A stretch of DNA of 64,000 bases, taken from assembly GCA_016462645.1 (NCBI GenBank), contig JAEMSX010000005.1:1-64000 (forward strand), written 5' to 3'. Each line of letters opens with the position of its first letter. Within the stretch, counting starts at the first letter, position 1. Position numbers and translations under genes: made by a program. The DNA is from Thermoleophilaceae bacterium (lineage in GTDB: Bacteria; Actinomycetota; Thermoleophilia; Solirubrobacterales; JACPNS01). Shown piece by piece: positions 1 to 64,000 of this stretch. Under the pieces are notes generated by a model. It was not told the origin of the DNA, made no database searches, and saw nothing but the letters and a program-made list of their open reading frames with translations.

Positions 1-2
1 TG

Positions 3-1313
3 ATGCTCAAGAAGGAGCTGCGGCCCGCGGTCGCCGCCCCCGACGACCTTGCCGGCGCCTTCACGCGCCTGACGAACCTCGACGACGCGGTCACGGAGGC
101 GTTCGATGATGACGACGAGGACGAGGCAGTACAGCTCGATGTGCGCGAGACCGCGTCCGATGCGCCGGTCGTCAAGCTGATCAACTCGATTCTCGTGCAG
201 GCCGTCACGGTCGGCGCGTCCGACCTCCACTTCGAGCCCGAGGGCAAGGAGATGCGCGTGCGTTTCCGCGTGGACGGCGTGCTCCAGCGCGCCACCACCG
301 TGCCGCGCAAGATGGTCAGCGGCATGATCAGCCGCCTCAAGATCATGGCCGACATGAACATCGCCGAGAAGCGCGTTCCGCAGGACGGCCGTGTGGCCCT
401 GCGCGTCGGCGCGGTCTCGGTCGACCTCCGTGTCGTGACGCTCCCGTCTGTCTTCGGCGAGAAGGTCGTCATCCGAATCCTCGACAAGTCCTCCACGCAG
501 CTCACCTTCGACGATCTCGGAATGGACGGCATCGCCGGCGAGCGCTTCAAGACCGGATTCATGAGCCCGTACGGCGCTGTGCTCGTGACCGGCCCGACCG
601 GCTCCGGTAAGACCACTTCGCTCTACGCCGCGGTCAACCAGCTGAACACGATCGAGCGCTCGATCCTCACGATCGAGGACCCCGTCGAGTACCAGCTCAA
701 CGGCATCTCGCAGGTGCAGGTCAACAACAAAGCGGGCCTCACGTTCGCCGCCGGACTACGAGCCGCGCTGCGCTCTGACCCGGACATCATCATGGTCGGT
801 GAAATTCGAGACGGAGAGACGGCCCAGATCGCGATCGAGGCCGCCCTGACCGGTCACCTCGTGCTCTCGACCCTGCACACCAATGACGCGTCGACCACGG
901 TCACCCGACTCTCCGAAATGGGCGTCGAGCCCTTCCTGACCGCGACTTCGCTGGAAGTCGTCGTCAACCAGCGCCTCGCGCGCCGCGTCTGCCCGCACTG
1001 CGCGGAACCGGTCACGATCTCTGCCGAATCGCTGCGTGTCAGCGGTTTCACGGCCGACAAGGACATCGAGGCCGTCCAGGCTGTCGGTTGTCCGCGCTGC
1101 TCGAACGGTTACAAGGGTCGCGTCGGTCTGTATGAGGTGCTGCCGATCAGCGAGACGATCCGCTCGATGATCCTCGAGCGCGCAAACAGCCAGGAAATCG
1201 AGATCCAGGCCGTCGAGGAGGGCATGGACACGCTGCGCCAGGCCGGCCTCGCGAAGATCATCGACGGCAAGACCACTGTTGAAGAAGTTTCCCGCGTCAC
1301 AGGTGTGACATGA
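3..1313 (+). CDS. pilB: Type IV pilus assembly ATPase PilB (5'-partial)
   Basis: Hexameric cytoplasmic ATPase that powers pilus extension by acting on PilC/PilM. The visible 436 residues contain Walker A GPTGSGKTT near residue 197, Walker B DPDIIMVGEIRD near 259, a His box (STLHTNDA) and the PilB/GspE-type tetracysteine zinc site (CPHC about 332, CPRC about 364). Full-length PilB proteins are about 550 residues with an N-terminal MshEN domain that is missing here, and the first ATG lies at base 3, so the real start is probably left of the window and this ATG may be internal. It heads the pilT-pilC-pilA series. Family assignment is secure; the start is not. Confidence 0.95.
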   Translation: MLKKELRPAVAAPDDLAGAFTRLTNLDDAVTEAFDDDDEDEAVQLDVRETASDAPVVKLINSILVQAVTVGASDLHFEPEGKEMRVRFRVDGVLQRATTVPRKMVSGMISRLKIMADMNIAEKRVPQDGRVALRVGAVSVDLRVVTLPSVFGEKVVIRILDKSSTQLTFDDLGMDGIAGERFKTGFMSPYGAVLVTGPTGSGKTTSLYAAVNQLNTIERSILTIEDPVEYQLNGISQVQVNNKAGLTFAAGLRAALRSDPDIIMVGEIRDGETAQIAIEAALTGHLVLSTLHTNDASTTVTRLSEMGVEPFLTATSLEVVVNQRLARRVCPHCAEPVTISAESLRVSGFTADKDIEAVQAVGCPRCSNGYKGRVGLYEVLPISETIRSMILERANSQEIEIQAVEEGMDTLRQAGLAKIIDGKTTVEEVSRVTGVT

Positions 1314-1357
1314 GCCGACCCGCACAGATCGCAGTGCAGAGCTAAGGGGAGAGGGCG

Positions 1358-1453
1358 ATGCTGCCGACAAGCAATGAGAAGCAGTTCAGAACCGTGTTCG
1401 GGATCCTCCGCCCGCCGTCACGGCAATACGACTTCAGAAAGATTTCTGGATGA
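1358..1453 (+). CDS. 31-residue leader ORF coupled to pilT
   Basis: ATG at 1358 follows a strong purine-rich ribosome site (AAGGGGAGAGGG, about 1343-1355). The frame runs 31 codons and stops at TGA 1451-1453, overlapping the pilT ATG (1450-1452) as ATGA. pilT itself has no good Shine-Dalgarno sequence, so ribosomes probably load here and re-initiate at pilT. The peptide starts MLPTSNEK and ends RKISG; no signal or membrane segment is visible and I recognise no family. It may be a true small protein or only a translational-coupling device. A similar mini-ORF precedes the second pilin gene. Confidence 0.6.
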   Translation: MLPTSNEKQFRTVFGILRPPSRQYDFRKISG

Positions 1454-2574
1454 GCACAGAGCAAGCAATCGACTTCGCAGACATCATCACGCAGATGGTG
1501 ACTCGCGGCGCGTCCGACCTTCACATCACGGCCGGCGCCCCGCCGACGATCCGCGAAAAGGGAACTCTCGTTCCGCTTAAGGGCTACCCGCCACTGACCC
1601 CGAACCAGACCCGCGCGATCATCTACGGAATCCTCTCCAACGACCAGCGCCAGCGCCTGGAGGAGAACCTCCAGCTCGACTTCGCGTACTCGGTTCCGCG
1701 CATGGCGCGTTTCCGCATCAACTGCTTCTTCCAGCGCAATGCGATGAGCGCCGCCTTCCGACTGATCCCTTCGGACATCAAGTCGATCGAAGAGCTCGCA
1801 CTCCCGCGCGTGATGCACGAGTTCGTGAACAAGCCGCGTGGTCTCGTGCTCGTGACCGGCCCGACCGGTTCCGGCAAGTCGACCTCGCTCGCGGCCGTGA
1901 TCAACGAGATCAACGAGACGCGTCACGACCACATCCTCACGATCGAGGACCCGATCGAGTTTCTGCACCGCCACAAGAACTGCATCGTCAACCAACGAGA
2001 GATCGGCACCGACGCCGAGGACTTCGCGCTCGGCCTCAAAGCCGCACTGCGTCAGGACCCGGACGTCATCCTCGTCGGCGAAATGCGAGACCTCGAGACG
2101 ATCGCAACCGCGCTCACCGCGGCTGAAACCGGTCACCTCGTGTTCGGCACGCTGCACACCCAGGACGCGTCCTCGACGATCGACCGTGTGATCGACGTCT
2201 TTCCACCGGCTCAGCAGGAGCAGGTGCGAGTCCAGCTTTCGATGGCGCTCCAGGGCGTCGTCACCCAGCAGCTTCTGCCGCGCGCCGACGGCACCGGCCG
2301 TGCCGCGGTCTGCGAGGTGCTGATCCCGACCCCCGCTATCCGCAACCTGATTCGCGAGGGCAAGACCCACCAGATCTACAGCGTGATCCAGACCGGTGGT
2401 CAGCACGGCATGCAGACGATGGACTCGGCGCTCGCCGACTTCGTCCGCGCCGGCGTGATCAGCCGCGCACTGGCGGAGACGCGTTCTTCTTCACCGGCAG
2501 ACCTCAAGCGCTTGATCGGCTCGGACGCAGCCGCGAGTGTTTCAGGACTCAACAGTCAGGGACAGGTCGCCTAG
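1450..2574 (+). CDS. pilT: Type IV pilus retraction ATPase PilT
   Basis: Hexameric ATPase that drives pilus disassembly, and so twitching or DNA uptake. The 374 residues match the family length. Visible: PAS-like N-terminal part, Walker A GPTGSGKST about 137-145, Walker B DPDVILVGEMRD about 204, His box GTLHTQDA, and the PilT-specific AIRNLIREGK motif near 296, which in studied PilT proteins is needed for retraction and separates PilT from PilB. There is no tetracysteine zinc site, again unlike PilB. The start at 1450 overlaps the stop of a short leader ORF (ATGA). pilC follows after 18 bases, so pilB, pilT and pilC are likely co-transcribed. Confidence 0.96.
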   Translation: MSTEQAIDFADIITQMVTRGASDLHITAGAPPTIREKGTLVPLKGYPPLTPNQTRAIIYGILSNDQRQRLEENLQLDFAYSVPRMARFRINCFFQRNAMSAAFRLIPSDIKSIEELALPRVMHEFVNKPRGLVLVTGPTGSGKSTSLAAVINEINETRHDHILTIEDPIEFLHRHKNCIVNQREIGTDAEDFALGLKAALRQDPDVILVGEMRDLETIATALTAAETGHLVFGTLHTQDASSTIDRVIDVFPPAQQEQVRVQLSMALQGVVTQQLLPRADGTGRAAVCEVLIPTPAIRNLIREGKTHQIYSVIQTGGQHGMQTMDSALADFVRAGVISRALAETRSSSPADLKRLIGSDAAASVSGLNSQGQVA

Positions 2575-2592
2575 CGGCATCGGAGAATCTGA

Positions 2593-3807
2593 ATGGCCGC
2601 GTACGCATACAAAGCAATCGATCCGGCGCTCGGGCGTCCGATCGAGGGTGAGATCGAGGCCGAGAACAAGCTCGGCGTAACCGAACACCTCCGCGGCAAG
2701 GGCCTCGTCGTTCTGCAGATCGACGAGCAGAAGAACACAGACGTCGGCGACCTCTTCGGCCGCTTCAAGAAGGTCAAGTCGAAGTCGCTGGTCGTCTTCA
2801 CGCGTCAGCTCTCAACGATGATCGACTCTGGTATGTCGCTGCTTCGCGCGATGTACATCCTCGAGGAGCAGACCGACGACGAGTTGCTCCAGGAGCGCAT
2901 CGCATCCGTCCGTGAGGACATCGAGGCCGGCTCGTCGCTCGGTGACGCGCTCGACCGTCACCCCGACACTTTCAACGAGCTCTATGTCGCAATGGTCCGC
3001 GCCGGTGAGGCAGGAGGAATCCTCGAGGACACACTCCGCCGCGTGGCAACCCAGCTTGAAAAGGACGAATCACTTCGCCGCCAAGTCAAGAGCGCGATGA
3101 TGTACCCGACGGTCATCATGATCTTCGCGTTCATCGTGCTCGTCGCACTGCTGACCTTCCTGGTGCCGGTCTTCTCGGGAATCTTCAAGGACCTCGGCAG
3201 CGAACTGCCGATGATCACCCAGATCTGCGTCTCGATGTCGAACGCGATCCACAAGTACTGGTACATCCTGATCTTTGCGCCGCCAGCGCTCTGGTTCGGC
3301 TTCAAGAAGTGGAAGGCAACTCCGACGGGCCACCGCCTGTGGCACAAGTTCCTTCTGCGGATTCCGTTCAAGATCGGCGACATCATCCACAAGGTCGCGC
3401 TAGCGCGCTGGGCACGCTCGTTCGCCTCGCTCACCGCGGCCGGCGTGCCGATCCTGCAATGCATCGACACAGCGGGGCGCACGGCGGGCAACAACGAGAT
3501 TCTCCTGGCCATGGAGGGCGTGCAGCACTCGGTCGAGACGGGAGGGACGGTCGCGGCGCCGCTGAAGGCATCGCCGGTGTTCCCGTCGATGGTCGGTCAC
3601 ATGATCAGCTCCGGTGAGGAAACCGGTGCGCTCGACCAGATGCTGAGCAAGGTCGCAGACTTTTATGAGGACGAGGTGGACGCAGCCGTCAAGGCGCTGA
3701 CATCGATCCTTGAGCCGGTGATGATCATCATCGTCGGTGGCGTCGTCGGCTTCATCGTCGTGGCGATGTACATGCCGATGTTCAAGCTCTACGACAAGGT
3801 TCAATAA
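2593..3807 (+). CDS. pilC: Type IV pilus inner-membrane platform protein PilC
   Basis: Polytopic membrane protein that couples PilB/PilT to the growing pilus base. The 404 residues contain two GspF-type four-helix domains (about 68-190 and 270-392) and three hydrophobic segments: about 173-195 (IMIFAFIVLVALLTFLVPVF), about 218-236 and about 376-398. The repeated FxRQLSTMIDSG and FASLTAAGVPI motifs mark the two GspF halves. Start ATG 2593 comes 18 bases after the pilT stop. A hairpin follows the gene at 3820-3843, so the pilB-T-C unit may end here. Confidence 0.95.
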   Translation: MAAYAYKAIDPALGRPIEGEIEAENKLGVTEHLRGKGLVVLQIDEQKNTDVGDLFGRFKKVKSKSLVVFTRQLSTMIDSGMSLLRAMYILEEQTDDELLQERIASVREDIEAGSSLGDALDRHPDTFNELYVAMVRAGEAGGILEDTLRRVATQLEKDESLRRQVKSAMMYPTVIMIFAFIVLVALLTFLVPVFSGIFKDLGSELPMITQICVSMSNAIHKYWYILIFAPPALWFGFKKWKATPTGHRLWHKFLLRIPFKIGDIIHKVALARWARSFASLTAAGVPILQCIDTAGRTAGNNEILLAMEGVQHSVETGGTVAAPLKASPVFPSMVGHMISSGEETGALDQMLSKVADFYEDEVDAAVKALTSILEPVMIIIVGGVVGFIVVAMYMPMFKLYDKVQ

Positions 3808-3819
3808 CGCGTCCAGATC

Positions 3820-3843
3820 GCAGGGATTCCTGGAAATCCCTGC
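3820..3843 (+). terminator. Hairpin after pilC, possible terminator
   Basis: Perfect 9-bp stem GCAGGGATT / AATCCCTGC with a 6-nt loop, 12 bases after the pilC stop. A T-rich tract (TTTTGTT) starts about 10 bases beyond the stem, further than in a canonical intrinsic terminator, so it could instead be an mRNA-end stabiliser. It separates the ATPase genes from the pilin genes. Confidence 0.45.
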
Positions 3844-4074
3844 ATTAGAGCGGTTTTGTTGGCGCATGATCGGCGTGTATCAGGCTGCGCTGAACCTCTG
3901 GTTGCAAGACATCGGTCATTCGTCCATCAGGTGTCCAACCTAGGTCAAGTATCTGGCACGACCGTTCGATAACGCTCGGGACAGGACAGCAGCCTGGGAT
4001 CGGTGGGCGACATTTCGCTCGCTCCTCCGAAACAAGAAACAACCGGGCAATTTTCGTAAGAGGAGCAAGTTCAA
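3844..4074 (+). promoter_or_regulatory. pilA1 upstream region with ACCTAGGT palindrome
   Basis: This 231-bp non-coding stretch presumably holds the major pilin promoter. It contains the 8-bp palindrome ACCTAGGT at 3938-3945; related CCTAGG elements precede the second pilin and the pilV-like gene. A clear ribosome site AAGAGGAGC lies at about 4059-4067, 7-8 bases before the pilA1 ATG. I could not assign a convincing -35/-10 pair. Confidence 0.4.
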
Positions 4075-4590
4075 ATGTTTGAAAAAATCCGCAACCGCGC
4101 TGAGAGCGAAGAGGGCTTCACCCTTATCGAACTCCTCGTGGTCATCCTGATCATCGGCATCCTTGCCGCGATCGCCATTCCGTCATTCCTGAACCAGCGC
4201 TACAAGGGTCAGGACGCATGTGCCAAGTCAATGGTCAAGCAGATGCAGACGGCTGCCAAGACGTACCAGACCGACAACAACACCTACGCCAACATGACGC
4301 TCGGACCGCTCACCGCGATCGAGAGCTCGATCACCGGTTCGACGGCGCAGGGTAACTGTGCCCCGGCCCCCGCGCCGATCGGCACCGCTGCTGCAGGTGG
4401 TATCTGCAACGGCACCACACCGACCGACTCGGTCAGTTACTGCGTAAGTGCTTTGTCGCTGAGCGGCAACACGTTCGCGATCTCCGAGGCTGGTGCCGGC
4501 GTGATCCGAGGCTGCACGATCAAGGCCGACGGAAACGCAGGTGGGTGCAAGGGAACGGCAGGCTCAGCCGCCGCGAACGGCACCTGGTAG
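4075..4590 (+). CDS. pilA: Type IV major pilin PilA (copy 1)
   Basis: Structural pilus subunit. It has a 14-residue charged leader ending in EEG, prepilin peptidase cleavage before F in G^FTLIE, the essential Glu at +5, and a hydrophobic helix of about 24 residues (LLVVILIIGILAAIAIPSFL). The globular part of the 171-residue protein has six cysteines (DAC, GNC, GIC, SYC, RGC, GGC), suggesting three disulphides. The ribosome site AGGAG is well placed and a strong terminator follows, so this gene can be expressed on its own at a high level. The paralogue at 4783 shares the cysteine order and the KGQDACAK segment. Confidence 0.95.
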   Translation: MFEKIRNRAESEEGFTLIELLVVILIIGILAAIAIPSFLNQRYKGQDACAKSMVKQMQTAAKTYQTDNNTYANMTLGPLTAIESSITGSTAQGNCAPAPAPIGTAAAGGICNGTTPTDSVSYCVSALSLSGNTFAISEAGAGVIRGCTIKADGNAGGCKGTAGSAAANGTW

Positions 4591-4614
4591 TTCAAGCCGA
4601 CACAAGCTGTTCAG

Positions 4615-4640
4615 AAAGGGGCGCCGCATGGCGCCCCTTT
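4615..4640 (+). terminator. Rho-independent terminator after pilA1
   Basis: An 11-bp perfect stem AAAGGGGCGCC / GGCGCCCCTTT with a GCAT tetraloop, followed by CTT. It lies 25 bases after the pilA1 stop and is the clearest terminator in the window. It should uncouple pilA1 from the second pilin gene. Confidence 0.85.
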
Positions 4641-4652
4641 CTTGTGGTCGCA

Positions 4653-4683
4653 GAGGGCCGGGAGCATTGAGTTCCCGGCCCTC
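4653..4683 (+). terminator. Second hairpin after pilA1
   Basis: An 11-bp perfect stem GAGGGCCGGGA / TCCCGGCCCTC with a 9-nt loop, 12 bases beyond the first terminator. It has no T-tract. It may act as a back-up stop, or protect a processed 3' end of the abundant pilin mRNA. Confidence 0.5.
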
Positions 4684-4736
4684 GGCCATTTAACTATGGA
4701 AGCTAACTATTGGGTCGATTGTCCATGGGGGGCTGG

Positions 4737-4744
4737 CCCTAGGG
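4737..4744. promoter_or_regulatory. CCCTAGGG palindrome upstream of pilA2
   Basis: An 8-bp palindrome 38 bases before the pilA2 start. Two TAACTAT direct repeats lie further upstream (from 4691 and 4704) and could contribute -10-like elements. It resembles ACCTAGGT before pilA1 (3938) and the split ACCCTA/TAGGGT repeat before the pilV-like gene (6132-6155). Being a binding site is an inference. Confidence 0.3.
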
Positions 4745-4762
4745 TCGCGTAACGGAGCGTTG

Positions 4763-4786
4763 ATGCCGACAAACGATGGACGATGA
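4763..4786 (+). CDS. 7-codon mini-ORF coupled to pilA2
   Basis: ATG 4763 sits 6 bases after GGAG (4754-4757) and encodes MPTNDGR, ending in TGA 4784-4786, which overlaps the pilA2 ATG as ATGA. pilA2 has no closer ribosome site and no alternative in-frame start down to the stop at 4750, so loading at the mini-ORF and re-initiation is the simplest reading. The start region resembles the leader ORF before pilT (shared CCGACAA and a following ATG). Confidence 0.5.
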   Translation: MPTNDGR

Positions 4787-5259
4787 TTCGCGACCGCTCA
4801 CGCAATCTCGGCAGCTCAGAAGGTTTCACGCTCATCGAGCTGCTCGTAGTAATCCTGATTATCGGCGTCCTCGCCGCGATCGCACTACCCGCATTTCTCG
4901 GCCAGCGTTCAAAGGGCCAGGACGCCTGCGCGAAAGCGATGGTCAAGAACATGCAGACCGCGATGATGAGCTACCAGGCGGAGACGGGAAGCTTCGCGAA
5001 CGCATCGCTCCCGTCACTGACGGCGATCGACGCGACGATTGCGGACGGCGGCTGCGGGGCGGCATCGACCTCTCAGATCGGCAGCGCCAACAGTGGACCC
5101 GGAGCCTGCGTCGTCGGCGCTCCCGCTCCTGCCGGCTACTGCATCTCCTACGACTCCGAGTCCGGGAATCGCTTCAGCATGTCCGAGAGCGGAACGGGGA
5201 TCGTCCGTACATGCACGGTGGCCTCGGCCGGCGGCTGCAAGCCATCCGGCCTGTGGTAG
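4783..5259 (+). CDS. pilA: Type IV pilin PilA (copy 2)
   Basis: A second pilin of 158 residues, clearly paralogous to the one at 4075. It has a 14-residue leader ending SSEG, cleavage G^FTLIE with Glu at +5, and an almost identical transmembrane helix with GVLAAIALPAFL. The shared KGQDACAK segment follows, with the same six-cysteine order (DAC, GGC, GAC, GYC, RTC, GGC). It lies after the strong pilA1 terminator, so it needs its own promoter or read-through, and could be a minor or condition-specific subunit. pilD follows after 63 bases. Start choice rests on the leader motif and the ATGA overlap. Confidence 0.92.
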   Translation: MIRDRSRNLGSSEGFTLIELLVVILIIGVLAAIALPAFLGQRSKGQDACAKAMVKNMQTAMMSYQAETGSFANASLPSLTAIDATIADGGCGAASTSQIGSANSGPGACVVGAPAPAGYCISYDSESGNRFSMSESGTGIVRTCTVASAGGCKPSGLW

Positions 5260-5322
5260 CCGGGCGGACCCCACGCGCAACTACCGTAGGAAAGGCGTCC
5301 GGCGCGGCGAATTTCCTGATCT

Positions 5323-6108
5323 ATGTCGAGCAACTCTGAGACCCTCGTAGTCGCCCTCGCGCTTTTCCTCTTCGGACTTCCGCTCGGCAGCTTTTTCAAT
5401 GTTGTGGCCTACCGCCTGCCGCGCGGCCAGAAGCCGTGGAGTCCGTCGCGCTCGCACTGCCCGAGCTGTGACGCGCAGATTTCCGCGCGTGACAACCTTC
5501 CGGTGGTCGGCTGGCTGCTGCTGCGCGGCAAGTGCCGCAACTGCGGCGCAACGATCTCGTGGCGCTACCCGGCCTTCGAGTTCATCACCGCGGCCCTGTT
5601 TGCCGCCTGCGGCGTCAAGTTCGGCTGGCACCTCACGCTGATCCCGGCGCTGCTGCTGGTCTCGACGCTCGTGATCGTCGCGAACTCAGACCTTGACATG
5701 CGGATCGTTCCGAACCAGGTCCTGTTCATCTCGCTGCTGGCCGGCGTGGTCGCGATGGCGCTCGCGTATCCCGACGACTGGCTGACCTGGACGCTGTCGG
5801 CCGTGATCGCCTTCGTGGTGATGCTGCTTGTCGCACTCGCGTACCCGCGGGGGATGGGAATGGGCGACGTCAAACTCGCCGGCGTGATGGGTCTGTACCT
5901 CGGGCGGGCGATCGCGCCATCGATGCTCATGGCGTTTTTCCTCGGCACCGTGGTCGGGCTCGGCGTGATGGCGCTCCGCGGGGTCAAGGCCGGTCGCAAG
6001 ACGGCGCTGCCGTTCGCGCCATTCATGTCACTGGGCGGCGTGTTCGGCATCTTCTGGGGCGAAGATGTCGTGCAGTGGTACCTGGACACCTTCGCAAACA
6101 AGGGTTGA
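5323..6108 (+). CDS. pilD: Prepilin peptidase PilD
   Basis: Membrane aspartyl protease that removes the leader of prepilins and N-methylates the new N-terminus. The 261 residues show the N-terminal zinc tetracysteine region (CPSC ... CRNC, about 44-73), the first catalytic aspartate in SDLDMR about 122-127, and the second in the family signature GMGDVKLAG about 178-186, set among about seven hydrophobic segments. The presence of both cytosolic cysteine pairs suggests it also has methyltransferase activity. It acts on the two pilins and the pilin-like proteins encoded around it. Start ATG 5323 gives a standard N-terminus. Confidence 0.95.
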   Translation: MSSNSETLVVALALFLFGLPLGSFFNVVAYRLPRGQKPWSPSRSHCPSCDAQISARDNLPVVGWLLLRGKCRNCGATISWRYPAFEFITAALFAACGVKFGWHLTLIPALLLVSTLVIVANSDLDMRIVPNQVLFISLLAGVVAMALAYPDDWLTWTLSAVIAFVVMLLVALAYPRGMGMGDVKLAGVMGLYLGRAIAPSMLMAFFLGTVVGLGVMALRGVKAGRKTALPFAPFMSLGGVFGIFWGEDVVQWYLDTFANKG

Positions 6109-6131
6109 GCGTCCAAATCCGTGGGTTGGTG

Positions 6132-6155
6132 ACCCTATGGTGGTCGCTTTAGGGT
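6132..6155. promoter_or_regulatory. Inverted repeat ACCCTA-N12-TAGGGT upstream of pilV-like gene
   Basis: Six-base arms at 6132-6137 and 6150-6155 flank 12 bases. A -35-like TTGACC begins at 6155. The arms resemble the halves of the CCTAGG palindromes before the two pilin genes. Possible operator for the minor-pilin transcript; inference only. Confidence 0.3.
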
Positions 6156-6224
6156 TGACCCATATTTTGGACAAATGGGTGAGCGGCGGCATTTCGCAAC
6201 TCAAGCGAATGCCTTTGCTGACCG

Positions 6225-8015
6225 ATGTTTGGTGACATGCATGGATCGCATTCACTCTTTGGCCTGCTTGGTCGACGGCTCAAGGACGAGCGGGGATGGG
6301 CACTGGTTGACGCGCTCGCGTCCGCTGTCGTTGTCGTTCTGGCCTTCGTCGGCACAACCATGGCCTTCAACGGGGCCACCGCGAGCGTCTCGCGCGACCA
6401 GAAGAAGACGCAGGCGATGATCGTCGCCCAGAACGAGTTGAACTCGCTGCGTGGGCTCGGCCAGCGCAAGATCTCAAGAGAATTGCCGAGCGACCCGCCG
6501 GGTCTTCTTGACATGAACGGCACGACCAAGACCGTCACCTATCGCGGCGTGGACTACAACGTCGCGTACAACGCGTATTACGTGACGGGGCTTGGAAGCG
6601 ACCAGCAGGACGCCTGCTCAGTCGCGTACTCATCTGGTGGTGGCTCCGCGCGCTACATCTATATGCGCGTGAGGGTGACCTACGCCGGTCAGGGCACGTC
6701 GTCGAATTCGTCGAATCAGTATCTCTCTGCCCCGGCTTCGCTCGACTCGTACTACTCGCCCGAGGGTGGAGGCGTGCAGTCCGACACCGGAACGTTGCGC
6801 ATCTACATCCTCAACCGCAACGCGCAGGTTGCCAGTTATTCGGGAGCCGTGACGCTGAAGGCGGTTGGTTCGTCTTCGCTGATCCCGCCGCAGACGACCA
6901 ACGCGTCGACCGGGTGCTACCTCTTCACCGGCCTTGAGCGCAACACGTACGTGGTGAGCGTCTCGGGCGTCGGTACGCGACAGGACATGTACATGTCGAA
7001 CACGGCCACCGGCGGTGGCACCGTCAGCACGCCGGTCGTGGTCCCGGATCGCGGCTCGATCTCGCGCGACGTCCGGATTGACGATCCCGTGACGGTGACG
7101 CCGAAGTTCTACGTCTCGACGGGAAGCCTGTCGAAGTACGAGGTTCGGGGATCCAACGGCAACCTCAACGGCATCACCGCCCTGACGGCCAATTCGACCC
7201 CTTGGTGGATCGCTGGATCGAGTCAGATCAAGTCCTCACCGACGGTGGACTTCAGCGCGCTGCCGAATGGACTCGCCTTCATGCCGCACACTGCTGCGCC
7301 GGCGAGCACCTACCCCGACAAGATGTTCCCTTCGCCGCAGGGCTACTCGGCGTACGCCGGCCCATGTGAAGCGAGCGACCCGAACGTGGGTGCGGCCGAG
7401 GGCGTGAACAACTACGCCCAGATTCCGTCGTCGCCTTCGGATTCCGCCTGGACGCCGGGAGGCAACTACAACTCGACCGAACTCTGGCTTTCGCAGATCC
7501 GCGCAACCTTGTCGCTCGATCCCGCTCCAAAGCCGACATCCGGGATCGCACGCCTCACGACGTACTACTGGGATCAGACACTTTCCACCACCGGGGGCAG
7601 TGTCTGGGTGCGGTTGAACTCTGACGTCGAAGGCGGTAACACCTCGCCGCGCTGCCGCTCCAACTTCTCATCTTTCGGCGCCTGGGTGCGACTGCCGGGA
7701 ACTATTTCAAGCGCGGGCGCGTTCCTCAGTGACAACGCCGAATCGCTTCCCCCTGGTACCTACGACATCTGCGTGAAGATGCCGTACCGCTACACGAGCG
7801 GAACTTCGAGCAGCTCTTACACAAGCCCGACGCTCGGGTCCGGTACGACCACCACCAGCGACCGCTGGGGCTACATCAGCTGGAGCGCGCAGCCGCTGTT
7901 CTACAAGAGTTTCCTCGCCAAAACCGCCGCGTTCTCATGGAACTCAAACGCGAGAGATCTCGACCCGACCGGGCCCGCCGACGCAACGTTCAGCACCACC
8001 GATTGCACTGCCTAG
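6225..8015 (+). CDS. Large PilV-like minor pilin
   Basis: A 596-residue protein with a short basic leader ending DERG, then a 24-residue hydrophobic segment (WALVDALASAVVVVLAFVG). This is a class III signal, but +1 is Trp and +5 is Asp, not Glu. The remainder is Ser/Thr/Gly/Tyr-rich and looks like extracellular beta structure, far larger than typical minor pilins (about 150-200 residues). It sits directly upstream of PilW- and PilX-like genes, the standard minor-pilin order, so a priming or tip-adhesin role is inferred. ATG 6240 is an alternative start; neither has a good ribosome site, and an 81-codon ORF in another frame overlaps the start. Confidence 0.75.
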   Translation: MFGDMHGSHSLFGLLGRRLKDERGWALVDALASAVVVVLAFVGTTMAFNGATASVSRDQKKTQAMIVAQNELNSLRGLGQRKISRELPSDPPGLLDMNGTTKTVTYRGVDYNVAYNAYYVTGLGSDQQDACSVAYSSGGGSARYIYMRVRVTYAGQGTSSNSSNQYLSAPASLDSYYSPEGGGVQSDTGTLRIYILNRNAQVASYSGAVTLKAVGSSSLIPPQTTNASTGCYLFTGLERNTYVVSVSGVGTRQDMYMSNTATGGGTVSTPVVVPDRGSISRDVRIDDPVTVTPKFYVSTGSLSKYEVRGSNGNLNGITALTANSTPWWIAGSSQIKSSPTVDFSALPNGLAFMPHTAAPASTYPDKMFPSPQGYSAYAGPCEASDPNVGAAEGVNNYAQIPSSPSDSAWTPGGNYNSTELWLSQIRATLSLDPAPKPTSGIARLTTYYWDQTLSTTGGSVWVRLNSDVEGGNTSPRCRSNFSSFGAWVRLPGTISSAGAFLSDNAESLPPGTYDICVKMPYRYTSGTSSSSYTSPTLGSGTTTTSDRWGYISWSAQPLFYKSFLAKTAAFSWNSNARDLDPTGPADATFSTTDCTA

Positions 8016-8019
8016 GGCG

Positions 8020-8874
8020 ATGCGGGCGCGGTTGAAAGCACTCAAGGATGAGCGCGGTATGACTCTGGTCGAGCTGCTCACGGCCGAGTTGATCGGCGGG
8101 CTTGTGATCACGGCCGCGATCATGCTCGTGGTCATCTCCTTCACCGGCTCTCAGCGCGTGTCCGACCGCGTGAACTCGCTCCAACAGGGACGCATTCTTG
8201 CGGCGCAGTTGGAGCAGCGCCTGAACTCGCAGGTCTGCCTGTACGCAGGCGAGTACGCGCTCGACGGCGTGACCAACTACACGACAAGTGCGGACTCAAT
8301 TCTTTTCGCCAGCGCGAACAAAATCATCTTCTTCGCGGATGTCGGCAAGAACGGCGGCACGTCGGCAACGGGTAGCGCCGGCTTCGTCCCGAACATCCGC
8401 TACCTCTACTTTGATTCAGGGCCGACCACCGGCCCGAACGCCGGACGCAAGGGGTCGTTTGTCGACGGGCAGCGCAGCCCGCTCAACAGCACCGTGCCGT
8501 TCAACTTCGATGTGCCGACTGGCGTCACCGGCTTCGAGTCGTTCGCCAGTCCTTCCGGTCAGGCCGGTCTCCCAGCCACTGCGACGCGCATCGTCGTTGA
8601 CGGCGTGACCAACGATGTAACCGGTTCGACCGACAACGCGCTTCCTTTCTTCGAGTACTGGGACACCGCCGAGGACCCGTTGCCGATCACCGCGGCCAAC
8701 GGCGCCCTGGCCCAGACATCGCTCGAGAACATCGGCCACATTCGCGTCAATTTCCGCATTCTCGCCGAGAGCGGACGCGACAGCGGTGCTCAGAACACGA
8801 GCAAGCAGGACACCCGCACGGCCTCGTTCAACTCAGACATCGTCCTGCGCACCAACCCGAGTATCTGTGGATAG
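8020..8874 (+). CDS. PilW-like minor pilin
   Basis: A 284-residue prepilin with a 13-residue leader MRARLKALKDERG, cleavage G^MTLVE with Glu at +5, and a hydrophobic helix (LIGGLVITAAIMLVVISF). It starts 4 bases after the preceding stop with AGGGCG as ribosome site, so it is co-translated with the PilV-like gene. The large soluble part has no recognisable catalytic motif. Minor pilins of this type prime assembly and sit at the tip. Of the three large pilin-like proteins it alone keeps a canonical Glu5. Confidence 0.8.
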   Translation: MRARLKALKDERGMTLVELLTAELIGGLVITAAIMLVVISFTGSQRVSDRVNSLQQGRILAAQLEQRLNSQVCLYAGEYALDGVTNYTTSADSILFASANKIIFFADVGKNGGTSATGSAGFVPNIRYLYFDSGPTTGPNAGRKGSFVDGQRSPLNSTVPFNFDVPTGVTGFESFASPSGQAGLPATATRIVVDGVTNDVTGSTDNALPFFEYWDTAEDPLPITAANGALAQTSLENIGHIRVNFRILAESGRDSGAQNTSKQDTRTASFNSDIVLRTNPSICG

Positions 8875-8889
8875 CGAGAAGGACCTCCG

Positions 8890-10806
8890 ATGAACACTCT
8901 GCGCAAAACAGACAAGCAGCTCTCAAGTCTGATCTCGAAGATCGGCCATCGCGAAGAAGGCTTCTCGATGATCTCGGCCGTGATGGCGCTGATGGTCGGC
9001 ACGCTGCTCTCTCTGGCGGCCTGGGCCACTGCCCAGAGCGACATCAGCTTCACCGACAAGGACAAGTGGAGCCGTCTCGCCTACCAGCGCGCGCAGAGCG
9101 GGGTGTCTGACTACGTACAGCACATGGCTGAGGACTCCGGCTATTGGAAGTTCTGTGACCGTCCCGATGGCGTGACGGGAGACGGTCTCGGTCAGACCGC
9201 GATCAATGACAACGACTTCGGCGTTACCCTCCACCCGCAACGGCGCTGGCTTCCCTGGGCAACTGCGGGTTCAGCGACCGACCTGAGCTACAACGCGCAA
9301 TACACGATTGACCTGCAGCCGATCAGTGGTAGCTGCAAGCCAAGTTCGTCCGCTTCCGACCGCATGATCGACCCCGCTTCGGGAACGTTCAGAATTGCGG
9401 TGACGGGCCGAGCCGGGCCGCTTGTCCCGTCGGTCCTTCCGAACGGGGAGACGCCCGAAAGCTGGCGCCAGAAGAACTGGAAGCGCGCGACGATCGTCAC
9501 TGAGTTCCGCCGCAACGGATTCCTCGACTTCGTCTACTTCACCGATCACGAGGGATATGACCCCGCGCTCCAGCCGCTCAACCGCCAGGAGCAGTGCAAG
9601 GCCTACTACCAGGACAACCTGGGGTACGACTCGTCGCAGCCATCATCGGATGAAAACCGTCCGGGCCGTTGGCGACAGAACGTCTACACCACCAATGACT
9701 GCTCTGAAATCCAGTTCGCGAACGGCGACACGGTGGCTGGTCCGTTCCACACCAACGACGGAGTCAAGATCCAAACCGCTTACAACACCAGCACCAGCAC
9801 GATCTTCGGCAACGCGAACAAGGGGGACCGCGTCGAGATCTACAACAATGGTCGGAGCAACTGTCCGGCTCGTACCGGTGACCTCAACTTCTCGAGTTCC
9901 TCGACCCCGTCGGGTTGCCAGCCGAGAGTCCGGGTCAACACAGGCGTGACTCCGGTGATGGGTCCCGCCGCGAAGTTCCTCGACCTGCCGCAGGACAATG
10001 ACGACCTTGTGACCTACGCGACCGACACCGGCGATCCGACGCAGGTGGGTGTGACTTACCTCGGTAAGACCACGATTCAGCTGAACGCGAACAACACGTA
10101 TGACGTCACCAATCAGTACATCAACGGCGGAGTGAAGCTGACCGGCGTCGCGAACCCGACCTCCGGCGTGATCTATGTCGCCAACGACAATGTCGCCCAG
10201 TGTCAGTCGGACCCGGTGAAGCTCAAGTACGCGGTCTCGATTCCCGCGGGCTGCGCGCTGCTTGAAGTCCAGGGCACCTACAACCAGTCGCTGACGCTCG
10301 GCTCCCAGGCCGATGTTGTCTTCACGGGCAACGTCCTTCGCGGCAGTTCACCCACAGCGGTGCTCGGCGTGATCGCCAACCAGTACGCGCGCGTGCGGCA
10401 CTACCGCAAGTCGACGTACGACATGACCTGGGCGAAGAATGGATCATGTTCCGGCTCCTCATCCGACGTCGACACGGCCACGCCGATCGTGTCAAACCAG
10501 AACCGGACAATTCAGGCCGCAATCCTGACACTGAACAACTCATTCATCGTCGATGGGTACAGCTGTGGTTCACAACTCGGAACACTTAGCGTGTCCGGCG
10601 CGATAGCTCAGCGCTGGCGCGGAGCCGTTGGTACAGGTGGTTCCGGGGGCTGTAGTACCGGAACTGGCTATTGCAAGGACTACGACTATGACTACGTCTT
10701 CAAGTCGCAGACGCCGCCGCATTTCCTCGCGCCGTCGGCCGCGACCTGGAAGATCATCCGCATGCGGCAGACACTGCCGGCATGCAGCTGCGGGATAAAC
10801 GGGTGA
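8890..10806 (+). CDS. Very large PilX/PulK-like pilin
   Basis: A 638-residue protein with a 24-residue leader ending EEG and cleavage G^FSMIS, so Ser stands at +5, followed by a hydrophobic segment (AVMALMVGTLLSLAAWATA). PilX/PulK-type tip pilins also often lack Glu5. The body is rich in Asn, Gly, Ser and Thr, with a VYVANDN / DVVFTGNVLRG stretch suggestive of a beta-helix, and about ten cysteines. Ribosome site GAAGGA lies 8-9 bases before ATG 8890. It is the last of the minor-pilin block before pilM. A surface-exposed tip or adhesin role is inferred from size and position. Confidence 0.72.
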   Translation: MNTLRKTDKQLSSLISKIGHREEGFSMISAVMALMVGTLLSLAAWATAQSDISFTDKDKWSRLAYQRAQSGVSDYVQHMAEDSGYWKFCDRPDGVTGDGLGQTAINDNDFGVTLHPQRRWLPWATAGSATDLSYNAQYTIDLQPISGSCKPSSSASDRMIDPASGTFRIAVTGRAGPLVPSVLPNGETPESWRQKNWKRATIVTEFRRNGFLDFVYFTDHEGYDPALQPLNRQEQCKAYYQDNLGYDSSQPSSDENRPGRWRQNVYTTNDCSEIQFANGDTVAGPFHTNDGVKIQTAYNTSTSTIFGNANKGDRVEIYNNGRSNCPARTGDLNFSSSSTPSGCQPRVRVNTGVTPVMGPAAKFLDLPQDNDDLVTYATDTGDPTQVGVTYLGKTTIQLNANNTYDVTNQYINGGVKLTGVANPTSGVIYVANDNVAQCQSDPVKLKYAVSIPAGCALLEVQGTYNQSLTLGSQADVVFTGNVLRGSSPTAVLGVIANQYARVRHYRKSTYDMTWAKNGSCSGSSSDVDTATPIVSNQNRTIQAAILTLNNSFIVDGYSCGSQLGTLSVSGAIAQRWRGAVGTGGSGGCSTGTGYCKDYDYDYVFKSQTPPHFLAPSAATWKIIRMRQTLPACSCGING

Positions 10807-10986
10807 CCCGCACGTAGGCGCCAGAAATCTCCTCCGGCAAGGATGCCCGGTGAGCGTTGACCACCTGATTGCACCTCAGAAGGCAAGTGGGTAAAGCTCC
10901 CCGACATCGATGCCGATAGGGAACTTGTCCAACCCGGCCGAACCGCCATTGAAGGCAACCCGGTCGCCTCCCGCACCGAAGGAAAA

Positions 10987-12162
10987 ATGCAGCTCCCATT
11001 TTCATCCAAGCCCGCTGAGGGCGAAGGCGAAGCCACCGAAGCTCCCGCGTTGTCCAACAACGCGAAGCTTGAGAACGTCTCCGCCGAGTCGATGAACGGC
11101 AAGGTGCGGAGCGAGGGTCTCACGGGCCTCGACGTGTCCGGCACAGGGCTTGCCGCCGCGCGTGTTTCCGACGGACGCATCCGCAGCGCATCGGCAACGA
11201 CGATCGACCCCGGCCTGGTCGTGGACGGCGAGATCGCCGACCCGGCAGGACTCGGCGCAGCGATCTCAGAGTTCTTCACCGCCAACGGCCTTCCGAGCAA
11301 GGTGCGCATGGGTGTCGCCAGTCCGCGCGTAGTGATTCGCACGATCGAGACTCCGGTCATCGCCGACCGCAAGGAGTTCGCTGCGGCGATCCGCTTCCAG
11401 GCCAGCGACCACATCCCGATGCCGCTCGATGAAGCGGTGCTCGACTACCAGGTGCTCGACACGATCCCCGGTCTCGAGACGGGCGACCCGCCGAAGTTCA
11501 GCGTCATGCTCGTCGCGGCCAGCCGCGGCCTGATCGACGGTCTGATGGAGACGTCGCGCCACGCCGGGATCAAACTCCAGGGCGTCGACCTTGCGGCCTT
11601 CAGCCTGATCCGCGTGATGTACCCGGGCGACATCGCCCAGCGCGAAACGATCGCCTATCTGCACTTCGGCGACATGCTCAACGTGACGCTCGCCCAAGGC
11701 CGTGTCTGCAAGTTCACCCGTGCCACGCCGGTCGGTTACGAAGCTCTGATCGCACGACTCTGTGAGCGCGTGAACCTGACGCCGGCGCACGCCCAGATGT
11801 GGCTCGACCACGTCGGACTCGCAGCCCCGATCGAGTCGATCCAGGGCGACCGCGACATCGTTGTGGCCGCGCGCCAGGAACTGACCGACGCCGCAGAGCG
11901 CGTCAGCAACGACGTCACCGCGGCAATCGACTTTCACTCCGTCCAGGACTCGACCGCTCGCGTGAGCCGCATCCTGCTGGCTGGACCGGGGTCGAGCATC
12001 CCGGGTATTGCAGAGACGGTTTCGCAGCGCACCGGTCTTCCGGTCGAGGTTCCTGCGCCGCTCGGCGCGCTTGACGACTCAACGCTTCAGGGCTCGGGAA
12101 TCGACGAGCGTCGTCTGACGCTGGCCGCCGGCCTCGCGATTGAAGAGGTGGTGGCTCAATGA
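10987..12162 (+). CDS. pilM: Type IV pilus actin-like ATPase PilM
   Basis: Cytoplasmic actin/FtsA-fold protein that binds the N-terminus of PilN and links the ATPases to the membrane subcomplex. The 391 residues show the phosphate-1-like GLDVSGTGLAAARVS about 38-52 and the ATP-binding LLAGPGSSIPGI region near 330. An N-terminal extension of about 35 residues precedes the fold. The frame stays open to 10861 but has no earlier start codon; ATG 10987 has GAAGGA directly before it. pilN begins in the stop codon (ATGA). The 180 bases upstream hold no gene I can support. Confidence 0.9.
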   Translation: MQLPFSSKPAEGEGEATEAPALSNNAKLENVSAESMNGKVRSEGLTGLDVSGTGLAAARVSDGRIRSASATTIDPGLVVDGEIADPAGLGAAISEFFTANGLPSKVRMGVASPRVVIRTIETPVIADRKEFAAAIRFQASDHIPMPLDEAVLDYQVLDTIPGLETGDPPKFSVMLVAASRGLIDGLMETSRHAGIKLQGVDLAAFSLIRVMYPGDIAQRETIAYLHFGDMLNVTLAQGRVCKFTRATPVGYEALIARLCERVNLTPAHAQMWLDHVGLAAPIESIQGDRDIVVAARQELTDAAERVSNDVTAAIDFHSVQDSTARVSRILLAGPGSSIPGIAETVSQRTGLPVEVPAPLGALDDSTLQGSGIDERRLTLAAGLAIEEVVAQ

Positions 12163-12905
12163 GGGCCGTAAACCTGATCCCGGAGGAGTTGCGCCCGCGC
12201 GTTCCCGGCGACGGCGATCCGCGCATTGCCTACGGCGTGCTGGGAGGTCTTGCGCTGCTTCTGGTCATGGTGCTCGTCGCGATCCACTACTCGAACGAGC
12301 TCAAGACGATCGAGGACCAGACCGCCGCGATCACCGCGGAGTCCCAGAGCCACCGCGCCCGTGTCGCGACCGTCGCAACCACACCGGACCAGGTCGCGGC
12401 CGACGTGAAGACGCGCACGCTGCTTGTCGGTGGACTTGCCAAGACCCGCTTTCCGTGGGGCGACGCGCTCTACGACCTCTCCCGCGCGATCCCGGAGGAC
12501 ACAACTCTCAACGACATCAACGTGAGCTCGGGGGGCGGCACCGAAGGCGACACCAGCGGCTCGACGATGTCATTGACCGGTTGCACCTCCAGCTGGGTCG
12601 GCTACTCGCGTTTCATGACCTGGCTGAAGACGATGCCCGGAGTCGAGAAGGTTGAGTCGAGCTCGAGTGCGGTCAGCTCTGCCCAGGGCGGCGCCGACGG
12701 CGTCGATCGCACACGCAACTGTGGCCCGGCTCCGCTGTCATTCGCGCTCGAGGTCACTTACTCGCAGCGCAAGATCGACCTGCTCGGACTGCCCAAACCC
12801 GACGCCGGGGCGTCCGGCGCGACGGGCGCGGCTCCGGCTGCCGGCACGCCGGCCGCTGCGACGACGCCTGCACCTGCCCCCGCACCCGCCGGATCGGAGA
12901 ACTGA
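12159..12905 (+). CDS. pilN: Type IV pilus assembly protein PilN
   Basis: A 248-residue single-pass membrane protein. It opens with MRAVNLIPEELRPR, the conserved cytoplasmic PilN motif (NLLP-like) that docks into PilM, followed by a transmembrane helix about 27-45 (VLGGLALLLVMVLVAIHY), a coiled-coil stretch and an extracytoplasmic ferredoxin-like part. The tail is Ala/Pro-rich. Its start overlaps the pilM stop (ATGA), and pilO follows after 6 bases, so the three are translationally linked. Assignment rests on the N-terminal motif and gene order. Confidence 0.88.
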   Translation: MRAVNLIPEELRPRVPGDGDPRIAYGVLGGLALLLVMVLVAIHYSNELKTIEDQTAAITAESQSHRARVATVATTPDQVAADVKTRTLLVGGLAKTRFPWGDALYDLSRAIPEDTTLNDINVSSGGGTEGDTSGSTMSLTGCTSSWVGYSRFMTWLKTMPGVEKVESSSSAVSSAQGGADGVDRTRNCGPAPLSFALEVTYSQRKIDLLGLPKPDAGASGATGAAPAAGTPAAATTPAPAPAPAGSEN

Positions 12906-12911
12906 TCGACC

Positions 12912-13844
12912 ATGGGTATGACTGAACGCGATCAGAAAGTTTTGGCCATCGTCATCGCAGTCGCGGTGCTTGGCGGTTACTGGTTCCTCGTGCTGGGCAA
13001 GAAGCGCTCCGCGATCAAGGAGGCGCAGACCGCGCAGGTCACCGCACAAGCCGACCTCGATGCCGCGAAGGCTGCAGAGCAGGAAGCGCTGAGCGTGGCG
13101 AAGGTCAAGCCCGCCGCGTACTCACGCCTGCTTCGCCTCGGCAAGGCGATCCCTGCCGACAAGGACTTCGAGAGCCTGCTCGTCCAGGTCAACGACATCA
13201 GCGTCGACTCGAAGGTCAGCTTCGTGAGTCTCTCGGCCGCCGAAGGCGCAGCAGGCGCTGCGGGCGCCGGGGCGACCGGAACCACCACTTGTGACGCGAC
13301 CGGAGCAACCGCCGCCGCGCCGACGACCGCCCCGACCGGGGCGACCGGGACGACGGGCGTCTCCGGCTCAACAGCAGAGACCTGGGTCGGACGCGATCGT
13401 GACAAGGCCAAGAACGCCGCCGCGGCCAGCGATGGCGCCAATGCAGCCACCGAGGCGCAGGCAAACGCTGTCAGTTGCGAGGACTCACCTTCGCTGACCG
13501 ATATCGCGGCGACTGCCGCAGGCCTGCAGTCGGAGGCCTACACCTTCACTTTCACGGGCAGCTTCTACAACCTCAAGGATGTCTACAACGGCCTGCTCGA
13601 CATGGTCACGGTGAACAACGGCAAGGTCAAGGTGACCGGCCGCCTGCTCGACATCAACTCGATCGCGATGAGTGTGTCGACCTTCCCAGAGCTCAACGCC
13701 ACGGTGCAGATGACTGGATACAAGCTGCCAGTCGCCACCACGACCAGCGGCGCTCAGGTGCCCCCGGTTTCCGGCGGCAGCCTCGCCGCCGAGGCGACCC
13801 AGACAGCCAACGACGAATCCGCCAACGCGGCTGCGGCACAGTAG
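12912..13844 (+). CDS. pilO: PilO-like type IV pilus protein
   Basis: A 310-residue single-pass protein with a transmembrane helix about 12-29 (VLAIVIAVAVLGGYWFLVLG), a following coiled coil (about 33-65) and an extracytoplasmic domain interrupted by an Ala/Gly/Thr-rich insert about 110-160. It lies after pilN in the usual order, and partners PilN in the inner-membrane alignment complex of studied systems. The low-complexity insert is unusual for PilO. A second ATG at 12918 is possible. The next gene starts 2 bases after the stop. Confidence 0.8.
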   Translation: MGMTERDQKVLAIVIAVAVLGGYWFLVLGKKRSAIKEAQTAQVTAQADLDAAKAAEQEALSVAKVKPAAYSRLLRLGKAIPADKDFESLLVQVNDISVDSKVSFVSLSAAEGAAGAAGAGATGTTTCDATGATAAAPTTAPTGATGTTGVSGSTAETWVGRDRDKAKNAAAASDGANAATEAQANAVSCEDSPSLTDIAATAAGLQSEAYTFTFTGSFYNLKDVYNGLLDMVTVNNGKVKVTGRLLDINSIAMSVSTFPELNATVQMTGYKLPVATTTSGAQVPPVSGGSLAAEATQTANDESANAAAAQ

Positions 13845-13846
13845 GC

Positions 13847-14680
13847 ATGAACGGCAAAGACCTCAACAAGCAGCTCGACGCGCTCAAGCGCCAGGCGACG
13901 GATCTTGTCCGCGAACTTCACGCGCGCAAGCTCGCGATCCCTGCGGGCGCGCTGCTGCTGGCGATCCTCGCAGCGGTGTTTCTGCTGCCGCAGTCTTCAT
14001 CCCCGCCCGCAGCCCCGCCGACAGCGACTGCACCGCCTGTGCAGTCGAAGGTCGCGCGCGTCGCTCAGGTTTCGCTGATCGAGCCGAGCAGCCTGGACGA
14101 AGATGTCCCACTGGCCAATTCCGAGGACCCGTTCATCGGCAAGTCCGGCTACAAGTGCTCCAAGGTCGGCTCCAATCCGAAGACTTATGACTGCATCGTG
14201 TCCGATCTCAAGGTGCGCATCATCTGCACCGGTGAGACCGGAAGCGGCCCATGCGCCGAAGGTGGCGGTGCAACCGCCGGCGGAGGCGCCTCCAGCGGAA
14301 CAGGTTCCGGCGGAGACGGCGGTGGCGCGACCGGAGGCGGCGACTCGGGCGGCGGCGACTCGGGCGGCGGCGACAGCGGCGACTCCAAGAGCTACTACTA
14401 CGTGGTGACGGTCTCGATCGACGGCACGACGAAGAAGAACGTGGTCGCCGGCACCGAGCTGCCCAAGACTTCTGACGCGCTGGTGGTCTACGCCGGCACC
14501 AACGACGCGAAAAACAAGGCCGTGTTCATCTCCGGGGACGGCGTGATCGTCACCGGCGTCAAGGTCGACGCGACGTTCGGCAGCTTCTCGCTGAAGAAGG
14601 GCGAGACCGCCACGCTCACCGACGCCAACGGCGCAGAGCACAAGCTGACGCTCAAAAGCATCTCCAAGGTCACGAAGTGA
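13847..14680 (+). CDS. Pilus-locus single-pass protein with DPF motif
   Basis: A 277-residue protein of no family I can name. Visible parts: a short cytoplasmic N-terminus, a transmembrane helix about 25-45 (IPAGALLLAILAAVFLLP), a motif SEDPFIGKSGY about 92-102, two nearby cysteines, a Gly/Ser/Asp linker about 139-181, and a C-terminal beta-type domain ending KLTLKSISKVTK. RDPF-type motifs are typical of PilP, and the next gene has SRDPFAAKGY and a similar tail, so I infer PilP-like partners of PilNO. The frame extends upstream inside pilO, but ATG 13847, 2 bases after the pilO stop, fits the operon. The next gene starts in its stop codon (GTGA). Confidence 0.7.
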   Translation: MNGKDLNKQLDALKRQATDLVRELHARKLAIPAGALLLAILAAVFLLPQSSSPPAAPPTATAPPVQSKVARVAQVSLIEPSSLDEDVPLANSEDPFIGKSGYKCSKVGSNPKTYDCIVSDLKVRIICTGETGSGPCAEGGGATAGGGASSGTGSGGDGGGATGGGDSGGGDSGGGDSGDSKSYYYVVTVSIDGTTKKNVVAGTELPKTSDALVVYAGTNDAKNKAVFISGDGVIVTGVKVDATFGSFSLKKGETATLTDANGAEHKLTLKSISKVTK

Positions 14681-15900
14681 AGCTGAAGACCGGCAACCCT
14701 CGGGTGCGCGGTCCCCGTCGTAACGCCTCCAGCGACCGGCGCCCCGCGCAACGCGTCGAACCGGCGACCTTCGCCTGGATCGAGCCGCTTGCCGACGTCA
14801 ACCCGGTTGTCGTCGAGCGCGAAATCGTCAACGAGCGCAACGTGGACCGTCCGGTCTATGTCGATCGCACGGTCGAGGTTGAGAAGATCGTCGAGGTCGA
14901 GAAGATCGTTGAAGTCGCGCGTCCGGTGGACCGCATCGTCGAGCGTGAAGTCTTCATCGAGCGCCCCGTCGAAGTCGAGAAGATCGTCGAGGTCGAGAAG
15001 ATCGTCGAGAAGCCGATCATCGTCGAGAAGGAAGTCTTCGTAGAGAAGGAAGTGTTCGTCGACCGCCCGGTTGAGGACAAGCCGAAGGTGGCTGCGAAAG
15101 CAGCGGTTGGAGCCGTCGCGCTGGATGAAGCCGCAAAGGACTCCAAGAAGACCAGGACGGACAAGCAGCCGAAGGCGATCATCGTCGGCCGCGGACCGTC
15201 GCTGGCGACGAAGATCGGCCGCGTCATGCCCAAGCCGATGCCGGTACTCGCAGGTGCCGCCTCGCTGCTTGCCGTGATCGTGCTGATGACTTTGATTTCT
15301 CCCTCCGGCGACAATGCGAATGCCGAGCGCGCCAAAACAAAGGTCGCGGCCGCGAGCGCCACGGAGCCGACTGCAAAACTCACGCTCGACGACTCGCCCG
15401 GAAAGCTCCGCGGCAAGAGCCGTGACCCGTTTGCCGCCAAGGGATACGTCGCACCGCCGACGGCCGCCACCGGTGCAGATCCAAAGGCCAAGGCCGAGAA
15501 GGCCAAGCAGGCCAAGGCCGCCGCCGCAACGCGTGCCGGCGCTCCGGCAGCTGCGGCCACCTCGCTCTTCACCGCGAATCTCACCACTTACTCCTCTTAC
15601 ACACCCTGGAAGAAGGCGCGCAAGCGTGCCGGGGGGTGGCTCGACTTTGACGCCAAACCGACGGTCAAGGTGCTGTCGGTGGGCAAGAGCAGCGTTGTTC
15701 TCTTCGTCGTCACGGATGTCGAAGTGATCAAGGAGAAGAGCGCGCACATCTCCTACAACAAGCCGATCCGCCAGGTCAAGCTTGCCAAGGGTGGCGTTGT
15801 TCGCTTCGCCGACTACCGCGACATCCAGGGTGACGACGTCACCTACACGATTCGCTATGACGGCAGCGAGAAGATCAAACTCTCAGCAGTGACCAAGTAG
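14677..15900 (+). CDS. Pilus-locus protein with VEK/VEV repeats and DPF motif
   Basis: A 407-residue protein starting at a GTG that overlaps the previous stop (GTGA). It has a basic N-terminus, a cytoplasmic stretch about 45-135 of charged V-E-K/R repeats such as VEVEKIVEVEKIVEV, a transmembrane helix about 188-207 (MPVLAGAASLLAVIVLMTLI), the motif SRDPFAAKGY about 248-257, an Ala/Lys-rich linker and a C-terminal domain ending EKIKLSAVTK. The DPF motif and the tail match the preceding protein, suggesting duplication with an added N-terminal stalk. It closes the pilus locus. A scaffold or alignment role at the pilus base is inference; I know no named family. Confidence 0.7.
   Translation: MKLKTGNPRVRGPRRNASSDRRPAQRVEPATFAWIEPLADVNPVVVEREIVNERNVDRPVYVDRTVEVEKIVEVEKIVEVARPVDRIVEREVFIERPVEVEKIVEVEKIVEKPIIVEKEVFVEKEVFVDRPVEDKPKVAAKAAVGAVALDEAAKDSKKTRTDKQPKAIIVGRGPSLATKIGRVMPKPMPVLAGAASLLAVIVLMTLISPSGDNANAERAKTKVAAASATEPTAKLTLDDSPGKLRGKSRDPFAAKGYVAPPTAATGADPKAKAEKAKQAKAAAATRAGAPAAAATSLFTANLTTYSSYTPWKKARKRAGGWLDFDAKPTVKVLSVGKSSVVLFVVTDVEVIKEKSAHISYNKPIRQVKLAKGGVVRFADYRDIQGDDVTYTIRYDGSEKIKLSAVTK
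14811..15078 (+). repeat. VEK/VEV coding repeat
   Basis: Codons for E-V-E-K-I-V and close variants recur through about 90 residues, seen in DNA as repeated GTCGAGAAGATCGT units. The periodic Val/Ile with alternating Glu/Lys resembles the charged valine-rich repeats of eukaryotic alveolins and other filament-forming proteins. Homology is not claimed. Confidence 0.8.
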
Positions 15901-15933
15901 TTGCGCGTTCGGCCCGCGGGTCGGCACGTGATC

Positions 15934-15939
15934 TAGGCT
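15934..15939 (+). promoter_or_regulatory. Putative -10 of leaderless aroC transcript
   Basis: TAGGCT with exactly 7 bases to the aroC ATG (15947) and no Shine-Dalgarno sequence between. With a standard 6-8 nt -10 to start spacing, transcription would begin at or beside the A of ATG. No convincing -35 is seen. Confidence 0.5.
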
Positions 15940-15946
15940 TGGCGCC

Positions 15947-17164
15947 ATGCATTTGCGCTTCACAACCGCCGGCGAATCGCACGGCCCCGGGCTGATCGCC
16001 GTGATCGAGGGCGTTCCGGCCGGCTTGCAGTTGACGCCGGAGGACCTCAATCACGACCTCGCGCGCCGCCAGCTCGGCTACGGCCGCGGCGGCCGCATGA
16101 AAATCGAGAAGGACGCGGCGGTCGTCGTGTCGGGAATCCGCCACGGAAAGACGCTCGGAACACCGATCGCGCTCTCGATCCCGAACAAGGATTACGCGAA
16201 CTGGGAAGATCGCATGAACCCGTGGCCGGTCGATGCAGAGGTCGCCGCGGTGCACCTGCCGCGCCCCGGTCACGCAGACCTGCCCGGCGTACAGAAGTAC
16301 GGCCACGATGACGTGCGCAACGTGCTCGAGCGCGCCAGCGCCCGCGAGACCACCGCCCGCGTGGCAGTCGGCGCGATCGCCCGCGCGATTCTGCGCGACC
16401 TCGGCGTGACGATCCGCAGCCACGTCACGCGCATCGGCGAGGTGGACGCACCGGCACCAGAGCGCCCGCGCCAGATCGACGACTTCGAGGGTGTCGATGA
16501 GTCGCCGGTGCGCTGTCTCGACAAGGAGACCGAGCGCCTGATGATCCGCCACATCGACGTTCAGCGCAAGGCCAACGAGACGCTCGGCGGCATCTTCGAG
16601 GTGCTCGTCTTCGGTCTCGTTCCCGGCATCGGCTCCTACTCAAGCTGGGACAGCCGCATCGAGGGCCGTCTGGCGCAGGCCTTCTGCTCGATCCAGGCGA
16701 TCAAGGGCGTTGGCTTCGGCGACGGCTTCAAGCTGACCGGGATCCCCGGCTCTCAGGCGCACGACGAGATCTTCCCCGGTGGTGAAGGCCCCACCGAGGC
16801 ATTCGGTTTCCACCGCACGACCAACCACGCCGGCGGCATCGAGGGCGGCATGACCAACGGCGAGACCGTGGTGGTCAAGGGCGCGATGAAACCGCTCCCG
16901 ACGCTCACCAAGCCGCTGCGCAGCGTTGATATCACCACCGGCGAAGAGACGGCGGCGTTGAAGGAGCGCACTGATTCGTGCACGGTGCCCGCGGCTGGCG
17001 TTGTCGGGGAGGCGATGGCCGCGCTGGTGTTCGCGAACGCCTATCTCGAGAAGTTCGGCGGAGACAACATCGCCGACACCAAGCTCGCGCTGTCCGCCTA
17101 TCAGGACAGAATTGCCGGCAAGGTGTTTTTTCAAAAAGCCGGTTTTTCGCCGGAGAGTCACTAG
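15947..17164 (+). CDS. aroC: Chorismate synthase
   Basis: Catalyses 5-enolpyruvylshikimate-3-phosphate to chorismate using reduced FMN, the last step of the shikimate pathway. The 405 residues match the family length. The N-terminal signature (GESHGPGLIAVIEGVPAG), the RQLGYGRGGRMKIEKD stretch, the ASARETTARVAVG motif and the C-terminal EHA-like NHAGGIEGGMTNGE segment are all present. It starts a shikimate cluster: the fused aroKB gene begins 4 bases after its stop and aroQ follows. A TAGGCT box 7 bases before the ATG suggests a leaderless message. Confidence 0.97.
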   Translation: MHLRFTTAGESHGPGLIAVIEGVPAGLQLTPEDLNHDLARRQLGYGRGGRMKIEKDAAVVVSGIRHGKTLGTPIALSIPNKDYANWEDRMNPWPVDAEVAAVHLPRPGHADLPGVQKYGHDDVRNVLERASARETTARVAVGAIARAILRDLGVTIRSHVTRIGEVDAPAPERPRQIDDFEGVDESPVRCLDKETERLMIRHIDVQRKANETLGGIFEVLVFGLVPGIGSYSSWDSRIEGRLAQAFCSIQAIKGVGFGDGFKLTGIPGSQAHDEIFPGGEGPTEAFGFHRTTNHAGGIEGGMTNGETVVVKGAMKPLPTLTKPLRSVDITTGEETAALKERTDSCTVPAAGVVGEAMAALVFANAYLEKFGGDNIADTKLALSAYQDRIAGKVFFQKAGFSPESH

Positions 17165-17168
17165 ATCC

Positions 17169-18689
17169 ATGGCCCGTCATCTCGTCTTGACCGGCTTCAT
17201 GGGCGCCGGCAAGTCGAGCTCGGCGACCCGACTGGCCAAAGCGCTCGGCCGGGAGTCCGCCGACGCCGATCGCCTGATCGAGGATCGGATCGGTATGCCG
17301 ATCCCGGAGTTCTTCGACCAGCACGGTGAGGCTGAGTTCCGCGCGCGCGAAGAAGCCGTCGTGCTTGAGCTGCTTGCGCGCGACGCGCCGCAGGTGATCG
17401 CACTGGGCGGCGGGGCGCTCGGATCGAAAAAGACCCGCCGCGCGCTGAAGAAGCACCTCACTGTCTATCTCGAGGTCGCCGCCGACGACGCCTGGGCGCG
17501 CGTGCGCAAGTCCAATCGCCCGCTGGCGCGCGACGAGGAGGCCTTCCGCGCCCTCTATGCCGAGCGCGCTCCGGCCTACGAGGACAGCGCCGACGCGATC
17601 GTCGCCAACTCGGGTTCGTCGGCGATGCGCGAAGCGCTCCCGCTGCTGCGCGAGCTGCTCGCGCGTCCGGCCGGTCCACGAATGATCTGGGCGTCGGGCA
17701 AGACTTGGGGCTACCCGTCGGTCTTCGAGCCGGGCGTGCTTGAGGCCGGTGACCTCTGGCTCGCGCGTCGCGACGCCGTCACCGTCACCGACGAGCACAT
17801 CGCGAAGCTCTATCCCTGGCTCGACGAAGGCATCGTGATCCCGCCGGGCGAGACCTCCAAGACTTTGGAGCAGGTCGAGCGCGTGTGCTCTGCGCTGGCG
17901 GAGCAGGAGTTCGCGCGCGGACGCCAGCTGGCGGCGGTGGGCGGGGGAGTGGTCGGAGACCTCGCGGGATTCTGCGCGGCGATCTACCAGCGCGGTACGC
18001 CGTTCGTGCAGGTGCCGACGAGCCTCGTCGCCCAGGTCGACTCCGCCTATGGCGGCAAGACCGGCGTGGACCTTCCCGCGGCCAAGAACTACGCGGGTGC
18101 CTACCACCAGCCTGACGGCGTGCTCGTGGACACGAACGCGTTGTCCGGCCTGCCGAAGGCCGAGCTTGTCTCGGGCTGGGCCGAGGTGATCAAGACGGCG
18201 TTGATCGCCGGCGATCGCCTCTGGAAGAAGGTCTCGGGCGGCGTCGATTTCAAGCAGCCGATCGACCCTTGGATCATCTTCGAGTGCGCCCGCACCAAGT
18301 TGAAGGTCGTCGCTGCCGATGAGCGCGATCAGAACGTTCGCCAGATCCTCAACCTCGGCCACACGATCGGGCATGCGATCGAGACCGTCGCCGGCTACGG
18401 GAATCTGCGCCATGGCGAGGCCGTGAGCATCGGTATGGCCGGCGCGCTGAGGCTTTCCGGAAACGACGAGTTGCGGGCCGAGGTGATCGACGTCTGCAAG
18501 CAGGCCGGTCTGCCGGTGAAGGCCAAGGGCATTCCGCTCGATACGGTGCTCGACGTGATCAGACTTGACAAGAAGCGCGTCGGCGAGAGTGTCCCGTTTG
18601 TGCTCGTGAACGAGCCCGGCGATGTGACCCCTGGGCACTCGATCGCGGCGGACGACCTCGAAGCGGCCGTCAAGGAGCTCGTGCGATGA
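17169..18689 (+). CDS. aroKB: Shikimate kinase / 3-dehydroquinate synthase fusion
   Basis: One 506-residue polypeptide with two enzymes of the shikimate pathway. Residues about 1-165 are shikimate kinase: Walker A GFMGAGKSS about 10-18, DADRLIE, FRAREE, GGGAL and the lid arginine in NRPLA. Residues about 175-506 are NAD-dependent dehydroquinate synthase: GGGVVGDLAGF, QVDSAYGGKTGVDLPAAKN, and zinc-ligand region NLGHTIGHAIE with RHGEAVSIGM. The frame extends upstream into aroC, but ATG 17169 gives a native kinase N-terminus. A kinase-synthase fusion is known from a few lineages (for example Thermotoga) but the genes are usually separate. aroQ overlaps its end (ATGA). Confidence 0.95.
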   Translation: MARHLVLTGFMGAGKSSSATRLAKALGRESADADRLIEDRIGMPIPEFFDQHGEAEFRAREEAVVLELLARDAPQVIALGGGALGSKKTRRALKKHLTVYLEVAADDAWARVRKSNRPLARDEEAFRALYAERAPAYEDSADAIVANSGSSAMREALPLLRELLARPAGPRMIWASGKTWGYPSVFEPGVLEAGDLWLARRDAVTVTDEHIAKLYPWLDEGIVIPPGETSKTLEQVERVCSALAEQEFARGRQLAAVGGGVVGDLAGFCAAIYQRGTPFVQVPTSLVAQVDSAYGGKTGVDLPAAKNYAGAYHQPDGVLVDTNALSGLPKAELVSGWAEVIKTALIAGDRLWKKVSGGVDFKQPIDPWIIFECARTKLKVVAADERDQNVRQILNLGHTIGHAIETVAGYGNLRHGEAVSIGMAGALRLSGNDELRAEVIDVCKQAGLPVKAKGIPLDTVLDVIRLDKKRVGESVPFVLVNEPGDVTPGHSIAADDLEAAVKELVR

Positions 18690-19138
18690 GGCACCGCATC
18701 GAAGTTCTGCACGGCGTCAACCTCGACCAGCTCGGCGTGCGCCCGGCCGAGCACTACGGCTCGCTCACGTTCGATCAGCTTGAATTCAAGATCGAGGGCT
18801 TTGCCGAGGAGCTTGGTCTTGAGCTCTCGAGTTTTCAGACCAACAGTGAGGGCGAGTTCGTCGAGCGCCTTCACCGCGCGCGCGAGATGGACGACGGCCT
18901 GATTCTCAACCCGGGCGCGTGGACGCACTACAGCTGGGCGATCCGCGACGCGCTGGAGATCTCCGGTCTGCCGGCTGTCGAGGTGCACCTTTCCGACGTC
19001 AACGCTCGCGAGGACTGGCGCAAGCAGTCCGTGATTCGCGATCTCTGTTTCATGACCATTGCGGGCAAAGGCATTGAGGGCTACAAGGAAGCCCTTGAAG
19101 CGCTGGCCGCGCGCCTTGAGGAGGGCGACGAACAATGA
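18686..19138 (+). CDS. aroQ: 3-dehydroquinate dehydratase, type II
   Basis: Converts 3-dehydroquinate to 3-dehydroshikimate; dodecameric cytosolic enzyme. The 150 residues fit the type II family. Visible equivalents of the key residues: Asn in HGVNLDQLG, Arg and Tyr in VRPAEHYG, the LNPGAWTHYS loop with its His, the catalytic His in VEVHLSDVNARE and the following Arg. HLSDVNARE differs from the usual HLSNVHARE, and the active-site loop reads TNSEGE rather than NHEGE; a similar Ser is found in the mycobacterial enzyme, so activity is still expected. Starts in the aroKB stop and overlaps the next gene (ATGA). Confidence 0.92.
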   Translation: MRHRIEVLHGVNLDQLGVRPAEHYGSLTFDQLEFKIEGFAEELGLELSSFQTNSEGEFVERLHRAREMDDGLILNPGAWTHYSWAIRDALEISGLPAVEVHLSDVNAREDWRKQSVIRDLCFMTIAGKGIEGYKEALEALAARLEEGDEQ

Positions 19139-20211
19139 CTGCCACGCCTCCCCGCATCACCCGCATTCGTGACGTGCTGATCGAACGTGAGCTCGACGCG
19201 TTGATGGTCACGAATCCGCACAACGTCTTCTATCTCTCCGGGTTCACGGGAACCAACGGCACGCTCGTGATCGACGCCGAGCGGGCGACCCTGCTGACCG
19301 ACTTCCGCTACACGGCCCAGGCAGCCGACCAGTCTCCGTACTTTGAAGTCGTGGACGGCGAGACCGAACCGCGCAACCGCCTGGTGGATGCTTTCGGCGA
19401 CGCCAAGCGCGTCGGCTTTGACGATGCTGACATGCGCGTGAAGCCGCTCGAAGAGCTGATCAAAGCGCTGGAGGACCGCATCGCACTTGTCCCGGAATCG
19501 GGGCTGGTCGAGTCGATGCGCGCGATCAAGGACGACGATGAGATCGATGCGATCGCCCGCGCCGCGATGATCGCCGACTCGATCTACGTCTCGCTGGCCG
19601 AGGAGGGGCTCGTCGGCCGCACCGAGCGCGACATCGCCTGGCGCATTGAGCAGCTCGCACGTGAGGGCGGCGCCACGGGCCTGTCATTTCCCCCGATCGT
19701 CGCCTCGGGCGCACACGGTGCGCAGCCGCACGCCGTGCCACGCAATGTGGAGATCGAGGCCGACCAGTTGGTTGTTCTCGACCTCGGCGTTATCCATGAC
19801 GGCTACTGCTCGGACTGCACGCGCACGTTCGCGACCGGCGCGATCTCCGATTCCGCGCGCGAGGCCTACGAACTGGTGCTTGACGCGCAGCTCAAATCAC
19901 TTGCCGGCGTTGTCGTCGGAGCCGAGTGCAAGGCCGTCGACGCGATCGCTCGCGATGTGATCAGCGCAGACGGAATGGGGGACAAGTTCGGACACAGTCT
20001 CGGTCACGGCGTCGGGATCGAAGTTCACGAACTGCCGACACTCTCCAGCCGCTCCGAGGGTTCGCTTGTTGCGGGCAACGTCGTGACGGTCGAACCGGGG
20101 GTCTATCTTCCCGGCGAGTTCGGTGTGCGCATCGAAGACCTCGTGGTCGTCGCGGAAGACGGCCCGCGTGTGCTGACACCTTTCACCAAGGAACTGGTGA
20201 CAGTCGGCTGA
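19135..20211 (+). CDS. pepQ: M24 family Xaa-Pro aminopeptidase
   Basis: Cytosolic metallopeptidase that removes the residue before proline. The 358 residues have a creatinase-like N-terminal domain (about 1-125) and a pita-bread catalytic domain. The five metal ligands are visible: Asp in LDLGVIHDG, Asp in CSDCTRTF, His in GHSLGHGVGIEVHE, Glu in VEPGVYLP and Glu in GVRIEDLVV. It overlaps aroQ (ATGA) and lies upstream of efp, a conserved aroQ-pepQ-efp order in Gram-positive and actinobacterial genomes. PepP versus PepQ naming cannot be settled from sequence alone. Confidence 0.9.
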   Translation: MTATPPRITRIRDVLIERELDALMVTNPHNVFYLSGFTGTNGTLVIDAERATLLTDFRYTAQAADQSPYFEVVDGETEPRNRLVDAFGDAKRVGFDDADMRVKPLEELIKALEDRIALVPESGLVESMRAIKDDDEIDAIARAAMIADSIYVSLAEEGLVGRTERDIAWRIEQLAREGGATGLSFPPIVASGAHGAQPHAVPRNVEIEADQLVVLDLGVIHDGYCSDCTRTFATGAISDSAREAYELVLDAQLKSLAGVVVGAECKAVDAIARDVISADGMGDKFGHSLGHGVGIEVHELPTLSSRSEGSLVAGNVVTVEPGVYLPGEFGVRIEDLVVVAEDGPRVLTPFTKELVTVG

Positions 20212-20274
20212 CCGTGACATGAAACGACGTAGAGTTTCTCGCAGTTTCACCCCACCACCAGGAGAAGTACAAAG

Positions 20275-20874
20275 TTGAGCAAGAACACGCGATGGGCGCT
20301 GGCGATCGTCGGCGTCGTGATCATCATCGTCGGCGCGATCGTGATCGGTACCGGCAAGGACAACACGGACGCCGTTCAGCCGCCGAGCGAGCAGTCGACC
20401 ACTGAGACGGGCGCGACGCAGTCGACAGGCACCACGCCCGCCACCGGTTCGACGGGGTCAGGAGGCGGCACCACCAATGGTGGCTCAGGCACCGACGACG
20501 GCTCCGGGAGCGGCGGCGCAAGCCCGAGCGACTCCGGCGAGAACAGCGGAGGGTCAAGCCCGGACATCGACAACGACGACAGTTCCGGCGGCGCGAAGGC
20601 GAAGGTCGGCAGCAACGGAGTCGTGTCTCCGATCCTCTCGGATGTGAAGGTTCAGACCGTCAAGGTCGACAAGGGCGAGAAGGTGATGATCCGCGGGCTC
20701 TCCGATTCGAGCGGCGAGATGCACGTTCACGGTTACGACAAGGAAGTGCCGCTGAAGGCGGGCAGGATCGCGCGCGTGACGTTCACAGCCAACATCGACG
20801 GTGAGTTCGCGATTGAGTTCCACCTGTCGAACGGCGGCCACCTCGACGTCGGGACGCTTCGGGTCAGTCCGTGA
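20275..20874 (+). CDS. Membrane-anchored cupredoxin-like protein
   Basis: A 199-residue protein from a TTG start with a good ribosome site (AGGAGAAG, 20261-20268). It has one N-terminal hydrophobic helix about 8-27 (LAIVGVVIIIVGAIVIG) that could be an anchor or uncleaved signal, a Ser/Thr/Gly/Asp linker about 31-105, and a C-terminal beta domain about 110-199. The domain contains SGEMHVHGYDKEVPLKAG and EFHLSNGGHLDVGTLRV, with Met and four His but no Cys, so a type I blue-copper site is unlikely while Cu binding through His/Met is possible. It overlaps the next gene (GTGA), so the two products probably work together. Confidence 0.65.
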   Translation: MSKNTRWALAIVGVVIIIVGAIVIGTGKDNTDAVQPPSEQSTTETGATQSTGTTPATGSTGSGGGTTNGGSGTDDGSGSGGASPSDSGENSGGSSPDIDNDDSSGGAKAKVGSNGVVSPILSDVKVQTVKVDKGEKVMIRGLSDSSGEMHVHGYDKEVPLKAGRIARVTFTANIDGEFAIEFHLSNGGHLDVGTLRVSP

Positions 20875-22184
20875 ACCTGACTGCGATCCCGCTCGCACAC
20901 GGGCTGGGCGGTCGCACCGATCTTCCGCTTCCGGGATGGCTGTTCGCCTGGGGCGCGGCGCTCGTGCTCGCGCTCTCCTTCTTCGCGCTCGCGGCGCTGT
21001 GGACTGAGCCGAAGCTCGAGATGGCCCGCGTGCGGGCGCTCTTCCGTGTGCCCGGGGTCATCGAGCCGATCTGCGGGGCGGTCGGTGTTGCGATCTTCGC
21101 CGCGCTGGCGTACTTCGGTTTCGCGGGCAATCAGGATGCCGACCAGAACGTTGTCCCGACTTTCGTCTACGTCTTCTTCTGGACGATGTTGCCGCTGCTC
21201 TCGGCGATCTTCGGAAACATCTTCAAACCGTTCAACCCGTGGCGTGCGCTCGGGCGAGGCGTTTCGTGGTTGCGTTCCCGCCGAACGCCCGATCATCGCC
21301 ATGCGCCCGCGCGATTCGCCTACCCGGACGCTCTCGGCCGTTGGCCCGCAGCGATCGGCATCGTCGCCTTCGGCTGGCTGGAGCTTGTCGGCGGAGAGCA
21401 GGGGCGCGACCCGTCAACGCTGATGACACTCGCTTTGATCTACGCGGCGTTCCAGCTGAGCGGGATGGCGTTGTTCGGCGTCGAGCGCTGGTCTGAGCGC
21501 GGGGACGCGTTCGGTGTCTATTTCGAGTTCTTCGCGCGCATTTCGCCATTCACGATTGACGACGGCAGGCTCTGCGCGCGCCTTCCACTCGCGGGGCTCA
21601 CCGACATCGTTCCGCTGGCCGGAACCGTCACCTTCGTTTCCGCGGCGATCGGCATCACCGTCTTCGACGGCGCTGAGCGCGGGGGGCTCTGGGAGTCGAT
21701 CGCCGGCAGCGATCCGTCGACTTTCGTCTCCACGATCGGGCTGATCGCGGCGGTTGCGCTGGTCGCCGGCTTCTATCGCCTGGGCGTCGCAGGCATGAAG
21801 TCGAGCCACATCGAGAAGTCGCCACGAGAGCTGTCGTTGATGTTCGCTCCCTCGCTCGTTCCGATCGCCCTCGGCTACCTGCTCGCCCACTACTTCTCGT
21901 TCATGCTCTTCGTCGGTCAGGCGCTGCCGCACGTGATCGCGCATCCGATGGGCAATTCCGGGCCGCCTCCGGTTGACTACTTCGTCTCCGGAAGGGTGAT
22001 CTGGTGGGTTCAGGTCCTCGCCCTGCTGGCCGGACACGTTGCGGGACTGATCGTCGCCCACGACAAGGCAACCGCCGTCTGGGGCAAGGCGCGCGCCGCG
22101 GCGCAGTCGCAGATGTGGATGCTCGTGGTGATGGTCGGTTTCACCTGCCTCGGGTTGTGGCTACTTTCGCAATCACCCGCATGA
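20871..22184 (+). CDS. Conserved multi-pass membrane protein, function unknown
   Basis: A 437-residue integral membrane protein with about ten hydrophobic segments, starting at a GTG inside the stop of the cupredoxin-like gene. Histidines lie in or next to membrane segments: AHGLGG at the N-terminus, LLAHYFSFMLF, ALPHVIAHPMG and GHVAGLIVAHD. A cytoplasmic loop carries FKPFNPWRALGRG and basic residues. Paired membrane histidines beside a His/Met-rich exported domain suggest metal or haem handling, but I recognise no characterised family and no transporter signature. Its stop overlaps the start of a 60-residue membrane protein. Confidence 0.6.
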   Translation: MNLTAIPLAHGLGGRTDLPLPGWLFAWGAALVLALSFFALAALWTEPKLEMARVRALFRVPGVIEPICGAVGVAIFAALAYFGFAGNQDADQNVVPTFVYVFFWTMLPLLSAIFGNIFKPFNPWRALGRGVSWLRSRRTPDHRHAPARFAYPDALGRWPAAIGIVAFGWLELVGGEQGRDPSTLMTLALIYAAFQLSGMALFGVERWSERGDAFGVYFEFFARISPFTIDDGRLCARLPLAGLTDIVPLAGTVTFVSAAIGITVFDGAERGGLWESIAGSDPSTFVSTIGLIAAVALVAGFYRLGVAGMKSSHIEKSPRELSLMFAPSLVPIALGYLLAHYFSFMLFVGQALPHVIAHPMGNSGPPPVDYFVSGRVIWWVQVLALLAGHVAGLIVAHDKATAVWGKARAAAQSQMWMLVVMVGFTCLGLWLLSQSPA

Positions 22185-22363
22185 TTCTCATCGCGTACAT
22201 CCTCCCGATCGCCCACGCCGGTCACTGGCTTGCCAGCATGCTGTACCTGGTGCCGGTGGTCATCCTCGCCGGCGGAATCTTCTGGCAGCGTCGCAACGAC
22301 AAGCGGCTGCGCGACGCGGGCGAGTCGGTGGACGATGCAGACGTGCCGTTCACCGACGAATAG
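22181..22363 (+). CDS. 60-residue single-pass membrane protein
   Basis: Starts at ATG 22181, overlapping the previous stop (ATGA). The frame is open further upstream, but that part is out of frame with the coupled gene order. One hydrophobic segment about 5-34 (LPIAHAGHWLASMLYLVPVVILAGG) with two His, then a basic RRNDKRLRD stretch and an acidic tail. Small size, coupling and shared His-rich membrane character make it the third member of the cupredoxin/membrane cassette. No family recognised. Confidence 0.65.
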   Translation: MILIAYILPIAHAGHWLASMLYLVPVVILAGGIFWQRRNDKRLRDAGESVDDADVPFTDE

Positions 22364-22380
22364 GCCATTCGACGACCATC

Positions 22381-22386
22381 TAGCCT
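22381..22386 (+). promoter_or_regulatory. Putative -10 of leaderless efp transcript
   Basis: TAGCCT followed by exactly 7 bases and the efp ATG (22394), with no ribosome site. Same geometry as aroC, steA, dgt, xerD and bipA in this window. Confidence 0.5.
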
Positions 22387-22393
22387 TCAAGGC

Positions 22394-22954
22394 ATGATTT
22401 CAACGAACCAGTTCAAGAACGGGAACCACATCGACGTCGATGGCACCGTTTTCAAGATCGTCGAGTTTCAGCACGTGAAGCCGGGCAAGGGCGGCGCCTT
22501 CGTGCGCACCAAACTGCGCCGCGTAAGTGACGGAAACGTGATTGACAAGACCTTTCGCGCCGGCGAGAAGTTTCGCGCCGTGCGCACCGAAGTGAAGAAG
22601 CTGCAGTTCCTCTACAGCGACGGACAGGACGCGCACTTCATGGACAACGAGAGCTTCGACCAGCTCTCGGCTCCGTTCGCGAAGCTCGAGGAGCCGCTCG
22701 GATTCGTCAAGCCCAACACCGAGATCGAGGCGCTCTACATCGACGGCGAGTTCTCGGACATCCAGCTCCCCGCATCGGTCGTGCTCGAGATCACGGAGAC
22801 CGAGCCCGGTGTGCGCGGCGACACGGTCAGCGGTGGCGGCAACAAGCCCGCAGTGCTCGAGACCGGCAAGACCGTGAACGTTCCGCTGTTCCTCAACACC
22901 GGTGACGTGGTCAAGGTCGACACGCGCAGCGGCGAATACATGTCACGCGGCTAG
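22394..22954 (+). CDS. efp: Translation elongation factor P
   Basis: Binds between the P and E sites and relieves ribosome stalling at polyproline. The 186 residues match the family, with a KOW-like domain I, the loop VKPGKGGAF whose Lys is the usual modification site, and two OB domains (EPLGFVKPNTEIEALYIDG; C-terminal GDVVKVDTRSGEYMSR). The C-terminal YMSR is the EF-P hallmark. nusB starts 4 bases after its stop. No modification enzyme gene (EpmA, EarP, YmfI type) is seen in the window. Confidence 0.97.
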   Translation: MISTNQFKNGNHIDVDGTVFKIVEFQHVKPGKGGAFVRTKLRRVSDGNVIDKTFRAGEKFRAVRTEVKKLQFLYSDGQDAHFMDNESFDQLSAPFAKLEEPLGFVKPNTEIEALYIDGEFSDIQLPASVVLEITETEPGVRGDTVSGGGNKPAVLETGKTVNVPLFLNTGDVVKVDTRSGEYMSRG

Positions 22955-22957
22955 TCC

Positions 22958-23338
22958 TTGAAACGATCTGATCAGCGCAAGCAGGCAGTTTTCGCGCTCT
23001 ACCAGCACGATCTCACTGGGCGCGAACTGGAGGATGTTCTCGATGATGAAACGACTGATTTCGCTCGTGCGCTCGCTGTGGAGACGCTTGACGAGCGGGA
23101 CGCGATCGACGCAACCCTCAGCCGCTTCATCAAGCAAGGATGGACCCTCGAACGCATCGCCCCGCTCGAGCGCAACATCCTTCGTGTCGCCGTCCACGAG
23201 CTCAGCGCCGGCGACGTCCCCCGAGAGGTCGCCATCGACGAGGCCGTCGAGCTCGCCAAGCGCTACTGCTCTGCTGACGCGCCAAAGTTCGTCAACGGTA
23301 TTCTCGGATCAGTCCTACGAGACCTCCCCGGCGACTGA
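22958..23338 (+). CDS. nusB: Transcription antitermination factor NusB
   Basis: All-helical RNA-binding protein that acts with NusE on boxA of rRNA operons. The 126 residues from TTG 22958 begin MKRSDQRKQAVFALYQHD, matching the family start (RRxAREAALQxLYxxD), and contain the conserved RNILRVAVHEL and VAIDEAVELAKRY...FVNGILG segments. It lies directly after efp, the usual order in many Gram-positive genomes. No ATG fits the family N-terminus, so the TTG start is preferred. Confidence 0.93.
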   Translation: MKRSDQRKQAVFALYQHDLTGRELEDVLDDETTDFARALAVETLDERDAIDATLSRFIKQGWTLERIAPLERNILRVAVHELSAGDVPREVAIDEAVELAKRYCSADAPKFVNGILGSVLRDLPGD

Positions 23339-23387
23339 CGACGTCGATTCGCAAGAACTGGACGAACTGGAAACGCTGATTGAACTC

Positions 23388-23576
23388 ATGACCGATCTCG
23401 ATCCCACAACCCAGCAGACGCTCACCGAACTCGACGGACTGATCGTCGAGCTGAAAGAAAAGGTCTCCACGCTGCGCGAGGGCGAATTTGACGCGGGAGC
23501 GTTGGAGACACGCCTGCGCGAGCTGACCGAGCTGGCGAGCCGCGCCGCCTCGACTCTGGAGTCGGTCTCGCGGTGA
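23388..23576 (+). CDS. xseB: Probable exodeoxyribonuclease VII small subunit
   Basis: A 62-residue acidic, fully helical protein from ATG 23388. The stretch LTELDGLIVELKEKVSTLREGEF followed by ALETRLRELTELASRAA resembles the XseB helical hairpin (LExIVxxLExGELxLEEAL). The gene lies between nusB and the prenyl synthase/dxs pair, a classical xseB position, and its stop overlaps the ispA-like GTG. The match is weak at residue level, the start is uncertain (the frame is open far upstream in overlap with nusB), and xseA is not in the window. It could instead be an unrelated small coiled-coil protein. Confidence 0.5.
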   Translation: MTDLDPTTQQTLTELDGLIVELKEKVSTLREGEFDAGALETRLRELTELASRAASTLESVSR

Positions 23577-24457
23577 CCGCCGCTCCGGCGTTCCCGGACG
23601 CCAAGCGTTTGGCGGTCGATGCCTATCTCGAGAAAATCGATTTCGAGGCCGTGCCTCAGATTGACCGGCTCGTCGAAGCCATGCGCTATTCGCTGCTCGC
23701 TGGCGGAAAGCGCGTTCGCCCGGTCCTCGCGCTGAGCACCGCCCACGCGCTGGGTCACGACCCTTCGGTGGTGATGCCGTTCGCCGCGGCGCTCGAACTG
23801 GTCCACACGTATTCGCTGATCCACGACGATCTTCCGGCGATGGACGACGACGATCTGCGTCGCGGAAAGCCGACCTGCCACGTCGCCTACGGCGAGAACG
23901 TCGCGATCCTCGCCGGCGACGCGTTGTTCGCGGAGGCGCTGCGCCTGATCACCGCGAACCAGGCCGGCGAGCCGATGCACGTGGTCGGCGCCATGGACGA
24001 GCTGCTCGCGGCGATCGGAGCCGCGGGAATGGTCGGCGGGCAGTTCATCGACATCGATGAGCAGGTTGACAATCCCGGCGCGCTCAAACAGATGCACGAG
24101 CTCAAGACCGGCCGCCTGATCCGTGCTTCCGTCCGCGGCGCGGCGATTGTCCTCGGCACGCCGACCCGGCAGGTGGAACAGCTCGGCGAGTTCGCCGGCG
24201 AGCTGGGGGTGCTTTTTCAGATCATCGACGATATTCTCGATGTCACCGGCTCGGACGCGGAACTTGGGAAGCCAAGCGGAAGCGACGAGCGGCACGGCAA
24301 GGCGACATACGTCAGCGCGTTCGGAGTCGAAGGAGCGCGAAAGCTGGCCGACGAGAGCTACGACCGTGTGCGCGGGCTGCTTGAGTCGATCGACTTCCGT
24401 GGCGACGCCGGTGACCTGGAGGCCGTGAGCGCCTACATCTACGGTCGGGACAGGTAG
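23573..24457 (+). CDS. ispA: Short-chain polyprenyl diphosphate synthase
   Basis: Condenses IPP with allylic diphosphates, most likely to geranyl- or farnesyl-diphosphate. The 294 residues show GGKRVRP about 43-49, the first Asp-rich motif in the bacterial short-chain form (DDLPAMDDDD), GDALFAEAL, and the second motif FQIIDDILD. The GTG start overlaps the preceding small ORF. It is followed 5 bases later by dxs, so isoprenoid precursor supply and chain elongation are encoded together. Product length (C10, C15 or C20) cannot be fixed from sequence. Confidence 0.92.
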   Translation: MTAAPAFPDAKRLAVDAYLEKIDFEAVPQIDRLVEAMRYSLLAGGKRVRPVLALSTAHALGHDPSVVMPFAAALELVHTYSLIHDDLPAMDDDDLRRGKPTCHVAYGENVAILAGDALFAEALRLITANQAGEPMHVVGAMDELLAAIGAAGMVGGQFIDIDEQVDNPGALKQMHELKTGRLIRASVRGAAIVLGTPTRQVEQLGEFAGELGVLFQIIDDILDVTGSDAELGKPSGSDERHGKATYVSAFGVEGARKLADESYDRVRGLLESIDFRGDAGDLEAVSAYIYGRDR

Positions 24458-24462
24458 GAGCG

Positions 24463-26433
24463 ATGGCAAAGAACAAAAGAGAACTGAGTTCGGGGCCGCT
24501 GCTTCCAGGAATTTCCGGACCGGACGATCTGTCCGGCCTTGGCGATGAGCAGCTCCAGCAGATCGCTCAAGAAGTCCGCGAAGAGCTGATCGACACTGTC
24601 GGCGAGATCGGCGGCCACTTCGGCGCGAACCTCGGAGTCTGCGAGCTGTCGGTCGTGCTGCACTCGTTGCTCGACTCGCCGAAGGACAAGATTCTCTGGG
24701 ATGTCGGACATCAGTCCTATCCGCACAAGATGTTGACCGGGCGCCGCGAGCAGCTTTCCACGATCCGTAAATACGGCGGGCTGGCGCCGTTCTGCGCCAC
24801 CTTCGAATCCGAGCACGACATCATGGGCGCCGGTCACGCCTCGACCTCGATCTCGTATGCCGTCGGCCTTAAAGAGGCGATGCGCCTGGGTCAGGGCGAG
24901 GACGGCAAAGTCGTCGCGGTGATCGGCGACGGCTCGATGACCGGCGGCGTCGCCTTCGAGGCGATCCACAACGCTGGTGGTCTCGGCACCCCGATCGTCG
25001 TGATCCTGAATGACAACGGAATGAGCATCTCGCCGAATGTCGGCGCGCTCAGCCGCTACTTCAACCGCGTGCGCATGAACCCGAAGCTCTACAAGGCGCG
25101 CGACAAGGCCGAGGGCGGGCTGACCAAGCTGCCAGCCGGAATCGGCGCGGCGTTTGAGCGCTTTGGTCCCGCATTCAAGGAGTCGGTCAAAGCGTTCTGG
25201 GCACCCGGCCTGCTCTGGGAAGAGCTTGACTTTGCCTATATCGGCGTGGTCGACGGCCATGACGTCGGCGAACTGCGTACCGCAATCGAGGAAGCGCTGG
25301 AGGCCGACCGACCTGTCGTTGTGCACATCGCCACCGTCAAGGGCAAGGGCTTCACGGCCGCCGAAGAGGGCGGACTCGAAGGCATGGAGCAGTGGCACGC
25401 GGTCAAGCCGATGGGAATCGCCGATCGCAAACCGGCGCCGGCCGGGATCAGCGGCGGCGCGCCGAGCAGGCCGTCTCCGCCGCAGTACACCAAGGTCTTC
25501 GGCGAGGCGATCGTCGCCGAGGCGCGACGCGACGAGCGCGTCGTCGGTATCACCGCCGCGATGAACTCCGGCACCGGGCTCTCGATCATGCAGAAAGAGC
25601 TCCCCGATCACTACTTCGATGTCGGCATCGCGGAGCAGCACGCGGTGCTGTTTGCCGCCGGTCTCTCACTGCAGGGCGTGAAGCCCGTGGCCGCGATCTA
25701 CTCGACTTTCCTGCAGCGCGGCTACGACCAGATCGTCCACGATGTCTGCCTCCAGAACCTCAACGTGGTGTTCGCGATGGACCGCGCCGGTCTGGTGGGC
25801 GACGACGGTCCGACTCACCACGGCGCCTTTGACATCGCGTATTTCCGTCCGCTTCCAAACATCGTGATGATGGCTCCGCGTGACGAAGCGGCGCTGGTGG
25901 ACATGCTGCACACGTCCTTGGTCCATGACGACGGACCGGTCGCAATCCGCTATCCGCGCGGCGAGGGTCTGGGCGTGCCGCTGCCGACGACGCCGACCGC
26001 AATCGACATCGGCGTGGGCGAGGTGCTCACGCGCGGCGACGGCTCGGTTGCCCTCCTGGGCTACGGGACCGGCGTCGGACTCGCGCAGGGTGCCGCGCAG
26101 CTGCTCGCAGAGGCGGGCATTTCGGCGACGGTCGCCGACGCGCGTTTCGCCAAGCCGCTGGACACGGAGCTGATCAACGAGCTCGCCGCCGAGCACAAGT
26201 TGCTGGTCACGCTTGAGGAGGGCGTGCTCGCAGGGGGCTTCGGCGCCGGCGTGCTTGAGCACCTCGCCGACAACGGCTTGCCCGTGCAGCTTCTGCGCGT
26301 CGGGCTCCCGGACCGCTACGTCACGCACGGAGCACCGGCGTTGCTTCACGAAGAAGTGGGATTCACGCCTGAAGCGGTCGCCAAGCGCATCACCGATCGC
26401 TTGTCCGCGAAGACTTCGGTCGACGCGTCCTAG
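24463..26433 (+). CDS. dxs: 1-deoxy-D-xylulose-5-phosphate synthase
   Basis: Thiamine-diphosphate enzyme making DXP from pyruvate and glyceraldehyde-3-phosphate, first step of the MEP pathway. The 656 residues match the family. Visible: WDVGHQSYPHKMLTGR, GAGHASTSIS, TPP motif GDGSMTGGVAFEA...NDN, VDGHDV, and in the transketolase pyrimidine domain the catalytic Glu in DVGIAEQHAV plus DRAGLVGDDGPTHHG. Ribosome site TAGGAG lies just before ATG 24463. Its stop codon overlaps the stop of the opposing gene in a shared CTAG. Confidence 0.97.
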   Translation: MAKNKRELSSGPLLPGISGPDDLSGLGDEQLQQIAQEVREELIDTVGEIGGHFGANLGVCELSVVLHSLLDSPKDKILWDVGHQSYPHKMLTGRREQLSTIRKYGGLAPFCATFESEHDIMGAGHASTSISYAVGLKEAMRLGQGEDGKVVAVIGDGSMTGGVAFEAIHNAGGLGTPIVVILNDNGMSISPNVGALSRYFNRVRMNPKLYKARDKAEGGLTKLPAGIGAAFERFGPAFKESVKAFWAPGLLWEELDFAYIGVVDGHDVGELRTAIEEALEADRPVVVHIATVKGKGFTAAEEGGLEGMEQWHAVKPMGIADRKPAPAGISGGAPSRPSPPQYTKVFGEAIVAEARRDERVVGITAAMNSGTGLSIMQKELPDHYFDVGIAEQHAVLFAAGLSLQGVKPVAAIYSTFLQRGYDQIVHDVCLQNLNVVFAMDRAGLVGDDGPTHHGAFDIAYFRPLPNIVMMAPRDEAALVDMLHTSLVHDDGPVAIRYPRGEGLGVPLPTTPTAIDIGVGEVLTRGDGSVALLGYGTGVGLAQGAAQLLAEAGISATVADARFAKPLDTELINELAAEHKLLVTLEEGVLAGGFGAGVLEHLADNGLPVQLLRVGLPDRYVTHGAPALLHEEVGFTPEAVAKRITDRLSAKTSVDAS

Positions 26434-27605
26434 CTGCGCTCGACGACTTCGATCTTGATGCCGGCTTTCGGCAGGCGCTCAAGCAGCGCGTCGCCCATCG
26501 CCGCGACCGGCGTGAGCTGGCCCGAGCGCTCGGGAGTCACGTCGAGCGCGAGCGCGAGACCGCTTTCGGCGAGCATCTTGGAGGTCTCTTCGTAACCGGC
26601 GTCGCCGCCGGAGACGGCCGTGCGCACGGTCTTGCCGCCGCCATTGCCCACGAACTCAACCCTGAACCAGCTCTTGGCGCGTTTCTCGGCGCTCGGTCCG
26701 CTCCCGGGCGGGATCAGCTTCAACAGGCCCTTCCGGATCGGCGGGATCTGCGCCATCACGAACACAGACGCAACTCCCGCGGTACCGAGGAACACCGTCG
26801 GCAGGTGCTTTGCCGCGTAGTTGTGGCCGTACTTGAAGTCCGGGCCGTAGCGATCGATCGTCGACGCCGAACGGGTGGCGATGAACTGGTCGATCGTCGG
26901 GAGGGGGGCAGTCCACATCCCCATCTCCTTGTCGCGCCTCAGGCCCGGTTTCACGAGCCCGACTTTCCGGCCTTCGGGCCGGGGTTCGCGCTTGAGACGT
27001 TCGCGCACCGCGTCTACCGTCTGCTTGGCGTGGCCCATGCCGTTCAGCGCCGAATAGAAGGTCCCGCCGGAGATCATGCCGGAGGCGCGAACTCGGCTCT
27101 CGACCGTGATCGGCACGTTCTCGGGGAGCTGCAGCACCGTGAAGTAGGCGCCGAGGTCGTGGGGGATCGAGTCGAATCCGCAGCAGTGCACGAGCTTCGC
27201 GCCGGTCGATTTTGCGGTGGCGTCGTACTTCAGGTACATCTCATCGACGAAGCCTGGCTCGCCGGTCAGGTCGAGGTAGTGCGTGCCGTTCTCTGCGCAG
27301 GCCTTGACCAGCGGTTCGCCGTAGAGCGCGTACGGGCCGACGGTGCTGATCAGGATTCTCGTGCTCCGGGCCATCTCCTCGAGCGACGTCGCGTCCGCGG
27401 CGTCGGCGGCGATCAGCGGGAGATCGGCGAGCGCGGGATTGGCCTTCGCGAGTTTGCTGCGCAGTGCGGTGAGTTTCTCGGGATTGCGACCGGCGAGCGC
27501 CCACCGCAGCGAGTCGGGGGAGTTGGCCGCCAGGTATTCGGCTGTGAGTTCACCGACGAAGCCGGTGGCGCCGTAAAGGACTATGTCGAGGTCGCGCTCG
27601 TTCAT
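26430..27605 (-). CDS. Saccharopine dehydrogenase-like / trans-acting enoyl reductase family protein
   Basis: A 391-residue NAD(P)-binding protein. The N-terminus IVLYGATGFVGELTAEYLA is a Rossmann GxxGxxG fingerprint, followed by WALAGRNPEKL, typical of the saccharopine-dehydrogenase-like proteins that include the mycobacterial trans-acting enoyl reductases (Rv2953 type). A hydrophobic segment lies about 270-290. No lysine-pathway genes are nearby, so true saccharopine dehydrogenase activity is unlikely; a role in lipid reduction is inferred from the family. It is convergent with dxs, the two stop codons sharing CTAG at 26430-26433. Confidence 0.82.
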   Translation of the reverse strand: MNERDLDIVLYGATGFVGELTAEYLAANSPDSLRWALAGRNPEKLTALRSKLAKANPALADLPLIAADAADATSLEEMARSTRILISTVGPYALYGEPLVKACAENGTHYLDLTGEPGFVDEMYLKYDATAKSTGAKLVHCCGFDSIPHDLGAYFTVLQLPENVPITVESRVRASGMISGGTFYSALNGMGHAKQTVDAVRERLKREPRPEGRKVGLVKPGLRRDKEMGMWTAPLPTIDQFIATRSASTIDRYGPDFKYGHNYAAKHLPTVFLGTAGVASVFVMAQIPPIRKGLLKLIPPGSGPSAEKRAKSWFRVEFVGNGGGKTVRTAVSGGDAGYEETSKMLAESGLALALDVTPERSGQLTPVAAMGDALLERLPKAGIKIEVVERS

Positions 27606-27862
27606 TGATTTTCCATCCTATTGGGCGCGGCGTCAATTAGGCATCTCAAAGACTTTGTGCATCTGTGAGCAATCTCACACACACATCACATACCGGCCCG
27701 TATCTTTCTCATCAGATACGGAAGTCGCCTCCAAGTTCGACCGGACACGATTTCTAACACGGATCAGCTCACTCCCCCAATATCGAGCTGACCCAGAGAC
27801 ACAGCAGTATCCTCCCCAGAGACAGGCCCCGCCCAACGCGGGGTCTTTCTCTTTAAACAGCA
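27606..27862 (+). other. Structured intergenic leader before tlyA
   Basis: 257 bases without a supported ORF. On the + strand it can form an 8-bp hairpin CGTATCT / AGATACG (27698-27721), a 7-bp hairpin TCAGCTC / GAGCTGA (27764-27791), then a terminator (27824-27850). A CCAGAGACA direct repeat flanks the spacer (27793 and 27816). The composition is lower in GC than the genes around it. It could encode a short terminated RNA or an attenuator of tlyA. The promoter of the - strand reductase gene should also lie here. Confidence 0.45.
27824..27850 (+). terminator. Intrinsic terminator 12 nt before tlyA
   Basis: Stem AGGCCCCGC / GCGGGGTCT (6 GC pairs plus G-T, G-C and A-T) with a CCAAC loop, followed by TTCTCTTT. 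It is oriented for + strand transcripts and ends just before the tlyA ATG at 27863. Upstream on the + strand there is only the non-coding leader, since the nearest gene is on the other strand. TTTAAA just after it may be the -10 of a leaderless tlyA message. Confidence 0.6.
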
Positions 27863-28663
27863 ATGGCGCAGAATAGGCAAAGACTCGACGTTCTTCTGGT
27901 CGTGCGGGGTCATTTCGACTCCCGCGCGAAAGCCGCTGCCGCAATTCTCGCCGGGGATGTTCAGCTCAAGAGCGGTGGGCGCCGGCTTGAGAAGCCGGGG
28001 CAGATGCTGGCCGAGGACGTTGAGCTGATCGTCGCCGAGCGCAGTCGCTACGTGAGCCGCGGCGGCATCAAACTTGAGAACGCGCTCGAAGCGTTTCCCG
28101 AAGTCGATCCCTCCGGCCGCTTCGCACTCGATGCAGGCGCCAGCACGGGCGGCTTCACTGACTGCCTGCTCCAGCGCGGCGCAAAGCACGTGATCGCGAT
28201 CGACGTCGCCTACGGCGAGCTGCACTGGAAGCTGCGCGAGGACGAGCGCGTGACCGTGATCGAACGCAAGAACATCCGCGAGCTCACGCCGGACGATCTT
28301 GAGTACGCACCGGATCTGCTCGTGGCAGACCTCTCGTTCATCGCCCTTGAGAAGGTGCTTCCCGCACTGAAGGCCGTCACCGCGGCTCAGTTCGACTTCC
28401 TCGCCCTCGTGAAGCCGCAGTTCGAGGTCGGGCGTGGGAATGTCAGAAAAGGGGGAGTGGTGCGCGATCGCGAGGCACGGATCGATGCGATCGAAGCGGC
28501 GGCGCGCTCGGCCCAGGCGATCGGCTTTTCCGTGCTCGGTGCGTGTTCATCGGGGTTGCCGGGGCCGGCGGGGAACCTCGAAGCATTCCTCTGGCTGGCC
28601 GAGCAGTCCCGTCCCGGTCTCGCAGATCTGCGTGCGGCGGCTGAGGGCGTCGAGCCGCAATAG
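27863..28663 (+). CDS. tlyA: rRNA 2'-O-methyltransferase TlyA
   Basis: In mycobacteria TlyA methylates 16S C1409 and 23S C1920 and is needed for capreomycin sensitivity. The 266 residues have an N-terminal S4 RNA-binding domain (about 5-65; RLDVLLVVRGHFDSRAKA) and an FtsJ-like methyltransferase domain with SAM motif LDAGASTGGFTDCLLQRGA about 90-108, the YGELHWKLR segment and LLVADLSFIAL. Older annotations call it haemolysin. No Shine-Dalgarno sequence precedes the ATG, and a terminator ends 12 bases upstream. nadK and recN follow, the conserved tlyA-nadK-recN order of actinobacteria. Confidence 0.95.
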   Translation: MAQNRQRLDVLLVVRGHFDSRAKAAAAILAGDVQLKSGGRRLEKPGQMLAEDVELIVAERSRYVSRGGIKLENALEAFPEVDPSGRFALDAGASTGGFTDCLLQRGAKHVIAIDVAYGELHWKLREDERVTVIERKNIRELTPDDLEYAPDLLVADLSFIALEKVLPALKAVTAAQFDFLALVKPQFEVGRGNVRKGGVVRDREARIDAIEAAARSAQAIGFSVLGACSSGLPGPAGNLEAFLWLAEQSRPGLADLRAAAEGVEPQ

Positions 28664-28681
28664 CGATAATCACTCAGACAC

Positions 28682-29527
28682 ATGCGCGCTGCAGTCATCA
28701 CACATCATTTCCCGAACGACAACGTCGAGCCGGCGCTCGAGCGTCTGCGCACGATTGCGGCCGAACTCGACTGCGAACTGATCTTCGACACTCCCGAGCC
28801 TGCGCTGGCCCATGACGGTGTCGAGTACCTCGTGAACCCTGAGCTTGCGGCGGCCGAGCCGGACGTCGCGATCGTGCTGGGCGGCGATGGATCGATTCTT
28901 CGCTCGCTGCGCACATTTGCCGGATCGACGACTCCGACGTTCGGTTTCAACTTCGGCACGATCGGGTTTCTCACCACGGCAGAGCGCGAGGCGTTGCCGG
29001 AGGGACTGAAGCTGGCGTTGACCGGCGCGTTCGAGGTGCTTGAGCTTCCGGCCCTGCGTCTGAAATACGGCGACATCGATGTGATCGGCGTCAACGATGT
29101 CTCTTTCCACCGCGCTCGGGATGCCCGGGTTGCGGAGGTGTCCTACTCACTGGCCGATGAGCCCGTCGGCCGCGTGCGCTGCGATGGCGTTGTCGCCGCG
29201 ACTCCCGCCGGATCGACCGGCTACAACCTCGCCAACTACGGACCGATCCTTGCCTGGGGCGTCGAGGGCTACGTCGTCAGTTTCATCGCGCCGCATACGC
29301 TCACGGCCCGCGCACTGGTTGCCGCGCCGGGAGACATCCTCGGGGTGACCAACTCCGGCCGCCTCGACGAACTTGAGATCCTTGTGGACGGCCTGATGGT
29401 CGGCACGCTGCCGGTGGGCGAGTGCGCAGCGGTGTCGTTCGAGGACAACGCCACGCGCCTCGCGCAGCTCCCCGGCACGAACTTCTACGACCGCTTCCGC
29501 GACAAGTTCGGCAAGCTCGCCAGCTGA
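28682..29527 (+). CDS. nadK: NAD kinase
   Basis: Phosphorylates NAD to NADP with ATP or polyphosphate. The 281 residues contain the GGDGS motif with catalytic Asp in LGGDGSILRSLR about 62-73, FNFGTIGFLT, the NDVSFHR form of the NE/D motif, and the Gly-rich TPAGSTGYNLANYGP segment. Weak TATA-like GATAAT lies 11 bases before the ATG without a ribosome site. It sits between tlyA and recN; its stop is 2 bases from the recN LexA box. Confidence 0.95.
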   Translation: MRAAVITHHFPNDNVEPALERLRTIAAELDCELIFDTPEPALAHDGVEYLVNPELAAAEPDVAIVLGGDGSILRSLRTFAGSTTPTFGFNFGTIGFLTTAEREALPEGLKLALTGAFEVLELPALRLKYGDIDVIGVNDVSFHRARDARVAEVSYSLADEPVGRVRCDGVVAATPAGSTGYNLANYGPILAWGVEGYVVSFIAPHTLTARALVAAPGDILGVTNSGRLDELEILVDGLMVGTLPVGECAAVSFEDNATRLAQLPGTNFYDRFRDKFGKLAS

Positions 29528-29529
29528 CA

Positions 29530-29543
29530 CGAACAAGTGTTCG
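29530..29543. promoter_or_regulatory. LexA (SOS) box of recN
   Basis: CGAACAAGTGTTCG matches the Gram-positive/actinobacterial LexA consensus CGAAC-RNRY-GTTCG at every position and is extended by A/T on both sides. It lies 26 bases before the recN ATG and overlaps the expected -35 area of the TACAAA -10 at 29558, ideal for repression. recN is SOS-controlled in many bacteria. Confidence 0.85.
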
Positions 29544-29557
29544 TCCGACGTGGTCTG

Positions 29558-29563
29558 TACAAA
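29558..29563 (+). promoter_or_regulatory. Putative -10 of recN
   Basis: TACAAA with 6 bases to the recN ATG (29570), no ribosome site, so the message is probably leaderless or has a leader of a base or two. The LexA box begins 28 bases upstream. Confidence 0.45.
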
Positions 29564-29569
29564 GACCGC

Positions 29570-31276
29570 ATGCTTGTTGAACTGCGCATAGAAAATCTTC
29601 TGCTGATCGAGCGGGCCGAGCTGTCACTCGACCGCGGGATGAACGTGATCACCGGCGAGACCGGCGCCGGAAAGACGATGCTGGCTCACGCGATCGACCT
29701 CCTGCTGGGAGGCAGGTCGAAGCGGGGGATCGTGCGCCCCGGTGCCGGCGAGGCGTACGTCGAGGGGCTGTTCGAGCTTCCGAAGGGGTTGCTGGACGCG
29801 CCCGAATTCGCTGACCTGCGCGAGCGTCTTGCGGATCCCGACGCGGCAGAGATCGCAGTCGGTCGTCGCGTCACGCCCGAGGGGCGAACGCGCGCCTACA
29901 TCGAGGGGCGTTCCGCGACGGCGGCAGACCTGCAGTTGCTGGGCGGCGCGTTGGTCGCCTTCTACGGTCAGCACGAACACCGCAAGTTGACGCTTGCCGG
30001 CGCTCAACTCGCCGTGCTCGACGCGTTCGCGAGCGGTATCTCCGGCGCGAAGCACGGCGAGCGTCTGGACGAGCTCGCCGCTCTGCACACGGAAGCGTCC
30101 GAGCTCACCGGCAGACTCGCCGAGCTCGAGCTTGTCGACGGTAGGCGTGAGCGCGAACTCGGCCTGATCGAGTTCGAGCTCGCCGAGATCGAGGAGCTTG
30201 CGCCGGAAGCCGCCGAAGAGGCGGATCTCTCGGCTGAGCGCGACCGACTGAAGTCGGTCGATGAACTGCGATTGGCAGGGGAGGGCGCACTCGCTGCGCT
30301 CGAAGACGAGGACGCTGGGGTTCCGGGGGGGACCGGCGCCTCGTCGCTCCTTGCCGGCGCGGTCATGCAGTTGCAGGGACCGTCCGGGTCCGACCCAGAG
30401 CTTGACGCGCTCGCGCAACGGGCGGCAGCAGTCGCGCTCGAGCTGCAGGACGTCGCGGCGGACCTGCGCGTCTACGCCGAAGGGCTGGCCGCCGATCCTG
30501 AGCGTCTGGCGTTCCTCGATGATCGACTCGACGGCTACGAGCGCCTCAAGCGCAAGCACGGCGGAACCGTCGAGCTCGTTCTCCAGCACGCCGAACGCTG
30601 CCGCGAGGACCGCGACCGGCTCTCGGGTGCCGGGGACCGCATTGACGAGGCGGCCGAGCGCCTCTCAGACGTCCGCGCGCGTCAGAAGGCGCTGGCGACC
30701 GAGGTCTCGAAGGCGCGCAAGAAGGCCGCGCCGAAGCTCGCTGCGGCCGTGCGCGAGAAGCTCGCGATGCTTGCGCTGGAGGGCGCATCGTTCGAGGTGG
30801 AGATTGCTCCTGTGGAGGGCGATGTCCGCCCGACTGGCGCGGACGTCATCGAGTTCATGATCGCGCCGAATCCGGGCATCGCCCCGGCACCGCTGCGCGA
30901 GACTGCCTCCGGCGGTGAGCTCTCGCGCGTGATGCTCGCGCTGCTCACGGCGGGCAACGCGCCGGCCGACCAGACCTTCGTCTTTGACGAGATCGACGCG
31001 GGCATCGGCGGCCACACCGCCCGCGCGGTCGGCGAACAGCTGCGCGCGCTCGGGCGCGATCGCCAGGTCATCTGCATCACGCACCTTCCGCAGGTGGCCG
31101 CCGCCGCTGATCGTCACTTCCAGATCGAGAAGTCGGCCAATGCAGGCGAAGCGCGCACTGATGTGCGTCAGCTCCCGGAGAAGGAGGTTGTGAACGAGCT
31201 CTGCCGCATGCTCGGCGCGGACTCGGCTGACGCGGGCGCGCGCAAGCACGCACGCGAGCTGTTGGCCGCTGCTTAA
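29570..31276 (+). CDS. recN: DNA repair protein RecN
   Basis: SMC-like ATPase acting early in double-strand-break repair. From ATG 29570 it is 568 residues. The N-terminus MLVELRIENLLLIERAEL and Walker A TGETGAGKTM about 24-33 are typical; a long central coiled coil follows (about 150-370), then the ABC signature ASGGELSRVMLALL and Walker B TFVFDEIDAGIGG, then HLPQVAAAAD. A GTG at 29537 in frame would add 11 residues but lies inside the LexA box and misses the family N-terminus, so I reject it. Damage-induced control by LexA is inferred from the operator. Confidence 0.95.
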   Translation: MLVELRIENLLLIERAELSLDRGMNVITGETGAGKTMLAHAIDLLLGGRSKRGIVRPGAGEAYVEGLFELPKGLLDAPEFADLRERLADPDAAEIAVGRRVTPEGRTRAYIEGRSATAADLQLLGGALVAFYGQHEHRKLTLAGAQLAVLDAFASGISGAKHGERLDELAALHTEASELTGRLAELELVDGRRERELGLIEFELAEIEELAPEAAEEADLSAERDRLKSVDELRLAGEGALAALEDEDAGVPGGTGASSLLAGAVMQLQGPSGSDPELDALAQRAAAVALELQDVAADLRVYAEGLAADPERLAFLDDRLDGYERLKRKHGGTVELVLQHAERCREDRDRLSGAGDRIDEAAERLSDVRARQKALATEVSKARKKAAPKLAAAVREKLAMLALEGASFEVEIAPVEGDVRPTGADVIEFMIAPNPGIAPAPLRETASGGELSRVMLALLTAGNAPADQTFVFDEIDAGIGGHTARAVGEQLRALGRDRQVICITHLPQVAAAADRHFQIEKSANAGEARTDVRQLPEKEVVNELCRMLGADSADAGARKHARELLAAA

Positions 31277-31304
31277 GTCCGTTTCACCGCTCGCGGTGGT
31301 GATC

Positions 31305-31310
31305 TAAAGT
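31305..31310 (+). promoter_or_regulatory. Putative -10 of leaderless steA transcript
   Basis: TAAAGT with exactly 7 bases to the steA ATG (31318) and no Shine-Dalgarno sequence. Part of the recurring geometry described in the findings. Confidence 0.45.
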
Positions 31311-31317
31311 CCCTCCA

Positions 31318-32499
31318 ATGGAGCGGAATCTGGCCGGCACGGCGAGGAACGAAGTCGCGGCCGCGCCGCGGGTGACGGTCGTCAATGGCGTGGTTCGTCC
31401 CGGCAAGCGCACGAAGCTGCTGACCAAGACGCTCCAGCCCGGTCAGATCGCGCTGATCGACCACAAGGACATCGACCGCGTCTCCGGTGAAGAACTGGTG
31501 CGCAAGGGCGTCTCCTGCGTGATCAATGTCGCCGAGTCCTCGACCGGCGACTACCCGAACACCGGGCCCACGATCATCGCCGGAGCCGGCGTTCACCTCG
31601 TTGACGCCGTCGGCAGCGACCTCTTCGACCAACTGAGTGACGGCGATCAGATCATCGTGCGCGGCGGCGAGATCCTGCGCGAGGGCACCGTCGTCGGCCG
31701 CGGCGAGGTCCAGACCACCGAGGTGGTCGCCGAAAAGTACGAGCAGGCCAAGCGCGAGGTCGGCCGGGCGCTCGAGCGCTTTGCCGAGAACACGATCAAC
31801 CACATTCGCCAGGAGAGCGAGCTGCTCTCCGGCAAGATCGACCTCCCGGAGCTCGACACGGTGTTCCGTGATCGCGACGTGCTCGTGGTCGTACGCGGGG
31901 TGGATCACCAGCGCGATCTCAAGGCCCTGCGCAGCTACATCCGTGACGAGAAGCCGATCCTGATCGGCGTGGACGGCGGCGGCGACGCGCTCGTCGAGGA
32001 GGGCCACAAGCCGGACATGATCGTCGGCGACATGGACTCGGCCGCCGACTCGGTCCTCAGATGCGGCGCCGAGCTGATCGTCCACGCCTACACCGACGGC
32101 CGCGCACCCGGCAGTGAGCGCCTCCAACAACTGAATGTGCCGTACAAGACCGTCGCCGCCACCGGCACCAGCGAGGACATCGCGATGCTGATGGCCGCAG
32201 AAGAGGGTGCCCGCCTGATCGTCACCGTCGGCGCGCACTTCAACCTCGTCGAGTTCCTCGACAAGAACCGCAAGGGGATGGCGTCGACCTTCCTCACGCG
32301 CGTGCGGATCGGCGAGATCCTGATCGATGCCAAAGGCGTCTCCCGCCTGTACCGCCCGCGCCCGTCGAACCGCGCGCTGAGCGTCGTCATCGCCGCCGGC
32401 GCCTTTGCCGTGATCGTCGCGATTCTCGTCTCCCCGCCGCTCAGCGACCTCGTAGACCTCATCTGGCTGAAGTTCAAAGTGACCTTCGGTATCGGCTGA
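31318..32499 (+). CDS. steA: Cytokinetic-ring protein SteA
   Basis: A 393-residue homologue of the actinobacterial SteA/Rv1697 family, which in Corynebacterium acts with SteB at the septum in cell separation. A thiamine-pyrophosphokinase-like domain sits in the middle (IGVDGGGDALVEEGHKPDMIVGDMDSA, shown in part, about 218-244), and there is one C-terminal membrane helix about 354-376 (SVVIAAGAFAVIVAILV). True thiamine-kinase activity is not expected for this family. The steB homologue follows after 31 bases. Confidence 0.88.
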   Translation: MERNLAGTARNEVAAAPRVTVVNGVVRPGKRTKLLTKTLQPGQIALIDHKDIDRVSGEELVRKGVSCVINVAESSTGDYPNTGPTIIAGAGVHLVDAVGSDLFDQLSDGDQIIVRGGEILREGTVVGRGEVQTTEVVAEKYEQAKREVGRALERFAENTINHIRQESELLSGKIDLPELDTVFRDRDVLVVVRGVDHQRDLKALRSYIRDEKPILIGVDGGGDALVEEGHKPDMIVGDMDSAADSVLRCGAELIVHAYTDGRAPGSERLQQLNVPYKTVAATGTSEDIAMLMAAEEGARLIVTVGAHFNLVEFLDKNRKGMASTFLTRVRIGEILIDAKGVSRLYRPRPSNRALSVVIAAGAFAVIVAILVSPPLSDLVDLIWLKFKVTFGIG

Positions 32500-32530
32500 T
32501 AAAGCCCGATCTGATTGGATTGCACGCCGC

Positions 32531-33388
32531 ATGATCGACTTTCGCTACCACGCCATGTCCCTGGCCGCCGTATTTGTCGCACTGGCGGTCGGCCTGCTGC
32601 TGGGCGTGACGCTCGGCGATACCAGTCTGGTCTCGGATGTGCGCGGCAGCCTCGAGGATTCGCTGAAGAAGGACCTCAACGAGTCGCGCCAGGAATCGAG
32701 CGATCGCAAGCAACAGATCGAACGCCAGAACGAGTTCATCGGTGCCGCGTATCCGCAGCTCGTGGCCGACAGCATGTCCGGCGACCGCGTCGCGACGATC
32801 GGCTCGGCCACTGTCGCGCAGAGCACTCTGAAGTCCGTCACCCGCGCGGTTGAACCCGCGGGGGCGAACGTCGAGTACATCGCCCAGCTGCTGGCCAAGC
32901 CGCAGTACGCGAAGATCGCCGCCGCACTCGACGTCAATGACGTTGTGGCCGACGAGACGCCGACGCCCGCCGAAGCCGACCAGCTCGGCCGCGCCGTTGG
33001 AAGGCGCCTTGCGCGCGGCCGCAACACCGGCGTGATGCGCCGGCTCGTCTTCAGCCGCCTGTCCGGCAACCTCAAGCGCGCGCGCTACTTCGCGTACGCC
33101 CGCCAGCAGGCGACCGACGCCGACACCGAGGAGGGCAAGGTCTTCGACGGCTTCGAGCGCGGCGTGGTCGCGGGGCTCTCCCAGCAGGCCGATCGCGTCG
33201 CCGGCGTCGAGAACACGACGACCGAGCCGACCAACATCAAGTGGTACAACTCGCTCGGCCTCTCGACCGTCGATGACATCCAGGACTTCGCCGGCTACTA
33301 CTCGCTCGTCTCGATCTTCAACGGTGCCAAGGGCGACTACGGCTACAAGGACAGCGCTGACTCGATCGTGCCGCAAGTCGGCCCGTAG
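32531..33388 (+). CDS. steB: SteB / MctB-like (Rv1698 family) protein
   Basis: A 285-residue protein with an N-terminal hydrophobic helix about 9-28 (MSLAAVFVALAVGLLLGVTLG), a coiled coil about 40-70 and an extracytoplasmic domain. The opening MIDFRYHAMSLAAVF is characteristic of the family called copper transporter MctB in mycobacteria and SteB in Corynebacterium. Its place directly after steA supports the division role, with SteB activating a septal hydrolase in the studied species. The copper role is disputed in my knowledge, so I prefer the SteB name. Confidence 0.85.
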   Translation: MIDFRYHAMSLAAVFVALAVGLLLGVTLGDTSLVSDVRGSLEDSLKKDLNESRQESSDRKQQIERQNEFIGAAYPQLVADSMSGDRVATIGSATVAQSTLKSVTRAVEPAGANVEYIAQLLAKPQYAKIAAALDVNDVVADETPTPAEADQLGRAVGRRLARGRNTGVMRRLVFSRLSGNLKRARYFAYARQQATDADTEEGKVFDGFERGVVAGLSQQADRVAGVENTTTEPTNIKWYNSLGLSTVDDIQDFAGYYSLVSIFNGAKGDYGYKDSADSIVPQVGP

Positions 33389-33402
33389 GCGCTGATCGGG
33401 CA

Positions 33403-36002
<2,600 letters not shown>

Positions 36003-36026
36003 GCCGTACGGCGCGGCGATCGATCG

Positions 36027-37043
36027 ATGCTCAGCCTTCGGCGCGGAACGGTCGTCTCGATCGAACGCGCAGCCGCCGGCGTGCGCGGGATCGAGCGCAT
36101 GGTCGTCGACGTTGACGGCGTAGAGCGGTCGGCTTACGCGGATGTCGGCATGGTCGGCGGAAGCCTCGTCGGCGACGAAGTGGTCGTGAACACCGAGGCG
36201 CTCGACCTCGAGCTCGGCTCTGGCGGCAGCGATGTCGTCGTGGTCAACCTCACGCGGGGCCTCGACGGCAAGGCTGACCCTTCGCGCCACGTCATGAAAC
36301 TGAACTACACGCCGCTGCAGAGCGGGGTGGATCCGGTCGAGCCGGAACTGCTCGACGCACCGATCGGCAAACCGGTCGGCGTCTTCCAGTTGCACGGCCA
36401 GCTCGCGCCGGCCGTCTGGGCCGCAGTCCAGGAGCGCCCGGGGGTGAAGATCGGCTACGTCCAGTCCGGCGGGGGCGCGCTGCCCGGCGCGCTCTCCTCG
36501 ACCGTCGCGGAGCTGCGCTCGCGCCAGCTGCTGATCGATCATCTCACCGCTGCCCCCGCGTACGGCGGAGAAGGCGAGGCGATGTCGACGATCGGCGCAC
36601 TGCACGCGGGCCTGACCGAGCGTGGATGGGACTGCGCGATCGTCGGTCCGGGCCCCGGGATCATCGGATCGGGCACGGCGCTCGGACACGGCGGAATGAT
36701 CGCGCTCGACAGCGCGCACGCCGCGCTTGCGCTCGGGTGCCCGACGGTTCTGGTCGCGCGCGCCTCGAACGGCGATCCGCGCGAGCGCCACCAGGGAATC
36801 TCTCACCACACCAGGTCGGTTCTCGGGCTGCTGCTGGCGCCGGTCACGGTCGGTCTCGGTCCCGGCGCACCGGTGCCGGCCGAGCTGGAGGGCCATCGCT
36901 GGGTCCGCGCCGAGCCCGATCTCGCCGGATACGCCGAGAGCGGCCTGCCGCGCCGCACGATGGGGCGGGACATGGATGACGACACGATGTTCTTCGAGCA
37001 GGCGCTGGCGGGCGGTATTGCGCTCGCACGCTCGGTTTCGTAA
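36027..37043 (+). CDS. DUF3866 family protein
   Basis: A 338-residue soluble protein of the actinobacterial DUF3866 type, function unknown. It has an N-terminal beta-rich part (RRGTVVSIERAAAG, ERSAYADVGMVGGSLVGDEV) and Gly-rich loops VQSGGGALPGALS and VGPGPGIIGSGTALGHGG that could bind a nucleotide or phosphate. No membrane segment or signal peptide. It lies 24 bases after pyrG in the same direction and is often found there in actinobacteria. The start ATG lacks a clear ribosome site. Confidence 0.8.
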   Translation: MLSLRRGTVVSIERAAAGVRGIERMVVDVDGVERSAYADVGMVGGSLVGDEVVVNTEALDLELGSGGSDVVVVNLTRGLDGKADPSRHVMKLNYTPLQSGVDPVEPELLDAPIGKPVGVFQLHGQLAPAVWAAVQERPGVKIGYVQSGGGALPGALSSTVAELRSRQLLIDHLTAAPAYGGEGEAMSTIGALHAGLTERGWDCAIVGPGPGIIGSGTALGHGGMIALDSAHAALALGCPTVLVARASNGDPRERHQGISHHTRSVLGLLLAPVTVGLGPGAPVPAELEGHRWVRAEPDLAGYAESGLPRRTMGRDMDDDTMFFEQALAGGIALARSVS

Positions 37044-37108
37044 CCGCAGTACTTGTTTCTTCGCTGGCGGGCGCTACTTCCACCCGTTCTAGAGTGTTCG
37101 AACCTACG

Positions 37109-37120
37109 AGTTCGCGAACT
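37109..37120. promoter_or_regulatory. 12-bp palindrome AGTTCGCGAACT
   Basis: A perfect palindrome in the 132-base gap between the DUF3866 gene and the secreted-protein start at 37176, with GTTCGAAC just upstream and a -35-like TTGACT at 37131. Half-site orientation (GTTC..GAAC) is the reverse of a LexA box. Possible operator of the next gene. Confidence 0.35.
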
Positions 37121-37175
37121 TCTTCTCGTTTTGACTTACCGATCTGAGCGCCACACATCTCTTACGCGCGCGGCC

Positions 37176-38507
37176 ATGCTGATGCTGGCGGCGGTCATCG
37201 CCCTGCTCTGCGCGGCTGGAACTGCCGGCGCGGCCACGTACGCCGTCGACGTTGCCAACGACAACGGCGCGCTGAACACGTGCGGCGCCGGAGCGGGCGA
37301 CTGCTCGCTGCGCGGGGCGATCAACAAAGCAAACGCCGACACGACGGCAGACATCATCACTTTCTCCGCGCTCGCGAGCGTCACGCTTGAATCTCCGATG
37401 GACCCGATCACGGAGAAGGTCACGATCAACGGCGGCGGAACGACGGTGATCGGATCGCTCAACTACACGACGAGCTGCCTGCCGGGCGACTACGCGTTTG
37501 ATCTCACCACCTCTCAGGTTCAGCTCGTGCGCCTCCCGATCTACAACGTCTGCACGCGCCCGATCAAGTCAATCCTCCCGGCACCGGCGATCCAGATCGG
37601 TCCGCGCCGCGCTGACAACACCGTCTCGATCAACGGGACCGGCGGCGGCGCGAATGTCGACATCTATCGGGCCGACGCGCCCGCCGGCCAGAGTGAGGCC
37701 CTTGAGTACTTCGAGTCGGCGGTCGCGCCGGGCGGCAGCTACTCATACGTGCTCCCTTCGCTGCCCGCGTTCTCGGAGAAGTTCACGGCTGCCGGCACCG
37801 ACACGAACGGGACCACGCCGTTCGCGGCCGCGGTCTCGCGCCCGGCAGACCTGACATCCCCGGTCCTCAACAACGCCGTGGCCAACGCAAACAACAGCGT
37901 GCGCCTGGACTTCAGCGAGGGGATCGGCGGCAACGTGACCGGAATGCTCGGAGCGTTCGCATTGAAGATGGGAACCGCGAACCGTCAGATCACAAGCGTC
38001 GATGTTTCCGGCAACTCGGTCTACCTGGGCAGCGCGAGCACGCCGTGGAGCACGGGGGAGGCCGGAGCGGTCAGCTTCACCGGCACCAGCCGCGTCACAG
38101 ACCCGTCCGGCAACGAGGTGCTCGGCACGCCGACCAAGACGGTCTTCTCCGGACCCGGCGAGCTGAACGTGCCCGTCGTCTCGAAGTTCCGCGCGAACCC
38201 GACGAAGTTCTGCCGCAAGAAGACCTCGAAGTGCCGTCGTGGCCAGACCTACCTCTACATCACGCTGAACAAGGCCTCGCGCGTCATCTTCAACGTCTAC
38301 CGCGCCAAGGGCCGCAAGTTCGTCGTGAAATACGTTCGCAAGCTCCCGGCCGGCACCAGCAAGACGCGCCTCTTCGGCACAATCAACGGACGCACGCTTC
38401 CGGCGACCTCGCTGATCGTGAACGCTGTCGCAGAGGACTCAGCGCGCAACCTCAGCGCTCCGGTCGACGCGACGTTCAAGGTCGTCACCAAGAAGTCGCA
38501 GCTCTGA
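37176..38507 (+). CDS. Secreted protein with CSLRGAI motif and basic C-terminal domain
   Basis: A 443-residue exported protein from ATG 37176 (the frame is open to 37053, but here the signal peptide MLMLAAVIALLCAAGTAGA is well formed). The mature part begins with ATYAVDVAND and CSLRGAINKANA, the hallmark opening of bacterial parallel beta-helix surface proteins, although here only a short helix-like part follows. A Big/fibronectin-like middle leads to a C-terminal module about 340-443 with FCRKKTSKCRRG, typical of Thermoleophilia exported proteins. No catalytic residues seen; a surface or matrix role is inferred. Confidence 0.65.
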   Translation: MLMLAAVIALLCAAGTAGAATYAVDVANDNGALNTCGAGAGDCSLRGAINKANADTTADIITFSALASVTLESPMDPITEKVTINGGGTTVIGSLNYTTSCLPGDYAFDLTTSQVQLVRLPIYNVCTRPIKSILPAPAIQIGPRRADNTVSINGTGGGANVDIYRADAPAGQSEALEYFESAVAPGGSYSYVLPSLPAFSEKFTAAGTDTNGTTPFAAAVSRPADLTSPVLNNAVANANNSVRLDFSEGIGGNVTGMLGAFALKMGTANRQITSVDVSGNSVYLGSASTPWSTGEAGAVSFTGTSRVTDPSGNEVLGTPTKTVFSGPGELNVPVVSKFRANPTKFCRKKTSKCRRGQTYLYITLNKASRVIFNVYRAKGRKFVVKYVRKLPAGTSKTRLFGTINGRTLPATSLIVNAVAEDSARNLSAPVDATFKVVTKKSQL

Positions 38508-38567
38508 CGCTGCCGCAACCGCAGTTGCGCGCGTCCCTCGCACGCAAGGACAATTCGCCGCGCCCTG

Positions 38568-38573
38568 CAAACT
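38568..38573 (+). promoter_or_regulatory. Possible -10 of leaderless xerD transcript
   Basis: CAAACT with exactly 7 bases to the xerD ATG (38581). A weaker match to TANNNT than the others, listed because of the identical spacing. Confidence 0.3.
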
Positions 38574-38580
38574 AGGGCTG

Positions 38581-39531
38581 ATGGCACCCCCGGTGGCAAC
38601 ACAGAAGAGCCTTGTCGCTCCACGCTTTGAGGACCTGCTGCTTGAGTTTCTGCAGTACCTCGAGTTCGAGGCGCGCTCGGCGGAGAACACGTTGATCGCC
38701 TACCGCACGGACCTGATGCAGTACGGCGCGTATCTGGGGTCGATCGGGCAGGATGCGCTCACGGTCAGCCAGGCACAGATCGTCGAGTATCTGGAGCAAC
38801 TGGCAGGCAGCGGTGAGATCGCCGGCACCACGCTGCACCGCAAACTTTCCTCGATGCGCTCGTTCTACGTGCATCTGCGTCGCGAGGGCGTGATCGACAG
38901 CGATCCGACCGCGGACGTCAAGGCGCCCGCGCAGGCAAAGAAGCTGCCTAGCGTGCTCAGCCGCGCCGAGGTCTCGCACCTGATCGACCAGGTGCGCGGC
39001 TCGGATCCGATCGCCACGCGCGATCGCGCAATGCTCGAGCTGATGTACGCGTCCGGCTTGCGCGTCAGCGAAGTGATCAATCTTGAGGTCTCCGACATCG
39101 ACTTCGACGACGGCATCCTGCGCACGCGCGGCAAGGGCAACAAGGAGCGCATCGTTCCCGTGGGCCGCCAGGCACTGCTCTCGATCCGCATCTATCTGCG
39201 CGCCGGTCGTCGCGCGCTGACCAAGGACCGTCCGCAGCGTTACCTGTTCGTGAACTTCCGCGGCGGACAGCTGACGCGTCAGGGGCTCTACAAGATCGTC
39301 CGCAAGTACGCCGCTGCGGCCGGGCTCTCTGACCGCATGAGCCCGCACACGCTGCGCCACACATTCGCGACGCACCTGCTGAGCGGCGGCTGTGACCTGC
39401 GTTCGGTCCAGGAGATGCTCGGGCACGCCGACGTCTCAACGACCCAGACCTACACGCACCTTTCGACCGAGCGACTGAAAGACGTCTACTTCGACGCGCA
39501 TCCGCGCGCGGTTCTGCACGAACTGCGTTAG
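38581..39531 (+). CDS. xerD: Tyrosine recombinase XerD
   Basis: Site-specific recombinase that with XerC resolves chromosome dimers at dif. The 316 residues have a SAM-like N-terminal core-binding domain (about 15-105) and the catalytic domain with Arg in ASGLRVSEVINL, Lys in RGKGNKERIVP, HxxR in HTLRHTFATHLL, His in LGHADVS and Tyr in TTQTYTHL. All catalytic residues are present. XerC-type versus XerD-type is judged from length and context only. It is convergent with sulP; their stop codons overlap. Confidence 0.9.
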   Translation: MAPPVATQKSLVAPRFEDLLLEFLQYLEFEARSAENTLIAYRTDLMQYGAYLGSIGQDALTVSQAQIVEYLEQLAGSGEIAGTTLHRKLSSMRSFYVHLRREGVIDSDPTADVKAPAQAKKLPSVLSRAEVSHLIDQVRGSDPIATRDRAMLELMYASGLRVSEVINLEVSDIDFDDGILRTRGKGNKERIVPVGRQALLSIRIYLRAGRRALTKDRPQRYLFVNFRGGQLTRQGLYKIVRKYAAAAGLSDRMSPHTLRHTFATHLLSGGCDLRSVQEMLGHADVSTTQTYTHLSTERLKDVYFDAHPRAVLHELR

Positions 39532-41201
39532 GCGGCCGAGCGTGCGTGGTCCGGGGCGCTGGATCTGGTCATGGCCAGCGCCTCTTGAATACCGGGCACG
39601 ATCCGATGCTCCTGATCGAGCGTGTGCATCGCGCCTACGCCGTCGATCAGCCTGCGGTGTTCGGCGCGCACGCTCGTGAGGATCACGGAGATGCCGCGGC
39701 TTTCGAGGCGTTCGACGAGGTCGCCGATCGCGCGCGCTCCGGTTGCGTCGAGCACGCGCAACTTCCCGAGTCTGAGTACGGCCCAGCGAACGTCGCTCAC
39801 ATCCGCGAGCTCAAGCAGAAAGCGCTGCGCGGCGCCGAAGAAGAGCGCTCCGTCGAGTTGGTAGACGACCACGTGGTCGTGGAGGAGCTGATGTTCGGTC
39901 TCGACGTCGATGTCCACTGAGCGCAGGTCATCCTCCTCGAAGCGGGTCTCTGATGCCACCGAGTGAAGCGCGACGAGAATGGCGATCACGAGACCGATCT
40001 CCACGGCAACCACGAGATCGAAGGCCAGGGTCGCAAACGCTGTCGTGAGCAGTACCGCGGCATCGCCACGCGTGGACCGCAGGATGCGGCCGATCGTCCC
40101 GAACTCGACCATGTGCACGGCGGTGACCATCAGTACGCCTGCGAGCGCGGCCAGCGGAATGCTCGCCACGAGCGGCGAGAGCACGAGCATCACGACCACG
40201 AGCACTGCCGAGTGGACGATCGCTGCGGCGCGGGTGCGGCCGCCGGCGCGAACGTTCACAGCCGTTCGGGCGATGGCGCCGGTGGCGGGCATCCCGCCGA
40301 AGAGGCTGCTGCCCAGATTCGCGACGCCCTGGCCGACCAGTTCGCGGTCGGGGTCGTGGTGGTCGGTGTCGGCCATGCCGTCGGCGACGCGCGCTGACAA
40401 CAGACTCTCGATCGCGGCCAGCGCCGCGATCGAGACTGCGGCGCCGAGCAGGCCAGAGAGCTCTCCCCAGTTGAAGCCGGGCAGGTTCGGAGCGGGAAGG
40501 CTGGTCGCGATCGTGCCGATCTCGGAAACCTGCCAGCCGGTCGCAACCGCGATCAGAGTCGCTGCGGCCACGCCGAGCAGCGAGGCCGGAGCGGAGCGGT
40601 GGATGCGCGGGATGGCGATCATCGCGATCGCGACGATCAGCGAGAGCGCGATCGCGTGCCAGTTGGCCGCGCCTGCATCCGCGATCGCTGCGAGCGCCCT
40701 GACCGCGGTGTTCTCGTTGTCGGGCATCGGAACGCCGAGCGCCACCGGCACCTGCTGCAGGAAGATGATCGCTCCGATCCCGAGCGTGAATCCTTCGATC
40801 AGCGGCCACGGCAGCAGGCGGATGAGGCGGCCGAGTCGGATTGCCCCCGCAGCGATCAGCATGATTCCGGCAAGCGCCGTGACCACGAGCACGCCGTCGA
40901 TTCCGAACTTCAAAACCACTGGCGCAAGGACGACCGTCATCGCGCCCGTCGGTCCGGAGACCTGGACGTGCGATCCGCCGAAGACGGCGGCCAGAGTCCC
41001 GGCGACGATCGCGGTGATCAGGCCCGCGCTTGCTCCGAGTCCTGAGGCGACACCGAAGGCCAGCGCCAGGGGCAGTGCGACGACGCCGACTGTCACGCCG
41101 GCGATCAAATCGGTCCGCCAGGTATGAGGCAGAGCTTCGTAGTCGCGACGCGACGGAAGCAGCTTTCCTAGCTGTCTGCGGAGTTCACTGGGGGGTTCCA
41201 T
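39528..41201 (-). CDS. SulP family anion transporter with STAS domain
   Basis: A 557-residue inner-membrane carrier of the SLC26/SulP family (sulfate, bicarbonate or other anions). About eleven hydrophobic segments fill residues 30-420, including the family motif GLGASAGLITAIVAGTLAAVFGGSH-like stretch near 70 and the conserved NLGSSLFGGMPATGAIARTAVN segment about 296-317 (given in part). A C-terminal STAS domain (about 440-545) carries VLRLGKLRVLDATGARAIGDL. Substrate cannot be deduced; a carbonic anhydrase gene lies 13 kb away, not in the operon. A TAATAT element lies 12 bases before the ATG. Confidence 0.9.
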   Translation of the reverse strand: MEPPSELRRQLGKLLPSRRDYEALPHTWRTDLIAGVTVGVVALPLALAFGVASGLGASAGLITAIVAGTLAAVFGGSHVQVSGPTGAMTVVLAPVVLKFGIDGVLVVTALAGIMLIAAGAIRLGRLIRLLPWPLIEGFTLGIGAIIFLQQVPVALGVPMPDNENTAVRALAAIADAGAANWHAIALSLIVAIAMIAIPRIHRSAPASLLGVAAATLIAVATGWQVSEIGTIATSLPAPNLPGFNWGELSGLLGAAVSIAALAAIESLLSARVADGMADTDHHDPDRELVGQGVANLGSSLFGGMPATGAIARTAVNVRAGGRTRAAAIVHSAVLVVVMLVLSPLVASIPLAALAGVLMVTAVHMVEFGTIGRILRSTRGDAAVLLTTAFATLAFDLVVAVEIGLVIAILVALHSVASETRFEEDDLRSVDIDVETEHQLLHDHVVVYQLDGALFFGAAQRFLLELADVSDVRWAVLRLGKLRVLDATGARAIGDLVERLESRGISVILTSVRAEHRRLIDGVGAMHTLDQEHRIVPGIQEALAMTRSSAPDHARSAA

Positions 41202-41213
41202 ACGGCTATGACG

Positions 41214-41219
41214 ATATTA
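41214..41219 (-). promoter_or_regulatory. Putative -10 of sulP
   Basis: TAATAT on the - strand, 12 bases before the sulP ATG, inside a short AT-rich island (41210-41245) that stands out in this GC-rich window. No clear -35. Confidence 0.45.
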
Positions 41220-41275
41220 CAAAATGATAAAACAGGAATTAGTACGGCGTGCGCGGCTTCAGCGAGCGGCTGCGC

Positions 41276-42106
41276 CTAGTTCTTCTGGCAGGCGGGGCAG
41301 TAGTACGTTCCGCGCCCGGCGCAGCGGATCTTCTTGACCGGCGTGTCGCACTCGGGACAGGGGAGGCCTTCGCGCCTGTGCACGAGGAACTGGTCCTGGA
41401 AGCTGCCTTTGACGCCGTATGCATCGCGGAAGTCGTCGATTGAAGCGCCCTTGGCGTCGATACCGGCGTTCAGAGCGTCCTGAACGGTCTCTGTGAGCAG
41501 TTCGGCCTGCGCCCTGGTGACGCGAGCCGCGCGGCGCTGCGGGGCCACACGAGCCCGGAAGAGGGCTTCGTCGGCATAGATGTTGCCGACGCCGGCCACC
41601 ACGCGCTGATCGAGCAGGACGGCCTTGATCGGTGTCTTGCGCCCGTGGGTACGGGTGTAGAGATACGGACCGTCGAAGAATTCGTCGAACGGCTCGGGGC
41701 CCAGGCGCGCGCCGAGGTAGTCCTGCAGGGCATCGGGCGTGGAGATCAGTTCTGCCGTGCCGAAGCGACGCGGGTCCGTGAAGGCAAGGCTGCCTCCTGA
41801 GGCCAGCCAGATCTGACCGCGGAGGTGCGCTTCGGGCACGGGATCGCCTTCGGGGATGTACAGCAGATTCCCGGTCATGCGCAGGTGCATCACGAGCGCC
41901 GAGCCGTCATCGAGCTCGGCGACGAAGTACTTGCCGCGGCGGCCGAGCCTGAGCACGCGCCGGCCGACGAGCTTCTTCTCGAACGCCTTGACGCTTGCGG
42001 GGGCGACCCATCGCGCGTCGGTCACCTCGACCTGATCAATCAGACCGCCCTCGACCACCGGCGCGAGCTGTCGTCGGATCGTCTCGACTTCAGGAAGCTC
42101 TGGCAA
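41276..42106 (-). CDS. mutM: Formamidopyrimidine-DNA glycosylase
   Basis: Bifunctional glycosylase/AP lyase that removes 8-oxoguanine and FaPy lesions. Translation from TTG 42106 gives PELPEVETIRRQL, so the catalytic N-terminal Pro2 and Glu3 are in place; a longer frame upstream destroys this and runs through the glutaredoxin gene in another frame. Other marks: the conserved Lys in RLGRRGKYF about 57, VGNIYADEALFRARV, and the zinc finger CPECDTPVKK...YYCPAC at the C-terminus. 276 residues, as usual. It starts 8 bases after the glutaredoxin stop. Confidence 0.95.
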   Translation of the reverse strand: MPELPEVETIRRQLAPVVEGGLIDQVEVTDARWVAPASVKAFEKKLVGRRVLRLGRRGKYFVAELDDGSALVMHLRMTGNLLYIPEGDPVPEAHLRGQIWLASGGSLAFTDPRRFGTAELISTPDALQDYLGARLGPEPFDEFFDGPYLYTRTHGRKTPIKAVLLDQRVVAGVGNIYADEALFRARVAPQRRAARVTRAQAELLTETVQDALNAGIDAKGASIDDFRDAYGVKGSFQDQFLVHRREGLPCPECDTPVKKIRCAGRGTYYCPACQKN

Positions 42107-42114
42107 CTCTGCGC

Positions 42115-42381
42115 CTATTTGACGGCGAGTGCTTCGCGGATGCGCGGATTGCGCAGCGCCAGAACGAGATCTTCGAAGCCACCGATCAGCTCGTCGCCGA
42201 CGAACACCTGCGGCATCGTCATGCGGCCCGAGCGCTTGGCAAGCTCGACCTGGCCGTCCATGTCCCCGGTCAGGTCCACGTACTCGTAGTCGACGCCGTT
42301 CTGTTCGAGCAGCATCTTTGCCCGAATGCAGAAACTGCAGCTGTCCTTCGAGTAGAGCGTGGCGGTTTTCTTGTCGTCCAT
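42115..42381 (-). CDS. Glutaredoxin
   Basis: An 88-residue thioredoxin-fold protein with redox motif CSFC about 14-17, the cis-Pro segment TMPQVFVGDELIGGFEDL and the family start TATLYSKDSCSFC. ATG 42381 is preferred; an in-frame extension to 42444 adds 21 residues outside the fold. A TACAAT -10-like element lies 10 bases before the ATG. It likely reduces disulfides with glutathione, mycothiol or another thiol; which one cannot be read here. Operon with mutM suggests an oxidative-damage theme. Divergent from recO. Confidence 0.9.
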   Translation of the reverse strand: MDDKKTATLYSKDSCSFCIRAKMLLEQNGVDYEYVDLTGDMDGQVELAKRSGRMTMPQVFVGDELIGGFEDLVLALRNPRIREALAVK

Positions 42382-42452
42382 GAGGAAGCAAATTGTAGGT
42401 TCCGGGGCGGACTCGGCGGCCGCATCCACCGCATACGCGATCATCTCCCTGT

Positions 42453-43172
42453 ATGTCCCAGACGCTAAAAACCGAAGCGATCGTGCTGCGCAAGATGCGC
42501 TACGGCGAGGCCGACAGCATCCTGCACCTCTACACCCGCGAGTTCGGGCGTGTCGGGGCGATCGCCAAGGGCGTCAGGCGTTCAAAAAGCCGCTTCGGCG
42601 GGCGCCTCGAGCCGTTCTTCCGGCTGGATCTCGTGCTGCACGAGGGCCGCGGCGAGTTGATGACGATCGCGAGCGCATCGACCGTCGACCCGTACTCGGA
42701 TCTGCGCACGCGCGCCGATTCACTCGATGCGGCATCAAAGCTCGGCGACTTCGTGCTGCGGCTGCTCGACGAGCGCGAACAGAACCTGCCGGCCTACAAC
42801 CTCGTCGCCAACATGCTTGCGCTGCTCAACACAGACCCACGCGCTTCGCAGCGCGAAACCGGCCTGGCGTTCCGCGCAAAGATGCTCCTCGCGTCCGGCT
42901 TCTCACCCGAACTCGACGCCTGCGTTCACTGCGGCGCGACCGAGGATCTCGTTGCGTTCTCTCCGGCTTCCGGAGGAATCGTCTGTCGCGACTGCCGCGA
43001 GAGCGGCGACTTCGATTTCGGCGCCGCGTCGCACGCTTTCTACAGCGGCGCGATCAAGGCGCCGCTGGCGCAGGCACCGGACGCCGATCCAGATTCGCAA
43101 CGCCAGGTTGACAAAGCGATCACAGAGACGCTCGCGCACCATGCAAATGTGAGGATTCGTAGCCTCGCGTAG
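42453..43172 (+). CDS. recO: DNA repair protein RecO
   Basis: Mediator that loads RecA on SSB-coated DNA in the RecFOR pathway. The 239 residues start with the typical KTEAIVLRKMRYGEADSILHLYTREFG OB-fold segment (given in part in family terms), then the KGVRRSKSRFGGRLEPF basic stretch and a C-terminal cysteine cluster CVHCGA...VCRDC that binds zinc in many RecO proteins. It lies before dgt and dnaG, a common actinobacterial order. The ATG has no strong ribosome site. Confidence 0.93.
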   Translation: MSQTLKTEAIVLRKMRYGEADSILHLYTREFGRVGAIAKGVRRSKSRFGGRLEPFFRLDLVLHEGRGELMTIASASTVDPYSDLRTRADSLDAASKLGDFVLRLLDEREQNLPAYNLVANMLALLNTDPRASQRETGLAFRAKMLLASGFSPELDACVHCGATEDLVAFSPASGGIVCRDCRESGDFDFGAASHAFYSGAIKAPLAQAPDADPDSQRQVDKAITETLAHHANVRIRSLA

Positions 43173-43184
43173 GCAATCCCCTGT

Positions 43185-43190
43185 CAGAAT
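43185..43190 (+). promoter_or_regulatory. Putative -10 of leaderless dgt transcript
   Basis: CAGAAT with exactly 7 bases to the dgt ATG (43198), no ribosome site. Same spacing as five other genes in the window. Confidence 0.4.
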
Positions 43191-43197
43191 CAAAGCC

Positions 43198-44232
43198 ATG
43201 GACGCGGCCCAGCAATCGGTGAACACAACTACTCCCGAGGCTGATTTCCGCGCCCGGATCGACGCCCGTGAGGACGTCATCCTCCAGCCGCTGGCCGTGC
43301 GTTCCTACCCGGCAGAGCGCAGGACCCCAGAGCCCGACTCGCCGCTGCGCACGCCCTTCCAGCGCGACCGCGATCGCATCGTGCACTCGAAGGCCTTCCG
43401 GCGCCTGAAGTACAAGACCCAGGTCTTCATCGCCCCCGAGGGCGATCACTTCCGCACGCGCCTCACGCACACGCTCGAGACCTGCGGGATCGCCCGCACC
43501 GTCGCCCGAGCGCTGGAACTCAACGAGGATCTCACCGAGGCGATCGGGCTCGGCCACGACCTCGGCCACCCGCCGTTCGGCCACATCGGCGAGGACGTTC
43601 TCTCCAAGTGCCTGCAGGAGCGCTTCGGCCGTGAGTTCCACCACAACGAGCACTCGTTGCGCACCGTTGACTTCTTGGAGCGCGACGGCCAGGGACTCAA
43701 CCTCACCGAGCCTGTACGTGACGGCATCCTCAATCACACCGGCCCGACCAAGCCGGTCGCCCTCGAAGGCCGGATCGTGCGCATCGTCGATCGCATCGCC
43801 TACATCAACCACGACATCGACGACGCGCTGCGCGCCGGGATCCTCACCGCCGAGGACCTGCCGCAGAAGGAGATCGACCTGCTGGGCCAGACGCCGTCAG
43901 AGCGGATCGACACGCTGGTCAAGGATCTCGTCGCAACTTCATACGCCACCGGCGACATCGCGCAGTCGGATGAGATCGGCGGCGCGATGCTGCGCCTGCG
44001 CCGCTTCATGTTCCAGAACGTCTACCTCGGTCCGCAGGTCCGCTCCGAGGCCGAGCGCGTGACCAACCTCGTGAAGGGTCTCTTCGCCTATTACGTCGAA
44101 AACCCCGAGGAGATTCCTGACGGAGTCTCCGAAGACCTCGCGACCCGCGTCACCGACTGGATTGCCGGCATGACCGACCGCTACGCCTTCCGCACGTTCG
44201 AGGCGCTGAACTCGCCGCGCACCGCACGCTGA
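43198..44232 (+). CDS. dgt: dNTP triphosphohydrolase (Dgt-like HD protein)
   Basis: HD-domain enzyme that removes triphosphate from dNTPs and so tunes nucleotide pools. The 344 residues contain the signature HSKAFRRLKYKTQVF, the first metal His/Arg in TRLTHTLET, the HD pair in GLGHDLGHPPFGHIGE and the Asp in RIVDRIAYINHDIDDA. The length fits the shorter Gram-positive/actinobacterial form rather than E. coli Dgt. dnaG starts in its stop codon (TGATG), linking dNTP control to primase. Confidence 0.93.
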   Translation: MDAAQQSVNTTTPEADFRARIDAREDVILQPLAVRSYPAERRTPEPDSPLRTPFQRDRDRIVHSKAFRRLKYKTQVFIAPEGDHFRTRLTHTLETCGIARTVARALELNEDLTEAIGLGHDLGHPPFGHIGEDVLSKCLQERFGREFHHNEHSLRTVDFLERDGQGLNLTEPVRDGILNHTGPTKPVALEGRIVRIVDRIAYINHDIDDALRAGILTAEDLPQKEIDLLGQTPSERIDTLVKDLVATSYATGDIAQSDEIGGAMLRLRRFMFQNVYLGPQVRSEAERVTNLVKGLFAYYVENPEEIPDGVSEDLATRVTDWIAGMTDRYAFRTFEALNSPRTAR

Positions 44233-46004
44233 TGCCACGGATCAGCGACGCATCCAAGGAGAAGGTCCGCGAGGCCGTCGACATCGTCGACCTGGTCAAC
44301 CACTACACCGACCTGCGCCGCAACGGCTCGCAGTACATGGGCCGCTGCCCGTTCCACGAGGACAACTCGCCGAGCTTCTCGGTCAACCCGCACGACAAGG
44401 TCTACCACTGCTTCGGCTGCGGGGTGGGGGGCGATGTCTTCAAGTTCGTGCAGGAGAAGGAAGGGCTCGACTTCGCGGGATCGATCGAGTATCTGGCCGA
44501 TCAGTTCAACGTCGAGATCGAATACGAGGAGCTCGATCCGAAGGCGCAGGAGCGGCAGAAGCAGCGCGAGCGTCTGTTCGAGCTGCTCGAACGCGCCACG
44601 AAGTTCTACGAGCGCACGCTCGCCGACTCCGACGAGGCGGCGCCCGCGCGCGAGTACCTCGCCGGCCGCGGCTTCAGCCCTGAGGTTCTCGCCAAATTCC
44701 GTGTCGGCTACTCGCCGAAGGCCTGGGACAAACTGTTCGTCCCGGCGCTGCGTCAGGGGTTCACCGAGAAGGAACTGCTCGATGCCGGACTCGTGCAGTA
44801 CAACCGCGAGCGCAATCAGATCTTCGACCGCTTCCGCGGGCGGATCATGTTCCCGTTGGCTGACAAGAAGGGCGTCGTGCGCGGCTTCGGCGCGCGCGGG
44901 ATGCGCGACTCCGACAAGCCGAAATATCTCAACTCGGCCGACGGCCCGGCTTACCACAAGGGTTCGCAGATTTTCGCCATCGACCACGCGCGCAGGCCGG
45001 CGGCTTCAAAGAAACGCGTGATCGCCGTCGAGGGCTACGCCGACGTGCTGGCGCTCCACGACGCCGGCTTCGAGGAGTCGGTCGCCGTGATGGGCACCGC
45101 GATGACCGAGCAGCAGGCGGCAGAGCTTGCCCGCATGGCGCCGCGCGTCTACCTGGCGCTCGACGCCGATGCCGCAGGCCGTAGCGCCGCGCTGCGCGCG
45201 GCCGAGGTGCTCGGCGCGCACAAAGACACCGAAACGCTCGTGATCCAGATTCCCGATGGCAAGGACCCGGACGAGCTGATCAAGAACGGAGGGCCCGAAG
45301 CGTTCGAGGCGGCGATCTCCCGCGCCGTCACCGTGGCGGAGTTCGCCGTCGCTCAGGTCTTCGCCGAGGGCGACCTCTCCAGCGCACGCGAGCGCGAGCA
45401 CGTGCTCGACGATCTGGTGCCGGTCTTCAACGCGATGGCCCCCGGTCCGGTCAAGGAGGATCAGATGCGCGTGGCCGCAGACCGCCTGGGGATCTCTGAG
45501 GCCGTTCTGCGCGAATCGCTGCGCGAGCGCGCCAGGAACGCGCCGAAGCCGCGGAGGCAGGACGAACAACAGGAAACGGCGCCCGCGCCGCCGCCGCGGC
45601 CGATCCAGAATGACCCGCGAGAGCGCTCAGAGCGCATCTTCCTCGCGCAATGCCTCTCGAACGCGCCGGTGGGGAAGACGTACCTCGAACAGCTGCAAGA
45701 TGGCGACCTTTCCACGCCGTTGATGCGGGAATTGCGGGATCATCTGAGAAACAACGCCGAAAACCCGCTTGCGAAGCTGCCGGAGCTAAAGCCGGAGCTT
45801 CAGAGTGCCGTTACAGAAGTAGCGATGCTTTCCGAGAGGGAACACGCCTCTGCAGAAGTGATCCAGCTTGGCTTTTTGCAACTTGAGAAAGCCGGTCTCG
45901 ACCGAAAAATATCCGGAGCACCCGGGGACCAAAAGGCCGAAATCGAACTCAAACGGCAAGAACTCATTCGCAAGATCGGAGAACTTTCCGCAGAGTTTGC
46001 GTGA
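44232..46004 (+). CDS. dnaG: DNA primase
   Basis: Synthesises RNA primers at the replication fork. The 590 residues show the CHC2 zinc finger (CPFHEDNSPSF...YHCFGCG, about 39-65), the RNA-polymerase-like core with RIMFPLADKKGVVRGFGAR, the Toprim Glu in VEGYADVLAL and the DxD in LALDADAAG, and a helicase-binding C-terminal helical region after a Pro-rich linker about 445-470. Coupled to dgt by a one-base overlap; rpoD follows after 76 bases, the classical dnaG-rpoD macromolecular-synthesis order. Confidence 0.97.
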   Translation: MPRISDASKEKVREAVDIVDLVNHYTDLRRNGSQYMGRCPFHEDNSPSFSVNPHDKVYHCFGCGVGGDVFKFVQEKEGLDFAGSIEYLADQFNVEIEYEELDPKAQERQKQRERLFELLERATKFYERTLADSDEAAPAREYLAGRGFSPEVLAKFRVGYSPKAWDKLFVPALRQGFTEKELLDAGLVQYNRERNQIFDRFRGRIMFPLADKKGVVRGFGARGMRDSDKPKYLNSADGPAYHKGSQIFAIDHARRPAASKKRVIAVEGYADVLALHDAGFEESVAVMGTAMTEQQAAELARMAPRVYLALDADAAGRSAALRAAEVLGAHKDTETLVIQIPDGKDPDELIKNGGPEAFEAAISRAVTVAEFAVAQVFAEGDLSSAREREHVLDDLVPVFNAMAPGPVKEDQMRVAADRLGISEAVLRESLRERARNAPKPRRQDEQQETAPAPPPRPIQNDPRERSERIFLAQCLSNAPVGKTYLEQLQDGDLSTPLMRELRDHLRNNAENPLAKLPELKPELQSAVTEVAMLSEREHASAEVIQLGFLQLEKAGLDRKISGAPGDQKAEIELKRQELIRKIGELSAEFA

Positions 46005-46080
46005 ACCCGGGGGGAATCCCCACCCTTCACCCGACACACCCATGTGATCCGGGTAAATCGGATCGATCGCGCCCCCGCAA

Positions 46081-47037
46081 ATGATTCGACAAGCAGCAGA
46101 GCAGACACCGGCCGACGAGCCACTTGAGGAGGGAACACCTCCAGCGCTCAGCGTGCTGCCTTCGTTTGACAAGAAGCCGCTCGATCTGACCCCGGGCGAG
46201 TCCCGCGAGGCGATCGACACGGTCCATCTTTACCTCAAGGCGATCGGCGAGCGCAAGCTGCTCTCGGCCGAAGACGAGGTGAGACTCGCAAAGCGAATTG
46301 AGCGCGCCGACAACGAGGCCAAGAACATCATGATCGAGGCCAACCTGCGCCTCGTCGTGAGCATCGCCAAGCGCTACAACGACCGCGGAGTGTCTTTGTT
46401 GGACCTGATCCAGGAAGGAAACGTCGGCCTGATGCGCGCAGTCGAAAAGTTCGACTGGCGCCGCGGATACAAGTTTTCGACTTACGCAGCGTGGTGGATC
46501 CGCCAGGGCATCACCCGCGCGATTGCAGACCAGGCACGCACGATTCGCATTCCCGTGCACCTGCTGCAGAACGTCAACAAGGTCGCGGCCGTGCGTCGCC
46601 GCCTGGTGCAGGAACTCGGACGCGAGCCGACGATCGAAGAGGTCTCCAAGGAAGTCGACATGGACGAGGCCGACGTGAAGAAGCTGATGGAGCTCTCCGC
46701 CGACGCCATTTCACTGGAGACCCCGATCGGCAGCGAAGACGGCACGGCAACGATCGGGGACATGGTCGAAGACGACTCCGAACAGGCGCCTGAAGAGATT
46801 GTCGCCGAACGATTGCTTTCAGAAGACATCGACGTTGTCCTCGGTCAGCTCGGAGACCGCGAACGCCGCGTCATCGAACTGCGCTACGGAATCAGCGGTG
46901 ACGAGCCTCTGACCCTGGTGGAGATCGGCAAGTTCATCGGGGTGACCCGGGAACGCGTCCGCCAGATCGAGATTGCCGCGATCGAGAAGCTGCGTCGTGG
47001 TGGCGAGACGGAGCGTCTTCGCCGGCAGTACGGCTGA
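46081..47037 (+). CDS. rpoD: Principal-type RNA polymerase sigma factor
   Basis: A sigma-70 family factor with region 1.2 ([12 protein letters not shown]), region 2 ([48 protein letters not shown]), region 3 ([13 protein letters not shown]) and region 4 ([27 protein letters not shown]). Region 1.1 is reduced to about 35 residues; the total of 318 is short, like actinobacterial SigA cores or group 2 factors. Next to dnaG, the primary factor is likely. The ATG has no clear ribosome site. Its region 2.4 should read the TANNNT elements noted here. Confidence 0.93.
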
Positions 47038-47053
47038 GCGCGACCCGCGGCGA

Positions 47054-48337
47054 TCAGAACTTCAGCCTGAAAGCGCTTTCGATCGCGGCGGCACGTTCGG
47101 ACGGCACCTCGGCGTCAGCGGCGATCGACGACCAGTGATCCGTGGACGCAATGACCTGGTCGAGCAGCGAACGCCATCGCCCCCTGACCATTCCAGCCCG
47201 CTCGGCGATCGCCTGAAAGTCCCCGGATACGAAACCGTCGAGCTTGCCGTTGATTGACATCTGGTGACGCGACGTGAATTCGCCGGTTGGATTGAACGCG
47301 AAAGACAGGTCGTACGCGGGGGAGAGCCGCCAGGATCCACGCTTGTCCATGAGATAGGAGATGTTCTTCGGGTGGTCGTCCTGATTGCGGGCAACGACGT
47401 TGAAGATCATGCGCAAATACTGCTGCTCGATGTCTTTGGCAGGGGCACCGATCGCTCGCAATGCGTCGAAGACGTCTTCGTACGAGGCGCTCCCCGGCTG
47501 ATTGAAGTCGACATGGGTCAGGCCCGCGTGAGTCTGCATGTGCAGTTTTGACCCGTCGCTCCCCCTGTCGAAGCGCCGGGTCATGAAATGACGCCGACCG
47601 CCTTCCGTGAAGAGTCGACACTCGGTCATCTCCACTCCGGCGATCGCCGCCATCCGTGAGTATGCGTACTCGATCGCTCCGTATCCGCGCGAGCGTCCGA
47701 ATTCGCGACCACCGTCGCCGACGCCGTCGAACTTCAGGATCCAGTATTCGAATCCGGCCGCAAGATCCACTCGCCCGGAGCGCACTTCGTTGGTATCCGG
47801 ATTCCAGCCGATCACCGCCTTGGGTCGGGCGCCGCCGGCCGAAGTTCCGACTTCGAGGAGTTCCTCCATGCCGTCGCCCGAGCCCAACTCCGCCGACCAG
47901 CTCGCGTCGTCTTCGAATGCGAGGGCAGCGAATTCGCGGAGGCGGGAAACGTCGACGGGCGCACTGATCGTCGGACGATCCAAAGACGGGGTGAATTCAA
48001 GTGCTCCCATCCCACGTGTGCCGACGTAACAGAGCAACTGAACCGAATCAAGCGACGAAGCCGGCCTGCCGACGGACTCGAAGTAACGCTCAATCAGCCG
48101 TCGGCCGAAGTGGTCTGGCAGCGAGTCCCAGAGCATCCCGGGCAAACCGTGGAAGGTCGCACGCGGCAGGCCCGGAAACTCATACAGACCGGGTCGCTTG
48201 GGCATGCGCAGGGGAGAGGGTTCGACTCCGCTCGCCAGGAATTGAGGGTCGTACTCGAACACCGCGTAGCCGTCCGGAGTGTTCTGGCGAACGGCGCCGA
48301 TTCGACGACCCCAGAGATTCACGTCGGCAAGACTCAT
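47054..48337 (-). CDS. hipA: HipA-type serine/threonine kinase toxin
   Basis: Toxin of a HipBA pair; studied HipA proteins phosphorylate glutamyl-tRNA synthetase or related targets and cause persistence. From ATG 48337 it has 427 residues. Visible: N-terminal HipA domain (LWGRRIGAV), Gly-rich loop region GTSAGGARPKAV about 160-171, the catalytic loop NQDDHPKN about 317 and the metal-binding Asp in LSPAYDLSF. The start overlaps the hipB stop (ATGA) and has GAGGAC as ribosome site, so an upstream start 24 bases earlier is rejected. All kinase motifs look intact. Target unknown. Confidence 0.92.
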   Translation of the reverse strand: MSLADVNLWGRRIGAVRQNTPDGYAVFEYDPQFLASGVEPSPLRMPKRPGLYEFPGLPRATFHGLPGMLWDSLPDHFGRRLIERYFESVGRPASSLDSVQLLCYVGTRGMGALEFTPSLDRPTISAPVDVSRLREFAALAFEDDASWSAELGSGDGMEELLEVGTSAGGARPKAVIGWNPDTNEVRSGRVDLAAGFEYWILKFDGVGDGGREFGRSRGYGAIEYAYSRMAAIAGVEMTECRLFTEGGRRHFMTRRFDRGSDGSKLHMQTHAGLTHVDFNQPGSASYEDVFDALRAIGAPAKDIEQQYLRMIFNVVARNQDDHPKNISYLMDKRGSWRLSPAYDLSFAFNPTGEFTSRHQMSINGKLDGFVSGDFQAIAERAGMVRGRWRSLLDQVIASTDHWSSIAADAEVPSERAAAIESAFRLKF

Positions 48338-48699
48338 TGATCGTCCTCGCCCCAGGACCATTCATCCACGTCCTTGCGTGCGCCGCTGCGCGGAGACCGC
48401 TTTCGCGGGCGACCGCCGCGGTCTGACTCGGCGATCGGACTCGAGACTGCTCGCGGCACTGCGGCATCGAGGTTTGCGAGCAGCCCCAGGGCACGAAGTA
48501 CGCGGAGGAAGTTGCGAGCCTGTCCGAGCGCTCCGGACTCCATTTTGCTCACCGTGAGCTCGGAAACGCCGGCGCGTGCGGCAAGCTCGGCCTGCGAGAT
48601 GCCCTGATTGAGGCGCGCCTGCCGCAGTCGCCTGCCCAGCTCCTCGAGCGTGGCGGCTTCTGTTGTCTGGTTGGTGATCTGCATCGCAATTCCGTTCAT
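48334..48699 (-). CDS. hipB: HipB-type XRE antitoxin
   Basis: A 121-residue DNA-binding antitoxin. The helix-turn-helix lies about 21-75 (LGRRLRQARLNQGISQAEL, RAGVSELTVSKMESG). The C-terminal third is Arg/Ser-rich and ends EWSWGEDDQ, a tail that may be proteolysed or contact HipA. ATG 48699 is preferred; Met6 is an alternative. One operator arm overlaps the start codon, so HipB should repress its own promoter. The toxin gene overlaps the stop. Confidence 0.9.
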   Translation of the reverse strand: MNGIAMQITNQTTEAATLEELGRRLRQARLNQGISQAELAARAGVSELTVSKMESGALGQARNFLRVLRALGLLANLDAAVPRAVSSPIAESDRGGRPRKRSPRSGARKDVDEWSWGEDDQ

Positions 48700-48769
48700 A
48701 ACCTATAGAAACATATGGATTATATCGCCAAAAGGCGGTTAACCCTTAGGAAATCATGGGTTATGAACG
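48693..48769 (-). promoter_or_regulatory. hipBA promoter-operator
   Basis: A perfect 11-bp inverted repeat, CGTTCATAACC at 48693-48703 and GGTTATGAACG at 48759-48769, flanks a consensus -10 TATAAT on the - strand (48724-48719). Related direct copies TAACCTATAGAAA and TAACCCTTAGGAAA begin at about 48699 and 48740, and the area also holds a GGTTAACC palindrome and a CGCC-AAAA-GGCG hairpin. The stretch is AT-rich for this genome. This is the layout expected for HipB autoregulation. Confidence 0.75.
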
Positions 48770-48809
48770 AGAAAGAGCGGAGCCGGAGCCCCGCTCGATG
48801 CAGAAGAAG

Positions 48810-48882
48810 CTCCCCGGGCTGGACTCGAACCAGCGACATTTCGGTTAACAGCCGAACGCTCTACCAGCTGAGCTACCGGGGA
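48810..48882 (-). tRNA. tRNA-Asn (GTT)
   Basis: A 73-nt cloverleaf: acceptor TCCCCGG / CCGGGGA, D-arm GCTCAGCTGGTAGAGC, anticodon stem TTCGG / CCGAA with loop CTGTTAA giving GTT, T-arm GCTGG TTCGAGT CCAGC. CCA is not encoded. Transcribed towards hipBA. Confidence 0.96.
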
Positions 48883-48909
48883 ATGCGGTGAGAAAGATAC
48901 CAGCGCGGT

Positions 48910-50109
48910 TCAGGTGGTCACGGTCGCGGTGAACGCCATGATTTCCTGGGCGGCCGTGCTGGCGGCATCGTGGGTATCGGCCCAGGCCGCGAGCTTCTTG
49001 ACCCGCTCGCCGTAGCGCGGGTCGGCGAGGATCTTCTCCACTGCCGCGCCCATCGTTGCGCTGCTGATGAAGCGGTTCGGAACCGACACGCCGACCTTCG
49101 CCCACCGCACGCGCGCTGCGTTCTCGTACTGGTCTCCGCTGGCCGGGCACACGACCACGGCGGCGCCGGAAGTCAAGGCACGCATGATCGTGCCGTGGCC
49201 GCCGTGGCAGAGCACGACGTCCGCGGCCGGGAACATCTGGCTGTAGGGCGCCCAGTCGACCACTGTGGTGTTCGGGCCGGGATTCAACGGGGTCGCCGGT
49301 TCGCGGCCGTTCTTGGCCGCCAGCACGCGCACAGGGAGGTCTCGCAGGCCCTCGACCGCCGACGTCAGCATCGTGTGGTCGAGATCCTGGGCGGTGCTGG
49401 GCGCGACGACCACGAGGGGCTGGTCGCCGACCGGGATGTCGATCGGTTCCGATGGCGGCTCCCACATCACGGGACCGATCACCTTCACGTGCTCCGGCCA
49501 GTCGCGCTCTGGCTCGAGCTGCGGGAAGGTTCCGACGAGCACGAGGCTCTCCGACAGCGCGCCGTGCACCTTGTCGACGGCGGGCAGTCCGACCGCCGCG
49601 CGCGTCTCGTTCAGCTCCGCCCGGCCGTATTCGAGCCCCATACGCTCGAAACGGTGGACCCAGCGGAAGACCGCTTTCGCCGGCCGGGCCTCGGCGGGCG
49701 ACCAGCCCGAGCCGAACGGCACGGACTCGGGTCCGGTGGCGTGCCAGAAGTGAGGGACCGACGTGACGAACGGAATCCCGTTCAGTTCGGCGGTCAGCGC
49801 GCTCGCGAGCGTCAAGACGTCTCCGACGATCACGTCGGGCTTCCTTTCGCGCACGACCTCGCTCAACTGCTCGGTGGCCAGCGCGGCCGCCTGGTGCACA
49901 TCCGGCACCTGTTCGCCATCCTCGACATCGAACTTCGGCGCCTTCAGGAACTCTGCGCCCGCGTTCACGATGTGCTCCTCCCAGCGAAACCACGTGTGGA
50001 CGCCGACATCGCAGCCGGCCGCGACCAGCTTCGTGGCGATCGCGATCATCGGAAACGCGTGGCCCGGCTCGCCGATCGTGACGAGCAGGATGCGTGGCGG
50101 GCGGGTCAC
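48910..50109 (-). CDS. GT1 family UDP-glycosyltransferase
   Basis: A 399-residue GT-B glycosyltransferase like those that modify macrolides, terpenoids or glycolipids. The N-terminal acceptor domain has GEPGHAFPMIAIATKL with the catalytic-type His; the C-terminal donor domain has the HGGHGT...P...GDQ motif (VVLCHGGHGTIMRAL, VCPASGDQYENAARV). GTG start at 50109. It lies in a - strand run with an LLM oxidoreductase and an SDR, possibly a small accessory modification pathway. Acceptor unknown; no polyketide or NRPS genes are present. Confidence 0.85.
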   Translation of the reverse strand: MTRPPRILLVTIGEPGHAFPMIAIATKLVAAGCDVGVHTWFRWEEHIVNAGAEFLKAPKFDVEDGEQVPDVHQAAALATEQLSEVVRERKPDVIVGDVLTLASALTAELNGIPFVTSVPHFWHATGPESVPFGSGWSPAEARPAKAVFRWVHRFERMGLEYGRAELNETRAAVGLPAVDKVHGALSESLVLVGTFPQLEPERDWPEHVKVIGPVMWEPPSEPIDIPVGDQPLVVVAPSTAQDLDHTMLTSAVEGLRDLPVRVLAAKNGREPATPLNPGPNTTVVDWAPYSQMFPAADVVLCHGGHGTIMRALTSGAAVVVCPASGDQYENAARVRWAKVGVSVPNRFISSATMGAAVEKILADPRYGERVKKLAAWADTHDAASTAAQEIMAFTATVTT

Positions 50110-50120
50110 TGCCGGCGGAG

Positions 50121-51173
50121 CTAGACCGCGCCGGCTTGTTCGGCCGCTGCGGCCACCGTGCTGAGGATCTCTTTGCGGCCCTGGTGGTCTGCGGCCATCG
50201 GGACGACCATCAGGTTGTCCGTGCCGATGTCCTTGTAGGCGGCGATGCGCTCGGCGATCCGGTCCTTGTTGCCGACCAGCGAGACCATGTCGATCAGCTC
50301 GACCGGCACCGCGGCCGCGGCCTCGTCGTACTTCTTGTCGAGGTAGAGGTCCTGGATCTTCACGGCGTCTTCCTCGTAGCCGTATGAGGTCACGAGCGCG
50401 TTGTAGAAGTTCTTGCCGCGGGCGCCCATGCCGCCCACGTACAGGGCGATGATCGGGCGGATGCGGTCGCGCAGTTCATCAAGGTCGCCGTCGCCGGTCG
50501 CTGTGAAGATCGAGGGCGAGATCTCGATGTCGTCGATCGAGCGGCCGACGCGCTCGGCGCCTTCCTTGAGGTTGGCGTTCAGGAAGTCGGCGTGCTCGGG
50601 GCCGTAGAGGTACGGCAGCCAGCCGTCGCAGAGCTCGCCCGCCAGCGCCGTGTTCTTCGGGCCGATCGCGGCGAGGTAGATCGGGATGCGCTCCTGGATC
50701 GGCTTCGTCATCAGCTTCAACGGCTTGCCGAGGCCATCGGGCAGGGGCAGCTTGTAGATGTCGCCGTCGAACTCGACGTATTCACGGGCGAACATCTTGC
50801 GCAGGATCTCGATGTACTCCCGCGTGCGCTGGATCTGCTTGGCGAACGGCTGACCGTGCCAGCCTTCTGCAACCTGAGGGCCGCTGGAGCCGAGGCCCAT
50901 CACGAAGCGGCCGTTGGAGAGGTTGTCGATCGTCGTCGCGGTCATCGCCGCGTTGCCGGGCGTGCGGCCGGGGATCTGGAAGATCGCCGATCCGAGGCGG
51001 ATCTTCTCGGTCCTGGCCGAGAAGTAGGCGAGCGGGGTTGCCGCGTCAAAGCCATAGGCCTCTGCGGTCCAGATCGAGTCGAAGCCCAGGGCCTCTGCGT
51101 CCTGCGCGGTCTGCGCCATTCCGAGCAGCTGCTCCTGGTTGACGGCGTAGCCGGCCATCACTCCGAGTTTCAT
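50121..51173 (-). CDS. LLM class F420-dependent oxidoreductase
   Basis: A 350-residue TIM-barrel flavin/F420 enzyme of the luciferase-like superfamily. Visible: MKLGVMAGYAVN start, GFDSIWTAEAYGFDA about 30-44, AIFQIPGRTPGNAAMTA, and the GRFVMGLGSSGPQVAEGWHG segment typical of the F420-using mycobacterial subgroup. Cofactor F420 rather than FMN is inferred from this resemblance and actinobacterial origin. It starts 11 bases from the glycosyltransferase gene in the same direction, so the two may be co-transcribed. Substrate unknown. Confidence 0.85.
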   Translation of the reverse strand: MKLGVMAGYAVNQEQLLGMAQTAQDAEALGFDSIWTAEAYGFDAATPLAYFSARTEKIRLGSAIFQIPGRTPGNAAMTATTIDNLSNGRFVMGLGSSGPQVAEGWHGQPFAKQIQRTREYIEILRKMFAREYVEFDGDIYKLPLPDGLGKPLKLMTKPIQERIPIYLAAIGPKNTALAGELCDGWLPYLYGPEHADFLNANLKEGAERVGRSIDDIEISPSIFTATGDGDLDELRDRIRPIIALYVGGMGARGKNFYNALVTSYGYEEDAVKIQDLYLDKKYDEAAAAVPVELIDMVSLVGNKDRIAERIAAYKDIGTDNLMVVPMAADHQGRKEILSTVAAAAEQAGAV

Positions 51174-51210
51174 CTGAACACTTCCATTGAAAGAGTTGCC
51201 TCCGGTGGGG

Positions 51211-51963
51211 TCAGAACAGGTCGTCGCCGACGCGTTCGAAAATGATCTCTGGGATACGCACGTTCGGCGAGAGCTGGAGCAACCACAGAACGGCGCTTGA
51301 AAGGTCTTCGGGACGGATCATCTTGTCGCCGGGGACGCCGCCGCTGGTCTGCGCGAACTCGGTCATCGGCGTTTCCACGAACGCAGGGGAGAGCGCGGTG
51401 AAGCGGATGCCCTCGTTCTGGAACTCCTTGTGCATGCCGTTGGTCCAGTTGGCGACGGCCGCTTTGGTGGCCGCATAGAGCGAGAGCCACGGCTGGCCGT
51501 ATCGGCCGGCGATCGAGGCGAGGTTGAAGACGTGGGCCATGCCGTTCGCGTTCCCCTTGGCGGCTTCCTTCAGGTACGGCATCGCTTCGCGCGTGACGAT
51601 GATCATCGAGCGGATGTTGACCGCGAGCTGCATGTCGATGAACTTCGTGTCGTAGCCCTCGAGCTGTCCACCGATCCCGACGCCGGCGCTGTTGACCAGA
51701 ACGTCGATGCGGCCGTACTTCTCGACGTGCGACTCGACGAGCCTGATCAGCGCGTCTTCCTGATCCGCGGGAGCGACGACGTCATTGATCTCCAGGCCGC
51801 CCGAGCGGAGGTCGTCTGCGGCGGCGCGGAGCTTGTCCTCGCGACGGCCGCTGATCGTGACCGCGTATCCGGCATCGCCAAGTGCTTTCGCGATCGAAAA
51901 TCCGATCCCGCTCGATCCCCCGGTGATGAGTGCTGCGCGCTCCGCCACGACGTGCGGCATCAT
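51211..51963 (-). CDS. Short-chain dehydrogenase/reductase
   Basis: A 250-residue classical SDR. Cofactor motif TGGSSGIGFSIAKAL about 14-28, an NSAGVG structural motif about 94, and catalytic Ser/Tyr/Lys in NLASIAGRYGQPWLSLYAATK. The Arg in SGRRED after beta-2 suggests NADPH. The frame continues upstream, antisense to the Hpt gene, but ATG 51963 (or 51960) gives the normal N-terminus. It points away from the Hpt gene, with only 7 bases between the two start codons. Substrate unknown. Confidence 0.85.
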   Translation of the reverse strand: MMPHVVAERAALITGGSSGIGFSIAKALGDAGYAVTISGRREDKLRAAADDLRSGGLEINDVVAPADQEDALIRLVESHVEKYGRIDVLVNSAGVGIGGQLEGYDTKFIDMQLAVNIRSMIIVTREAMPYLKEAAKGNANGMAHVFNLASIAGRYGQPWLSLYAATKAAVANWTNGMHKEFQNEGIRFTALSPAFVETPMTEFAQTSGGVPGDKMIRPEDLSSAVLWLLQLSPNVRIPEIIFERVGDDLF

Positions 51964-51970
51964 AACGGGA

Positions 51971-52282
51971 ATGAGCGACCCGATGGCGGAACTCACGCAG
52001 CGCTTCAAGGGCGAGGCGCTCGATCGCACCGGACAGATCGAGCTGCTGCTCAACGCTCTGCCGAGCGCCGCGGATCCCGCTGCGATCTGCGATGAGATCC
52101 GCGACCACGCCCACAAGCTCAAGGGCGCTGCGGGAATCTTCGGATTCGATGATTTCAAGCAGCGAGCTGCCGAGGTTGAGGAAGAGGCGGGCGCCCAGGC
52201 GGGCGCTGCCGACGGCATGATCGCGGCCGGCGCACTGGCCCCCGTCGTCGGCGAGTTGCTTGCGGTGATTCCGACCGAATGA
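51971..52282 (+). CDS. Orphan Hpt-domain protein
   Basis: A 103-residue helical protein with the histidine phosphotransfer signature: His48 in HAHKLKGAAGIFGFDDFKQ, followed by EVEEEAG. Such proteins relay phosphate between response-regulator and histidine-kinase receiver domains. No kinase or response-regulator gene is seen nearby, so its partners are elsewhere. The frame is open further left, antisense to the SDR, but ATG 51971 has GGGA before it and starts the domain properly. The ferritin gene follows. Confidence 0.8.
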   Translation: MSDPMAELTQRFKGEALDRTGQIELLLNALPSAADPAAICDEIRDHAHKLKGAAGIFGFDDFKQRAAEVEEEAGAQAGAADGMIAAGALAPVVGELLAVIPTE

Positions 52283-52286
52283 GGCT

Positions 52287-52315
52287 TACCTAAGCGGTTT
52301 TCGGCCCACCTAACG
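52287..52315. promoter_or_regulatory. Possible tandem iron boxes upstream of ferritin
   Basis: ACCTAA occurs twice, at 52288-52293 and 52308-52313, exactly 20 bases (two helical turns) apart, each followed by CGG within a base or so. GGCTTACCTAA (from 52283) matches the right half of the DtxR/IdeR consensus at all but one base; the left half is poor. In mycobacteria IdeR activates ferritin genes from tandem upstream boxes. Confidence 0.4.
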
Positions 52316-52318
52316 GCC

Positions 52319-52347
52319 TTGAGGCGCTACCGTGAGGTCACTACTTT
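52319..52347 (+). promoter_or_regulatory. Ferritin promoter
   Basis: -35-like TTGAGG (52319-52324), 17-base spacer, -10-like TACTTT (52342-52347). Start of transcription would be near 52354, with ribosome site AGGAGAAG at 52370-52377 and ATG at 52381. This is the best -35/-10 pair I found in the window. Confidence 0.6.
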
Positions 52348-52380
52348 GAACAAGAAGATCCACCCAAACAGGAGAAGTTG

Positions 52381-52875
52381 ATGCTCAAGGATTCAGTCCA
52401 GACCGCCCTGAACGATCAGGTCAAACAGGAGTTCTACTCAGCCCACGTCTACCTCTCGATGTGCGCCTGGTTCGAGGACCAGGGACTGCCCGGCTTCGCC
52501 AAGTGGATGCGCATGCAGTACCAGGAAGAGCTCGGCCACGGCATCAAGATCTTCGACTTCATCAACGACCGCGACGGCAAAGTGATCATCGAGGGCGTCG
52601 AGGCCCCGCCGACCAGTTGGGCGAACCCGCTTGCCGCGTTTGAAGCGGCTCACGAGAACGAGAAGGCCGTCAGCGCCTCGATCGACGACCTCTACAACCT
52701 CGCCGACGGTGAGGGCGACCACGCGACCAAGGTCATGCTGCAGTGGTTCATCACCGAGCAGGTCGAAGAAGAGGCCTCGACCAAACAGGCGGTCGACCGC
52801 CTGAAGCTCGCAGGGTCCGACAGCTCCGCGCTGCTCGTGCTCGACGAGCAGTTCGGCAGCCGCACAGTCGCCTAG
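52381..52875 (+). CDS. ftn: Ferritin (FtnA-like)
   Basis: A 164-residue four-helix iron-storage protein. Ferroxidase-site residues Glu17 (VKQEFYSAH), Glu50 and His53 (QEELGH) and the later Gln/Glu in QWFITEQVEEE are present, so it should oxidise and store iron as a 24-mer. There is no haem-binding Met typical of bacterioferritin. ATG 52381 is preferred over the TTG at 52378 on ribosome spacing. Upstream elements suggest iron-dependent control. Convergent with the LtrA gene; the stop codons share CTAG. Confidence 0.93.
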   Translation: MLKDSVQTALNDQVKQEFYSAHVYLSMCAWFEDQGLPGFAKWMRMQYQEELGHGIKIFDFINDRDGKVIIEGVEAPPTSWANPLAAFEAAHENEKAVSASIDDLYNLADGEGDHATKVMLQWFITEQVEEEASTKQAVDRLKLAGSDSSALLVLDEQFGSRTVA

Positions 52876-54119
52876 TCCGCCGGCCTGCCCTCGGCGAAGT
52901 CGATGTCCTCCTCCGGCTCGCCGGATTCATCGCGATACGGAGGAGGCTTCGTCACGCCGTCGAGCGTGGCGAGGCAGATCAGTGGGGTGATGATCCACGC
53001 CAGCAGAAGCAGGGGCGTGAGGAACTGCGCAAACGGGATCACGGCGGCGACGGCCAGCAGCGTGATCGTGCGTCGCCGCGGGAATGCGTGGGTGATGCGC
53101 GAGTTGAAGACCGCATTTCCGAACATGTAGAGGCAGACGCCGCCGACGGCGACCGCGGTGAGCTCTGGCTTGACGTGCCCCGTGGGGTGGGCGATCACTT
53201 TCTCGGCCGCCACGGCGGTCGCGATGATGCCCGCGATCATCGGAATGTGGAAGTACGTGTAGGCGCGGCCCATCCCGCCGGGGTTCTTCGAGTGCTCGAA
53301 GATCTCCGCCGCCTTCCCGGCGCGCGAGAAGTAGACCCACCAGAGCATGACGCTGGTCGAGAAAGTCAGAGCGAAGGCCGCGGCGACCGGCGTTGTCAGC
53401 TCCTCCTCGTGAGCCAGCGTCCCGCCGATCAGCAGGATCGACTCGCCCAGCGCGATGATCACGAAGAGCTGGCAGCGCTCAGCGAGGTGTCCGCCGGAGA
53501 TCGTCCAGACGGCGGTGCTCGACGCGCCGAGCCCCGGCACGCGGAAGCCCAGCGCCGGCCCGGAGCTGTCGATCAGTACCGCCGCAAGCCAGAGGAAGAG
53601 TTGGGTGTCGCCGTGCGAAAGTCCGCCCGCGATCCAGAGCGGCGCGGTCAGGCAGGCCCAGATCGTGATGCGCGTGAAGTTCTCGGCCTGTTCGTTCTTT
53701 CCGAGCATGAACAGGCACAGCGCGCTGCGCCCGACCTGAATGATCACGTAGGCGAGCGCGAACCACTCCGCGCGGCCGTGCCAGGCCTCTGGGATGGCCG
53801 CAGACATCACCAGGCTCATGCCCATCAGGCCGATCAGCATCAGGCGGACGGGAAGGCGGTGTGGATCGAACCAGTTCGTGATCCAGGTCGTGTCGATCCA
53901 GACCCACCAGATCGCGGCGGTGAGGATGCCGGTCTGCAATGCGCCACGCCAGGTCAGATCCTCAAGCAGCAGGTGCGAGAGCTGCGTGATCGCAAAGACG
54001 TAGACGAGGTCGAAGAAGAGCTCGAGCGTCGAGACCTCAGTGCCCTCTTCGCGGTCGCGCAGGGCGTGAATCCGCTGGCCCTCAAGGCCCGGCTGGAGGT
54101 TTTGGAACGGCCCGCTCAC
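52872..54119 (-). CDS. Low temperature requirement protein A (LtrA) family
   Basis: A 415-residue integral membrane protein with about eleven hydrophobic segments and the family opening EVSTLELFFDLVYVFAITQLSHLL (given in part: ELFFDLVYVFA). LtrA of Listeria was linked to growth at low temperature; biochemical role unknown. The stop of the upstream carbonic anhydrase gene overlaps its start (ATGA), so the pair is translationally coupled. Its own stop overlaps that of ferritin on the other strand. Confidence 0.9.
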   Translation of the reverse strand: MSGPFQNLQPGLEGQRIHALRDREEGTEVSTLELFFDLVYVFAITQLSHLLLEDLTWRGALQTGILTAAIWWVWIDTTWITNWFDPHRLPVRLMLIGLMGMSLVMSAAIPEAWHGRAEWFALAYVIIQVGRSALCLFMLGKNEQAENFTRITIWACLTAPLWIAGGLSHGDTQLFLWLAAVLIDSSGPALGFRVPGLGASSTAVWTISGGHLAERCQLFVIIALGESILLIGGTLAHEEELTTPVAAAFALTFSTSVMLWWVYFSRAGKAAEIFEHSKNPGGMGRAYTYFHIPMIAGIIATAVAAEKVIAHPTGHVKPELTAVAVGGVCLYMFGNAVFNSRITHAFPRRRTITLLAVAAVIPFAQFLTPLLLLAWIITPLICLATLDGVTKPPPYRDESGEPEEDIDFAEGRPAD

Positions 54120-54604
54120 TCGACGGGGGACAGCTTCCCGCTGTGCACATCGAAGATGAACTCGCCGACCTCGGTGCCATCCGGCAGCAGCTTGCAGTCA
54201 CGAATCCTCTGCGAGTCCTCGTGCAGGGTCCTGATCTGGTCGTCGATCGTCAGGAAGTCGAGTTCGCCGATTGACTCGCCGGTCTGCGTCTCGACGATCC
54301 GGGTCAAGGATTCCTGGGTGTTGGTCGCGACGCCGCAGTCGGTGTGCTGGATCAGCGCGATGCGATTGACGCCCAGGGCGTGCGAGGCGACGATCAGCGT
54401 GCGCAGGACGTCATCGGTCACGCGCGCGCCGGCGTTTCGGATCACCTTCGCGTCGCCGGGGATCAGGCCGAATGCTTCGAGTGGATCGATGCGCGTGTCG
54501 ATGCAGGTGACTATCGCGAGACCCCTGCGCGCGCGGCCGTTCGCAAGCTCCTCATGGTCTGCGGCATAGGCAGCGTTGGCAGTAAGGATGTCAGTGAACG
54601 GCAT
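54116..54604 (-). CDS. Beta-class carbonic anhydrase
   Basis: Zinc enzyme interconverting CO2 and bicarbonate. The 162 residues, from ATG 54604, carry the ligands Cys and Asp-Arg dyad in VTCIDTRID about 33-41 and His/Cys in LIQHTDCGV about 91-99. Length and motifs resemble the small mycobacterial form (Rv1284). A much longer frame upstream is antisense to the next gene and unlikely. TAGATT lies 8 bases before the ATG without a ribosome site. It is coupled to the LtrA-family membrane gene. Confidence 0.92.
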   Translation of the reverse strand: MPFTDILTANAAYAADHEELANGRARRGLAIVTCIDTRIDPLEAFGLIPGDAKVIRNAGARVTDDVLRTLIVASHALGVNRIALIQHTDCGVATNTQESLTRIVETQTGESIGELDFLTIDDQIRTLHEDSQRIRDCKLLPDGTEVGEFIFDVHSGKLSPVE

Positions 54605-54612
54605 GGCGCGCA

Positions 54613-54618
54613 AATCTA
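54613..54618 (-). promoter_or_regulatory. Putative -10 of carbonic anhydrase gene
   Basis: TAGATT on the - strand with 8 bases to the ATG and no ribosome site, close to the leaderless geometry of aroC, efp and others. Confidence 0.4.
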
Positions 54619-54692
54619 GCCGAATCTCCCGACTCGACCCTGCGTCCATGGCCGACCTAAGGTCCGGACCCCAGACGGCCGACGACAAAACC

Positions 54693-56192
54693 ATGGGATT
54701 GTTCACTCGCAGGACGCTTCTGGTGCTGGTCGTGGTCTGCGCAGTCGTGGCGCTGCCGGCAACGGCGAGCGCAGCGTTCTCATCGCAACTCCCGGTGTCC
54801 GGGGGCGACGCGGCCGTCAAGGGCCCTGGCGTCGCACAGGACTCCGCGAGCAGTCAGTTCGTCGTCTGGGTTCGTGCGGCAGACCGCCATGTGATGGCGC
54901 GCCGAGTCTCAGACGACGGATCGATGGGGGCGATCGCAGACCTCTCGGGGGAACCTTCGAAATCGGACAGCACAACCGCCGCCGTGGCGACCGCCGACCC
55001 GGCGGGGAACGTCACGGTGTCCTGGATGCGCGGCTCCGATCAGCATGTCGTTGCAGTGCGGATCGCCAAGGGCGGAGCGCCCGGCGGCGTCATCGATGTA
55101 TCCCAGGGATCGGTCGCGGGAAGCTCGCAGAGCAATGCGGCCGCGGATGGGCTCGGGAACGTCCACTTTGTCTGGCGCAACGGCTCTGACAGCCACGTCA
55201 CGACGCGAACGCTTTCGCCGGCGGGCGCGCTTGGAGCCGTCACCGACATCTCCGTGATCGACGGCGAGGCGGCGCTCTGGGGAACCGCGCCGAACGTCGC
55301 GGCCGACGCCGCGGGCAGCAGCTATTTCACGTATCACCGCAACACCGACTGCCACATCATGCTGCGCGTCCTGTCCACCGGCGGGGCGCTCGGACCCGCA
55401 ATCGACGTCTCGCAGACGCCGGACAAGGCTGTGGGCGACACCAGTCCGGCGATCGCGACGGCGGGCGGAAACGCGTTGCTCGTATGGCACCGGGACGGCG
55501 ATCAGTTCGACCATGCCGACGACACCGTGTACTTCAACTTCGTCCTCGGGGGAACGACAGCGGGCACGCCGACAGCGCTCTCGGCCGCCGGAGACGTCTC
55601 GATGATGGGAATCGGGGCGGCCGGCGGTCCGGACGGCGCTTTCGGCGTGAGTTGGCAGGGACGCACCAGCGGAGCGGTCTGGTATCGCGGGATCGGTTCG
55701 AGCGGCGTGGCGCTCGGCGCGCCGCTGCAGCTCTCTGCAGGAGCAAGCAGAGCTGACGCGGCGCCTGCGATCAGCATCGGACCGTCCGCCGGGACGGCTG
55801 TGGCCTGGAGCGCAGATGCAGACAGCGCGGTGAACCTCACTTCGTCCACCGGCACCTACTCGCCGCCGGTCAAGGTCTCAGCGCCGGCAGTGACGCTGGC
55901 GAAGAAATCGATCTCGCTGAAGCGCGGGACTGTGACTCTGAAGCTGACGTGTTCTGCGTCGGCCGGGGTCGCGTGTTCGGGCAGGGTCAAGCTGACCGAC
56001 ACCAGACGAAAGCGGTCATGGGGCTCGGCCCGGTTCACCGCCGCGCACGGCGCGACGGTGAAGGTGAAGCTCAAGCTCACCAAGCGCGCGAAGAAGCAGC
56101 TCCGCTCAAGCGGCAGGCTGAAGGGCTATCTCGGCGTCAGCGTCGATGGCGGCGCGCCCACAGGCACGAGCGTCAAGCTGCGCGGGCGGTGA
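54693..56192 (+). CDS. Secreted protein with four WD-like internal repeats
   Basis: A 499-residue exported protein with signal peptide RRTLLVLVVVCAVVALPATASAA (about 6-28, given as its core). The middle holds four units of about 55-60 residues with the pattern (A/G)-x-D-x-H-V-x-x-R-x-x-S-x-x-G-x-x-G-x-x-x-D-x-S: DRHVMARRVSDDG, DQHVVAVRIAKGG, DSHVTTRTLSPAG and DCHIMLRVLSTGG. Further weaker units follow, so a beta-propeller is plausible. The last 90 residues form a Lys/Arg-rich beta module (LKRGTVTLKLTCSASAGVAC). ATG 54693 is chosen because it opens the signal peptide. Its stop is one base from that of bipA. Confidence 0.65.
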   Translation: MGLFTRRTLLVLVVVCAVVALPATASAAFSSQLPVSGGDAAVKGPGVAQDSASSQFVVWVRAADRHVMARRVSDDGSMGAIADLSGEPSKSDSTTAAVATADPAGNVTVSWMRGSDQHVVAVRIAKGGAPGGVIDVSQGSVAGSSQSNAAADGLGNVHFVWRNGSDSHVTTRTLSPAGALGAVTDISVIDGEAALWGTAPNVAADAAGSSYFTYHRNTDCHIMLRVLSTGGALGPAIDVSQTPDKAVGDTSPAIATAGGNALLVWHRDGDQFDHADDTVYFNFVLGGTTAGTPTALSAAGDVSMMGIGAAGGPDGAFGVSWQGRTSGAVWYRGIGSSGVALGAPLQLSAGASRADAAPAISIGPSAGTAVAWSADADSAVNLTSSTGTYSPPVKVSAPAVTLAKKSISLKRGTVTLKLTCSASAGVACSGRVKLTDTRRKRSWGSARFTAAHGATVKVKLKLTKRAKKQLRSSGRLKGYLGVSVDGGAPTGTSVKLRGR

Positions 56193-56193
56193 A

Positions 56194-58041
<1,848 letters not shown>

Positions 58042-58048
58042 GGGCACG

Positions 58049-58054
58049 AGGGTA
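58049..58054 (-). promoter_or_regulatory. Putative -10 of leaderless typA transcript
   Basis: TACCCT on the - strand with exactly 7 bases to the typA ATG (58041), no ribosome site. Confidence 0.4.
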
Positions 58055-58067
58055 GTTGTCGGCGCGA

Positions 58068-60356
58068 TTACAGCAAAACACTGCTGGGCGGGGGCTCGGT
58101 TCCGCGACGGTCGGCTTTGTCCCGCCGGAGCGCTTCCTCGGCGTGTTCCATGAGTTCGTTGCCGGTGCGACCGGCGGTCCACGCCGCGCTACCGACGCTG
58201 CCACGGATGGGAATCAGCGATCCGCCGATCATTTCGTCGTGCTCGACCGCCGCGGCGCAGCGGCCGGCAAACGTTGTCAGCGCGCGGCCGCTGAGTCCGA
58301 GCACGATGAGCGCGAACTCGTCACCGTCCACGCGATAGACCCGCGATGATCCGGCGACTTCGCTGAGCCTGCTCGCCACGCCGCGCAGGACGTCGTCGCC
58401 ACCGCGATGTCCGGCCAGTGCGTTGGCGCGACGGAAGTTGTCGAGATCGAGCACGACCAGTGCCGGAATCGGCGAGGCCTGATCCTTCTGATGCCGCAGC
58501 AGCGCATCGTCGAGGTCGGCGCGCAGGGCGTAGACATTGGGCAGCTCGGTCAGACGGTCGCGGGTTGCGGATTCGCGAATCACGCGTAGTGACTTGTCCT
58601 GCAGTCCTCCGCTGTATTGCATCACCGCGATGATCAGAAGCATTCCGGCGACGATCGTCACGAAACGCGTCTCCTCGACCGGTCCGTGGTGGCCAAATCC
58701 CCAAAAGGTGATCGCGTAGCTTGCGAGGAGGATTCCGATGCGCGGAAACGCCTGGCCGCGCGCGAGCGTCTGTGCGTAGAAGGCGACCGGCAGGAGCAGG
58801 CCAATCTGCATCGGACTGCTGGCGCCGCCGGTCGCCCAGCCCACCGGGAGCGCCCAGCACAGGGTCGCCAGGTCGATTGCGCGCGCATAGCCACGAGAGG
58901 GCCCGCTGCGGCGGCAGTACTCGGTGATCAGCCCCCAGAAGACGCCGTACGCGCCGCAGATGGCCGCGGCGACCGGAATGCTGAAGGGCGTTTCGGCGTG
59001 AGCGATCGCGAGCACCAGGGCGGAGATCGTGAACCAGTTCAGTGCGGCGAACTTCATCCGCTCGTTCACGTCCACCGCGCGGCGTGGCGCGTCTTCAAAT
59101 CGCGCGGCGCGAAAGCGGTGCCCGGCGTCGGCGGTTGTCAGACCACCGATCTCATACGGAGGCGAGACGGCGGGAGTCTTCTCCTCGAACATCCTGCGAT
59201 CGGCTGTGTCGAGCAGATCTGCCGCGGTCACGCCGTCTTCCGGATACAACGCACCGCCGATCGAGACGGAGATCTGCGGGAGCCGCCCGCGCACCGCCGA
59301 GTTGTGGCGCTCGACCGCGCGCTCGAACTCCTTGCGCCAGCGAATCAGGTCGCCCTCGCGGCCGCCGGGCAGCACCACGGCAAACTCGTCGCCGCCGATG
59401 CGCGCCACCTGGTCACGCGAGCCGGATGCACCGAGCATCAGCCGGGCGAGCCGCACGACCATGCCGTCGCCGGTTTCATGGCCGAACACCGCATTGGCGC
59501 CCTTCAGGCCGTTCATGTCCGCCATCACGACGGCGAAGCGTTGGCCGTCGCGGCGGGAGAGTTCCTCGAGAAACTGCTCGAACGAGCGCAGGTTCGCGAC
59601 CGAGGTCAGCGGGTCGGCGAGCGCAAGGAACTTGACGGCGCGCTCGAGAGCGTTCTCCGTACGACGCTGCATGATCAGCGAAATCGCCGCCACCCACATC
59701 ACCGCGACCAGCGACGTCAGCAGCAACAATGTGGAATCGGTCGCGTTCGTCTCGTTGAGCAGCAGGGTCGCCACGGCGAGCAGCGAGAACTCCGCGACGT
59801 TTGCGATCGCCTGCGATCTGGGCATCAGGTAGGCCGCGTAGAAGGCGGTGAGGATGAACCAGAACAGGTACGGGCTGTTTGTCCCGCCAGTGACTGAGCA
59901 CTGGTAGAAGATCACGAGGCTCGCGTACGTCAGCACAGACTGTTCGACGGCCATGAAATTCGTTCCCGCGAGGCGCGGATAGACCAACGCGGTGAAGATC
60001 AACGCAGCGACGACGAGGCCGACCGTTATCCAGAAAGCTCCGGTCGGCATCCGGAAGCCGACCGGGCTGACCTGGTTGGCAGCGTCCGTGACGAGCGCCG
60101 CGCCCCAGAGCATCAGCGAGGTGCGCGTGCGCAGCGCGAGTCGCGGTGATAGGGCGAGGGCTTCGCGCAGGTAGCCCTGACCGTTGAAGGCGGCGACGGG
60201 ATCTTCCGACTGGTCGGTGTCGAGGCCGAGCTCAGCCGGTCGCACGCGCCAGTCTGCGCTGCCGCCGAGCAGGGAGATCAGGTCGTGCTGAAGCGCCCAG
60301 GCACGGAAAGGCCGGTGCGCCGCGTCGTCCTCCGTCTGTGTGATGCCAGCAGCCAT
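58068..60356 (-). CDS. Membrane protein with two GGDEF domains
   Basis: A 762-residue probable diguanylate cyclase made of two membrane-GGDEF units: soluble N-terminus about 1-80, membrane segments about 80-230, GGDEF domain 1 about 250-415 (DPLTSVANLRSF, then RIGGDEFAVVLPG near 320), a second set of membrane segments about 450-590, and GGDEF domain 2 about 605-745 (ATRDRLTELPN, then RVDGDEFALIVLG near 675). Domain 1 has the intact GGDEF; domain 2 reads DGDEF, so its activity is less certain. No EAL or HD-GYP domain is present. c-di-GMP often controls type IV pili; a pilus locus lies in this window. bipA follows 26 bases downstream. Confidence 0.88.
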   Translation of the reverse strand: MAAGITQTEDDAAHRPFRAWALQHDLISLLGGSADWRVRPAELGLDTDQSEDPVAAFNGQGYLREALALSPRLALRTRTSLMLWGAALVTDAANQVSPVGFRMPTGAFWITVGLVVAALIFTALVYPRLAGTNFMAVEQSVLTYASLVIFYQCSVTGGTNSPYLFWFILTAFYAAYLMPRSQAIANVAEFSLLAVATLLLNETNATDSTLLLLTSLVAVMWVAAISLIMQRRTENALERAVKFLALADPLTSVANLRSFEQFLEELSRRDGQRFAVVMADMNGLKGANAVFGHETGDGMVVRLARLMLGASGSRDQVARIGGDEFAVVLPGGREGDLIRWRKEFERAVERHNSAVRGRLPQISVSIGGALYPEDGVTAADLLDTADRRMFEEKTPAVSPPYEIGGLTTADAGHRFRAARFEDAPRRAVDVNERMKFAALNWFTISALVLAIAHAETPFSIPVAAAICGAYGVFWGLITEYCRRSGPSRGYARAIDLATLCWALPVGWATGGASSPMQIGLLLPVAFYAQTLARGQAFPRIGILLASYAITFWGFGHHGPVEETRFVTIVAGMLLIIAVMQYSGGLQDKSLRVIRESATRDRLTELPNVYALRADLDDALLRHQKDQASPIPALVVLDLDNFRRANALAGHRGGDDVLRGVASRLSEVAGSSRVYRVDGDEFALIVLGLSGRALTTFAGRCAAAVEHDEMIGGSLIPIRGSVGSAAWTAGRTGNELMEHAEEALRRDKADRRGTEPPPSSVLL

Positions 60357-60422
60357 TTGTCCCCGAAACTAAGTACCTGGGACCAGCATACGGATTCGGG
60401 CGGAGTGCCGATCGAACGAAAG

Positions 60423-60496
60423 TGGGGCGGGTAGGACTCGAACCTACGACCCGGGGATTATGAGTCCCTTGCTCTGACCAACTGAGCTACCGCCCC
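60423..60496 (-). tRNA. tRNA with CAT anticodon (elongator Met, or Ile2)
   Basis: A 74-nt cloverleaf: acceptor GGGGCGG / CCGCCCC, D-arm GCTCAGTTGGTCAGAGC, anticodon loop CTCATAA giving CAT, T-arm GTAGG TTCGAGT CCTAC, discriminator A, no encoded CCA. The first base pair is G-C, so it is not an initiator. Elongator Met and lysidine-modified Ile2 cannot be told apart here with certainty. Confidence 0.92.
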
Positions 60497-60543
60497 GCGC
60501 GCAGAATTGTAAGTGCGCGCAAGGCGGGGCTTCAGCTTCAGAT

Positions 60544-63500
60544 CTAGCGGAGCACCACCGGCATCACGAATGAGTAGGTGCGCAGCGCCTTGGGCTTGGT
60601 TCCGCCCTTGCTGACGACTGCGGCGACGCGGACGAAGACCACGCCGGTGCTGACTTTGTATGACGTCGCAGTGCTGAACAGGCCGTTGCGCTTGACCGGG
60701 CCGGTCGCGATCTTGACCCACGGTCCGTTGCATCCGGTGCGGGCAGTGATCGTCACGGGTGCCTTCGGCATCAACGGCTTGGTCAGCTGGCCGCTGACGA
60801 TCAGCTTTCCGTTGCTGTACGTCGCGGTGGAGCTGGCCACGCGACGCGCGAGCTTGGTCCACGGAGTGCTCTCGTCGCCGACCGTGGCGCGGTAGAGCGT
60901 CTTGTTGGAGAGGCGCAGCTTCTTGGCCGGCGCCGAAGCGCTGGCGGAGAAGGATCCGTCTGCCGCCACAACGCCGGTGGCGACAATCTTTGAGCCGGTC
61001 GGCTTGTAGGTCAGCGAGACTGTCTTGCCGACGTAGCTGAGGCGCGCAAATCCGCTGACCTTGACCTTGCCACCCACGACCGCGAGGTTCGAGATCGCGA
61101 TGCCCTTGGCGAAGCAGCCGGCCGGGAGGGGGTCGCTGTCATTGGGCGGGGCCACCGAGGAGCCGGCGATCACGAACGTGATCGTGCGCGTGGTGACGTT
61201 CCCGACCGGGTCGGTGAATGTGACGACCAGGGTGTGCGTACCCGGTGCAAGGGTGCCCGTCGGTGTGAAGGGCGAGCTGCACGGAGTCGAGGGCGAGCCG
61301 TCGAGCGAGCATGCGATCGTCGCGGTGCCGTCCGGTGTGGAGATGTTGAACGTCGGGTTGGTCCCGCCACCGCCGCTGCCGGGCACCTCGGCGACCGATC
61401 CACCCGGAGGCGTCGTGTCAACGGTGAATGCGACGGCATCCGAGTCGGCGCTGATGTTGCCGGCTTCGTCGGTTGCGCGGGCGGTCGCGTTGTGCGGGCC
61501 GTCAGTCAGTGTTGTGGAGTTGATCGTCCAAGCGCCGCTGCCGTTGGCGGTCGCGGTTCCGACCGAGTTCCCGTCGACGAAGACCTGAACGCTCGAGTTC
61601 GGCTCGGCCGTTCCGCTGATCGTCGGCGTGTTGTCGCTCGTGGTGATCCCTGCGGTCGGGACGGTCACAACCGGCTTGGCCGGCGGCGTCGCGTCGACGG
61701 TCCACGTGTAGCTCTGAGCCGGCGACTCGGTGTTGCCATGCGTGTCGGTGGCGCGCACCTCGAACGTGTGCGAGCCGTCGCTCAGCGCCGGAGAGGCGGT
61801 GAACGGGCTGGTGCACGGCGCGAATGCGCCTGCGTCGATGCGGCACTCAAACGTCGATCCGGACTCGTTCGCGGTGAACGTGAAGGTCGGGGTCGTGTCG
61901 TTGTCCAGCGCGCCTGGCTTCGTGCCGATCGTGGTGGTTGGCGCCGTCGTGTCGACCGTGAAGGTCGAGGTCGCGATTGCCACGTTGCCGGCCAGGTCGG
62001 TCGCTTGCACCGAAACGGTGTGCGATCCGTCGGCCAGATTCGGCGTGGTCCACGGGCTCGTGCATGCCACGTAGCTGTCTGAGTCGACTTTGCACTCGAC
62101 CGTGTCGAGGTTGTCGTCGGTCGCGGAGAAGTTGACATCGGGCGTCTGCGTTGTGACGGTCGAGCCGTTTACGGGGCTTGAGATCGAGACGCTCGGGTTG
62201 GTCACGTCGATCGTGACGTCAACCGGGTCAGAAGCTCCGCTCTCGTTTCCGGACGGGTCGGTTGCCTTCGCGGTCAGCGCGTGGTCACCCTCGGACAGCG
62301 GGGTGGTCGGCGTGCAGCTCCAGTCGCCAAGTGCGTCTGCGGTGGTGCTGCAGATCAGCGTCGGTCCGTCGTAGACGTCAACGTCCGCGTTCGGCTCGGC
62401 GGTGCCTGTGACTGTCGGCGTGTCGTCAGCAAGCTGATCGCCGGTCACCGGGCTGTCGATCTCCGGCTGGAGCGGGGCGGTGTTGTCGATCGTGATGACA
62501 CGGACATCGCTGGCGCTCGAGGTGTTGCCGGCCTCGTCCGTGGCCCAGGCCGTGAGCGGGTGCACGCCTTCGGAGAATGTCGGGTCTGGTGAGAGCGACC
62601 AGTTGCCGCTGCCATCAGCAGTCGTGGTTCCGAGCAGTGTCGGGCCGTCATTGACGGTGACCGTGCTGTTCGGCTCCGCGGTTCCGCTGACGGTCTGCGT
62701 GTTGACAGCGGTCGTGAGGTCCTGGGCTGGTGTCGTGATGCTCGGTGCCGCTGGCGCGGTCAGGTCGACCGTGAGCGTGCGGACGTTTGAGTCCGGACCT
62801 GTGTTTCCGGCCGCGTCGGTCGCCGTCACGTGGAACGGGTGCGCGCTTTCGCTGAGGTCGCTGGACGGAGTGAACGCCCAGTCGCCGGCACCGTCTGCTG
62901 TCGCCGTTCCGATCTCAGTCGTGTCGTCGTAGACCGTGATCGTGCTGTTCGGCTCTGCGGTGCCGCCGATCGGCGGGCGCACGCTGTTGGTCGAAGCGTC
63001 AGCTGCCGGATCGTTGATGACCGGTGCCGCCGGGGCGGTCAGGTCAACAATGATCGTGCGGATGTTGGAGTCGGCGCTCGTGTTGTCCGCCGCGTCCGTG
63101 GCGGTCACGTGGATCGGGTGCGCGCTTTCGGCGAAATCGCTGGTCGGGGTGAAGGACCAGTTGCCACTGCCGTCCGTGGTCGTCGTGCCGATCACGGTCG
63201 TGTCGTCGTAGATCGTGATCTCGGTGCCCAGATCGGCGGTGCCGCTGATCGTCGGACGAAGGTTGGTGGTGGAGATATCGGTCGCGGGACTGGTGATCAC
63301 CGGGGCGTCCGGAGCGATCGTGTCGACGGTGAAGGTCACCGTGTCCACAGTCTGCTGCGAGCCGGTTCCATCCGCGCCCAGGACCGAGACCGTGTGGAGG
63401 CCGTCGCTCAAGGTCGGGGTGGTCCACGCCGAGGTGCAGTTCACCGGCGGGTCGCCGTCCACGCTGCATTGGACGAGCGTGAGGTTGGTGTCGGTTGCCG

Positions 63501-64000
63501 TGAAGACGATGTCCGGCGTGCTGTCGTTGGTCACCGAGCCCGTGGTCGGGCTGGTGATGTTGACGACCGGCGCGATCGTGTCGATCGTGATCGTGCGCGA
63601 GTCCGAATCCGTGCTCGTGTTGCCGGCCTCGTCGGTTGCGCGCGCGACGATCACGTGCGGTCCCTCCGTGAAGGTCGGGTCCGGCGAGAGCGACCACGCA
63701 CCGGTGCCATCCGCCGTCGCGGTGCCGATCAGCGTCACGCCGTCGTAGACATTGACTGTCGAGTCCGCCTCGGCAAGACCACCGATCGACGGCGTGGTGT
63801 CGGTCGTGATGATGTCCGTTGCCGGGGGGTTGATCGACGGCGGCACGGGGGCGGTCGTGTCGATCGTCCAGATGTAGGTCTCCGGCGTCTGATCGACGTT
63901 GCCGTACTGGTCGATCGCACGCACGCTGAATGTGTGCGTTGCCTCGCTCAGGCCGCTGTAGCTCTGCGGCGAGCTGCAGGGGGCGATCGGTCCGCCGTCA
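60544..64000 (-). CDS. Giant Ig-repeat surface protein (5'-partial)
   Basis: The reading frame enters from the right edge without a stop and ends at 60544, giving at least 1151 residues. I count ten complete Ig-like modules plus a partial one. Six are of the type TAPxxPxI...(S/G)GTAEPNSTxTVYDxTxxGTATADGxGxW (for instance near 63010 and 62690), and four are of a second type with ECxVDxGxxxxCTSPW. The last 230 residues form a different basic beta region (GCFAKGIAISNL, TLYRATVGDESTPWTKLARR). GTG 63924 is internal, not a start. Such arrays form extended cell-surface or secreted adhesin stalks; no anchor motif (LPxTG) is seen at the C-terminus. Confidence 0.85.
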   Translation of the reverse strand, partial: DGGPIAPCSSPQSYSGLSEATHTFSVRAIDQYGNVDQTPETYIWTIDTTAPVPPSINPPATDIITTDTTPSIGGLAEADSTVNVYDGVTLIGTATADGTGAWSLSPDPTFTEGPHVIVARATDEAGNTSTDSDSRTITIDTIAPVVNITSPTTGSVTNDSTPDIVFTATDTNLTLVQCSVDGDPPVNCTSAWTTPTLSDGLHTVSVLGADGTGSQQTVDTVTFTVDTIAPDAPVITSPATDISTTNLRPTISGTADLGTEITIYDDTTVIGTTTTDGSGNWSFTPTSDFAESAHPIHVTATDAADNTSADSNIRTIIVDLTAPAAPVINDPAADASTNSVRPPIGGTAEPNSTITVYDDTTEIGTATADGAGDWAFTPSSDLSESAHPFHVTATDAAGNTGPDSNVRTLTVDLTAPAAPSITTPAQDLTTAVNTQTVSGTAEPNSTVTVNDGPTLLGTTTADGSGNWSLSPDPTFSEGVHPLTAWATDEAGNTSSASDVRVITIDNTAPLQPEIDSPVTGDQLADDTPTVTGTAEPNADVDVYDGPTLICSTTADALGDWSCTPTTPLSEGDHALTAKATDPSGNESGASDPVDVTIDVTNPSVSISSPVNGSTVTTQTPDVNFSATDDNLDTVECKVDSDSYVACTSPWTTPNLADGSHTVSVQATDLAGNVAIATSTFTVDTTAPTTTIGTKPGALDNDTTPTFTFTANESGSTFECRIDAGAFAPCTSPFTASPALSDGSHTFEVRATDTHGNTESPAQSYTWTVDATPPAKPVVTVPTAGITTSDNTPTISGTAEPNSSVQVFVDGNSVGTATANGSGAWTINSTTLTDGPHNATARATDEAGNISADSDAVAFTVDTTPPGGSVAEVPGSGGGGTNPTFNISTPDGTATIACSLDGSPSTPCSSPFTPTGTLAPGTHTLVVTFTDPVGNVTTRTITFVIAGSSVAPPNDSDPLPAGCFAKGIAISNLAVVGGKVKVSGFARLSYVGKTVSLTYKPTGSKIVATGVVAADGSFSASASAPAKKLRLSNKTLYRATVGDESTPWTKLARRVASSTATYSNGKLIVSGQLTKPLMPKAPVTITARTGCNGPWVKIATGPVKRNGLFSTATSYKVSTGVVFVRVAAVVSKGGTKPKALRTYSFVMPVVLR
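60760..63990 (-). repeat. Tandem Ig-like domain coding repeats
   Basis: About ten units of roughly 240-285 bases, each ending in codons for V(D)xTAP and, in six of them, containing GTAEPNS-like codons. Units near 62700-63300 are closest to each other at DNA level (shared TTCGGCTC(T/C)GCGGT stretches), which suggests recent duplication or recombination within the array. The exact right boundary is outside the window. Confidence 0.75.

What the first reader, a model, noticed from the sequence alone, without database searches (positions are those of the whole stretch)
13847..15900. Two tandem unnamed pilus proteins share a DPF motif and tail and may replace PilP
The last two genes of the pilus locus encode single-pass proteins with SEDPFIGKSGY and SRDPFAAKGY after the membrane helix, and similar C-terminal ends (KLTLKSISKVTK and EKIKLSAVTK). 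They overlap by GTGA and follow pilO directly. PilP of diderm bacteria has an RDPF-type motif but bridges to PilQ, which a monoderm lacks. They look like a duplicated, diverged PilP-like component with a new partner, perhaps the cell wall.
Basis: partly seen in the sequence, partly recalled or inferred. Interest (0 to 1): 0.62.

Follow-up and report, generated by a model that had tools for sequence, protein, structure and literature searches.

The report
PilP-like pilus subunits without outer membrane
In bacteria that have no outer membrane, the pilus gene cluster still carries a relative of PilP, the subunit thought to exist only to reach the outer-membrane pore, and this genus has added a second protein of the same design, which calls PilP's textbook role into question.

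Summary
The two genes are real and lie where stated, between pilO and aroC, overlapping by GTGA.

The first (X1) follows pilO in all 36 Solirubrobacterales pilus loci whose contig reaches that far. Its Pro-Phe pair is invariant in a 33-member alignment.

In other Actinomycetota classes the same slot, pilO-[X]-aroC, holds a membrane-anchored DPF protein whose C-terminal domain is PilP-like. NCBIfam pilP_fam matches 12 of 30 members (best 1.4e-5), and profile comparison with solved PilPs gives P = 2.4e-5. None of 19 genomes checked has a secretin; none of 12 has Omp85. The motif sits 42-57 residues outside the membrane (median 49) in every X1 measured.

The window's X1 C-domain is weakly but significantly similar to that PilP-type domain (P = 4.7e-4, above 75 natural decoys). 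X1 is best read as a diverged PilP equivalent.

The second (X2) occurs only in this genus (5 of 5; 0 of 146 other genomes of the order). It has the same layout plus a cytoplasmic extension, and its C-domain is probably homologous to the X1 family (P about 1e-4), though not closest to its neighbour.

The shared tail is coincidental. A cell-wall partner is untested.

The parts
13847..14680 (+). X1: PilP-slot protein, 277 aa. Short cytoplasmic N-terminus, one membrane helix (res. 29-47), DPF motif (94-96), genus-specific 4-Cys hairpin (104-136), Gly/Ser linker, C-terminal beta domain (about 180-277)
   Evidence: (AF2 C-domain pLDDT 94-98)
14126..14134 (+). DPF codons of X1 (residues 94-96)
   Evidence: P-F invariant in 33 orthologues; D/N-P-F 42-57 residues after the membrane helix in 48 X1 sequences
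14677..15900 (+). X2: genus-specific second DPF protein, 407 aa. Long cytoplasmic N-terminus with variable VEK repeats, one membrane helix (res. 190-208), RDPFAA (249-254), Lys/Ala linker, C-terminal beta-rich domain (about 294-407)
15424..15432 (+). DPF codons of X2 (residues 250-252)
   Evidence: RDPFAA invariant in 5 X2 orthologues; 42-46 residues after the membrane helix
14677..14680 (+). GTGA overlap of the X1 stop and X2 start; same 4-base overlap in four genus relatives
12912..13844 (+). pilO, directly upstream; weak Pfam T2SSM/PilO matches below cut-off
12159..12905 (+). pilN
   Evidence: Pfam PilN E 0.002, below cut-off
10987..12162 (+). pilM
   Evidence: Pfam PilM_2 E 1e-22
15947..17164 (+). 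aroC, which closes the conserved pilMNO-X-aro block

Best explanation
X1 is the Actinomycetota equivalent of PilP: a fourth, membrane-anchored subunit of the PilM-PilN-PilO alignment complex. Mechanism (inferred, apart from the sequence features): the helix anchors it next to PilN and PilO; [quoted passage not shown] a flexible linker then carries a small beta domain outward, to stabilise the cage and contact something at the pilus exit. That something cannot be PilQ here, because there is no secretin or outer membrane. X2 is a second, genus-specific subunit with the same anchor-DPF-linker-beta-domain design. Its long cytoplasmic N-terminus could also touch PilM or the motor ATPases. It probably derives from the same family. 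Shown: slot conservation, motif conservation and spacing, PilP-type domain in the slot in other classes, absence of secretin. Moderately supported: X1 C-domain related to the PilP-type domain; X2 C-domain related to the X1 family. Inferred: DPF docking and any wall contact.
For: Slot: X1 follows pilO in 36 of 36 Solirubrobacterales loci whose contig reaches that far, and aroC follows in most. In 11 of 11 loci sampled from other Actinomycetota classes a DPF protein follows pilO, and aroC follows in 10 of 11. Motif: P and F invariant in 33 X1 and in 30 proteins of the other classes. Helix-to-motif distance is 42-57 in 48 X1, median 49 in the other classes and 42-46 in five X2. Solved Myxococcus PilP has KRDPFRSP ahead of its beta domain. 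PilP-type domain in the other classes: NCBIfam pilP_fam in 12 of 30 members, best 1.4e-5; Pfam PilP in 3, best 0.003, and T2SSC in 1; profile comparison with solved PilPs P = 2.4e-5, and with a smaller set score 29.8 against shuffled maximum 16.4. Genus X1 C-domain versus that domain: P = 4.7e-4, score 23.9, 75 natural decoys at most 15.8, 100 shuffles at most 20.9. X2 versus X1 family: P = 1.6e-4 (9.9e-5 without genus rows), score 28.3 against natural decoys at most 17.5 and shuffles at most 17.1. No secretin in 19 genomes, no Omp85 in 12.
Against: The whole X1 family (42 sequences) does not match PilP or the other-class domain by profile (scores 10.2 and 9.4, background). Only the genus subset does, and five subsets were tried. 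The confident X1 C-domain model has no solved-structure match at E <= 0.001, and PilP is not among the 50 best listed. No X1 protein matches Pfam or NCBIfam PilP. X1 has a membrane helix where PilP has a lipid anchor. X2 could not be folded (mean pLDDT 37) and its C-domain does not match the genus X1 (score 10.7). DPF docking on PilN/PilO is analogy only.
Confidence: 0.66

Rival explanations
1. X2 is unrelated to X1 by descent: an independent single-pass protein that acquired the same DPF docking motif convergently, so the two compete for or share one PilN/PilO surface.
For: BLASTP finds nothing; X2 C-domain does not match the neighbouring X1; X2 fold not predictable; DPF is a short motif that could arise twice.
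Against: X2 C-domain versus the X1 family scores P about 1e-4, above 55 natural and 100 shuffled decoys; identical architecture and helix-to-motif distance; adjacent translationally coupled genes in all 5 genomes.
Confidence: 0.3
2. X1 is not PilP-derived: a Solirubrobacterales-specific membrane protein replaced PilP in the slot, keeping only a DPF docking motif by domain shuffling; the C-terminal domain is a new beta domain.
For: The whole X1 family does not match PilP; no solved fold match, the best being an FHA domain at E 0.046. In another family of the phylum the slot protein ends in Asp-rich calcium-repeat-like sequence without the PilP-type domain (L105, L108), so C-domains can be exchanged there.
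Against: Genus X1 C-domain versus the PilP-type domain P = 4.7e-4, above all decoys; same slot, anchor and motif spacing.
Confidence: 0.25
3. X1 and X2 are accessory pilus proteins (regulatory or adhesion-related) not part of the PilMNO complex; co-location reflects only operon membership.
For: No interaction data; X2 is lineage-specific.
Against: X1 is as universal as PilM/N/O in the loci sampled and sits in the PilP position; a motif at fixed membrane distance argues for a structural role.
Confidence: 0.08

Closest known systems
PilP of diderm type IVa pili (Pfam PF04351; NCBIfam TIGR03021 pilP_fam)
   Same: Gene slot right after pilO; DPF-type motif between membrane anchor and a small C-terminal beta domain (KRDPFRSP in Myxococcus PilP). 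Other-class slot proteins match pilP_fam.
   Different: Membrane helix instead of a lipid anchor; no secretin partner; X1 itself matches neither family model and has extra strands and inserts; second copy X2 in this genus.
GspC (T2SS), HR domain (Pfam PF11356 T2SSC; NF041515 GspC_delta)
   Same: Single membrane helix, linker, small beta domain; one other-class member matches each model (0.018 and 6e-4).
   Different: GspC binds a secretin through the HR domain (own knowledge); none here. X1 and X2 do not match.
Enlarged PilO of Streptococcus sanguinis type IV pili (PMC6916266)
   Same: A monoderm pilus with an extra extracytoplasmic part on the PilNO complex, proposed speculatively to reach peptidoglycan.
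   Different: There the extra part is fused to PilO and PilP is reported absent; here a separate PilP-slot protein exists.

Membership tests
PilP (as a member), X1 | Match to PilP family models (PF04351, TIGR03021) over the curated cut-off | tested here: not met
   No PilP match for X1 or its 32 relatives; none over cut-off in 247 phylum genomes. Other-class slot proteins match only weakly: PF04351 best 0.003 in 3 members, pilP_fam best 1.4e-5 in 12 of 30; the one member shown in full is below the pilP_fam cut-off.
PilP (as a member), X1 | C-terminal HR-type beta domain | tested here: inconclusive
   Genus X1 versus other-class PilP-type domain P = 4.7e-4; whole X1 family versus PilP at background; Foldseek best 50 lack PilP.
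PilP (as a member), X1 | Position after pilO in pilMNOP and ahead of aro genes | tested here: met
   The proteobacterial pilMNOPQ-aroKB order is own knowledge.
PilP (as a member), X1 | DPF-like motif between membrane anchor and C-domain | tested here: met
   Not described as a PilP feature in the held library.
PilP (as a member), X1 | Lipoprotein anchor | tested here: not met
   Membrane helix 29-47, no cysteine near it.
PilP (as a member), X1 | Binds PilNO through its N-terminal region and the secretin PilQ through its C-domain | not testable with these tools
   PilNO binding untested. No secretin found in this genome or 18 others, so PilQ binding cannot apply.
X1 family, X2 as paralogue | Helix, then DPF at 42-57 residues, then linker, then homologous C-domain | tested here: inconclusive
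   Layout and spacing met; C-domain P about 1e-4 but no match to the neighbouring X1; structure prediction failed.

The most novel reading that the evidence does not exclude
PilP is not primarily a secretin linker. Across the monoderm Actinomycetota a DPF motif at fixed height (about 49 residues) docks a PilP-like subunit on PilN/PilO, while the outward domain is exchangeable (PilP-type, X1-type, calcium-repeat-like) and has been re-aimed at the cell wall or pilus. In this genus the complex carries two such subunits at once, one of which also reaches into the cytoplasm.
Probability: 0.35. Interest if true: 0.7.

Novelty: new variant of a known kind. Interest (0 to 1): 0.52.

Why it matters
Reviews state that PilP is absent from monoderms, and that this is logical because PilP links the assembly complex to the secretin (PMC6916266, from S. 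sanguinis). A PilP-type protein in the PilP slot across many Actinomycetota in which no secretin was found says the subunit has a job that does not need an outer membrane, such as holding PilN/PilO together. It also gives a testable docking motif and naturally secretin-free systems in which to study it.

Tried and rejected
Shared C-terminal tail as evidence of common origin: rejected, because X2 orthologues do not keep it.

Pfam PilP hits in phylum genomes: the three frames read are dihydroxyacetone-kinase-like proteins, not pilus genes (naming from own knowledge).

Whole X1 family versus PilP by profile: null. L051, which looked intermediate to the eye, is not significant (score 16.2).

AF2 model of the X2 C-terminal part from three sequences: unusable, so no fold search was run on it.

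X1 matches in other orders of the class and in G016 (L165-L170): no pilMNO beside them, treated as chance matches to helix and linker.

X2 match in G753 (E 0.0076): the long frames around it are arginine- or acid-rich and do not look like X2, so it was set aside.

PDB sequence searches: the X1 profile touches Myxococcus PilP over its DPF segment, but E = 3.7.

A PilP set from diderm genomes through Omnitrophota/Planctomycetota loci gave no PilP, so solved PilP sequences were used. The query for that search was a P. aeruginosa PilP fragment recalled from memory, used only as bait.

Full report
**What is there.** The window is in a 2.6 Mb draft genome (82% complete). Named relatives of the genus are uncultured Solirubrobacterales/Actinomycetota MAGs. 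The locus reads pilB (partial)-pilT-pilC-pilA-pilA-pilD-three minor-pilin-like genes-pilM-pilN-pilO-X1-X2-aroC-aroK/B (names other than pilM/N/O from own reading of the translations). X1 (13847-14680) starts two bases after pilO; X2 (14677-15900) overlaps it by GTGA. The overlap is kept in four genus relatives.

**Conservation of X1.** A PilM-based scan of named genomes gave 40 Solirubrobacterales-type pilus loci. X1 follows pilO in 36; the other four contigs end in or near pilM-pilO. In an alignment of 33 X1 proteins only P95 and F96 are invariant. The [D/N]PF motif lies 42-57 residues after the membrane helix in 48 sequences although the linker sequence is unrelated. Outside the genus, X1 has a conserved cysteine pair in the C-domain; the window's genus has lost it and instead has four conserved cysteines just after DPF.

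**X2.** X2 was found in all five genus genomes and in none of 146 other genomes of the order. A profile of its C-terminal part over 299 genomes of the class gave four genus genomes and one weak hit that was set aside. RDPFAA is invariant. The cytoplasmic part has two conserved patches (EP[AS]TFAW[IV][ED]PL and [AV]I[IV]GRGP) separated by VEK-type repeats whose number varies and which G004 lacks. The X2 tail is not conserved, so the 'similar tail' of the finding is coincidence.

**X1 against X2.** BLASTP sees nothing. With 15 X1 sequences hhalign gave P = 0.006; with 42 it gave P = 1.6e-4, probability 51%, score 28.3. One hundred column shuffles reached at most 17.1, and 55 windows of real neighbouring proteins at most 17.5. 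Without the genus rows it is P = 9.9e-5, whereas the genus X1 alone gives background. So common origin is likely, but it is old or X1 has since diverged.

**Link to PilP.** The X1 profile picked up DPF proteins in other classes of the phylum. A search with one of them found matches in 91 of 297 phylum genomes. In the 11 loci from other classes whose surroundings I read, the protein follows pilO, and in 10 of them aroC follows. Most of these proteins carry a domain of about 65 residues. NCBIfam pilP_fam matches 12 of 30 (best 1.4e-5). Pfam PilP matches 3 and T2SSC 1. Profile comparison with solved PilPs gives P = 2.4e-5. The slot therefore holds a PilP-type protein in these lineages. The whole X1 family does not match that domain or PilP. 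The X1 of the window's genus does match the domain: P = 4.7e-4, 28% identity over 50 columns, above 75 natural decoys and 100 shuffles. Five subsets were tried, so the corrected value is about 0.002. I read X1 as a diverged PilP equivalent with an insert and extra strands.

**Structure.** AF2 on 33 sequences models the X1 C-domain at pLDDT 94-98 as an all-beta domain. Foldseek against solved structures finds nothing at E <= 0.001; the best is an FHA domain (0.046) and PilP is not in the 50 shown. The X2 model failed.

**No outer membrane.** Secretin (PF00263) was not found in 19 genomes, including the window's, nor Omp85 in 12; both searches ring in diderm controls. The window's own genome is incomplete, but several of the others are over 95% complete.

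**Mechanism.** In P. [quoted passage not shown] The DPF of Myxococcus PilP lies ahead of the beta domain. By analogy the fixed-distance DPF of X1 and X2 should dock on PilN/PilO; this is inference. The outward partner is unknown. Candidates are the cell wall, the pilus shaft or the platform.

**Literature.** PilP is described as absent in the monoderm S. sanguinis, with its absence called logical without a secretin (PMC6916266). Litorilinea (Chloroflexota) is reported to lack pilP, pilQ and pilM (PMC13319060). A broad filament survey treats pilP as an accessory gene of type IVa systems (PMC6668835). I found no held paper on a PilP in Actinomycetota or on the DPF motif. The library lacks most subscription papers.

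**Verdict.** The PilP idea is supported for X1 at the level of slot, motif and, moderately, domain. X2 is a genus-specific probable paralogue. The wall partner is open.

Noticed in passing
L025:2772-4250(-), L027:6361-7854(+), L030:1583-2938(+); also L063:10601-12028 and L075:6873-8495: In some relatives (Thermoleophilaceae-type loci) the slot between X1 and aroC, which X2 holds in this genus, carries a secreted-looking protein with an IPT/TIG-like start and Asp-rich calcium-repeat-like sequence. A candidate partner of X1.
   Followed up: partly
L105:1495-2076, L108:85-904, L164:3997-4851(-): In one other Actinomycetota family the PilP-slot DPF protein (read in L105 and L108) ends in Asp-rich DSDGDG repeats with no PilP-type domain, as if the outward domain had been exchanged or fused with such a repeat protein.
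   Followed up: partly
window 14156-14254: X1 of this genus has four conserved cysteines (residues 104, 116, 127, 136) around predicted strands right after DPF, and lacks the two C-domain cysteines that the rest of the order keeps.
   Followed up: partly
window 14800-15080: VEK/IVE repeats in the cytoplasmic part of X2; repeat number differs between species of the genus and G004 has none.
   Followed up: partly
window 4075-4590 and 4783-5259: Two tandem pilA-like pilin genes with near-identical N-termini, possibly two major pilins.
   Followed up: no
window 14488-15747(-): A 419-aa antisense open frame over X1/X2, probably a by-product of high G+C and the repeats; no evidence seen that it is a gene.
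   Followed up: no
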